Assembly: GCA_023101725.1 (NCBI GenBank)
Contig: JALJCO010012606.1
Location: forward strand, 186,001 to 250,000
Source of the DNA: Atherinomorus stipes
Lineage: Eukaryota > Chordata > Actinopteri > Atheriniformes > Atherinidae
Length of the DNA stretch: 64,000 nt
Reading direction: 5' to 3'
This document shows, piece by piece, positions 1 to 64,000 of the stretch. Within the stretch, counting starts at the first letter, position 1. The number at the start of each line of letters is the position of its first letter. The translations under genes and the position numbers were made by a program. The notes beneath the pieces were generated by a model, which did not search any database, had not been told where the DNA came from, and saw only the letters and a program-made list of their open reading frames with translations.

Positions 1-97
1 TATTCTCAAAACATATATTTGTTTATTGTGTTGTGTTTTCTACTAGAATATTTTGTTACACCTCATGAGGGTCTTATAAATATTCTTTCCCTTTCAG

Positions 98-463
98 CTT
101 CTTACTATTCGTTGCAAATGTTGGTTCGTACGATCCTTGGACTGCTGTACCTTGTTATCATGATCAGCATCATTAGCGTTACCAGGAAAAAAGGTACATC
201 TTTATAAAGTATCATTCTGCACTACTATCATCAGGGTTTTCAGACTAATTTACCTTTCTAAAATTCTGTGAATACACATATCCAGGTTCCTATTGATGGA
301 TTTGTCTAGCAAAGTATGGGCTAAGTACTTGATGTTTACATTTTCATTATTGTGTTTTTTTTCTGTTTTTTGCAGCTCGACAGATACAGAAATGAGTGAC
401 CCACTTCAGAATATGAAAATGATTTCTGATCCTCCATTAGATAGAAGAAAGAAGGAGCAGTAA
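98..463 (+). CDS. 3' end of a single-pass membrane protein (partial)
   Basis: Last two exons of a gene that begins left of the window. Exon 98-193 (acceptor cag at 95-97, donor gt at 194, phase 1 to phase 1) encodes a membrane segment, MLVRTILGLLYLVIMISIIS, followed by a basic stop-transfer TRKK. The last exon has two possible acceptors. Using cag at 373-375 the tail is ARQIQK with a stop at 393-395. Using cag at 381-383 the same phase gives a 27-residue tail beginning DTEMSDPLQNMKM and ending at the TAA at 461-463. ATTAAA at 486-491 could be the polyadenylation signal. The phase-1 exon pattern and the Ig-receptor neighbours suggest an Ig-superfamily receptor, but no Ig domain is inside the window, so the family is inference. 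No ITIM is present in either tail. Confidence 0.55.
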
Positions 464-859
464 AGGCTTATTTTACTGTCCAGTAATTAAAAGTCAAGTA
501 TTTTAAATTGTAATTCTACTTATGGCCACCAGATGGCGGCAGCTCAGGCCCATTCATGAAGACATTAAACTGCCATATCATGCTTAGGGTATGTATACAG
601 GTACTACCCAAAAAAATGAGAATATACGGAAAAAGTTCTTGTATTTCTGTAATTCAATTTAAAAAGTGCAATTTACTTGTTGTATAGATAAAAAATATGT
701 AAATCAATATTTTTCAAGCCTTTTTTTGTTTGGGTGTTGCTGATTAGGACTTGCAGCTTAAGAAAACCTCAAATTCAAAAACTCAAAAAATTTGAATATT
801 GCATGAAATCAATTATAAAAGGATTTTAAAAGCAAAAAAAGTCAGGCCTCCTAAAATAA

Positions 860-1030
860 AATTTTGCATCTGTATTTAATACTTGGTTTGGGCCCTTTTG
901 CACAAATGACTGCCTTAACCTGGCGTGGCATGGATGCTACCAGCTTTCAACATTTTGCAACATGCTTTCATCACAGCCTTGAGCTCTTCCTTATTGTTTG
1001 GTCTTTTACCGTTCAGCTTTTTTTGGGGGT
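860..1030. repeat. fragment of a dispersed fish DNA-transposon-like repeat
   Basis: The text around 885-1000 (TTTGGGCCCTTTTGCACAAA, then GGCGTGGCATGGATGCTACC) resembles a dispersed fish transposon fragment I recognise from memory. No ends are preserved. Family assignment needs a repeat-library search. Confidence 0.35.
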
Positions 1031-1235
1031 TGTACCTGTACATAGGTGTGTGTGTGGGGATGTTCAGTTTGTGTATATATTTACATGTATATTTGTGTGT
1101 AGCTGAACTTGTATATGTTGGTGCTCAAATATATGTAGTTATTTTTAGTGTATTTTGAATCAAAAGTATAGAAATCAATCATGAAGCAGAGAGTTTACGA
1201 CTCACGCTTGTAAGAAGGAGAAGGTGTATGAAAGA

Positions 1236-1914
1236 TAGAGATGCATGATATAATCAGCCCCCTATCGGTATCGGCCTATATCGGCCTTAAAACTGAATAT
1301 CCAACATCGGCCACCACACTGATATTTAACCAATCAGCCCGCTGTTTCTAAAGTTTAAAAAAAAAACCAAAATAACTTTTTCAAAAACTTCTTTTTTATA
1401 GACTTTAATACTTCTTAAGACTAAAAGTGGTAAAAAAAAATATTGATACACTGAAATATCGCAATATTTTCATATGCTGATGTCATATTGACATTTAAAA
1501 ACATAGTATCGATCTATTTTACTATTGAAATCTCGCAATATTTTTATATGCTGATATACTGACATTTGAAAACGCAGTATGGATCTACTTTATGAACAAA
1601 ATCTTGCGAGAATTCACTAAATATTGCGAGTTTTTAACAGAACAATTAAATCTAGCACGATTTTGAAAGTAAAATAGATTGATACTGAGTTTTAAAATAA
1701 AATTTGATCTCGACATATGAAAATATCACAATATTTCAGTGGATTGATATTTTTTCCCACCCCTATTTTTCAAAGTGTCAGAAACGGATAAAAAAAAAAC
1801 TGCTATTTGTAATGACTGCTTTTTTACCGGTATCTGTATCAGTTATTGGCCATATGAATTTTTAAATATTGGCATATCGAATATCGGCCAAAATTCCAGT
1901 ATCGTGCATCCCTG
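1236..1914. mobile_element. hAT-like miniature inverted-repeat element, copy 1
   Basis: The ends are inverted: AGAGATGCATGATA at 1237 and TATCGTGCATCCCTGG at 1900-1915. The interior is full of TATCGGCC-type and GATATTTT-type motifs. The same element recurs at 27479, 33435 and 47607. No transposase is encoded. The 8-bp target duplications seen at other copies point to the hAT superfamily. Confidence 0.7.
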
Positions 1915-2184
1915 GTAAATAAATAAGTTTTTCTTTTTATACCCCTTTTTAGACACTATCCACTACTTACAAGTTTACACAATTGAACAGTTTGCTCATA
2001 TAATTAGCTTCTATTTATGTTCCAATTACATACATATGGATCTAATGCAGTGTTCAGCTTACACTCAGAAAAATACTATATATGTGTTGTTTGGAGTTTG
2101 TCGTCTTTGAAGTTATTGTTGCCGATGACTTTTTGTGGTGGAATTGTCTGTCTGAAATAAATTCAATTCAATTCAAAATTCAAT

Positions 2185-2325
2185 AAATCAGTCAGTCAGT
2201 CATTTTCTGAACCGCTCATCCAGTTCAGGGTCGCGGGGGTTGCTGGAGCCTATCCCAGCTATTATCAGGCGAGAGGCGGGGTACACCCTGGACAGGTCGC
2301 CAATCTGTCGCAGGGTCAATAAATC
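2185..2325. repeat. common teleost interspersed repeat (SINE/LINE-related)
   Basis: Contains CAGGGTCGCGGGGGTTGCTG, then GGCGAGAGGCGGGGTACACC and CTGGACAGGTCGCCAATCTG. I recognise this block as a very common repeat in fish genomes. The exact family name is not certain without a library search. Confidence 0.55.
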
Positions 2326-3893
2326 AGTGTAAAGTAAAAAAACACAAGCAAAGGTGTGTGTGTTGTCTTTCTTGTGTTGTTTTTCTACTGCTTCAAACAT
2401 GCTGCAATAATAAACTGTCTGTTGTGGGAAATGAAACATGTAACAGCTGCACTGAGTTTCATCTCACTGTGTTATAAAAAACAACACTATACAGGTTACC
2501 TGTGAAAAATATTGCAACCCCATGTTGGTGCTAAAAGAAAAATTTGTCAACCACTGGTGTTTTTTTTTTTTTTTAACACCAGCAGTGGTTTATTTATATG
2601 TAGCAATGGTCATAATAAAGAAGCTGACACTGCAATGATAAGAAAAAATATGTGGGCACTGATGCTCAGAAATTCATGTAACTTCACAATGATTAATGAT
2701 TTGAACTGCTAAATGTCTGTATCACTTTAAATGATTTTGCCCCCTTTCTTTCTGTGTCTTTGAAATTCATCAAAACTTCAAAATTGTCTCCAGGGTTAAA
2801 CCACCGTGTGTCCCTGAGTAAGGTCCTTAACCCCCACCAACTGCTCCCCAGGCACCGCACTGTGGCTGTCCACTGCTCTCTGGTTAATCCAGAGATCGAT
2901 CATGAACACACAAAAGCATGCAGAGCTTTAACACAGCATGTATCAAAAAATGTTCACAGTCAAAAATGATGCTGTAATGGCTAGAAACAAGTGAAATCAT
3001 CAGAACCTTTCACATTCGACTTTGAAACATTTACATTGTTGAGTTGATGCTTTTACTACAGCTGTGTGCTATTATTTAATAGATAACAACACTTAGCTGC
3101 ATGTTTCTTCACATTCGCATTTGTTCCATTATTAGACTGTGACAATTGTGTGTGCTGTGGTGTCATCTATGCGGTAGTTCTGTTTTATCTCATTTCCTCT
3201 TCTCTACTTTATACTGCAATGGCCTGATAACTTTTCACAATTAGATACCTGGTTTCCATAAAATTATGGAACAAATGCAACAAAAACTTAAATCTGCATG
3301 TCTTTCTGAAGGCCACATTTTTCATGTGATCAAACCCCAAAGAAATTATTTTCTTTTTGGTTACTGATCAACTTCATTTAATTTAAAAAAAAAAATGCAA
3401 ATCTTACATTTGATTAATGAAATTTGGTTTGTATTCATTTGGTGATTATTTGTGCTGAATTGTTAGTTACTGTGTGTGCTCTCTGTTCTGTAAGTTATAG
3501 TTTACTTCAAGGAATAAACTGCTATTTTAATAACAGCAGAGACAACAAATAAAAGTGAAAACTTTTGGCTTTCCTTTTACATCTATTAACTCAGTTAAGA
3601 AAAAAAATTTTTTTGGCTAAAACAAGTAAAGAAATAAAACTGAGTAAAAATGAAGTTCAGGTTTACTGCAGTAATGTCAGCTGGCCTGCTTCCACCTACG
3701 TACCAAATATAACTCAGATCAGGAACATGTTGCATTTGGTTTGTACAGTCAGAAAAATTGACTCACCACTGGTGCAGTATTTGCTGAAGTTCACAGGAGA
3801 AATGTGTGCACACCCCGACAGCAGAGTTCCTGTTCCAATATCAAATAGAAACTGTGGTTAGCATTGTTCTCAGACATTTCAGTCACTGTCACT

Positions 3894-6800
3894 ATGAGGA
3901 TGAACATCTGCTACCTGCTGCTTTTTGTTCTGCGCTTTATCAATGCAGGTGAGAGCATTTCACATTATCTTGTAATGTAGTCAGTTATCTTAATTCTATA
4001 AAAGGAATGGTTTTAAATAAGATTTTAAAAAGTCAGACTTGGTTTGAAAAGAAATGAACCATGTTTAACTTTTCTCTCACTGTTAAGAGTTTAATATTAT
4101 AATGATTTAAATGCTGTAATAAATTGGCTTATAGTAGATTATAAATCTAAATGCTTAACAGGGAGCATCAACTTTGGTACTTGAGGCAAACTGGTGCAGA
4201 ACTTACAAAGCAGTTGGACATCTGTTTAATCTGAACCAGGTGTGTTGCAACATCTAAAACCTACAGGACAGTAAGATTTTAGCACCAGGGCTGGTGATCC
4301 CTGGACTAAAAGTCCAAAATATTCAGTTGGATGCAACAAGGAAAAGAAGCGACGGCTCAACAACAGTTGATCATAACAATTAATGAACATGTTATTGCAT
4401 CCATTACCAGGGAAATCAAACAAATGCTCCAAATATCTTTTGGAAGTTTATCCCAGTAACATATAAGTGCAACAACTGCATCCTGTTCAGAGGCCAGCTC
4501 AGGTTGTGGTTAAGATTTGGTTAATTACATTAAACTCTTACCTCAGAACTTAATGCAGCTTTGGAAATGAGATATACCGGGAAGAATGGATTTTTTGAGA
4601 GCACACCTGCAATTGATGTGAAAAATGTGATTATGAGATGTTTTATGATTGTTTATACTCACTGTGTATGAAGGGTCATAGCTTTTATGATTTATAGATT
4701 TTTTTTTTTTTTCAGATGTAATCCATGATGTAGTGGAGGAGAAGAAGCAAATCGCTCTGCGTTGTCCTCACTCTGTGAAGGGTAACATGACATGGAGCAG
4801 AGAGATTAATGGAACTAAACTTGACATACTTACACATGTTGGTGACAGAGCCATAAAACACATTAATGACCAAATGAAACGTTTCAGCACATTAGCAGAT
4901 AAGTCACTGTTCATTATTAATATAAATGTCTCCGACTCTGGAAGATACTTGTGTAATAATCAATCAGCTGTGGACCTGACAGTGATCCCATCAGGTAACT
5001 TCACATTATTGTCCTTTTGTTCTTGTTATTTATTTATTTCTCTGTTAGATGCTTTCTTGATTTCTGATAGAAGAAATATTCTAATAAAATAATACCGGCT
5101 ATATTTTGAAATCCCAATCACATCTACTTGGCCTGGACAGTAATTAATTAGTAATACTTTCTTCCTGTTGTTAGTGGAGTTGTTGGTACAGTATCTATAA
5201 GACCTCCTGATTTATTTTAAATGAAAATTTGTTGAGCATAAAACAGTCACTTATAAACTTTGGACAATGTATAAAACTATGAATTCTCTTAACTCAGTGA
5301 TAATAGAATAAAACAGCTCTACATTTAATGAAACACAAGTCTTTCAGAACAAGTTAACACTGCTTTGGTTAGTTTATATTATTACTCAGCTACCTAAATA
5401 TATCACTATTCCTGTAGACTACAGGAGTCTCATTTAGGGAATATGAGTTGAAACTGTGACTACAAATATAGAGTTAAATTAATTGTCAAAGGACAAAACA
5501 TCTCAGGACATGCTATAAAAAAGTTTTCTGTGATGAAACATATTATTTCTAATGTCACTTGCATTCTTAAACAAGTTTACAATGACATACAGCATGTAGT
5601 TTGGTTCTTACTCAGTATGTTTGCTATTTACAGGAACAAAGATACAGAATGTTACAGAGAACGGTGACATTTCTCTCAAATGTCCCCATAAATTCGAAGG
5701 ACCTAATGTCACATGGAGCAGAGAAATTGCTGGAAAACAACAACAACTGAGAAAACGTGTTTCCACTGTGGAAAAGATGTTGAATTTTAAAAAAGTTAAG
5801 CGTGATGACTTTGGACTTTATTTCTGTTATGGAAAAGCAGCTGTTTATCTAAATGTGACCACAACTGGGAAATCAAATGGAGGTAAGAGACAAAAAGCCC
5901 CAATTTAAGCAGAAAATAGTATAAGTTGGGAATAATTTGACATTTTGCCTTCCATGAGATGGACACCTTTGTCACATCTGAGCATTGAACATCAAACATC
6001 TGGTATTAATGAGTTAGTACATTTTGCTTGGCTGAATCAAAGAGTAAGAACTTCATTGCTACGTAATATTATACTTAGAGAACACCACCTGTTATTAGTC
6101 TGCTAGCTTTTAGCTTGTTTATGCACAAAACAAATAATGAAATAATCTGGTTTAAGTTTGTTGACAGACTGAACACATGGAAGATGGGACAGTCAGTCAG
6201 TTAAAACCCAGTTTGCAGTATTACTGGGAGGAATAAGCACAGCCACTTACACAAATGAATGCACCTGATCCCAGATGAGGATCATATCTTTCTCATTTTT
6301 CATTGATCGTCTTAAGATTTAAAATCTCTCTTGCAAAAGTGTCCTAGTCAAGAAAGGCAGCAGCTCAAAGCAGAAAAAGTTGCACAAACATACAGATGAG
6401 GATGTACATGTACAAAACTAGAGGTTAAAACATTTAAAAAACTTTTAGCATTAAAAAGTAATAAGATCAGAACTTTACTTGTCAAGTCTTCATCATGATG
6501 TGGCAGAATGTAATGGAAAATCCTGCACGCCCTCTGAACAGCATAGTGGTGAAACAACAGTGTGTTCAGTCAGAGGCTTGTTCAGGTCAGCTCGTCGTGA
6601 TCAGAGGTAACCCAGCGGGTCCTGTGATGTTTAAAATTTGTTGCAGATCTTCAAGTTAAAGCAGTTCTTTCACACTCAAGCTCTTTTGTAGCAAGCGTAT
6701 AGGTTGCAGAGGGGAAGCACTCTAATTTGCCTTCCCTCCTCAACATGTCTTTGTTAACAGCAATGTGTCCCATTTTGAAATGTGTTGGCACGTAATCAAC

Positions 6801-9800
6801 AATAAATAGCAGTATAAAGAGAAAATAAAGTAGGTTATTTGGTCAGTTCCTAGTTTCCGATCAATGATTTATCAAAACGTTTAGAGAAAGTGAAAAAAAA
6901 AAGTGGATTGAGTTTTTAAACTGTGAAATTCAACCTTGAAGCAGATAATACAAAAAAAGAGAAAGAAATCATGAGTTAAGTTGTAAAAACACTTCTCCTG
7001 ATAACTATCAAATCGTTCTTACCTCGGCATATTGCGTACAAGGTTATAACTGTCTGTGGTCAAGGTATTTCCTATGTCTCTAACAAACCGACAACAGGAA
7101 AAATACACCATAAAACACCAGCAACTGCAGACAGCAACAACCACACAGATAACACACACACACAAAAGAATAGAGAGGAAACTGCTCTTGTAGTGACTGG
7201 TAGCGTATGATCCACCAGAACCCACTGATGCTAACAAATAAAACATGCACCCTCAAAAAGAAGTGGATGAAGGGAGTATGAGGGGCAATGAGGGAGCAGT
7301 TTATAAATAAGTGAGAAAAAATAAAAGCATATGCTTCTTTTCGAACATCAGAAGTATAGAGGGACTTCTCACTTCTCCATTTTGTGCCTCTGCACCTCCC
7401 ATTTCCTCAAACTTGAGGCATGGAGGGAAAGACAGCTTAGCGGAAGAGCTAAAAACTAAAATGAGTTGCTGTATCCTTTGTGAATGCCTTGCCAGCATCC
7501 CTAGAATATAAAATGAGGCATGCATTACACATCAATGTGACACTGTAAACAGTAGCAAAGGTTTAAAAGAATAATGTCCTCTTTAACATGTTACTTCTCA
7601 CCTGACAGATAAAAAAACAACCTGAAGTAGTAGCAAAATAATACACAGATAAAGCAGATCATTGTGCCCTGTGTTGTTGTTGAAGCTGCTCCAGCTTTGC
7701 ATACAATCCAAGCATCACAACAGGGAACAAGTAAACCACCAGGATTTATTTCACTTGAAAAACTACTTTCTTTCTTTAAAAAGTCTCCTACAAGAGCTTC
7801 ACTGGAATAGCTGTTGTTTATTTGCTTAGAATGAGTCACTATATCTCGTTAGAGTCCACATACATGGAAGCTGCCATATTTGTGCCACTGCCACCAGTTT
7901 TACTACAGTGTCCCTGAAAGGACAAAACAATGTGTGTGTAGTGAGAACCCTCTGAACTTTAAAACTGCTGTAACATCTTTGTTTGAGTTCGAGCACTTTT
8001 GAGGAAAAGTAATGTCTTAAAAGACATTAAAAGTAGTTACAGTCATAGCTACACCCGAGACCACTGAATCTACTCACAGATTAAAACATCTTCACGTGTG
8101 GGAGAATTTTGGCCACTGACAGCCACCGTACACATTCACAACAGTGTTGGGCATATGAAGTGATTGCTCTACCCATCTTTACCACTACATTCTGGTAATT
8201 CTTACACACTGTACCTTCAAATTTACTCTGTTCAGTCCAGAATATTGTTTCATATTCACAAAACTTTATTACCTTGAATTTCTTTTTCATATATATTTCC
8301 CAACACACACAGGACATAAGAAAACAACCCAAGCAACAATGACAACGCCGAGGACAACGTTAGCAATGATAGCAACACAAACAACAACCAGAACTACAGC
8401 AAAAGCCTCTATTACTGCCACTGCTGAACCAGCTGCACCTCCTTCAACAACAGGTTCATTATTAACGAGCATTAGTGTGTGATCAAAGAACAATATATAA
8501 TCATAGTGGTTTTAATGTTAAATTATTGTTTGGACTTACAGTTAATAAATTCACAAAACTCTTTTAGTTCTTGACAATAGATGCAGTATTTTTGTGACAT
8601 TTTAGTTATCCATGCTGTAAGTCAAACTTTGATGTTTTTGTCATTTAATTGTTGTAACTTTGATGGTTTTAGTTCAGAATGTGTCACTTTTTTCTGTAGT
8701 ACTGAGCTGATATATTCAAATTTTCATATTAGTTTGATGGTTGCAACTTTCTGAATGACTTGAGGTTGTTGTGTTGGTTAAAAGCTAACCACAGCAAGTG
8801 TGATTTAAATCTTCACAACAGCTACAAATAATTTACACAACACAAAATAATTAAGATAAACATTGACAGGTGCTGTCTCGTGTTTCAGGTAATATTCTAA
8901 CTTGGTGTTATTGTTTTTTTTGTTTGTTTGTTTGTTTTTTTGTCTTATGATTCTTTCTTTAGTCAGCCAGCTTCTTCACAGTGTCCTTGTTGGAATAGGT
9001 TGTCTTATCTTCCTGATCATTATCATCACCATCATCTACTGTACCTGGAGGCATAGATTTAAATCACAAGGTAAGTAAGGTCAAATATGGCTTCACTGTT
9101 GTAGATGTAAAGCCTTTCCAGATTTAAATAACAAGAATATTGTTGTGTTATTTCACCTTTTCAAGAGAAAATCTTGGCTTCATCTGAATGTGATGTACAG
9201 TAACAGTACAGTGAACTTTAAATGGATTGTTACAAGTAGACATTATCCCATGACTATGAAGCAGAAAAGGTTTCATAATATCCTGACATTAATGTTTATG
9301 CAGAAACTGAAACACAATGCCACATCTATGAAGAAATACCAGAAGTGAGAGGACCTCAGCTTACAAATGGTGAGAAATAGTAAAATAAAAAACCACTTAC
9401 TTCCTCTTCTGTTTTTTTTTTTTGTTGTTGTTATACTTGTATGATCCCCGAGGGGAAATTAGGGCTCTGCATTTCACCCATCTCTTTACTGAGTATCAGA
9501 GAGCAGTGGGCTGCTACTTAAAGCGCCCGGGGAGCAGTTGGAGGGTTAAGGACCTTGCTCAGGGGTCCACAGTGTTTAATCTAGGAGTTGTGTCAGGGAC
9601 TCGAACCCGGGTCCTCCGCGCCAAAGCCCACGACGCTACCACTAGGCCACCCACTTCCCCACTGTTGCAACCACAGCTGAAATGTTAACACTACATTTTT
9701 TTGTGCACATATATTCATACATTTATTCTGACACTGATATGATTTATTGTAGCTGGAACTGAACTGTGAGGTTGAATTTTGTTCAAACAGTTGCAAATAG

Positions 9801-12800
9801 AGTACGTAGAATGAATGAATGAATGAATGAATGAATGAATGAATGAATGAATGATTTCAAACATGTGCAAGTAGTCCAAAAAACAAAACAAAAAAAAGAC
9901 GTACATATAAAAATATTTTAATCCACTGAAAACACTTACGACAACCACAATACTAACACAAGTTTAAAAAGGAGTAGAGTGAAGCATTAGATTATTAAAT
10001 CCTACCCCATCTTCATTTCATAAACAATATTTTGTAATCAAGCTGTATCAGATACTCCACTTACAGTAATTAAGCTCATTTGCCTTGACCAAAACTGTAG
10101 AATAAATAAACATGTACACGTGTGACCCTACATATACATACAACCCTAGCGTTCATCACTTCCTTCTTCTTCCTCGTGAATACTATATGTTCGTACTGCT
10201 GCTTGAACATACTCATGCTTGGACATTGCTTAAAGTCTATCGTCTACCATCAAACAATTAAAATGACCCAATGAAACTGTTTTACAAGATAGTTTCTTGC
10301 TAGAACTCCAATTAAATGCATTGCTTTTAGTTCTACTTCTACTTCCTGCAGGTATTCAATCCTCTGTTGGACTAGATCCTGTCTACTGCCTGGCCAGTTT
10401 TTCAGGTAAATAATGATAAAATGTTCATGCTTCATTTCAGAGAAACAGGCAGATTAAACAACATTCCTCCAGTCTTTTGAGGAGGTTAAGCATGCATGTA
10501 CGGTATAAAACAAACAAAATATATTATAATTTTGACGTCTGTGTATTGTTTTGACTTTGATCACAAGAAAATAGGGATGGGTTTTAGATACTTTTTTCAA
10601 GCTTCTTTTAGTCAAGTTCCTTCACAATATGTGGTCTGTATGATGTAACAGATATCTCAGAGGTGTGTTAAAGCCAGTGTTGGTAATCCTGCTCAGAAAC
10701 ACTTTTTGTTATACTGGATGAAATGGTCCTTCCATCCTGACAGTATCAACACATCATGTATTCATAAAAAGGAAGGAAAAAGTCAGACCTCTGTGAGAGC
10801 TGCAGGTCTGTAAAAAATCCGACCAATCCCTGCCATTCGCGCCGAAAGGCAGGGATTGGTCATTCGCAACTTATAGAAAGAACGAATCAATGCCTTTATG
10901 TCTCGGCTCTGTCCCTCCCCTCTCACCGTCCCCCACGTGACCCACTCTGTGCACCGCTCACTGTAAACAAATATAGCTAACGGACTGCTAACTGTTGCTG
11001 CGTCAAACAACCAAACCAAACCAAAACGACAGATAAGGATTAAAGGGGAAACTCAGTAACTTTTTTACCTCAATAAATGCTTTTCGGAATCCCCGTGGGG
11101 CTAAACAAAGTGTTTACGGAGCGATTCAATGTTTCCCCCCCTCCCGCCGGGGCCTCTGGCCTGCGAGCAGCTCCATGCAACTTTGCCTGCGCCGACCCGA
11201 GCAGAACTTGCGACAACAGAAACCGCTGTACGGTACTCAGGTCCCCTATCTACCAAGCTGCTTCCAGCTCTGATTTTAACCAGACTACCAGCGCTAATTC
11301 GAAGAAAACATTTCTTTAGCTTCACACCACCTAAACACGGCTCCTGGCTCTCATAACCAACTCTTTGCTGGACCAGAGTGATTCACGTAGCTGCGCTGCC
11401 TGGGCGCCGGGTGAAGCATCACTGCTTCAGGCTCAATAATCACTTGTCACGTCCGCAAAAAGTAAAAAAAAGTTCGTGTTCTTACCTGCTACCCGCCAAC
11501 ACCAGAGAAAAATATAATCCACGGCATATTTGCCTGCAATCGCGGGTAAAACGTCCCGTTTCAGAAGAGACAGGTCTTTGCTTTGAGCAGGGGGAGACGT
11601 GGTGCTGCTACCAACGCAGCAAAGTAGCATCAACAAGCTAGTAAACGCTTAGAAATATATCCAGGGATCAAAATAGAGGAAAGGCAGGTAGAGAAGCCGT
11701 CTGTGTGCTGTGGGGGTGCATGGGGGGTTGAACTTTACGACAGTGAGAGGACGCCACTAGGGGGAGCCCCGAGCTGAAGTTACTGAGTTCTGCTTTAAGT
11801 CTTAGTTAAGAGTTAGGAGTTGACATTTGCAGTGTGGACTTTTTACACCACAAAAAGAGTTGAAGATGAGTGGATTCAAGCTTTTAGAAACGTGGTTTGT
11901 CAGCTGTTTACTATCAAGCTAATGAGCTATCCACTCGGCTGTTGTTGTTAACCTGCTTGTAAAACATCGGTGCTCACATCCATGCGCTCTGAAGGCGTGG
12001 TTTTGGGTGGTGCTTCTTCTTTTTTTTTTTTAATATAGCTTGCTCAAACTGTTTTTCCAACATTGCCAACCCTAGCTAGAAACATCCCCGTTTCACTTCA
12101 AACATAAATAGGCCCTAAACTTTCTTGTGGGCTCTTTGAAATCACAAAGATCTTGTTTGGTGTGGATGAGTCATCAAAACAACAAATGGAGACAAATTTC
12201 TTCAGAAATTACTTTAATCTCTGATAATATCTGAGGTATATGTAAATCAAACCATTACATGTAATGACTTGGATAATTTTCTTTTCAAGAGACAACGTGT
12301 CTCCTGAAAAGAAAATTATCAGAGTCTAATGAACTATAGACAAAATGAACGTCATTGATGAATTATATGTAATGGTTTAATTACTGGGCCATTAATGGAT
12401 AATGGGTGCAATTCGGTGCGATTTGGTGCAATTGGGTGCGCATGGCGTGGCGCTGTGCTCACAGACCCGATGTAACCCCAGCTTTACACCGGGTCTGAGC
12501 ACAGCACCATTTGCACCGAATCATACCCATTGTAGTCAATGGTTAGATTTACACTGAGTACACCACAGTGTGTCAGTGATCAGACTTGGGCACCCCTGCT
12601 GTAAAACAAAAGCAAAGATTTGTAATTGTTACCAAAGCAAATGTAAACGTAACTCACTGACTGTGATAAAGTCTAATTCTGATCATTGCCTGTTTTCATA
12701 GGTACATCAAATGAAACCAATCCAACATACTCAGCCATCAACTATCAGCCACAGACTGGAAGTAAAACAGGTAACTCCCGAGCTGTTATCAGCTTTCACA

Positions 12801-13178
12801 ATATATAATTTAGTTTAGTTAATTGTTCTAAATAAATATTTATGCATGTATTCAACCTATTGTATGTAATTTCTTCCTTCAGACTCGCCATATTCATTGA
12901 TTGGTGCCAAGCTGCCTTCTGAAAATAATAAAGGTATTTTATTTCAGCCTCTGATGTGATCATATTATAAGTGTCATATGAGGTTAAAGTTCACTGAGAC
13001 AAAACCAATGCAAAACGTTTATAAAAAGGCAATTTAATTTGCATTTATTTGTTTTATTTGCCATCTATTTGCATTTTTATGCACCAACTTAATTTTTTTT
13101 ATTTCCTGTAACTTTAGTTTTATTTCTTTATCTACAGGTACATCAAAGCCAAATGACAACACATCTGTCCTGGTGTGA
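3894..13178 (+). CDS. two-Ig-domain membrane receptor with tyrosine-signalling tail
   Basis: Nine exons with GT-AG borders, every internal border phase 1: 3894-3948, 4716-4994, 5634-5882, 8313-8453, 8963-9070, 9304-9369, 12702-12770, 12883-12933, 13138-13178 (352 aa). Exon 1 is a signal peptide (MRMNICYLLLFVLRFINA). Exons 2 and 3 each encode a canonical Ig domain: first Cys in LRCPH or LKCPH, Trp in TWSRE, second Cys in DSGRYLC or DFGLYFC. The shared CPH...TWSREI framework suggests tandem duplication. Exon 4 is a Thr-rich, mucin-like stalk. Exon 5 is a membrane helix (GIGCLIFLIIIITIIYC) followed by WRHRFK. The tail has IYEEI (Tyr 286), an Src-SH2 type site; TYSAI (Tyr 309); and SPYSLI (Tyr 326), which fits the ITIM rule S/I/V/LxYxxI/V/L. 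Likely a leukocyte surface receptor. It resembles several teleost IgSF families and I cannot name the orthologue. Confidence 0.8.
7023..7230 (-). other. possible antisense exon with a membrane segment
   Basis: On the minus strand, inside intron 3 of the two-Ig receptor, an open segment lies between an acceptor-like TTTGTTAG (7231-7238) and a strong donor GTAAGAAC (7015-7022). It encodes a hydrophobic stretch (SILLCVCVICVVVAVC...) followed by a basic tail containing DSYNLV. A second hydrophobic open segment with a good donor (CTGTCAG|GTGAG) lies at about 7602-7700, also minus. They could be relics of an inverted receptor gene or chance. No matching Ig exon was found on that strand. Confidence 0.2.
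7795..8223. mobile_element. truncated miniature element related to 19424 and 59011
   Basis: Shares with the other two copies the blocks GAATGAGTCA, GGACAAAACAATGTGTGTG, GAGAACCCTCTGAACTTTAA and the right end TTACACACTGTACCTTCAAA. The left terminal repeat is missing, so this copy is 5' truncated. It lies within an intron just before the stalk exon of the two-Ig receptor. Confidence 0.6.
9440..9662 (-). mobile_element. tRNA-derived SINE
   Basis: On the minus strand the head reads GGGAAGTGGGTGGCCTAGTG with an A-box-like TGGCCTAGTGGTAGCG and a B-box GGTTCGAGTCC, as in a tRNA-derived pol III promoter. The body (TGCTCAGGGGTCCACAGTG on plus) is shared with the copy at 14725-14935. It sits in intron 6 of the two-Ig receptor. 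Confidence 0.65.
9809..9854. repeat. (GAAT)n microsatellite
   Basis: About eleven tandem GAAT units in intron 6 of the two-Ig receptor. Confidence 0.95.
10821..10861. repeat. perfect 14-bp inverted repeat
   Basis: GACCAATCCCTGCC and its exact reverse complement flank a 13-nt GC-rich loop. It lies in a GC-richer island within an AT-rich intron, just before the element starting at 11040. Confidence 0.8.
11040..11798. mobile_element. GC-rich non-autonomous DNA transposon with inverted ends
   Basis: The left end TTAAAGGGGAAACTCAGTAA and the right end, read in reverse complement as TTAAAGCAGAACTCAGTAAC, form imperfect terminal inverted repeats. The interior is much richer in GC than its surroundings and throws several open frames on both strands, none with a recognisable domain. 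Intronic. Confidence 0.6.
12245..12541. repeat. two adjacent long imperfect hairpins
   Basis: At 12272-12320, 23-nt arms with one mismatch flank a 3-nt loop. Outer arms (ACCATTACATGTAAT near 12250 and ATATGTAATGGTTT near 12364) extend the fold. A second palindrome follows at about 12390-12541: GCTGTGCTCACAGACCC pairs with GGGTCTGAGCACAGC, and flanking GGTGC/GCACC blocks pair outside. Both look like folded miniature elements. They lie in intron 6, shortly before a cytoplasmic-tail exon. Confidence 0.6.
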
Positions 13179-13221
13179 AAAAAGCAATGCACCAATCTGT
13201 AATATGTATGTACTGTATAAA

Positions 13222-13224
<3 letters not shown>

Positions 13225-13269
<45 letters not shown>
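13225..13269. repeat. (TA)n microsatellite in 3' UTR
   Basis: Run of TA dinucleotides about 50 bases after the stop codon of the two-Ig receptor and before its polyadenylation signal. Confidence 0.9.
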
Positions 13270-13272
<3 letters not shown>

Positions 13273-13327
13273 GTAGTGTATGCACTCAAACCGCTAACAC
13301 ATGTCTGTATAATTTGTTAATGTATAT

Positions 13328-13333
13328 AATAAA
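13328..13333 (+). terminator. polyadenylation signal of the two-Ig receptor
   Basis: Canonical AATAAA 150 bases after the TGA at 13176-13178. Confidence 0.6.
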
Positions 13334-14127
13334 GTTATAGTGTAATTGTGAAATTTCGGTTTCTGGGGAAACATTTTTGAGATTCTCTTTTTGTTTTAAA
13401 CTATTTTCTTCACTTATATTTAAACTTGACCCTTTCTCAGAGATTTGCCGCTGCACGGTCTGTTTACAAGGAGCATGGTCTACTTCCATGCATACAATAT
13501 GTTTTACGGTGTGTAAATGCCAACCACATTCATATGCAAACCACAAAAGCGGACTCTGGTCCATTTGAAAGCTGGGGGTCTCGGTGCCCTTGCAAGCAGA
13601 TGATCCAGTGGACCAAAACTGAAGTGACATATGCCAACCATTATAAAGCATCAAGAAGAAGGAAGTGATAGAGTATGGCTCTATGTAGTAGAAAAAACAA
13701 AGCCAACAACAAGTGTTTAAAAAAAACAGGCAAAGTAAAAACCAACAATGAAAAAAAAAAAAGGAAAATGTCTTGTAGACAAACATGGAGTAACAATGAC
13801 AAAGATTTCCACTTTCGGTCTTGGTCAATCAAGGAGCCTGGTTTTCTACTTCTTCCTGCTTCTTTACTGATGATTAGTGATTGTTTGGGGAGTAGCAACC
13901 CCTAGAGAGCAGTTGTTTTAACTGTGTGATGTTGTTGAGACAGTTTGGTCATGCAGTTACATGTAGTTTGAACACAAACCACACCAAAGGAAATGTGTGA
14001 AATTTTTCCCTGAGTCTCCTGGACTATCCACGTGTGAATGCCTCTTTATTAACCAAAAGGGAGCAGTATTAGTCAATGACATTAAAAACGTCATTGACTT
14101 ATACTGCTGTCACAGCTGTCACAGACT

Positions 14128-14700
14128 AAGGCTATGTTCACACGGCGACGATCAGAAGAGAAGACGCAAAAGTGGCGTATCGTCTTCATCTTTTTATCCG
14201 CGTTCACACAAGCATCGTCATGGAGAAATCTGCATGCATACGAGGACGCAAGTGTGTCCGCGAGCATGCGTACAATCGTTCGTCTCTGTTTGCTTCAAAA
14301 TCAAAACAACTATGGCAGCTGCGAGGAGGAACTTTGTGTGGATAGATGAGGAGGTAGAATGACTTCTCCAAACAACACTCAATTACAAGCTCGCAACGTG
14401 GAGATCCGCTGGGCTTAGGTAGACCGACGTTGTTGTTTTTCCTGTATTGTGTGACGTCACGCGTATGCAACGTGAGCATGGCGTCAGTAGTTCTGTGGTT
14501 TCCACCATCATTTCTGCGTTTTGGACCGTGCAGACGAGGGCGCAACAGCATTGCGTCCTCAGGAATTCCATTTTGGAATAAGTCTTCAGATTTTTGCGTC
14601 TTCAACCCAGAATAACGCCGTTGCCGTGTGAACGAAAGGCACTTCTGATTAAATATTTAGCCGTTTTTACCCGCAATCGTCCTCGTGTGAACGGCCCATA
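14128..14700. mobile_element. non-autonomous DNA transposon with GTTCACACG ends
   Basis: Left end AAGGCTATGTTCACACGGCG; right end, reverse complemented, TATGGGCCGTTCACACGAGG. A second inverted copy of the end motif lies near 14615. Small open frames inside are by-products of the CG-rich interior. Confidence 0.6.
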
Positions 14701-14724
14701 ATACTAATACTCCCAAGGACCCAC

Positions 14725-14935
14725 TAATGGGACAGAGGGTGGGTAACCTTCGGGGAGTGGGAAGCCTAGTGATAATGTCACAGACTTTGGCGCAAAAGAC
14801 CCAGGTTCGTAGTCCCTGACATAGCAGTCAAGTGAACCCACAGTGGGGCCAAGGGGCGCCATAAGCAAGGGGCCCACAGTGCCCCACTAACTGCTCCCTG
14901 GGTGCTTTAAGTGGCAACTCAATGCTCTTATTATT
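14725..14935 (+). mobile_element. tRNA-derived SINE, second copy
   Basis: Same family as 9440-9662 but on the plus strand: A-box-like AGCCTAGTGATAATG, B-box GGTTCGTAGTCC with one inserted base, then CACTAACTGCTCCCTGGGTG in the body. Diverged. Confidence 0.6.
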
Positions 14936-15078
14936 TTATTAGACAGACTCGAGAGTATGGTGGGCTTCTCAGGTACTACTTTAAAATGGTTTTACTCCTA
15001 TCTCACTGTTCGACAATTTTAGTAGCATACATGCTCCTCAAGGGTCCATGAATTTGAGTGTGAGGTTCGGTTCAATTT

Positions 15079-15351
15079 TTGGCACAATACTTTTTAACCT
15101 GTACAGAGAACTTCTTATCGCTCAACCATGACAAGACAGATGTTTTAATCATTGCTCCTAAAGACAAAAGAGAGGTCATTTTACCAAAATTACAGAATTT
15201 TAATCCTTTTCAGTGTGTGAAAAACCTGGGTGTTCTTTTCGACTCTGTGCTGAATTTTATTCCACATATATCAGAAATGTCACAAAGACAGGATTTTATC
15301 ATCTTTAAAACATCACCAGAGTCTGCCCATTTTTCTCTCTTGCCAAAATAA
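15079..15351 (+). pseudogene. non-LTR retrotransposon reverse-transcriptase fragment
   Basis: A 90-codon frame contains LNHDKTDVLIIAPK and VKNLGVLFDSVLNFIPHIS, matching the region downstream of the catalytic motif in L2/CR1-type reverse transcriptases (LN..KTE.L and NLGV.LDS.L.F..HI). The frame then drifts and stops, so it is a dead fragment. No endonuclease or 3' tail is preserved. Confidence 0.65.
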
Positions 15352-15366
15352 GCAGAACATTAATAT

Positions 15367-15737
15367 TAGGCTGCACAATTAGTTAAAAGATGGATCTCAA
15401 TTCACACATACATGCATATCTACCCACAACATCTGACATTTTTAATATGGTTATCACAAATAAGTTTCCATTCTTCCAGATTTTTTCAGCGCCTAAATGC
15501 AACACTGCCGTTGCTCCCACCCCCTAACCAATGTTAAAGAACTACAACTATGCATCTGCCAAAGAAATGCTCCAACAAAGCTCTTGTGCAACACATGCTT
15601 TATTTTGAATAGGTTGTTTTGTTTGTTTTGTTAAAGTTTTTTGTGCAATAAATACTTTTAGGAAAAAAATCGTTTTAGAGAACGTGATTAATTTTGAAAA
15701 TCACGATTCACATTTTTACCAGAATCGTGCAGCCCTA
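15367..15737. mobile_element. hAT-like miniature element with perfect 8-bp target duplication
   Basis: Ends TAGGCTGCACAATT and AATCGTGCAGCCCTA are inverted repeats. ATTAATAT is present directly on both sides (15359-15366 and 15738-15745). An 8-bp duplication is the hallmark of the hAT superfamily. It is immediately downstream of the LINE fragment. Confidence 0.85.
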
Positions 15738-15745
15738 ATTAATAT

Positions 15746-18700
15746 GATACAATACCATTTTTATGGTTAAACTATTGCTACCAGAACATCATATCACAGA
15801 ACATATATTTTAAAATATGAGTAAAATCTTGTGGTCCCCTAGTTTGCACAACTGAAAAAAAGAAGAAAAGAGATTGTTTGCACTTCTGGTTAGATGGCAG
15901 AGAACATTTTGTTTTCTTTTTTGTGTTTGATTTGTCAGTGGGAATAAAGTTGAATCCAATCTAATGAGTTACAGTTGAGAAATATTCATATTTTAATGTA
16001 TTTCTTAAGATTCTTATTCTGTGTTTCATGCTGAAGGTGGATGCATGAGCTGTCTTTTTATTTTCAATGCATACACACATACACACACTGCTTTTTGCTT
16101 CATACATTGTTTTTAGCATGTAGGTGGTTGAGAAGCAGACTGATTAAGTTTTAACCTCAGCAATTTGGCTTCGTAACGCCTCCACATCTACGTGCTCTAT
16201 TCAGCATGGGAGAGCTCTAGATCAAAGTCTGACCTTTCACTGTTCTGTGTGTACTAAGGTCTAACCCACCACCACCCTCTCTTTCTCAACTTTCTCAACT
16301 AAGAATGGCTTGTTGTATTTAGCTTTAGCTGTAGTTTTTGTCTCATAACTTTCCCAGGGCTTTTGGAGAGAGCCTGCTTAATCAGGCTGCTCAGGGCTCC
16401 AGATTAGATAACTGCAGATGTTTTGGGTCAGGTTGGAACATTGCATCTACCTCAAGTCCTTCAACAGGTCTCCATGGCAACTTCAATCAGCCGAATCGGG
16501 GGTCAACTTCCACCAAGCTGAACTCTTGATGGAAAAAAGATTCCTTGCTGGTTTAGAATGCCTTCAGCGATATTTAGTAGCTTTTGGTCCCCACTTTATA
16601 ACAGGAAGATGTGTCATTATGAAACTTTTCCGCTCATCTATTTATGGTTTTTAAGCAGTAAAGCAAGTTTCCCTCACACATAAACCAATTGTAAATTTGG
16701 TCATTTAGCCACACACATAACTGACAGCCACAGGAAGAGATTAAAAATCTCTTAACCATTTAGAATATCTGCTGTCTTCAATTTTGTTTGACCTTTATTT
16801 TTACAAAGTAAAATGTTTTAAAATCAATTTCATGTGCAAACATGACCTGGGGAATAGCTGACTGTTCAGAATAGCATGCCTGTTATTGCCTCTTCTCATT
16901 GGTCTCATTTATCTTTCAACCCCCAGCTTTGATTTTTTTTTTTCTAACATGTTTGATGTTCATTTTCTATAATCCATATTTTCATAATCCATAAGAGTCA
17001 AAACATTTAAGCCTATACAGAAAAGATTGTCTGTCTTACAGTTAAAGGACCTGTTATTGCAAGCGCAAACTTCTGTGCAGTTTTATGAATGCTAATGCAG
17101 ATCTTGTTGATACTGTTATTATCCCAAACAGTCATAGTTTTAGTAGTGCGCATTGAGAGAGGGACTTTTCAAAAAACATGTACACAGCGAGTTTCCTGCT
17201 CTTAACCCAAACAGAAAATGTGGTTATTGCGGTTGCTGTCAGGATGGGGGTGAGTTTCCACAGCAGCCTCTGTTACGGGCTCTGAAGAGGTGATGAGCTT
17301 TGTGTCTTATCTCAACTTCCCTGATCTGATACAGGTTCAATGGAAATTTTCATTCTGGTTTTGGTGTCAATTATTGATTGATAAACTAATGAGTAAAAGA
17401 AGACTCCTCTTTTGAGTGCTAATTATTTTTTAGGCCTCTCCTCAAAAATGGCATACTTCAGGAACAACTCATCTCTGCAACAAACAAGGTCTATCTGAAT
17501 ACTTTTTGAATCATAGTTAAGAAAACACTTAAATATGTGAAGATGTGCAAGTAGTATTTGAGTTACTGGTGAAGGATCAATTGAACTGGCACATTGCTCT
17601 AATTTAAAGGAGTACAGCGTAAGTTCCAGCTTTTTTTCCAGAAGCGTGCCCCCTCTGGCAACAAGCTGAAGTGACACTAATGTCGTGCACACACATGAGC
17701 TGCTTGAACTGTGTTGGTCTGTAATTTAACTCATGCTGTCTAAAAGTTAGAGTCACAATGACTCCTGAAGTAATAAAGTTATACATCTGCAAGTTGTTTA
17801 CGGTATGATTGTTTAGTAAACTGACGGACTGTATGCTAACGGTAACAACAGGCTAATGCTGGCTTGTAGTTCAAATATCCAAATTCAGAGGCTGAGACCA
17901 CAAATACCTTATAAAATTACCGCACCAACTATGTAACAAGGGGCCCGAGTGTTTCCCCTCCCCGGGAACAGTCATATGGGAGTCATTTTGCTGCTATTAG
18001 ATGCTAAAAACTTAGCATTGCAATGTTATGCATCCTTATTTCTGTCATTCATCACATTTACCTTGTTAGCGAGAAGAAAGCCATCTGTGGGTCCAGTTTT
18101 ATTCCCAGAGTGGATCGGAGCTCCCTCCAATTAAAAAAAGAAAAAAAGCTGATCTGTAGTGGGCACCTGTTTGGCCTGGCAACAGTTTGTCCTTGGTTTG
18201 TTTTGTTTGTGGTTCTTATAGGTGACTAGTTTGTGTTAGTTTGGGATTCTTTAGTTTTTGTTTTTTCCAGGTGTTTAATTTGGTTAAGGATTTGGTGTCC
18301 AGATGTTTAGTTTGGTTAAGGATTTAGTTGCTAGATCCCCTTTAGTTGTCTTTGTGTTTTACACTGGTAGTTTTGGAGTTGGGATAACTAGGCCTTGATT
18401 GGGTTTTGGTTACAGTTGTATGAGTACATTTATGGGTTTCTGGCTTATTAGTGCTGCTCATTCCCTTTTTGGTTCATAGACTAGGTTTGTGTTGGTTTTC
18501 CCCATTTGGCTGCTCTTTAGATTAGGCTTTCCCTTTCATTCATCTCATTTATTTGCGCAGCATCTCTAACCCCATCTCCTTTTCAGGTTTTCAGTTCCAG
18601 TGTTTCCAGTATTTATGCCTTTTAAGTCACCTCCTGAACAATAAAACCATCTTTACTCTATCTTTACCATCTGAAACCAGTCTTTTTGTTGCGTTCTTTA

Positions 18701-19423
18701 CACCCTAGCAGAGCTGGGATGTAACACATGCACACATCTTGTCTTGTACTAACTGTAATCATTTTTATTTGATTAAAGAGACACATTTTCCCTGATAGAG
18801 ACAATAAAAAAAGCCTTTTCAAATGCTAAAAAAATTCACAACTAAAGAAGCCACTAACTAAACTGAATTAATCACGTCCAAAAAAGGATGAAACAATGAG
18901 TTGTAGATGAAAACCGGAGATTCAGTTGTTCCCCAAGTGAGAGCTAAAACTCAGCGAGGCCTTGTTCCAATTTTATTTCATTTTATAAAATTTTTTTAGT
19001 ATTTAATTTGGTTTGTTTTATTTCAATTTATTTTATAAAGGTTAAATTTTGATTAATTTCTTTATGTGTATTTTTATTTTCGTTGTTCCTATTTTCTTTT
19101 TATTGTTTTTAGTTATTTAATCTTTGGTTTAACTTAACATTTTCAACTCCAGTGTTTCTTCATGGAGAACCTTCGCTCCGGGGGCTTTGCCTACTTGGTC
19201 TGGGGGGTAGTAGCTACAGTGGATGCCCTTTTCTTGGTGGCTGGGGATCATGCCCTTCAGCCCTCCAGTGTGGACTGTGACCTGCCCTGATCTGGGGGCT
19301 TCCTGCAGTGAGGCCATCTGTGGCCATAGGTGGGCTCCTGGTGTGAATGAATCCCAAAGATTTCATTTCCTCACGGCAGCATCAAGCCAGATAGTTGTTA
19401 CTAATAGTGCTTATGCCTATTCA
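15746..19423. other. intergenic stretch, no gene recognised
   Basis: AT-rich with short open frames on both strands, none with a domain, signal peptide or matching splice partners. A possible element end (TTAAAGGAGTACAGCGTAAG) lies near 17605 but I could not find its partner. The stretch at about 18170-18560 is T-rich on the plus strand with no structure that I recognise. Confidence 0.4.
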
Positions 19424-19917
19424 CTTAAAGGTCAGTGTGTAAAATAAAGGTAATGGAGAAAAATGTGATATATAATTTAAAATGTGTTTCATTGATGTGT
19501 AATCACTGCACTAGATAAAGTTTGTTTTTAGAATGAGTCATTTATTCTGCTGGGGGTTGCACATATGGACACGGCCATATTTGTTCCACATTTTTACTCG
19601 GTGTCCCTGAATGGACAAAACAATGTGTGTGAGTGAGAACCCTCTGAACTTTAAACTGCTGCCAGTTGTGGGAGTTGGCACTGTTTGGGATAGAAAGCCT
19701 AAAGGACATAAAAGTAGTTCTCATGTCAGTATCTCCTGAGCCACGGATCCTAGAGATGAAAACATCTTTATGTCTGGGAGAATTTTAGCCACTAACAACC
19801 ACGTACATTCACAACAGAGCTTGAAATATGAAGTCATTTGAAAGAAAAAATCTTTTCTTTGAAAATACCCATCTTTACCACTAGATGTCAGCAATTCTTA
19901 CACAATGTACCTTTAAA
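19424..19917. mobile_element. miniature element related to 59011-59482
   Basis: Left end CTTAAAGGTCAGTGTGTAAA, right end TTACACAATGTACCTTTAAA. It shares the internal block GAACCCTCTGAACTTTAAA with the copies at 7795 and 59011. Diverged and non-coding. Confidence 0.65.
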
Positions 19918-21617
19918 AGAAAGAAATTAGGGGTTGGGAATCAAGGTAGAATTTGGATGTTTGTGTGTGTCTGCATGTGTGTGTGTTTTTGTGTTATATA
20001 CTTGGATGTGTGAAGGCTTGTTTTTATTTGAATATGCATTTGTTTTCATTATGTCAAAAACTTTGTGTTGGCGTTTAAAATGAAAAGTGCTTGATTTGAT
20101 TACAGCTGAGGGGCGTTATTGGATTCGGCTGTGTTGATTATAAGAAGACAGCAGGTGAGGTGAGTGTCAAACTGGAGACAAGAATAGAGAAAATAGAGCC
20201 CTCTGCTGGTGACAAACAGGCAAAACATAAAAGATCAGCAAGCAGAGTCAAAACTGAAAAAAGGAAAAGACCATAATAAACTGGTCAAATCAAAATGATG
20301 ATACACACTCCATCCTCTGTCCATTAATTATTCAAGCAATATTTGCAACAACAGGAAACAATTCATAAACAGTCTGACAGCAGTTTTCTGTTGCTATCGT
20401 CTCATATTTCAGTCATTTTGTTATTCAGGAAAAAAAAAAATTCCAAAGGAGTCATCAATATAAAAGAGGTGGCTTTTGGACAAAAAAACTTGTTCAGCTC
20501 TTCAAGCATACAACAAACAAAGAAACAAACAAATAAACCAAAAAAGCATAACAGCTGGCCAGCAAAATTAAAATTAATAGAATGTGTCCATAGAGCTTTA
20601 TGTAAAAATGGGATTTTGATACAACACTGCTACAGAAGAGGAGAACAAAATAGCCTCTGTCACTTTCTTGACACGGACACAGGCTAAATGGAAGGTCCTT
20701 CCCAGGACCTACCAGGATAATATTGGCTGTGGATCAGGAGAAGAGCAGTCGTCTGTCAACTGGAAGGTTGGTGGTCTGATCCCAGCTCCTTCCTTAGACT
20801 ACATGTTGAAGTATCTTTGGGTAAGATCTTTGGGTGAGATGCTAAACTCCATATTGCTTTCAATGGACTCAGCAGTGTGTGAAAAGGAAGAAAAACGTCT
20901 TAGATAATTTATCAGAAGTGCTGTATGACTATGAAAATTAAAACTGCAATATTAATGCAGTCCATTTACAATATCAGTTTACGTATAAAAACGGGCTCAT
21001 GTTCACTTTGTTGCAGTGACAACTCAGCAAGCCAGCTCCTAAATAACAATACATTATGCCTAGAGTTAAATGATAATTCCAGGGTTTATGACACTGATAA
21101 CACAAAAGTACCATTACTTTTCAACATAGCAATGTTGTAAAAAGGAAACATTTGTTGGTGCAGTTTAACTAAAGACAAAATTAAATTGCTGAAACAACCA
21201 AACAAGTAATTATATAATAAAACCAAGAGGATGTTTTCATCTATTATAATTTGTCATTACAATAAAAACCCTGTTTGTTTGCCTGCAGCTGTGCAATGCA
21301 GTTATCCTTAGATTTGTGTCTCTCTAATGTCTTTATAGAGAAATGTTTAATTATTTATTGAGAAAATATGAATGAATTAATTAAAACATATTTCTTTTGA
21401 TTCCTTGTGGTGAGTGTGTGCTTTCCACATTCATGACTGGTGGAAGATCAATTTCTGAACTTTAAGTTGAGGACAGAAATTTATCCTTCACCCAATGAGA
21501 TTCAGCATCTGAATTTTTTCAAAGCTGGAAATGTTCACATCAACCTCTGATTCATTATTTAACTCTACACTTCATATCCAGTTACACAAAGACACAGCAT
21601 GTAAAGGTTCTGCAGGT
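19918..21617. other. intergenic stretch downstream of the fibrinogen-domain gene
   Basis: No supported gene. The frame at 20343-20687 is Lys/Asn-rich and has no domain. TTTATT at 21354-21359 (AATAAA on the minus strand) could be the polyadenylation signal of the gene at 21618-22337, about 260 bases past its stop. Confidence 0.4.
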
Positions 21618-22337
21618 TTACTGCACAGGACGGATCTTCATGCTGATGGCTTTTAGGGAGTAGTCGTGGCCCTTCCAGTTTTTCCACGACACTCCAACAG
21701 CAAAGAGAGTGTCATCTGCCCCCCAGCGATAAACCCCGTTAGGGTTTGCAGCGTGACAATTCATATACCAGAACCCCCCCAAGAATGTTTTGGCACAGTT
21801 TCTATCTGAGGTGTCCTGGTCTTTGTCAAAGGTGGAGAATTTATGTCCATCGTGGTCACTCAGAGCATCTTTTGCTCCCCCATCAGTGAACCCAGACACA
21901 CTGAGTCTGTAGCCTAAGGACTCTGGACCAATGGAGAACGAGGAGTAACGGGCAAACACCTTGTTTCCTTCAAAGTCCTCCATGTCCACCAGCAACTCAT
22001 ACTGTCTTCTCTGAGTGATGTGGAAGAGGCTCTCCAGACCGAGCCAGTACTCTCCAGCAGCGTTCCCAAAGCCCATCTTGTACTGATCCCAGGGCCTGTA
22101 GAAGTTCACCGAGCCATCCATCCTCCGCTGGAACACCGTCCACTGTCCTTCTAGAGAGTCCATGTCACAGAACACCTGAACAGCAGATGTGGCTCCAATG
22201 GGGTAGATGGTGTACACTCCACTGGGTTTGCTGGTACCCTGGTCACGGATATCACTGCAGTCCAGAGGGAGGATGAGAGGCGCACATCTGGTCAACAGAG
22301 GAACCAGGAGGAGGACGACGACTGACAACAACTTCAT
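21618..22337 (-). CDS. mfap4-like: microfibril-associated glycoprotein 4-like secreted fibrinogen-domain protein
   Basis: A single uninterrupted 239-codon frame. Residues 1-19 are a signal peptide (MKLLSVVVLLLVPLLTRCA). The rest is one fibrinogen-related domain with its hallmarks: LDCSDI (Cys 27), VFCDMD (Cys 57), GQWTVFQRRMDGSVNFYRPW, the calcium-site stretch DKDQDTSD (171-178), then CAKTFLGGFWYMNC (Cys 181 and 194), ending in KAISMKIRPVQ. Length and domain order fit MFAP4. Family proteins bind extracellular matrix or microbial sugars through this domain, and in fish mfap4 genes are used as macrophage markers; that is family knowledge. No coding intron is present. The start codon is preceded by a TATA box at a sensible distance. 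Ficolin-like lectins are the alternative, but there is no collagen stalk. Confidence 0.9.
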   Translation of the reverse strand: MKLLSVVVLLLVPLLTRCAPLILPLDCSDIRDQGTSKPSGVYTIYPIGATSAVQVFCDMDSLEGQWTVFQRRMDGSVNFYRPWDQYKMGFGNAAGEYWLGLESLFHITQRRQYELLVDMEDFEGNKVFARYSSFSIGPESLGYRLSVSGFTDGGAKDALSDHDGHKFSTFDKDQDTSDRNCAKTFLGGFWYMNCHAANPNGVYRWGADDTLFAVGVSWKNWKGHDYSLKAISMKIRPVQ

Positions 22338-22389
22338 GGTCAGAGCTGTTCTGAAGTGATCTGATGAAAGTCTGTCGTCTCAGAGCTGG

Positions 22390-22396
22390 ATTTATA
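22390..22396 (-). promoter_or_regulatory. TATA box of the MFAP4-like gene
   Basis: On the minus strand the sequence reads TATAAAT about 53 bases upstream of the ATG at 22337. This places transcription start about 25 bases before the start codon if the usual 30-base spacing holds. Confidence 0.65.
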
Positions 22397-24441
22397 CCCT
22401 AGAGATTAATGATTGACTGGAAGGTTCTGTGGCTTCATGTCAACATTTTGGAAATTCCCTCTTTAGTTCTTGTCCAGCTATTCTGCAGAATAAACAGATC
22501 AAAGTCTGGTTGTGGTGAAATGGAGTGGAATCTCAGATTGAGCAATTAGCTTTAGTATAGCAGCAGCTGTTCTTCCTGGGGTCTATTAAAATTACGTGGT
22601 GACAATACAAAGACTTAAAATATAAATAGACACATGAATTAAATAAAAATAAATAAAATTGTTTGACAAGCTCTGATTAAATCTATAAAAGTCCAACAAA
22701 GAAGCATTTAATTTCAAATAGAGTAGAAAATATCTATGGATAAAATGCCCATAGATGTTTACACACCAAAGCATCCTACTTACCAAAATGTATTTGCAAA
22801 TAATGTTCTCTCAGTGACTTTTTAAAACCATATATATTATTTTGTTGTATTATACGTTTTGGGAGAGGATTCCATACTTGCATTGCTCTGTATATTACAG
22901 TACATTTACAAAATACAGTTTTAGATTTTGACAATGTAATACAACCTACAACAACATGCCAAGTTGAATAGTTGTGAACATTAGTACTAAATTACAGTTT
23001 TTTGTAGAAAATAAATGGAGTCTTTGTTGTTATACAGTATATACCGAATGTATAGATGTGTGTAGAGCATCTCAGTTCCAGATAAGGAAAAAACTTGTCA
23101 CATGAAATTTTGCTTTGTGATATCAAATTAGCAGTGATCGGCAAATCACAGCATCAAGAATAAAAAACTAAATGCAGGCATTCCTGCTCATGGCCACCCT
23201 CCTCCTTATTTTTTCATCTGATGTTAGCACAATATTGTAGAGACCACATACAGTTGTGGTTGAGAGTTTATACCCTCCCATCAAAGAAAAGGCTGAATTC
23301 ACATTAGTAACTCAAATAACAAAGAACTGGAAAAAGTAATAATAAATAAAAAAAAATACTAAATTATTATTTAATTAAATAAATTGTGGATTTTGAATTT
23401 TTGTTTAAAATATAATTAAGAAAAAAAACTGTGCCAGACAAATTAAAGCACCTTGCTCATGAACAGTGGATCATACCTGCCAACAGGTGGAGAAGTCTGA
23501 CTGAACATCACAGAAAACACCTGATTGCTGTGATTACCTCAAAGTGTTGCTCAATAAAATTTTAGCTTCAGAGCTCCATCATGCCTATTTCATTGTTTTA
23601 TTTTTTGTATATTTATTTCTAATATTTCTGTCAAACCACAATTCTAAATCAGTGTCATGATTTTCATAAAATTTTTATTTATTATTATTTTTGTCAATTT
23701 CAACTTATTTAGCTGGCAGCTGATTTTTTTTTCTGTCTTTAATGGAACGGTATGTGAACTTTCAAGCATATTAGTAAGTAAATGTATGACATGATATTTT
23801 CTTATCTTGGTTCATAAAGAAAAGGAATATTAAAAAAATAAAAAGGAAGGAAAATAAAAAGGCGCAAAGTGAATTTTGTTGTCATAGGCTGCTTGTGAAG
23901 TCTGTCCAATGGCATTGATGATTTTTTTTTTTTTTTTTTTTTCACTGTTGATTAAAAAAAAATCATATGTTAGTTCATATCTTAATTAAAGAAAAGCAGA
24001 ACTGGTGATTAATACATACTGACACACGAAATGATCCATCCATTGATTTTTTTAAAGCCAGTCAATTCAGGATCGTGGAGAGGGAGAAAGATGGGACACA
24101 TTCAGCAGACCTACAGCATATGGATTTTACGCTTTTTCTTTTGTTCTTACTTTTGAAATTGAGTCTAAACTTATAATCTTTTTAAAGAGGAAACCTTTTC
24201 ATTGTGTTTAATCAATTTAATCTTCATTTCATCACAATTACTTTTTTGAATAATGAATGTAAATGCAATGTTAAATGATAAAAAAAAAATCTCCATTTTC
24301 TTTATAACATTCAGCCTCACACTAAGTTATTGTTTGAGGAAGAGGAAGAAGAATTACACAGACGTGTTGAAAAACTGTGACTGCTGGTCTTAGTCTCAGA
24401 CAGATCAGCAGCAGCTCGGCCGTTCATGTTTTTCCCTGAAG
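22397..24441. other. intergenic stretch with a Tc1-type miniature element
   Basis: No gene seen. At about 23247-23766 lies a decayed relative of the element at 29507-30033 (GGTTGAGAGTTTATACCCTC near 23258, GAATTCACATTAGTAACTCA further in). A long T run lies at 23921-23942. Confidence 0.45.
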
Positions 24442-27295
24442 ATGCTTAGTTTTGTCATTTTCTGTCATGTTTGGTTCCAGCTCAAAGATCTGATCAACTG
24501 TGTGGAAAACTCAACAGGTACACACTAATATTATACTATTTCAAATAGATTATTCTTATGAATGAATGCTTGTACAGTATTGACTTTTGATTCATTTAAC
24601 AACATTTATTTTCAACAGTCATTAATTACATGTTTTTTGTTATATTTGGGCAACTTTGCCATATTCAAATGATTATTCATAATTCACCTTTGGGATAAAT
24701 AAAGCATTTTTCTTTTCATGGTTGTCATGGTTAAGTATATTTTCTGAAAATATGTGTTATAATTATTATAATAATTAATTTATTAAATTTTAGTGTTATT
24801 CTTTTGTGTTTTATATCAAGGCATAACAACATTTATATTGTTTTCAATTATTTAATTTAATTTTTTTTTTTTTTTGCAAATATGTTTTAATGCAATTAAT
24901 TCTGTAACTGACACACAAACAGCATCAGTTGTAGATCTGAGACAGTATTTTCCATTGCAGTTGTTCTAGTCTGAGGGGATGATGGTGGACATGTTTCCAT
25001 GAGATAAAAGAGGAATGGCAGATAAAACAGGAAACAAGGCTAAAAACTGACTGTAACACGAGTGTCACAGCTAACAGCACTGTCATTAAGTACAGTGAAT
25101 TTTTTCCCCTGTCATTTAAAAAAAAAAAAAAAAAAAGGAAATCTGAAGCAAAATTTAACTCTTTTTGTTCTTTATGTGTCATAAAAATAGAAACATAAAC
25201 AAGCAGATCAATTATGTCTAACAGTTCCTCAGGACCAGAGCTTCGGATATGTGGCCAGTGCCCCCTCTCTAACAGTGACCCAGTTTTCGGTCCCGGAGGA
25301 TCACCACGTCTGTCTGTCGTGTGGTGGCTCGTTCAGCTCGGATGTGGTCTGGACTTTTCAGGACAGGAAGGTTCTTGTTACCCGGGAGGGCAGCCACCAG
25401 ACCAACCAGGACCACCAGCGCTACCTTCTGCTGACTGATGGCAGCTTCTGCCTGCTGAAGCTCGATGACTCCGACAGGGGAGAGTACCACTGTAACCAGA
25501 AGCTGGTGGCTGAACTGCAGGTGCTCTCAGGTATGATGGAGGTGGAGTTATAAGTGATGCGTTATGGGATGGAGAGACAAACTGATGTATCAAAATGTTG
25601 CAACCATAACAATCTGAATATTGGAACCATTTAGTATTCAAAGCAAGCGGCAACCTCTGGTGGCCAACTGGCCAGGAAGAAGTCATTTTTTGTAGTTCTT
25701 TTTTTTTATGTACAAATAAACACTATTATGAAATGTGCTACAATTAATTAGCAAAGAAGCTAGTGACTGGTAAGGGTGTCATAATTGGTTATTGTAAAAG
25801 TAAAGACCAAAAGCTTAGTCTTTCTAATCATGTCAGTGTTCCTGAAATCATCTGTGTGTATAATAGAGAAAATCATTACATAATATACCGAAAACAAATT
25901 GTATAGTTTGAAAAGTGATGCATGAATATATGTGTGTGAATTTGTGGATGTTTGTGACTGTTAATGCAGAATATGTAAAAAAAAAAAAAAAAAAGAAAGG
26001 GGGGGGGGGCACACACGGGCACACACTTTTTTCCATTTTGATATGATCTGATACTGATACCAGTCACTTAAAATGTTCCTCATATTATTCATTTATTTAG
26101 TCTTACCTACAGATGATATCAAACGCCTGCTTGGCTAAAAGGAAACACCTTTCTATGTGTTACCCATTTTTGAAAAGCACCAATGATAACATCATACTTA
26201 TTTAGCAAGCGCACATAAAATTGTCAAAAATATTCAGCAGGATTAAATGTCTAAATGGATATTTCACAGTCATGAAAATGAGGTTTAATGTGTTAAAAGA
26301 GGATGTTGAGGGCTGGATAAAAAAAAAAAAAGTGGAGGAACTGTGTCTGAAATGAGGAAATTATGTTCCCACAGTCTAACTTTGTTCCATACACATCAGA
26401 CTTCCATAAATATATTTTTGAAATACTCTGTTACACAGAAGAAGTTTGAAATGTTGCCAAACTAAAAGTATCTTTACAATAATGTATGTATAAAATATTG
26501 GCTCTGCTAAAACTAAAAATACCATAAGAGGAAAACTCTTGCCCTTTTAGAAGCTCATACATCCATCTTTCCTCGTTTCCTCACCCCCAGGCCACGACTT
26601 CACAGTGTCTGCAGGCCGGACTCTGCTGCTCCCCTGCAGGGGCTCCTCCAGACCCAAACAGAGGTGGTTTCGACAGAGAGGAGAGAAGAGGGAGGCCATC
26701 TTCACCCGCTTCAGAAATGGTACAGAGAGGCAGGAGATGGACGGGAGTCAGCTCAGCTACACCAACAATGCGCTGCAGATCCAGAACCTGCAGCCAGAGG
26801 ATGCTGGAGAGTATCTATGCAACGGAGTGCTGCAGGCCAAAGTCACTGTCCTCACAGGTTGATATACTCTAGTCTTTATCAGTCCTGGTTATTATCCTTT
26901 TTTTTACCTTAAAAAAAAGATATACAAACAGATGCTAAATCTGACAGAAATGAATAGCTGAAGAAAATTCACAACTATCCTGAATTAATATTTACTTTTT
27001 AAAAATACAAATGGATCATGTAAGGTTATATGAACTGGCAGCCGTTTATCATTTCTTAATGCTAATATGCAAATAACTTACCCGATCTACCCTTGAACAT
27101 TTCCACGTTGTACCTGAATAATAAATTAACAAAGGTTTCATGTTCTAGTCCAACCAGAGGCAACCAGCATCCCATCATCCACCAGTACAACTCCAGTGTC
27201 TGCTGTGACAAAGACAGGTAGTTCTTTGTGAACTCTGAAGTTGCATTTTAAAACATGAGTTAGAAAAAAGATTAAATTGATCATTTTCACAGATG

Positions 27296-27326
<31 letters not shown>

Positions 27327-29453
27327 AAATTTGCTAAAATTGATCAAATTTCACTGCAAATTTATCGATTTTGTTGGATGTAAAAAGACTTTTTCTCTTA
27401 TCAAGTTCATAATGTGAAAATCTATATTATGATAGCCATTTATTCAGGTACTTTATTAGGATTTTTCTTAATTCACAACAGGGATACACGATATTGGAAT
27501 TTTGGTCGATATCCGATATGCCGATATTTTAAAACTCATGTGGCTGATAACTGATATCGATAGCAATATTAAAGCTGAAAAAAATAAGCAGTCATTGCAA
27601 ATTGCAGTTTTGTCATCTGTTTCTGACACTTTGAAAAATAGGGGTGGGTAAAAATATAAATACACAGAAATATCACAATATTTTCACATGCCGATATCAA
27701 TGCTGTATTGATCTATTTTGCTTACAAAGTCTTGCGAGATTTCATCAATTTGTTAAAAAACTTCACAGTATTTCGTGAATTCTCACGAGATTATGTGTGT
27801 AAAATAGATCAATACTGTCACTATATCAGCATACAAATACAGCGTTTTTAAATATCAATATGATATCAGCATATGAAAATATCGCGATATTTCAGTGTAT
27901 TGTTTTATTCCCCCAAACTTTAGAAGTTTTAAAGCCTGTAAAAAAGAAGTATTTGAAGAAGTTGTTTTGGTTTTTTTCTAGAATTTAGAAACAGCAGACT
28001 GATTGGTTAAATATCGGTGATGTGGCCGATGTCCGATATTCAGTTTTAAGGCCGATATAGGCCAGTGCCAATAGGGGGCAGATTATATCGTGCATCCTTA
28101 ATTCACAATACTCCATCTTCAAAAGTTATGTCATTTTCCCCACATCTAAAAGCATAGAAGACTCATTAGAATGTTTGCAAGTTATGATTTTAGTAAAAAT
28201 GAAGAAAAAGAAGACATTTTATAATGTGACCACTTGATTTAGTCTTTCCTGTTGTTCCCTTTTCTGTTTATCAGATGTGGATGAAATGCAGAACGAGACA
28301 AAGAAGAAACCTGAAAACGGTGAGTCAGCCACCTCACGTGCTGCACACGCCCACATTCATCCATAGATCACATCTGCAGGTTCTTGTCAGGCTGTTGATC
28401 AGATGTTTTATTGTTCTCAGCTCTGCTGCTGATCGCTGTTGTCGGTTTAGGATTGATGATCATCCTCATGGCTGCTGTCTGTGCTTTACTCACAAGCATG
28501 AAGTGCAAGAGGAAGAAGAAATACAAATATGCAGGTATGAGAGCAAAATTTACATTATTATTATTTTAAATCAGGTTATTTTAACATTACTGAAATTACA
28601 GTTGAAGGCACTGGTACAGGTAAACTTTAAAAAAAAGAAAAGTAAAGTGACATTTGCACTGATCAAGTGCGCAGAAATTTTCTCTTTTCAAAAAAATAAG
28701 AAGAAAAATTAAAACAGCTAAAACTGACTTTTATTTTACTTAGAAAAACAAACGTCTCAAACTCTCAAAAATAGTTACATTCATCAATCAACAGTTTTTT
28801 TTTCTCTTTTTTCCTTAAAAGTTGATACTCTAAACAAACTTGAACATTTTCTAATCTCATTATTTCTTATCTATTTCACACTTAAATGTTGGCAAATCAG
28901 TAAAGGAATATATATTAATACTGTTGCCAAAGATATTCACAGTTATAGATTATGGGCTGCTTTATTTTCACATTATGATTCCTGGGTCACTAATAATGAA
29001 TATGAGATATGCAGTTTAGAGAATGTGTGCCTATTTTTGGCAGACAAATCTGTAGATGGCTCAAATTTTTCCCAGTTTTCCGATGATAAAAACTTTTTTG
29101 CTTTCATTATCAACTTTCTGCTGTCTCTGCAGCTGCGCAGAGACATGAAGACACGGAGCTGCAGCCGTGGAGGACGTCCAACATGCAAAATGGTAACTCT
29201 GCCCCCCCCCCAAAAAAGAAAATTTAATCCTCCGAACTGTTTTAAAAGTGAAAATGTGTATATAAATTGTCTGTTTCCAGAATGTGAGGTGGTTGAGAGT
29301 CCACCCCTGGAGGAAGAAACGATCCACTACGCCTCTTTGGGCCGACAGAACTGGAGGGAGAGACCAAACTGGTCCCCGGCTGATCAGAGCCCCCACAGTG
29401 TTATTTATTCCTCAGTCATCACTGGAACTGCAGCCAGAAACATGGCCTACTGA
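24442..29453 (+). CDS. two-Ig-domain inhibitory receptor with two ITIMs
   Basis: Eight exons, all internal borders phase 1: 24442-24517, 25225-25530, 26591-26857, 27149-27217, 28275-28319, 28421-28534, 29133-29192, 29281-29453 (369 aa). Exon 1 gives a signal peptide (MLSFVIFCHVWFQLKDL...). Exon 2 is a V-like Ig domain (VCLSCGG, VVWTFQD, DSDRGEYHC). Exon 3 is a second Ig domain (LLLPCRG, QRWFRQR, PEDAGEYLC). Exons 4 and 5 form a Ser/Thr-rich then charged stalk. Exon 6 is the membrane helix (LLLIAVVGLGLMIILMAAVC) followed by KCKRKKKYKY. The last exon has two motifs that fit the ITIM consensus, TIHYASL (Tyr 329) and SVIYSSV (Tyr 355). ITIMs recruit SHP-type phosphatases, so an inhibitory leukocyte receptor is the likely role. 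The acceptor at 25221-25224 is chosen because the later one at 25230-25232 breaks the Ig frame. No orthologue is named. Confidence 0.85.
27479..28097. mobile_element. hAT-like miniature element, copy 2, intronic
   Basis: Starts CAGGGATACACGATATTGGA and ends TATATCGTGCATCC. An identical 11-base direct repeat, TTAATTCACAA, flanks it at 27468-27478 and 28098-28108, which marks the insertion. It lies in the intron between stalk exons 4 and 5 of the two-ITIM receptor. Confidence 0.8.
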
Positions 29454-29506
29454 ATCTATTTTAGTTCTGCTGATGTTCTCTGCTTCACCTTTGTCCTTGT
29501 TGGTTA

Positions 29507-30033
29507 CATACAGTCCTCCTCAAAATTATTTATACCCTCTCATTAGATACGGAAAAAGTTTAGCTGTCACTGAAATGACTTAAAATTGAACAAACTAATA
29601 ATAAATAAAAAAAATTATGAAAATCATAACATTGATTTTGAATTGTTGTTTAACAAAAATATTAAAACCAAATAAACAAAAAAATAAAACAAGCATGATG
29701 AGGCTCCAGAGCTAAAATGCTGAGCAACACTTTAAGGCAATCACTAAAATGAGTTTTTTTCTGTAACGTTCAATCAGACTTCTGCACCTGTTGGCACATA
29801 TTTTCTCCAAGGTTCAAGAGAAAGGTGCTTTAAATTGTCTGGGACAGGTTTTTTTTTTTTTTTTTTTAATATGTTATTTTCAACTACAATTCAAAAGCAG
29901 TATTTTGTATCACTAAATTGTAATTTTGTAATTTTTGATCTATCATTGCTTTTTTAAGTTTATTATATCAATAATTATTGTGAATTTAGCATTTTCTTTA
30001 ATTGGAGGGTATGAATTATTTTGAGGACAGCTA
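29507..30033. mobile_element. Tc1/mariner-type miniature element with TA ends
   Basis: The left end TACAGTCCTCCTCAAAATTA and the right end, reverse complemented TAGCTGTCCTCAAAATAATT, are inverted repeats bounded by TA, the Tc1/mariner target. It begins about 54 bases after the stop codon of the two-ITIM receptor, so it may provide part of its 3' UTR. Related decayed copies lie near 23247, 37066, 40236 and 50425. Confidence 0.7.
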
Positions 30034-32737
30034 AAAAAACAAACAAAAAAAAACCCTGCCTCAGGTATAAACTCAGTTGTGAATTTCAGTTTTCTCTTTG
30101 TCAAAATATCAGTTTAAAACTGAAAGAAAACAAAACCTGTATGAAAAATACATTATATATATATGTATATATATAAATATAAACTCACCGACAATAACTC
30201 AGTGCAGTATTATATTACAGTTCAAAGTTGTGAAATAAAATGTTCATTTTTCTAAGAATTGTGCACCAGTCTTAAAAGCTTTATTCAAATCACAATTTCA
30301 ACAAGTTGTCTAAAATGCATCAAAAGCATGAATATGTAATTTCTTAATGAGTTTGAACATTTAAAAAAAAATCAAAACAAGAATGAAAGAAATTATTTTC
30401 ACTTCTTCCCCGCCCAACTGTATTGCAGTAACACTCAAAAATGAACAAAATCTTAAACTTGGATATTTTCCATTGAATCATTTGGGACTTTGCTGAAGTT
30501 TTACAAGACGAAGCTTGTCTAAATATATCAGCTGCTCCACCTCTGTCTGGTCTCTGTTTAAATCTCTTCCTCGTAATGCTTTACACATTTTCAGTTGAAG
30601 GAGAATTTGTGGATTGCAGGCAAGCCAGACGAGAGAAAAAACTATATTTTTCCGAGGCCATGCTGTTAAATGTAAGAATTAAGTTTGGCATTGTCTTGTA
30701 TGGACTTTTGCACTTTTCTGATGGTTAAAATTCCTGGCAAAGAAAACGGAGACTGTCCTGATGGCTGGACAGCAACATGTGAAGATTCATGGAATAAGGT
30801 GATGGTGGTACAGGAATCCCATTAGGATAACTCCTGGTTGCCTCCTTTTGGTATTTTGAGTCAACTCGGGAGGAAACCTTGCGGCAGACACAGGGTGGGT
30901 ATAAAAAGTAACGTTGTACTCTTTGTTCCATTGCAGCCATTTGCTACAAAAAAAAAAAAAAAAGTTTATTTTATTTCTCATTAATGTACACTCAACGCCC
31001 CATCTTGACAGAAAAAAAACAGATATGTAGAATTTTTTTTGCAAATTTATTAAAAAACCCACAAAAAACCCCCAAAAAACCCTGAAATATCACATGGTCA
31101 TAAGTATTCAGATCCTTTGCTCAGTACTGAGTAGATGCACAAGAGTTTAAAAAAAAAAGATGTAATTTTCTCTACAGAAACATTATTTACAGTGCAAATA
31201 ACTTCTGTGATTTGCAGGGATTCAAACAGTAAAGCTGATGAGTTTCATTCATTATGAAAGCATTTGTTTACTTATAATCAGTACAATATACATACATTCA
31301 AGTTCTTGCAACAGTTGAGTATACAGACATTACATTCACATAAATGAAAAAAATTTTGTCTCTGCATCAACCAGAAACTCCTAAAATTTAAAGCCTCATC
31401 AGAATAAATCAGAAAAATATATTTTGTTGGTACTAATAGGTAATGTTTGGCTTCTATGCTTGAAAACAAAATAAAGAAATTATTTTAGATACTATAATTT
31501 GGTTGAGCAGTTTGAACTGATAAATCTAGTCAATTTCTTCTTTGTTATGCATTCAATATATACATTACTCACAAAGTTATGGATATTCAGGTTACATATA
31601 TGGACAATGTAAAAAGTTCATGTTACAGTAGTATCACGTGTTGGACTACAAGACATGGAAGCAGTCCGGAAACAGTAATTCCTTCATTTCAAACAACTTA
31701 TTGAAACAAAAGCTAAGAACAGTTGTGGGGATACCACAGGATAAAATCAATAACTTGTCATGTATCGTTTGGTCTGATGTGTGCATTCAGAAGTTTAGAA
31801 GAGGTCAAATGAAGTTAACCTCTAAAAGTTATAGTGCTTTTTAAGAACATTATGACATCATACATAAAACTAAATATTTCCTTAAGAACATCTAGATCGT
31901 AAGGAATAACTTTTATAATACAACTGATGTGTTTTTCATGCGGAAGCTTCACGCTGTGACAGGAAGTGTTGAAAACTTGTCAGTGTTTCTGAGCAGGTCG
32001 GAATATGTAGAGACGCTCAGATCAACAAAAGCAAAACATTCTAGTTACATTTAATACAGACACCATTTAGGAAATCACAGACATGCTTTACTGCACAATA
32101 TAAGTCTGTAAAGATTGACAAGAACAGTCAAACATAAACTGATGATGATCCTGCACCAGTTCGGTATCCTCTTGTTGTTTTTGTTTGTTTTTTAGCATAT
32201 TACTTAATCAAAGTGACCAGTTATTTGTGGTGTATGGACACCAACACTATTTACATGTGTTTATATGTGAAGAAAAAAAAAAAAAAAAGAACAACTTTAT
32301 GATTATTTATCATAAATTGCAAGCACATGAAATTACTGGTTTACATGTGTTGCTGCTTTGAAATGAATATAACTTTATCACTCATCAGAAAGCTGCTTTG
32401 TTTTGATCACCAAAGCTACTTTTAAAATCTAATTTGTTCTATATTCATATTCATTATTGCAAATAAACTATGCAAAGTCATTCATAAATCATGTGATGAA
32501 TAAGAATCTACAACTGCAAAAGTGCACAGACTACATTTATGAAAATATTATGGATTAAACAGTTTTTAATCCATAATAAAATTCAAAATAAGTCTTTCAC
32601 TATGTATTTCTTTTGCTTTTCCAAAAGTCCAAATAAAAGTTCAGTCAGTGAAACGTTGATCCGACTGTAAAACTGTTACTAACTTACTGATCAAAAGGAG
32701 CAACAAAAACAAAACAAAACAAAACCCCCACAAAAGC
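30034..32737. other. intergenic stretch between convergent receptor genes
   Basis: No gene recognised. About 30985-31140 resembles the end of a Tc1-type element (AATATCACATGGTCATAAGT as TATCACATGGTCATAAGTAT). The remainder is AT-rich and should contain the 3' UTR of the minus-strand receptor, though I see no clear polyadenylation signal. Confidence 0.4.
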
Positions 32738-35700
32738 TCATCTGTGGTCATGTAATTCATTTAAGTTCTTGCAATCAGCAACTGTGGAGTATGTAACCGG
32801 TTCTTCTACCAGTCCGGTTCTTCCCCTGCCGGATGGCCGGGCCTTGTTTGGACGCCTCAGACTGGAATATTGCAAAGACTCTTCCTGCAGAGATGGTAAT
32901 CAGATTACAATGTTTACATTCCTGCAAAATCTTTTATCAAAAATTTAACACAAGTATTTATGTTCCCAAAGATAAATACAATGTTATGACCAAATATAAA
33001 CAGATATGACAGAAAGGAAGTATAATAATTATGTAAATGAAATTAAATCCATAATAAACTATTTTTTTAAAATACATTTGATCTCTATTTCCTAAATGAA
33101 TTGATGAACATTGAGGACATGATCTGACCAATGTCAATACTATGAAACCTAATCATGTTTGAAGGACAGTAAAATGAGCTCTTATCATATGAGACCTTCA
33201 AATATTGTAAATTAACATTAAAACATGTATCAACAATAGAGATCTAAACTGAACACAGAAAGTAATTCAATTTTGAGAGACTGACGACGACACAGTTGGT
33301 GTCAAAGCAGTCCACTTGCACAATAAAGCTGTAAATTATCAGTAATTATCAGTAAACCTCCCATTTTTTTCACATTTTAATAGTAATGAAATACCAACTG
33401 GTGTTGTATTATACATTGTTGTGAAACCTGATTGCAGGGATGCCCGATATTGGAATTTTGGGCCATTATCCGATATGCCGATATTTTAAAACTATGTGGC
33501 CAATGACCCATATCGATACTGATATAAATGCTGAAAAAAATAAGCAGTCATTGCAAATATCATTTTTGTTATCTGTTTCATACACTTTGAAAAATAGAGG
33601 TGGGAAAAATACCGATACACTGAAATATCGCGATATTTTCATATGCCCATATCAAATCGATATTTGAAAATGTGGTACTGATCTATTTTACTTGCAAAAT
33701 CTTGCAAGATTTCATCGTTCTGTTAAAAACTTGCGATATTTCATGAATTCTCGCGAGATTTTGTTCGTAAAATAGATCAATACTGCGTTTTCAAATGTCA
33801 ATATATCAGCATATGAAAATATCGTGAAATTTTCGTGAATTCTCACGAGATTTCGTAACAGAACGATGAAATATCGCAAGATTTCATTAGTGAAATAGAT
33901 TGATACCACGTTTTTGAATGTCAATATGATATCAGCATATGAAAATATTGTGATATTTCAGCGTATCGATATTTTTTCCCACCCCTCATCTATATAAGTT
34001 TTAAAGTCTGCACCTAATAAAACATATGCTTTCCAACCATGTATAATACAACAATTGTTATTGTTTAAGGGGTAAAATAACTGACCGAACACTTATTTCC
34101 TTACTTTTTTGTGCAAAGTTTGCATCAGATATGAGTTCTGAAACAAGCTGGACAGATTTCGTATCTCATCGAAATGCATATTTAAGAGGACTTTTCTGAA
34201 AAGAGGGAGAAAAAAAGTCAGGATGCTACATGAAAGTTGACTGACCTCAGCGACTCTCAGGCTGGCGTTCCAGCCCACCGGATTACAACAGCAGCAAGCC
34301 GGTTTTCCTGAAGACAAGATTGAAACTGAGATCAGGACACAAAACTGGGTCTGTGGTTAACATTTAACTTGAAATAAATAAATAAAAAACTATGAGGAGC
34401 CTTGAAAAAGTTACTCATTGTAGGGGAAGTGAGTTCATCCACTTTACAAAAGGGGAAAAAAGTGGACACGACGAAAATGACCAAATTTTGTCTGAAACTT
34501 TGGGAAGAATTTACTTTAAAAGAATGTGTGCGTGTGTGTGTGTGTGTGTGTGTGGGGGGGGGTTATCGCCGCTGTCAGCTTCCGTAGCAGCTGATCTATT
34601 CAAAGCATCTAGGCTACATTTCTGTCAGCTGATGTCTTCAGTGGGAGTAAATCTAAACGCGTTTCAGTATCGGTGCTGTTTAAAATACAGAGATTTCTTC
34701 AGCGGTGCTATTTGAACATGATTTTTTTAGGGAAGGTTAAAGGGAGAAAATCAGTTTTGGGCACCAGCTGCGATCGCCCGCAGCCAGAACACACCCAAAC
34801 TTCACCCACTTACAAAAGCGAGAGCGAAAGTGAAAGTTTAGTTGGTGAAGGGGCAGATCGGCGTCGTGGTCTTCCGCTCCCACTTTCCTTCAAGGAAAAT
34901 CTTCCTCTCGCTCTCCGTGAAGACAGACAGACTGCCGTCTCGCCTCTCTCCGAGGGAGAAGATCATTTTTTATTCCCTCCAGCCCTTCACTGCCTCTCAG
35001 CACCATGCCAGACCCGAACCTGTGTCTCGAGGCCCTGTCTGCCCTCTCCGGCTGCAGAGTCGAGTCGACGAGCGGAGCCTCCCTGCTGGGACCGCAGGAC
35101 TTTGTCAACGTTGTGGCCCTCAGGGAGTTTTACAAACAGGAGGGGTTTCAGCAGCTGGAATACCCAAGTATAGGGTCATTATCCCTCCAGGACGCGGACA
35201 GCATGGATTTGTACAGCTCCCCCCTGGCGCTGACGGAGGGGGCGACGGAGAGCCATACAGCCTCCGTAAAAATAAATATCCAGGAGTTCTTCCATCCTCA
35301 GTATGATTATGACTTCACCAACATAAAGGTGGGTGGAAATTAAAGCCTCCTTCTGTGGTTATAGAGGGGTTAAATGTGACAGGTGTGATGTAGCAGGCCA
35401 CAATAAAACCAATAAAACATGTTTTATTTAGTCTGAATATTAGATGCAGGGTAATAGGAAGATTTAAGGTTATTCATAGCAGTGTCCACCGATTTGAGGG
35501 TCTTTCTGTTGTGTGCAACTACAGGCTTAAAATAAGTGAAGAATTAAGGAAGCAAACACGGTTATAAATGTGTGAGAATGTGAGAAATTAGATGAAGATG
35601 AAAGGAATGAAACAAGTGCATGACTAAGTGAATATCATGAGAAAAAGCTTTAATCCTGAGCAGAAAGTTGTGTACTGAAATTTGCTTCCTGTATTCTCAT

Positions 35701-38700
35701 AAAACTGAGTGTGACTGGGTTAAATCTGTGGTTTCAGTCTTGACTGTTAACCCTTTGCTTACTTCCAGGATGGTGACAAGACGTTCTCGCGTGGTAATGA
35801 GCAGTACGTTCGTCCTTGCGGGTGGAACCGGGTGGCCCTGCATGTCTCCCAGAAGTACGAGGGTGGGGACCACTGGCTCGGGACGGGAAAGGACGCCTGG
35901 CCCGTCTCTTACCAAGGATACAACATGGATGGCTCCCAAGGCATCATCCTGACCCGTGATGGAGACCCAGATGATGAGCCACATTTTCTGGAAGCCAGTG
36001 CCGCCTCTCTGGTCACTGAGAGGATGAGAGGCAGGGGTGTGTACTCTACACCAGACGTCAAGATGGCAGAGAAGTACTGCAAGAGGTTCAAGTCCAAAGT
36101 GGATGGGAAGACGTACAAAGTGGTTCTTCAGAACCGCATCAACCCCGAGAAAAGGAATATGTGCCAGAGGAAAGATGTGTGGGTGGTGTACGTCCCTGAG
36201 GGAAGCAACGACATCCAAACGAGGGCCATCGTTCAGGAGTCCATCCGTCCATACGGGCTGCTGCTGAAGCAGGTGTGAGCCGAGCTCCCACAGTAAACAT
36301 TTTCAGGAAATCTACTGAAAAACGTTATAAAAGTGGGATAAAATCCGTGATTCCTAGCCTTTGATTCTTGTTTATCAGACACAAAACTGCCTCATCATCT
36401 ATAACTTCCCTTAACTGTGGAGCTTACAGAAAATAATCCTTACTGTTGACCTGCACTTTGGGAATGGTTACATGAAATCTAACAGTAGAAAGAGAAAGCT
36501 GGGAAATCCCTGATAAGATGCTGACTTGTGCTGCCATCTAGTGGTATTTAGTGATAATTTCCTTCAGATTGTAGGAAGTGGATCTTTCAGTTGTGGGTGT
36601 GGTATGATTGCTATATTTTACTTTCTTTTTCTTTATTGCACATATCTGAGCTGACTTTGTGAATTAGAAGAGGCAAAAACGTGTATCATCCAACATTCAT
36701 CATCTGTTTTTAAAATTCTAGCGTGACATTTAGATTAAACATGAATTTTATTCAGTTCAATTGTTTAATTGTTTCTTTGAATTAAAAACATTGATGTTTT
36801 TACAGCAGTTTTTTCCCCCTTTAATTTTTAGTGATGCTTAATTGTTTGGTTAAAATCCATGACTTAGCTATACGGAAAATACTTGTGTGAATAGATACTT
36901 GGCACTTTAGCTAATAATCAATCACTTCTCACTTCTTTTACCTGCATGTGCAGAGCTCTGTAAATAAGTGTGAATTGCAATAAACTGAGTGAAGAGATGC
37001 TGGCGTCATTTTTTTTTTTTTCTAGGATTTGAGGAAGCCTTTCTCATCATCTGTTGGTGTTTGTACATACAGTCGTGCTCATGATTACTGACACGGTCCA
37101 ATTAAAGAAAAGGCTAAATTCACAATAATTAAAAAAAACTAATAATATATAAAAATTGACAAAATTATAATTTAGCGAAACAAAATATTGCTTTGGAATT
37201 GTGGAAGGTAATATTGATAAAAAAACAAATAAACAAAACTGGCCCAGACACATTAGAGCATCATTCCTGACAAATGTGGACCAAAACACGTGTCAACAGG
37301 TGTAAATGTCTATTCTAGTCACCCACATGCCGAACAACACTCTGAAGCACTTTTTTGATATCTCAAATGCAGCTGGAGATCTGGGAAGCTTCTTGATGTC
37401 TGCTGACATTCAAATAATGGATGTCCCCGGCGCCTGAGCCAAAAACATCCATAAAAGTCCACAAAAACTTGTCAATATTCCTCCACACCGCTCGTTCAAT
37501 GTAATCCAAGTGTCCTGTGTGGGTAGTGTCCATAATTTACTTGAAACGACGTCATTTAGTATATTTTTAGTCTAAACAGTACTACATCGCATCTCCAGCA
37601 AGCACGCCAATGCATGTTCACGACACTACGGAAGCCGCGGCAGACGAGATCGCGCGTTCTCTTTTTCTTTCTTTCTTTGTTTTAAATCAATATCCAACCC
37701 GTCTTGTTTTTGTCCTGGTTTGTCTGCAGCTCTGGTGCTCTTAGAGCAATGTAAACAGCGAATTTCTTTTTCTACGCCTGCATTATCGGCAGAGTAGTCG
37801 CTGAACGCCGAGGCTTATTTTTAAGGTCTAAAAGTTACAGTGTGTCTTGAAATAATTACTCAAATCTTCAAGTCACATTATTTCAGAATAAGAAAAATTT
37901 TACTTCCAAAACTTCTGCAACCAAATCCTACATAAATTAGGTCAAGTATCAAAATGCTGTAAAATACATTAAACTCGTATATATAACAAGCTTCAGTGGT
38001 TTTGGACTGCACCAGATTGCCACACAGGTGCAGTAAGATACAACCAGACACGTACCTGAGCGCATGCAGAGCCCGACCACGATGACGAAACAAATGGCAA
38101 GTACACTTGGAAGGACACAGATTCCCAGGTTCCAACATGGCTGACCCATTCTGTTTCCAGTGGGGTCCCCCTCAACTCCAGGGAAAAACAAAACACAGAT
38201 GCAAGACAGATTAGGGCTGGGCGATATACCGGTATGATATTGTGATATGATATTTGCATAAGAGAGATATGACATTTGCATATACTGTTATATTTTTTTT
38301 GTTTTTATAAATGTTATTTTTTTCGTAATAACCTGGCTGCACCTCGACTGACAACAAAGGTGTCACCTGATTATTTAAATTAACCTAGAATAAAATAAAA
38401 AATAATAATTTAATTAATTAAAAAATAATACTAAATTAAATAATTATTCATTATTTATTTTATTTATTTATTTTATTCTATTCTGTCTGGAATCCTCCCC
38501 AAGACTTCTACAAAGAAATCATAAATGGCCAGCCCACTATCATGAAGTTTTTCGATTTAACAAACATTTCTAACCAGCGTTTGTCAACTCCATCACTGAA
38601 GTGAAGCTCTACCTTTAATCTAAACATGTTTCAATACTAAAAAACAGGTATTTGATATGAAATGAAACATTCAGACAAATTAGGGGAAAAATACCAGTAT

Positions 38701-41700
38701 ATATTATATATCAGCATCTAAAACAAATACTGTATCGTGATATGATATTTGGTCCATATTGCCCAGCCCTATGAAGGATTAACAAGCATTCTGCCATTTA
38801 ATCACTTTTTGTAATTCTTTACAACATTGAGTTAGAAAAATTCTTGTTCCTTCATGACTGGCGAAAGCTGCAGCAGTGGAAAAAACAGACTACATGAAAA
38901 AAGTTTCACTCTTAATTTTTAGTTTCCAGTGAACTTTAGAGGTGCTCGATTCAAATGGAAATTCCTTTAGTAGAAATGTTTTAAGACATTTTAAAATGCA
39001 AGCGGTCCCCGGATTATTTTTAGGGTAACAATTGCCGTTTTTATAACGATAGCACAAGTATTTTCCTGTTTTGTTCCATTCTCTAAAAGCTTTACCTTCT
39101 TGGTGTCATCATTAAGGTATTCAACAGGCACTAATTGCATTTATTTAAGCAAATCAGAACTGCAGTTATTAGTTTACACAACTGTAAACAGCAATTATGA
39201 AACTGACATGATGACTATTATGAGAGAATGTTTGAATCTTGACAAAAAAATCTCTGTATAGGAAATTTGAATTTGCTGCATACACAAAATTTGACGTGAC
39301 GCAGAATGTAGAAGTCGTTAGGTAAGAGTAGACATTTAAGGTCATTTCAGTCCAAATAAACAAAATGAAATTGAAAAATAACTAGTATTCTGGATGACAA
39401 TGACATTTTATGGTCATCAGTTTCCAATCTGATCTTTATGTTCCTTATGTCATGTTCGCAAGACAAAGCACCTTTTTTGTGCCTCCTTCTCACCAAAATC
39501 TTCATTATCTGAAACCAGACACTAAAATACTGTTCTTAAATATGTGTATATATATATAAAATATACAGTGCCTAAAAAAAGACTATTCACACCCCTTGCA
39601 TCTTTTTACTTTTTCATTGCTCTAGTAAATCAGTGGTGCTCAGCATAATTTTGCTTTTGTGACAAAAAAAAAAAAAAAAGAAAAAAAAAAAAAAAAAACC
39701 TCTCTGATGTCAAATTGAAAACTAATTTTGACAAATTCTCTATGGTACTGAGGTCTGGGTTTTGACTTGGCCACTCCAGAACATTCACCTTGTCTTCAAA
39801 CCTTTTCTGTGTAGCTTTAGCTGTACACTTTGAGTCATTTCTTGCTGGAAAATGGATGAAATCAGATTTTCCCCCATAATTTCCTGATATTTGCTGCATT
39901 CATTTTACCGTCTACTTTTATAAGCCTCCCAGGGTTTGTTGCTGAGAAGCATCCCCACAGCATGATACTGCGACCACCATGCTTCACAGAGGGGATGGTG
40001 TGTTTGTGGTGATCTGCAGTGTTTGGTGTCCGCCAAACATGGCGCCTTGTCTAATGACCAAAAAGCTCCATTTTGGTCTCATCAGACCATCTTCCACTTG
40101 GCCATGGATTCTCCAACATGCCTTTTGGCAAATTCTAGTTCAGATTTTGAATTTTTTGATTTTTCACCAGTGGCTTTCTTGTTGCCTTTCTATCTCTCTC
40201 TCGGTCTGTTTCTCTCTCCAATTCTCCATAAATATACAGGTGTCCTTAAAAAATATTCATACCCTCCAATTAATGAAAATACTAAATTCACAACAGTAAT
40301 TCAAATAACAGGAAACTGAGGAAACTAATAATAAATGTAAACAATTATAAAATTATAATTTATTGAAATAAAACATTGCTTTTGAATTGTGGTTGAAAAT
40401 ATTAATGTAAAAAACAAAAACAAACAAACAAATCTTTCCCAGACACATTCGAGCACCCTTCTGATGAATAGTGGACCAAAATACCTGTCAACAGGTGAAG
40501 AAATCTTTTAAGTCTTTTAAGCCTTTATAAAGAGTAATTGTTTAAAGCTTTTGAAATCATTTAAAAGCTTGTGTCCAACAATTTGTTTGTCCTAAAATAT
40601 CAGGGTGGCGCAACCATAGAAACATGACTTTATTGTATAATAAAGACGTAGTAACAGCAAACATGATGTTGCTGCTGCCAGAAGATCCCAAGTAGACTTT
40701 ATTGGTGAGTGAAAAGGTTTTTTATTCTCTATAAAATATGGATAAATTTAGCTTCTCTCCAACTCATAGGTAGACTGGTACACTTTCATTGTCAGGTGGT
40801 ACAACCAATGTAAAACTATGGATACGTTATTTTATCATAAAAGTCTTTAATTTAGTTTAAACATATATGTATTAACATGCTAGCGAATACCAAAGCTAAT
40901 GTAAGAGTCCAAGTAGATACTTCCCAAAGATTTGGCATAGGATAAATCAGAAGAAAATACATATATATACTGTAGATAATTGGTTGCGCCACCTGACAAA
41001 TTTTTATGCACAGAAGATAAAAAATACAGTAAAAAAAAAAAGGACTGAACACTTTTAAATGTAATTTGACAAACAAGACTGTTTTAAAGACATTGTTACA
41101 GACTCAAAAATATGCTTTCCAACCATTTAGAGAAAACTTTTTAAAAATGTCTTTTTTGACACTGACCATTACATTAAACTGTATATATATGCACATACAT
41201 ATATAAACAATACAGTGTAAGATTTCCTGTCATGCTGTAGGTTTCTGCAAATTTTGGAGTGATTATTTACAGTACTTTTCAGAAACTGTGGGTCATCATG
41301 CGAAAGATCTTCAGACTGGTGGTGTGTCTCCTAAACCAAAACTACTTAATGACTTTTCAAATAACCCGAAGATTTGTTTATTGTTTTATTCGGGTCATGC
41401 AACTCAGCTGATAAAATCTAGAGTTACTGACAATCAGGAGCTTCTGAGGCTGAAGAAGCAACAGCCTCAGAAACATTGGCTTCAAATTTAATCCATGCTT
41501 ATCAGTGGTAAAAAAAAAATAGTTGTTTTTAATATCAAACATTATTTTTGATTAAAGTTGAAGAAACATTCTGTTTCATATTTGTATTTTTCAATTGCAA
41601 CCTGTTTTGTTTTGATCTCACAGAATTTTTTTTTGATTGCCACTTACTTTTTTTTGCTCTGAAATCTCTTTTTTGGTTTCAGATCTATTTTATTTGATTA

Positions 41701-43762
41701 AACCATAAAGAAACAAAATACTCTCCATACTCCTGCTGATTTAATCTGGTATCAGCAAAAGCTAATTTAGAGTGAACAAGTTTTTGAAGCTTTGAATTAA
41801 AAAAAAAAAAAAAAAGAAAAAAAAAGCAAGTTCACTTTCTGGTATCTTTACTTTTCTGGGTCGCTAAAGAGCTGAAACAGATAAAACAGAATCCAAACAG
41901 GCTGTAGAGGATGTAGAAAACTGATGATTTTTTTTACTCTCACACACACTGTGAAAACTCACTTACTGATATTATAAAAGAAATGAATTAATCTATCATG
42001 AAATGACTCATTTGTTAAAAAAAGCAAATGAGGCAAATACTCAAAAGTCTGACATGAGAAGCAAACTTACCACCACTTGCTTTCCCCCTGAATGTTGCAA
42101 TGACTTAGATCTCAGCAAAGCATTACTTTACAAACCCATTACTTTAACTTGATCTTATTCACTTCAACCAAAAAAAAAAAGTCTGCAACATTTCAGTTTA
42201 AGGTCCAATCTTCTTAAGTTATAATTGTTACTATTTTATATTTAGCTTCCTTGGAACAAGTAGAAAAATAAAAACTTGCGCTGAAGCGACCACAAAAAGT
42301 AAATACTTACCATTCACAAGCAGGCGAACTCCTGCGTTAACATGCACAGTATCTGCACACCGCCCAGCACAGAAGTACACCCCGGCATCCTCCTCCTCTG
42401 CTGCCAGGATCTCCAGACTAAGCAGACCACTCTGCAGGTCTCCGGACCAGCTGATGTGACTGGCGTTGGCAGTGTGGAAGGAGGCTGTGTCTACATCTAC
42501 CATACTGGTTTTTATTGTGAGCAGAGGCAGCAGCTGGTCTGAACGCAGCAGGTACCAGGTGATCTCCGTGCTGGGAGTTATGTTGCAGGGCAGAGACACA
42601 TTCTGACCTGTCTGGACCACCAGGGCGGAGCGGAGAACAGGCGAGGGGGATGACAAGTGACATCCTGCAGCACCTGAGGAAAATGGACAAGGATTTATCA
42701 TGTTTATTTGTTTCAGCTCAGCTATCTGTAGACCTGATATACTGTAATAAATGTGTTCAGATGAACACTGAAAATTTGGAAAAGACTGAACAAAGGCATA
42801 AATATACTGTTTATCTGGTTTATTTTTGTTATCACATTAAATATTTTTAATTGTTCCCCCTGTTGAGTAGTTAATCACCAGTTTTTGTGCTTGTGTCTGT
42901 GCTTTTGCTTGTGGGTCAAAGACAAATAAGGATTTAAAATTTGAAATATATAAAACTGTGTAAAAATTATGACTCAAGCCCTTAAGTTCATTAGGCTGTT
43001 CTGTTTACAAGTCAAGCATCAAAGATTAATATCAAAAATGAAAATTGCACTTTCTTTATGGATTGTAAGCAAAATTTAGGAATAAATGTCCTTAGTGCGT
43101 AACAGGAATGGATTTTAAAGTGATTAAAACTGACCTAATGACATTTTAAAAAATTGTCTGGGTCTCTCGGTGTCTCTCAGTGAGTATGCAGTAGCCAGTC
43201 ACATGAATACAAAAATGTTTTTGGGGTTATTTTGGCATTTTAATGTCTGCTATCCAGGGAGGAAAATTATTACTTGTGTAAATGTAAAAAAAAAAAAAAA
43301 AAAAAGCCTTGGGTTTTTACTACATTAGTTGGGTTATTATTGTTATTAATCTACACATCATCACAATGATGCCCAAGTAGATTATTTACACCCTTCTATT
43401 TTTTTTTCCCAACCACATTTTGTTGAATTAGACGTAGGCTAATCGGAATAGTTATGAAGAAAAAAGGAAGGCTGATTTACTCCAGCATGAGAAATCGGAG
43501 GTGTGGCATGAGAGCAAGCCATTTAAATGCGTGAGCTGGCACCAATTTCAGTTTGGTGTAACCTCAGCTAAGCCCGGGTAAAACTTCACCAAAACCCCAA
43601 GTTTTGGTAAATATGTAAAGGCACTGCTGAATTAAAACAAGCGCAGAACACAGTAGCTACCTTTAGAAAAAGATAAGAGTTGTGTATCTGAATTTAAATG
43701 CACTTAATAATGAAAATAAGTAACTTACAAAGAACAGACAGGATCCAATGGAAAACTGCCAT
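32738..43762 (-). CDS. single V-domain inhibitory receptor with two ITIMs
   Basis: Five minus-strand exons: 43762-43729, 42673-42311, 38175-38056, 34307-34246, 32884-32738 (241 aa). Exon 1 and the start of exon 2 form the signal peptide ([15 protein letters not shown]). Exon 2 is a V-type Ig domain with [13 protein letters not shown] and EDAGVYFC, plus an extra Cys in CAGRC. Exon 3 holds a short stalk and the membrane helix ([20 protein letters not shown]). Exon 4 starts the tail with four consecutive cysteines (KPACCCCNP), possible palmitoylation sites. Exon 5 carries two ITIMs, SLQYSSL (Tyr 199) and PVTYSTV (Tyr 225), and ends at TGA 32740-32738. Borders are phase 1, 1, 1 and 0. A stronger-looking donor at 34104 would extend exon 4 to 34105 and add 47 in-frame residues. 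The intron between exons 4 and 3 contains the whole ART-like gene on the opposite strand. The likely role is an inhibitory leukocyte receptor; ligand unknown. Confidence 0.8.
33435..34012. mobile_element. hAT-like miniature element, copy 3, truncated
   Basis: Starts CAGGGATGCCCGATATTGGA, with the same interior as 27479-28097, but the right inverted end is missing and similarity stops near 34012. It lies in the intron between the last two exons of the V-domain receptor. Confidence 0.65.
34525..34562. repeat. (GT)n tract followed by a G run
   Basis: GT dinucleotides running into nine G residues, about 440 bases before the start codon of the ART-like gene. Confidence 0.9.
34826..34837 (+). promoter_or_regulatory. 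IRF/ISRE-type element upstream of the ART-like gene
   Basis: GAAAGTGAAAGT matches the IRF element rule (GAAA, two bases, GAAA, then G/C T/C) without mismatch. It lies 167 bases upstream of the ATG at 35005, preceded by GCGAGAGC. Such elements confer interferon or IRF control in vertebrates. Function here is inference from sequence and position. Confidence 0.6.
35005..36278 (+). CDS. ADP-ribosyltransferase-like protein, uncharacterised family
   Basis: Two exons, 35005-35328 and 35769-36278, joined in phase 0 at NIK|DGDK (277 aa). There is no signal peptide or membrane helix, so it is likely cytosolic. The N-terminal 108 residues have no domain I recognise. Exon 2 carries a conserved block: [51 protein letters not shown], then RPYGLLLK. 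The GRGVYSTPD...AEKYC stretch resembles the tyrosine motif of PARP-type ADP-ribosyltransferases, and uncharacterised proteins of this pattern occur in fish, invertebrates and fungi. This is memory-based, not a search. The position where ART proteins often have a His-Gly motif reads Gln-Gly here. The gene lies antisense within an intron of the V-domain receptor. An IRF-type element upstream suggests interferon control. Confidence 0.75.
36979..36984 (+). terminator. polyadenylation signal of the ART-like gene
   Basis: AATAAA 700 bases after the stop codon, with no closer canonical signal on the plus strand. It defines a likely 3' UTR of about 0.7 kb. Confidence 0.5.
38212..38771. mobile_element. 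miniature element with TAGGGCTGGGCGATAT ends
   Basis: The left TAGGGCTGGGCGATAT and the right ATATTGCCCAGCCCTA are near-perfect inverted repeats. The interior has repeated GATATGATATTTG motifs near both ends. It starts only 37 bases beyond the acceptor side of the membrane-helix exon of the V-domain receptor. The target duplication is not clean. Confidence 0.75.
39565..40230 (-). pseudogene. decayed Tc1-type transposase
   Basis: The minus strand encodes recognisable Tc1 motifs in broken frames. [14 protein letters not shown] and a following KVDGKMNA (first catalytic Asp region) lie near 39930-40000. [14 protein letters not shown] and [11 protein letters not shown], then STIENL (second Asp and Glu region), lie near 39735-39830. 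The left end TACAGTGCCTAAAAAAAGAC at 39565 resembles a Tc1 terminal repeat. Frames are interrupted and the N-terminal DNA-binding part is not seen. It lies in the intron between the V and membrane exons of the V-domain receptor. Confidence 0.7.
40231..42310. other. intron of the V-domain receptor, repeats only
   Basis: Contains a decayed Tc1-type miniature element (from about 40236, AATATTCATACCCTCCAATT) and AT-rich sequence with long A runs. No exon-like segment seen on either strand. Confidence 0.4.
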
Positions 43763-44824
43763 AATCTTAATGTTTCCAATACTCTCCAGGTGAGCTGGAA
43801 GAACTGACAACAGCGCGTCGACTGACTCAGTTCATGAAGGCGACAGATTTTAATGGGAGGGAAATGAGTGGGGTTTTATTCTGTCACAGGGCAGCTGGTA
43901 ACATGTCGCAGAAGACGGAAGGGTGACTATTTTTCCTCGTAAGACGAGTCTCACCCAGACACAAACGTTCATATTCCTGACACCTCTTCTGCTGAGTCGG
44001 CTTTTGGCTGAAAACGAGACAAAACAATCCATAGTTAAGTTTCGTTTCTGTGTTGATTGTCGGTGCACCAACGTGTACGCGTAACACCGGAAGTTTTCTT
44101 TTTTTCCAAAACAAACTTAGCAGGAAAAGTACAGAAATTTTTGTTGGTCGATTGTCTCCTCTTTACAGAAGCCCGTTTCTGATGAACAACCCCCTCCCCT
44201 CCCCAAACATAGCTATCTCATAACTGACTATAATTTCATGAGAGTTATCCCAAATTAAAAAGAAGTAGAAGAAATAAAATGAACAGAAGAATATTGCAGT
44301 GGATGAGTTGCTCATGCCACAGAAGCACAATCTTTATAAATTACACTTAATCGCTGTCTTCAGTAACCAGCCCAGCAGACACAGAGCAAATACTTTTAAG
44401 CATTTTGTGTTGCTAACTTCCAAATGTTTTTGAAAACCAATTAAGTTCTTAATACTAGCAAAATTTAAATGAATCAGAATTGGTTTGGGATTCATCATTT
44501 TCATGTAATGAAGTACACAGGCTTAAAAAGATCTCCATTGTTTGCCCATGTGCATATTTTAATGCTTATTGACAACAAGTATAATATTAACAAATTGTTT
44601 TACCATCTGGAGACTCTTTAAAGAAAAAAAAAAAACAAAAACAAAAGGGGGGTGTCAGACTGAATCAATTCTTTTGTGCTTTTATTTTGAAAAAGCATAT
44701 CTGCCGGAAATCGAAACCTACGGGTCCTTAAATTCGCGTATCAGCTGATAGTAAACATTCAGTCCGAATCATCTAGCGGAGGACAGAGAAGAGGAGTGAA
44801 CGAAGTATCCAAGGAGTGTACACA
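43763..44824. promoter_or_regulatory. divergent intergenic region between two Ig genes
   Basis: This 1.06-kb stretch separates the start codons of the minus-strand V-domain receptor (43762) and the plus-strand GPI-type Ig protein (44825), so it should hold both promoters. No TATA box is obvious for either gene. Small frames at 43850-44114 have no domain. Confidence 0.5.
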
Positions 44825-52856
<8,032 letters not shown>

Positions 52857-53438
52857 GAGTTTTCTTGCAGATATCTGTACATTTAGCTAAAAAAAAAACG
52901 TGCACACTATGACCAGCAGTGTGGATTTGATCTTAGTGGGGTTTGTTGCTAAAACTGTAACAGAATAAGAAGAAAAGTAGGCTACATTATGTATTCATGT
53001 TTACATTGAAAACGAGGTTTTGGCTTTGGAAAGTTTAGCTTTGGTCTATTTGAAGTTTGGAAAGTTCGTACTAATAACACAGATTACCAGCCATGTTTTT
53101 TTTTTACCCCACAAGTGGCAGGATTTTTTCATCTATAAGAAGTTATTCAAGTTATGATAAAAAATTACTTACTTATGGTTTATGGATAATTTAACTTATT
53201 AACAAAGACGCTCTCTGAGGTTCCTGATGTGGAGCATATTCTTTTATGGTGACACACACTAGTCTTTGTGGATTGAGGATTCATTACATGGACATGCCCG
53301 ATAATCTGGCCATTTATTGGGGGAAAAAAGCTGCAACACATCTGTACCAAAATAAATAAACAGTACTAGTCAGAAGTTTGAACAAAAGGGAAAGTGTGTC
53401 CACACTTATACTGTAGATTTGACAAGGACTGAGAACTT

Positions 53439-53439
<1 letters not shown>

Positions 53440-53529
<90 letters not shown>
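53440..53529. repeat. (TA)n microsatellite
   Basis: About 90 bases of uninterrupted TA dinucleotides. Confidence 0.95.
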
Positions 53530-53535
<6 letters not shown>

Positions 53536-56500
53536 GACACACTTTCCCATTAAATCCAATGGGTAAATGTGTCCAAACTTTTGACTGTTAGTGGTAGTTT
53601 AACATGGATGGAGTTTAACTCTGGTCAACTTAAAACTACAATATGTTATGCAAAACAATTTGAAGCTATATAAACACAATGTGGCAGAGTCTGTATTTGG
53701 GTTTTTTTTGTTTTCTTTTTTTTTTTTAAGAGGGAGGTAATTTTTCATGAATGTTGGATTAGGAATAAGGTCATATTTTCATAAAGCAGTTGCTTTTGTG
53801 ATTACACATAAATGGAAGTGATTGTGTTTAATTCAGCATGTGATATCATCTCGTATTGACTTGCTCCTGAATCAAAATAACGCTACATGTATACACGAAC
53901 ACAGATAGATTCAGTAGATGATGCGAATATTCACCGATATCTTGAATTCTCGACTATTGCCACAACATGATTTTGATTTTACAAGATTCATTTTGATTCA
54001 GGAGTCAATATAAAATTATGTCACAGAGTATTAACACGATCACTTCCATTTGTGTCTTATCAGACATTAAAATGAAAAATGATCTTTCCTTATTAAAAAA
54101 AAGAAAAATATAAACTATCCCACATTGTGTATATCTAGCTTCAAGTTTCTTTTTTTTTTTCATATGTTGTAGTTTAAATTTAAAAGGTAATACAATTAGA
54201 CTTTCAGTACATGACATGCCTTTGATTGCTGCAGTTTCATTGAATCGAGAAAAGTTGTATTGAATTGTTGATCACTGTCACAATATTAATATTCAAGTTT
54301 GTCCTCCAGAGCTGCAGTCCTGCAGGTTTTAGATGTTTCCCTGCTCCAACACACCTCATTCACATTAATGCTTCCCAAGCATGCAAACGACCCATTAATC
54401 TGATTCAGGTGTGCTGCAGCAGGACAGCAGCCTAAACATGCAGTCAGTGATTGGTAGCTGAACATGTTAGTAAGGAGTCTCTAAGTCAGGGGTAAGCAAC
54501 TCTGGTCCTTGAAGGCCGACCTCCTGCAGGTATTGGGAGTTTCCCAGCTGCAACACACCTGACCAAGATTCAGATTTAATCAGCAGACTTGTGCAGTTTG
54601 GTGTGGAGCTTTGCAGAAGTCTGCTGGCTCACCAATGATCTGAGTCAGGTGTGCTGCAGCAGGGAAACTAATACCTGCAGGATGCCGGCCCTCGTGGACT
54701 GGAGTTGCCTATTCCTGCTCTAAACTGTTGTTTCTCAGTCCTGGTCCTTGGGAACCACGACCTTGCATGTTTTAGATATCTTTGTGCTTTACTGGCTCAT
54801 CAACAGGCTTGCAAAGAGCTTGAAGACAAGCTGCTGATAAAGTCAGAGCAGGGAGGTATCTTAAAAATGCAGAGTTGTAGTTCTTAGGGACCAGGAATGA
54901 GAAACTAACACTTTGGAGCAGATGTACTGCAGCCTGCTTTCAAAGATGAGTTTGAGGTGTGTCCATTATGAACCAAAGACAAACTAAAATTTCACCATGA
55001 AGAACTTTTTCTTTATTTTTGCATTTTAACAACACAAAGTTCTTATATACTGCTTCAAATTTAAGTCTGCGAACCATTATTAAAAGATTAGCCTTAAATA
55101 AACCATTAACTGCTAAACATTTCTGTCTTTTGTGAGCGAGGGCGTCACAATAACTGCTTTATTGAATTCATTCAGTTTTCAGTTTCTCTGTTTTAAAAGT
55201 TCTAAGTTTCAAAATATATTTTAAAAAATTGACGTTCAGTTACACTGGAAAGAAAAAGGCATCAACCTTTTTAGCACTGATTCATATGTTCTCTTACCTT
55301 ACTTTTTCATTTTCAAGTAAAACTGGCTCGTGTTCATCACATTGCAAGACTTGTTTTTTTTGGCTCAACACCCAAACGTTGAGTTGCTCATCTGCCAGCT
55401 GGGAGTGGGTTTGGATTGAAGCTGGGAATATAAGGAGCTCTTTTTGCTTGCATATCCAATTTAAAGTTATCCAGTATAGCTGACAGTGGTGTTTTTTTTT
55501 TCTGTTTTCTGAAATGTAGAATACAGATCATTGATGATTAAAGAGTAGTTAATATTTTCATGTATCAAAATCAACATTTAGTCAGGTTGTGTTCATTTCT
55601 ATGCTGTAAAACCAACATTTATTTAGGATGCTCAGAAATTTGACTATTGGCTGAAGGTCCGTGTAAATGCCATCCAACTTGGATACCTGAACACTCAAAG
55701 CAGAAAATTACAAAGCAATTGTATCACATGCCATTGATATTTACTTAATCCAACAACTGTTGGCAACAGAGCTGCTAAAATTGACTGAATTTGTTTAATT
55801 TTCAAACAAATACACCTGGAATTACCTTTTCCAGCAGTGTTTAATATAAGTTATTGGATTAAACAAGGCAAATTGTAGCCTACCTGTAATAATTTACTCT
55901 TTTGACACTTATTTGAGTAACTGGTTAAAAAAAAAAAAGTATCTGCATGAAAATATTACTGGATTTTTTTGGACTGATCAAAGTAAAAGTGATTTTCAGG
56001 TCTTCATCTAAAACAAATTTAAATTTGACTCAAAGCTGACTAGATGTGTGGAAAATGGTCATTTCTGTGAATCTAAGTTCATACCCATTGTTTTGTAGAC
56101 ATTTGTTGTGATTTATGAGGCAATATATTTATTATTTAATTATCAAAGAATCAAAATAAAGTGATAAAAAAAACCAAGCAAACATCTGTGTTGTGTCTGA
56201 ATTGATCATTGTTAAACTCCACAAAAGTAAGTTTACATAAAAATGACTTCACACAGATTTACACAAAGAAATGCAACAAACACAGAGGTAAAGAGCAAAG
56301 GCACACAACTTGAAGAAACACGCCCAGCTGGATTTTTATCTCTGGAGGAGTGCAGCTTGTACAGGATCATCTTTCTTTTTGTCAGCAATTCCCAATAAGG
56401 AGGAAAAAAACAACAAAGTTAAACATATAGCTTGTATTGTCTGTTATCTTCAATGTTTTGCTGTTGTACAAAAAAAAAGATCAATAGAGCAATAAATATA

Positions 56501-57168
56501 GATGCTTAATTCTGTTAAGCAAAAGCAGTGATTAGCATTTTTTTTTTTATGATTAATGATTTCAACAGGAAACAGCATCAAGACCTCCAGACAAAGAGAG
56601 GAAGCCGGTCTTTAGTTTCAAGGTTATTCAACTGCCAGTTTGAGACTAAATATGAGATTTTGCTGACATGAGAAGAAAATGACCTTTTAGGTCAGTGTCA
56701 CCGCCTGCTGAGATGAGTGCTCAGCTTTTCAAGTATGTAAGAGATTCTCTCACTAGTGCAGTGTTATAAATCACAAAAATACATAAGATTGTTTCCTTTA
56801 GCTGGAAAAAAAAGAAAACATTTTCTCTGACATACAGAAAAACACTTCATTCAGAAATTTAGCCAACAAAATGATCAGTTTCTATTTAAATAAGCAAAAA
56901 TGAGAAAAAACATTTCAGTGTTTTGCGATTGCACTTTTATTTTTAGTTGAGGAAGGAGCTTTGCTTCTGCTGCTTTTAGTAACTATATAAAAAAGGCAAC
57001 TTTCCTATTTTCTTTGCCTGTGATCTAAATCTGGTGGATAAGATGTGTGGATGTAAGAACTGACTCATTTATCAGGTAACTAAAAGTTTATTTTACACAC
57101 CAGGATCTTTCTAAGTCTTGTTGTTCCATGTACCAACATCAAAGTATCCAGAACAAGCTTGGACTCTC

Positions 57169-57174
57169 TTTATT
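57169..57174 (-). terminator. polyadenylation signal candidate for vps52
   Basis: TTTATT on plus is AATAAA on the minus strand, about 280 bases after the vps52 stop codon. Confidence 0.4.
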
Positions 57175-57454
57175 TGTTCCACTTTGGTCATTTATATTAT
57201 GCACATGTGATTTATATTTAGTGAAGATCAGAAGAGCAACATGTCTCAGGTAAATGACTGCTGTATTCAACAGTTAAGAATGTCCAAAGTCTTCAGATCC
57301 AGATCGGAGATAAACCCCTCACTGATCTGTGATGCGTCTTGTTCTGCAGCCGGGTGAAAAAAATGTCCTGTTCCTGCTTTCCAAACTTAAAATACTTGAA
57401 AATAAGGAATAGTGAGCTGGGGGGGTCATGCCAACCTCGTCTCTGAAGCTGCTG

Positions 57455-60400
57455 TTAGAAGTTGGGTTTGTGCTTCTTGACCTCGACCATGAGGTGGTGG
57501 AGGTTGATTAGCTCGGATCGGACCGCCAGGCTGCGGAAAGTCGGCTGGTTCAGGATCTTGTGGAAACCGTGATAGTACTGGATCAGTTGTGTCAGGGCGC
57601 CCTGCGGGGGTTAGATAAAGAGCAAGGGTTGCAGCATAACTTTATGCATCACTCACTTCTTAACTTCCTCCTACAAGAGGATGGTGGGGGCTTCAGATTT
57701 GCCCCTAAACCTTTTCCCCTTGCATACATCCTCCTAACCTCAGTGGCGACGGGACAGATGACAGGATGTACAGTCAAAAGAAGAAGGCCAGATTGAACCT
57801 TGATGCTCTAAACAGTTTGCAACTACCCACATTTATCATTAAACCGCAGTTTCAGATCAAACCTTAAAAACCTCATTTACTGGTTTATGTCAAGTCGGAA
57901 ACATCAGCATCCAATGTCTTAGGTTACTAAGCAACCGCCTCGAATGTATAGAAAAAAACTGTGGCTTATAAGCTACAAAGAAAGTGGAAATTCTGTTTGA
58001 CATAAAAACACCCTTTCCAGTAATAATTAAAAGTCATTAAAACTCAAAAGTAAAAGATTCTCCTCTCTGAGTCTCAGAAGATCTCTCTCAGTCACAAATG
58101 GAAATGTTGTAAATTAATCCAAACCTTTTTTGAAGCACTTTAAAAAAAGAAAACTGCGACTCAAAGCGCTTTACAGTTAAAATCATTCCCACCCGGCCAA
58201 CCCTCCGATCCCCAATATAACAGTGGTCAAGTAAAAAGTGCAGAAGGACAAGACGAGGAAACCCATCCCCCTGCTTTTATTGTTCTAAATGTGTACATCA
58301 TATGAATTAAATTAATCAGGCCTGTTTTCATCAGTTGTTTTGAGAGCATAAATAAAACCAGACCTGTGGAGATCCCCCCCCCCCCCCCTGCAGCGATAGA
58401 CAGCACTATAGAACTCTATCATCAACTCAGAGATTTCCAACAAAAAGCTGAGTCGCTACACATTGAGGCTTGTACACAGATTATTCCTAAAAACATGAAT
58501 GAAGTACTGGCTCATGGAAAGATCCACAGGGTGGCCTCTCAGAAAAACCTGATATATTTGAGAATACCGGGAAATAATGAAAGCAAATAATTTACAAAAA
58601 AAGAAGAAAACATCAAAGCAAATGAGTTATAGAACGGTGATAGCTCTTTTTTTAATAATACTTTTAGTAGTGATTTTTAACACCTTCTAAATCCACAACA
58701 ATACATCTAGCACAATGTCAGACCTTATTCGGTTATTTTGTTTCACTTTGTTATGATATTACTCTTTTTTGCTGATTTTTTTTTATGTTGCTGTGTAGTA
58801 ATTTTGCGTCTTCCCATCATTATTTTACAGTTTTAGTGGTCATCTTAATCCTTTTGTTGTCAAATGCTGTTTATGGACTCAACATATTTTAACCAATTAA
58901 TGGTTCTTTACATCGACTCTTCAGTTATTTTGCATGCCATTTTGCTCTATTCTTTAAAAAAAAAATCAAATAAAAAAATCATCTCTTTAATATCAAGTGA
59001 ATCTTTTTTTAAAGGTACAGTATGTAAAAAAATCAAAGGTCAATGGCAGAAAAATGTGATATCTAATTCAAAACTGTGTTTTTATTTATGTGTAATTGCT
59101 GCACTAGAATAGCTGCTACATGTTCATTTTCTGAGAATGAGTCATTTATATGTATTTGCTGGGCGGTGCACACATGGAGGCTGCCATATTTGTTCCACCA
59201 TTTTTAGTACGGTGTCCCTGAATGGGCAAAACAATGTGTGTGAAGTGAGAACCCTCTGAACTTTAAAACTGCTGTACCAGCTTTGTATAATGAGAATAAA
59301 AGCACTGTTTGGGATAAGTAATGCCTAAAAAGTAGTTACTCATCATACAGTCATAGCTACACCTGAGACCACTGGATCCACTCACAGATGAAAACATCTT
59401 TACGTCTGGGAGAATTGTGGCCACGGACAGCCACCGTACATTCACAATAGTACTTGGATTTCTTACATACTGTACCTTTAAAGCTTGAATGAGTTAACTG
59501 GAGTTTCTGGATTGTGCTTTCTAGAAGACATATTACCTCTCATCTTACAGGCCTCTTCAGTTATAACTCGTCGGTGGGAAGTTTAGACTTTCTGCAGTTG
59601 TTCATGCAACTTTCACATTTGGAAGGTTTTAAGGTGACGTGTCTGAATAATCTCGCTGTTGTTTGTCGTGTTGTCACCTGTGAGATGCTTACCAGCTGGA
59701 CCAGAAGTGTTTGGTAACGTGTCCCATGTGTGAAACCGTCTGAGGAGGAGAGTTGAGGCTGCAGGTGGTACCCGAGCCCACCTCCTCTGATCAGAGATGG
59801 TTTTCCAGTTTTCCTGGTTGTTACATTGATGCTGCTGTCAAACTTTGCTTTCCTGACATGAGAAGTTCACTTTTCTGTTGTGTCATGTGTTTGTGAAGCC
59901 GTTGTTCCGACTTATCACTCCCACTCGGCCTGTGTTTGGGTGTTTTGTCCTTTTAGTCAACCATCTTCTGTCTGAGATAGTTGTTGGGTTTGCAATGTAC
60001 AAAAACATGGATATTTGTCAGTGTGTGTCTCTGATAACCTTCAGTGTTGAGTCTTCCATCCTCCTCAATGTGCACTGCAGAGTTCAAAAGAGGACATCTT
60101 GATGTCTTTTGCAATCCTCCATTATGAACTTAATGTCACTGTCCCTACAGCTACTGTGGTGCATGAAGACCTCTACTTGTTGTGTAGGGAGTCAGTGATG
60201 ATTGTAACCTTTACGAACTTCCCAGTGATTAGTTAGAGCTGAGGAACCTGAGGGCAAAAACATCTTCAAGAACCAAGAGAAAGAAGTTAACCTACTTTTA
60301 TTTAAGGTCCTAGGATCCCCATAACCTGGATGACGGACAACATCCTCTTTTTGTGGTCATTTCCATTATCTTGTGTCCCCTTTTGGTCATTATGTGCTTC

Positions 60401-63400
60401 TTTTTATTATAACCGATCGCGTTCCCGTGTGTTTTTGTGACCATTTTGTGGGGATTTCACACCATCAGCTTTTGCTTTAAAGTTTTGTTTCTTTCACACA
60501 GGAAATTATGAGTCCTCGAACAAAGACCCTTCTCACATTGTTGTTCCACCTTGTTATTAATTCACAACAAGCAGAGAAAGCGTAGTCTCACATTACATCA
60601 ACCCCGTGAGGCAGAATCAGCTGAGTGACAACAGCAGTGGTGAATTTAACCCACATGGAACTTCAGTACGACCATACAAGACATGATAAACAACAAAGTC
60701 CTGTCTGTAAAAGCGTACATGAAAAGACAAGTGGAGTGAATTTCCAAAGAGATGAACTGATTATGCCGTACTGGTGGTGCAGTTCTAGCTCACAGTGGGA
60801 GGAAAGCAGTACTTAATGAGGAAGGCTGTTGTGTTTTTGTGCGACATGCCTGCTGGCTGGCTCACCTGTATGATGCTGGTCCCGTTTTTAAAATTAGTGA
60901 AGGACCTCATGACGTCCTGACTCATTGACTCAACCGACTGTTTCCATGTGCTGGAAAACCCCCGAACGAGCTGAGTGATGCGAGCTGAACAAAGACACAT
61001 ACATATAGATTTCACACCAATGTAAATAGCTCAAATCGTGTTCTAGTGAATGAGGGCTCAGTTTGTTTTGTTTTCATGCTTTCATGTCACTGTTGGGGCC
61101 GTTTTCCTGTGTGGTTTCATATATGGGTGAAGCAAGAGCAGCTGTAAAGGTGTAATGTGGTGGATATGGACGGTGACTTAAAATATGAAAAAAGGATGTG
61201 GGAAGCTGAGGTGGCGATTCTGTTGCACTAGACTAAGAAGAGAGAAAACAAAACTGAACCGATGGCTGAAAAACCTAGAAGGGGAGTGTCTCATTACTCT
61301 GTAAAACAAAACTTAACTCACCGGGTAAAAACAACATGTCCATGAGAAGGAACACAGTGAAACTAAAAGATAAAGTAAACTCTCCGGCAGTTCTGTGATG
61401 TGAACATACTCAGTGAGAATTAAACATTTTCATCACAACATAAAAAACGATCAAATTATTAAATCTACATGTTTTTCTTCCATCACAATGGCATCTGCTG
61501 TTGCTGATTTGTCTGTCACTTTTATAAAAGACAAGCAATAGCATAGAAGACAATTTATTTAAATTAGAATTTTAACACTCACAAAAAATGTGCAACTACT
61601 GTAGATCAAACTGCAGGACAACATCACTGTGATGGAGGTTATTTCCTCAGAGGCTGCATGTTATAAAGCAGACCAGATGAAACTTGCAAAAACAATATTA
61701 CCGTATTTCCTGGATTATAAGTCACTTTTTTTCATAGTTTGGCGGGGTGTGCAACTAATAGTCCAGTGCGACTTATATATCAAGATATATACAATTTAGC
61801 ATATTTCTAAGTCTCAATTCATACTGACATGAGCCAAGGAGTAAATATTTCCGTCTAATGTCAAAAGAGGGCGCTCTAAGCTTGTGACAATATTCTGCTC
61901 CAAGGGGGAAACAAATCCCAAAATAGCCTTATCTCAGTGAGAGGAGTTCATTTTGGACATCTGTCTATGCAGTGGAACAAATCCTCAAAAAAAATGTTGG
62001 TCCTTCTTCATTATGATGTTAATGATCATTTTCACCTTAACTTTGGAATTGGACTGATTGGGTCATTTTTAGCAGTTACAAGTTGGATATGAAAAATTTG
62101 AAAATCACCCTATTTTAAATAAATAAATACGACTTATAGTCCAGTGCGACTTATATATGTTTTTTTCCAGTTCATGATGCATTTTTTGACTGATGCAACT
62201 TATACTCAGGAGCGACTTATAGTCCGGAAAATACGGTAAGAAACCCCTGGTCATTCACTTTATTTATAGCGAGTAGAATTAAAATTTAAAAAAAAAAAAA
62301 AACCAAAAACACTGAAGCACAGAAAGTCATACTCTTCAACTCTCCATAAAGACAGTGAATCATATTCCATCCTCTTCCTCACCTTCCTCATTCTTCAGTC
62401 GGTCCAGCTGTCCTTTCTCCATCAACGCCTCGGCTTCCTTCACAAAGGCAATCATTCCTCCAAAGGGGGGAGACAGAATCTCCTCGATGAACTCCTGGAG
62501 GGATGAGATCGAGGAAAAGCAGAGAGGAAACTTCAAAACCTCAGATGTCAAGAGATCAGACATTTTTTTGGACATTTTTGTGTTGGTAGTTTAAAAGTTA
62601 AGTTTTAAATATCTTCACGTCACCAAGGAGGAAAAAATGTAATTTTCTTTAAATAAGACCCTTTAAAAGAAAAGAATTTTCTGATTCAGCTGAACTAAAT
62701 GGTCATTTATTTTATAACCAACCTGAGTTGAAGAAGTGGTTACAACATGATTAGTCTTCAAAATTTACTCCTTTTTAAGAAGCTGCAGCAATCTGTCTGA
62801 AGGTGAGTCATCTGACCTCTGATTGGACATTTTAATTAGTGCTTGATTATACTTACTGTATTTGTGCATCTTCACTTTTTTTTTTTTTTTACAAATACAA
62901 ATCTTATTTACAATTGCACAAACAAATTTCTAAGACAGATTTTCATTCATAAGGTTATTAACTCTGATATACAACTAACAGTCATTTATAACCAGAAAAT
63001 CTTATTGATTCTAATTAAAACTTACAAAACTCATAAATCATATAAATAAATTATTATGATCAAACTGACCTGTGTTCTGGCCAGGAGCAACTGTTGGAAA
63101 CCTTCAACCTCCTTGCTGTCGTCTGCTGCCCTCTCCTGGACAAACAAGAGAAAAAAAAAAAAACAGAATATGAGATCAACAGAACAGTGGAGTCCCAATA
63201 GGTACATTTTTATTTTATCCCAATTAAAATAAAACAAACAGTTGACAGAAAAAAAAAAATTGTGACAGTTATACTGCATAACAATTTACAGTATGGACTG
63301 CATTTATTCATTCATTTTTTTAAGCTTTGGCTAAAAACAACATGCACAAACGATGATGATGTGTGGTGCTCACCATGAGGACGCTCAGCATCATGTCATA

Positions 63401-64000
63401 GTTGTTGATGAGGAAGATCAGCTGGTCTCTTCTGGAAGGAAACTCTGCGGCCATCTTCAGCACAAAGTTTTCCACCTCAACCTGGAAATAAAATTCACAT
63501 TCTCATTAAATGAAACAGAGTAATAATAATAATGAAAATAAAAATAGTGACTGAGATAAATTTTACTTTAATTAACCGTGGAAACAAAAAATGATGAAAA
63601 AAAAAATCAAGTTTTTTTTTGTTTTTGGTTGTCTTTTTGAATTTAGATTACAGTTTTCAGGAATGCTTTCGGGAATGTGAAGCACAACAAAACTGAATCC
63701 ATCTGGTAACAAACCAAGTGGAAGATGCAGGTGAAAATTGTGTGTTTGTGTGTGCGTTACCTGCAGCTGTCCTAGCAGAGCGTTTGTCCTCTCGTTAGGA
63801 AACGTCTGGTTGATGCTGACGATGGCTGACGAGAACTCAGCGTATCGGCGAGTGATCTGAAATCAGCAACATGCTTTACGTGATGAGAATCACTACATGA
63901 AATAAATACACGCTGCAGTGGAAGACGTGGATGATCCTATCTCAGGGTGAACTCACGTAGTGTGGTCTGGTGTCCAGCACTCCCAGTTTCTGAGGATCCG
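57455..64000 (-). CDS. vps52: vacuolar protein sorting-associated protein 52, C-terminal part
   Basis: Seven minus-strand exons: 64000-63957 (cut by the window edge), 63856-63761, 63481-63374, 63135-63070, 62494-62383, 60984-60866, 57601-57455, about 229 residues. Peptides in order: KLGVLDTRPHY; ITRRYAEFSSAIVSINQTF; VEVENFVLKMAAEF and FLINNYDMMLSVLM; ERAADDSKEVEGFQQLLLAR; EILSPPFGGMIAFVKEAEAL; SVESMSQDVMRSFTNFKNGT; and the terminal HHLMVEVKKHKPNF. These match the conserved C-terminal half of VPS52, a subunit of the GARP and EARP tethering complexes that act in retrograde and recycling traffic at the trans-Golgi network and endosomes. Splice phases agree throughout (0, 0, 0, 0, 1, 0). The N-terminal half lies to the right of the window. 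In human, VPS52 is in the extended MHC. Confidence 0.95.
59011..59482. mobile_element. miniature element with perfect TTAAAGGTACAGTATGTAA ends
   Basis: Left TTTAAAGGTACAGTATGTAA and right TTACATACTGTACCTTTAAA are exact inverted repeats. Related to 7795-8223 and 19424-19917. It lies in the last intron of vps52. Confidence 0.8.
61699..62238. mobile_element. miniature element with TACCGTATTTCC ends
   Basis: The left TACCGTATTTCCTGGATTAT and the right end, reverse complemented TACCGTATTTTCCGGACTAT, are inverted repeats bounded by TA. It lies in the vps52 intron between 60984 and 62383. A truncated relative lies at 51850-52230. Confidence 0.75.

What the first reader, a model, noticed from the sequence alone, without database searches (positions are those of the whole stretch)
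34826..36278. ART-like gene nested antisense inside an inhibitory-receptor intron
A complete two-exon gene with an ADP-ribosyltransferase-like motif block lies inside the intron between the membrane and tail exons of the minus-strand ITIM receptor. An exact IRF-type element lies 167 bases upstream of its start. Transcription of one gene could interfere with the other, coupling an interferon response to receptor level.
Basis: partly seen in the sequence, partly recalled or inferred. Interest (0 to 1): 0.75.

Follow-up and report, generated by a model that had tools for sequence, protein, structure and literature searches.

The report
PARP-like gene inside inhibitory-receptor intron
In an unnamed spiny-rayed fish, a small gene whose protein is predicted to fold like PARP enzymes lies backwards inside an intron of an immune inhibitory-receptor gene, with an interferon-type switch sequence just in front of it; both genes look real and seem to stay linked in other fish, but whether one affects the other is untested.

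The parts
34826..34837 (+). IRF-type element GAAAGTGAAAGT, 167 bases before the ATG of the nested gene
   Evidence: only strict RAAASYGAAASY match in the window, 0.66 expected; 14 of 5000 shuffles of the 200-base upstream stretch have one; consensus recalled
35005..35328 (+). nested gene, coding exon 1 (residues 1-108; N-terminal part without known family)
35329..35768 (+). intron of the nested gene, GT-AG, phase 0
35769..36278 (+). nested gene, coding exon 2 (residues 109-277; PARP-like fold; putative triad positions Q157, Y200, V245)
36979..36984 (+). AATAAA, probable poly(A) signal of the nested gene
   Evidence: sequence only
43729..43762 (-). receptor exon 1: start codon and signal peptide
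42311..42673 (-). receptor exon 2: IgV domain
   Evidence: Pfam V-set 9.6e-13 on the piece typed from this exon
38056..38175 (-). receptor exon 3: membrane segment, 120 bases, phase 1-1, so skipping keeps the frame
34308..38055 (-). receptor intron 3, 3748 bases, holds the nested gene
34246..34307 (-). receptor exon 4: cysteine-rich juxtamembrane tail
32738..32884 (-). receptor exon 5: tail with LQYSSL and VTYSTV (ITIM-like) and stop

Best explanation
This is a nested gene pair of the fish immune system whose linkage is conserved. The inner gene encodes a PARP-fold protein ('ADP-ribosyl transferase 19-1'-like) from its own promoter; an IRF-type element close to the start most likely makes it respond to IRF factors, that is to virus or interferon. 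Its protein keeps the PARP-type scaffold but not a fixed catalytic triad (Q-Y-V here, H-Y-V or H-Y-I in many relatives). It therefore probably works as a mono-ADP-ribosyltransferase in some species and as a non-catalytic adaptor in others, including this one. The outer gene is a single-IgV inhibitory receptor with two ITIM-like motifs. Inferred: induction, loss of catalysis, inhibitory signalling. Coupling of the two genes by transcription is possible but not part of this explanation.
Against: Z stays under 8, which the tool says can mean only a common arrangement, and no sequence profile search reached significance (best PARP match E 0.036 in 2 of 40). Residues 158-160 also vary (6, 34 and 24 changes), so 157 is not a lone variable spot but the edge of a variable stretch. 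No expression data. The element could not be checked in other fish, because the collections offered hold no other fish genome. Mapping of 157, 200 and 245 onto the PARP triad rests on motif and predicted strands, not on a residue list. Locus tags differ by 283 (Odontesthes) and 405 (Fundulus) and one GeneID pair by about 4.2 million (Kryptolebias), so adjacency is not shown in all species.
Confidence: 0.55

Rival explanations
1. Regulated coupling: when the nested gene is switched on, polymerases running head-on through receptor intron 3 lower receptor transcription or favour skipping of the membrane exon, so an antiviral response turns the membrane receptor into a soluble form.
For: Antisense nesting in the intron next to the membrane exon; that exon is 120 bases, phase 1-1; isoforms labelled X2 of Enoplosus, Sander vitreus and Perca lack just this segment (3 of 52 hits); its acceptor here ends in GAG, unusual at -3 (recalled); linkage; exact IRF-type element. 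A review states that opposite-strand host and nested genes are likely to be inversely regulated (PMC4394429, passages).
Against: No expression data; skipping could be independent of the nested gene; the poly(A) signal at 36979 lies about 1 kb before the membrane exon; the same review says most nested genes code for proteins functionally unrelated to their hosts.
Confidence: 0.1
2. Nested position is an accident of a gene-dense immune region; the inner gene is a housekeeping or tissue gene and the IRF-type element is chance.
For: The looser GAAANNGAAA core occurs 15 times in the window; a strict match somewhere in 64 kb is expected 0.66 times; conservation of the element could not be tested.
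Against: The one strict match falls within 180 bases of the ATG (14 of 5000 shuffles for the 200-base stretch).
Confidence: 0.25
3. The nested gene is a divergent member of the fish Gig2 family of interferon-induced genes.
For: Gig2 is a fish interferon-stimulated family with a weak PARP-like stretch (PMC3617106, parts 1-3 of 6 read).
Against: The typical Gig2 unit there is far shorter (CauGig2A, 276 aa, is made of two units of 147 and 129 aa and is almost twice as long as the other four crucian carp proteins); Gig2's PARP-like part is N-terminal, here the PARP-like fold is C-terminal. No Gig2 sequence was compared directly.
Confidence: 0.07
4. An active H-Y-(V/I)-class mono-ADP-ribosyltransferase in which Gln or Asn can stand in for His.
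For: Many mono-ADP-ribosylating PARPs lack the Glu (H-Y-I, H-Y-L; PMC7955679, passages); human pART9 is Q-Y-T (PMC1266365, passages) and PARP9 is reported to act together with DTX3L (PMC9964302, passages).
Against: PARP13, Y-Y-V, is listed as inactive; four other residues occur at the His position, with at least 20 H/non-H changes in either direction on the tree.
Confidence: 0.3

Closest known systems
'ADP-ribosyl transferase 19-1' of Miichthys miiuy (UniProt A0AB39ACA0) and unnamed LOC orthologues
   Same: 75% identity over the full length; same family
   Different: the label comes from the record alone; residue 157 is Ser there, Gln here; no paper with 'ART19-1' in the held library
PARP/ARTD catalytic domains (PARP16, PARP14, PARP12, PARP10)
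   Same: predicted fold; motif GxGxY; third triad position hydrophobic as in several mono-ADP-ribosylating PARPs
   Different: no significant sequence match; His position not fixed; N-terminal half without known family
Pseudo- or variant PARPs: PARP13 (Y-Y-V), PARP9 (Q-Y-T)
   Same: PARP scaffold with altered first triad residue; PARP9 and PARP13 are named among interferon-upregulated genes
   Different: those are larger multidomain proteins (PARP13 902 aa); this one is 277 aa
Gig2 family of fish interferon-stimulated genes
   Same: fish, short, PARP-like part
   Different: PARP-like part at the other end; no direct sequence comparison made
Novel immune-type receptors (NITR) and other IgV ITIM receptors
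   Same: IgV similarity incl. NITR11 3bdb, E 3e-7; ITIM-like tail
   Different: one IgV only, CCCC juxtamembrane stretch; many antibody and TCR V domains score as well or better (60 of 1113 matches shown)

Membership tests
PARP-type ADP-ribosyltransferase | PARP catalytic fold | tested here: inconclusive
PARP-type ADP-ribosyltransferase | significant match to the PARP profile (PF00644) | tested here: not met
   best E 0.036, 2 of 40 members; none for the window protein itself
PARP-type ADP-ribosyltransferase | first triad residue His | tested here: not met
   Gln in the window protein; H in 67 of 121 rows; position assigned by motif
PARP-type ADP-ribosyltransferase | triad Tyr in GxGxY | tested here: met
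   Y200, 120 of 121 rows
PARP-type ADP-ribosyltransferase | ADP-ribosyl transfer | not testable with these tools
   needs enzyme assay
Interferon-stimulated gene | IRF/ISRE-type element in the promoter | tested here: met
   sequence only, transcription start not known
Interferon-stimulated gene | induction by interferon | not testable with these tools
   no expression data held
Gig2 family | sequence homology to Gig2 proteins | not tested
   no Gig2 sequence was at hand
ITIM-bearing inhibitory Ig receptor | signal peptide, Ig domain, membrane segment, ITIM motifs in one gene | tested here: met
   36 of 52 hits pass a simple pattern test for IgV and both tail motifs
ITIM-bearing inhibitory Ig receptor | phosphatase recruitment and inhibition | not testable with these tools
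   needs cell assay
Nested antisense gene pair | complete gene within one intron, opposite strand | tested here: met
   window only, from gene models; linkage elsewhere

The most novel reading that the evidence does not exclude
An interferon-driven, head-on transcription unit inside an inhibitory receptor works as a splice switch: induction of the nested PARP-like gene makes the receptor lose its membrane exon and be secreted, so that antiviral state and loss of inhibition are wired together by position in the genome.
Probability: 0.06. Interest if true: 0.85.

Novelty: new member of a known kind. Interest (0 to 1): 0.42.

Why it matters
If the inner gene is interferon-induced, percomorph fish have an additional PARP-fold interferon gene without a Pfam family. 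Its often-changed catalytic position makes it a natural series for asking what a PARP scaffold does without catalysis. The nesting next to an in-frame membrane exon with labelled skipping isoforms gives a compact, testable case for whether head-on transcription changes immune-receptor form.

Tried and rejected
Gig2 was my first guess for the nested gene; from the paper's description the layout differs, so I did not keep it. Bacterial and viral relatives: pattern scans of genome contigs and viral contigs gave 15 and 17 stretches, none confirmed. Rfam: nothing at gathering score in the window. PDB by sequence: none for the nested protein at E up to 1 or, for its last 155 residues, 10. NCBIfam: none. 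Literature, listings only: 4 of 4 papers listed; 10 of 871; 10 of 10; 10 of 1,388; 8 of 393; 8 of 131; 8 of 158; 6 of 54; 'ART19-1', 0 papers; none listed is about this gene by title or abstract start, but the lists are capped, so absence from print is not shown. Six LOC numbers: 0 papers. Term searches inside papers: a 2026 review of fish interferon-stimulated genes has no 'ADP-ribos', 'PARP' or 'Gig2' (PMC13030082); a poly(I:C) study in spotted knifejaw brain cells lists the term 'NAD+ ADP-ribosyltransferase activity' among those enriched at 6 h without naming the gene in the passage (PMC12842581); PMC9503650 holds 'Gig2' only in its reference list. The last protein search was meant to reach distant relatives, but only the best 120 of 782 hits are listed and every named one is a fish orthologue. 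Paralogues in the host genome could not be searched, as the machine did not answer. The receptor model (pLDDT 64) was not compared with solved structures.

Full report
Gene structures. The nested gene reads from ATG 35005 through one phase-0 intron (35329-35768) to a stop ending at 36278 and gives 277 residues. Four splice joins keep the frame; the chosen one gives a product that aligns with the orthologues without a gap at the junction. The receptor has five exons on the minus strand, 43762 to 32738, with GT-AG ends and phases 1, 1, 1, 0. The nested gene, with a poly(A) signal at 36979, fits inside receptor intron 3 of 3748 bases. As modelled, the two mature mRNAs share no exon; transcript ends are not known.

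Is the receptor one gene? The assembled 241-residue protein finds 52 proteins; the best, from Melanotaenia boesemani, is 80% identical over 100% of the query. In alignment A2 (the query and 21 of the 52) the IgV part and the tail with LxYSSL and VxYSxV-like motifs run on in one protein in every row. A pattern test finds IgV motif plus both tail motifs in 36 of 52; of the other 16, three have both tail motifs but miss my IgV pattern, four have only the first tail motif by my pattern, and nine have neither, among them short proteins but also three of 236-259 residues. The ITIM consensus is recalled. So the exons belong together.

A membrane exon that can be left out. Rows P0152, P0163 and P0166 (labelled X2 for Enoplosus, Sander vitreus and Perca) lack the segment that exon 3 encodes here and keep the rest; they have no stretch above a hydropathy mean of 1.6 over 19 residues, though P0163 comes to 1.48. 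In the window exon 3 is 120 bases, phase 1 to 1. Its acceptor ends in GAG, an unusual base three from the exon (recalled), and most rows of A2 have one codon more at this junction, Melanotaenia not. This exon borders the intron that holds the nested gene. Whether these facts are connected is unknown.

Linkage. From the listings, 29 species carry both proteins; in 27 the two contigs have the same length. The two others are Scatophagus (no contig given) and Oryzias melastigma (different lengths and label styles, probably two assemblies). Of 17 pairs with GeneIDs, 7 differ by 1, 13 by 3 or less, then 8, 11, 19 and about 4.2 million (Kryptolebias). Of four locus-tag pairs, Menidia differs by 1, Tautogolabrus by 14, Odontesthes by 283 and Fundulus by 405 (labels). 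Two shared contigs are under 100 kb. The remaining 12 of 41 receptor species have no counterpart among the 120 listed nested-gene hits, 173 hits not being shown. Nesting was read only in the window.

The catalytic positions. By motif and predicted strands (154-157, 197-202, 246-250) the triad positions are 157, 200 and 245. Over 121 rows residues 152-155 are invariant and 156 is Y in 120; 157 is H 67, Q 29, N 20, S 4, C 1; 158 is G in 113; 196 and 198 are G in all; 200 is Y in 120; 245 is V 70, I 35, L 5, M 4, Y 4, T 2, F 1, never E. On a quick tree built without column 157, H against non-H needs at least 20 changes in either direction (shuffled labels: mean 39.6, range 33-46, 50 shuffles); letters at 157 change 27 times and at 245 26 times, while 152-156 change 0-1 times. 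Against a special status of 157: its neighbours 158, 159 and 160 change 6, 34 and 24 times, and only 24 of 118 inner branches are well supported, so counts are approximate. In published tables PARP13 is Y-Y-V and inactive, PARP10 and PARP12 are H-Y-I (PMC7955679, passages), pART9 is Q-Y-T (PMC1266365, passages). I read this as a scaffold under strong constraint whose catalytic His is dispensable. Otto et al. also report, for most pARTs, a phase-0 intron shortly before the His; here the phase-0 intron lies 48 residues before position 157.

The switch element. GAAAGTGAAAGT is exact for the IRF-element consensus (recalled). It is the only strict match in the window; 0.66 would be expected, so its presence somewhere is unremarkable, but its place within 180 bases of the start is less so (14 of 5000 shuffles for 200 bases, 36 of 5000 for 500 bases; place chosen after the fact). 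The looser core is frequent. Function and conservation are untested.

Verdict. The pair is real and its linkage looks conserved. An interferon-inducible PARP-fold protein is the most likely identity of the inner gene. Positional coupling with the receptor is an attractive, cheap-to-test idea without direct evidence; nested genes are common enough (about 1% of human genes, most functionally unrelated to the host; PMC4394429, passages) that an accident of position remains likely.

Noticed in passing
38056-38175 (-): Membrane exon of the receptor has a GAG acceptor and one codon less than most aligned orthologues at the junction; isoforms labelled X2 in three fish lack this exon.
   Followed up: partly
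44824-46713 (+): Probable divergent Ig-domain gene starting about 1 kb from the receptor start; ISRE-like AGTTTCGTTTTC at 45107-45118 would lie in its first intron. Gene model read by eye only.
   Followed up: partly
25191-29453 (+): Probable second ITIM receptor on the plus strand: two Ig exons (within 25191-25553 and 26551-26859), membrane-like frame near 28399, tail with IHYASL and VIYSSV. Splicing not worked out.
   Followed up: partly
21618-22379 (-): Open frame for a fibrinogen-C (MFAP4-like, name recalled) protein, PF00147 5.6e-76.
   Followed up: no
27561-28101, 33517-34010, 47677-48312: Pieces of a dispersed repeat, 65-93% alike, with inverted arms inside two of the copies; one lies in receptor intron 4, the intron next to the one that holds the nested gene.
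   Followed up: partly
4691-5092 (+): IgV-like exon of a further Ig gene (V-set 4e-06), so the window looks like an Ig-receptor cluster.
   Followed up: no
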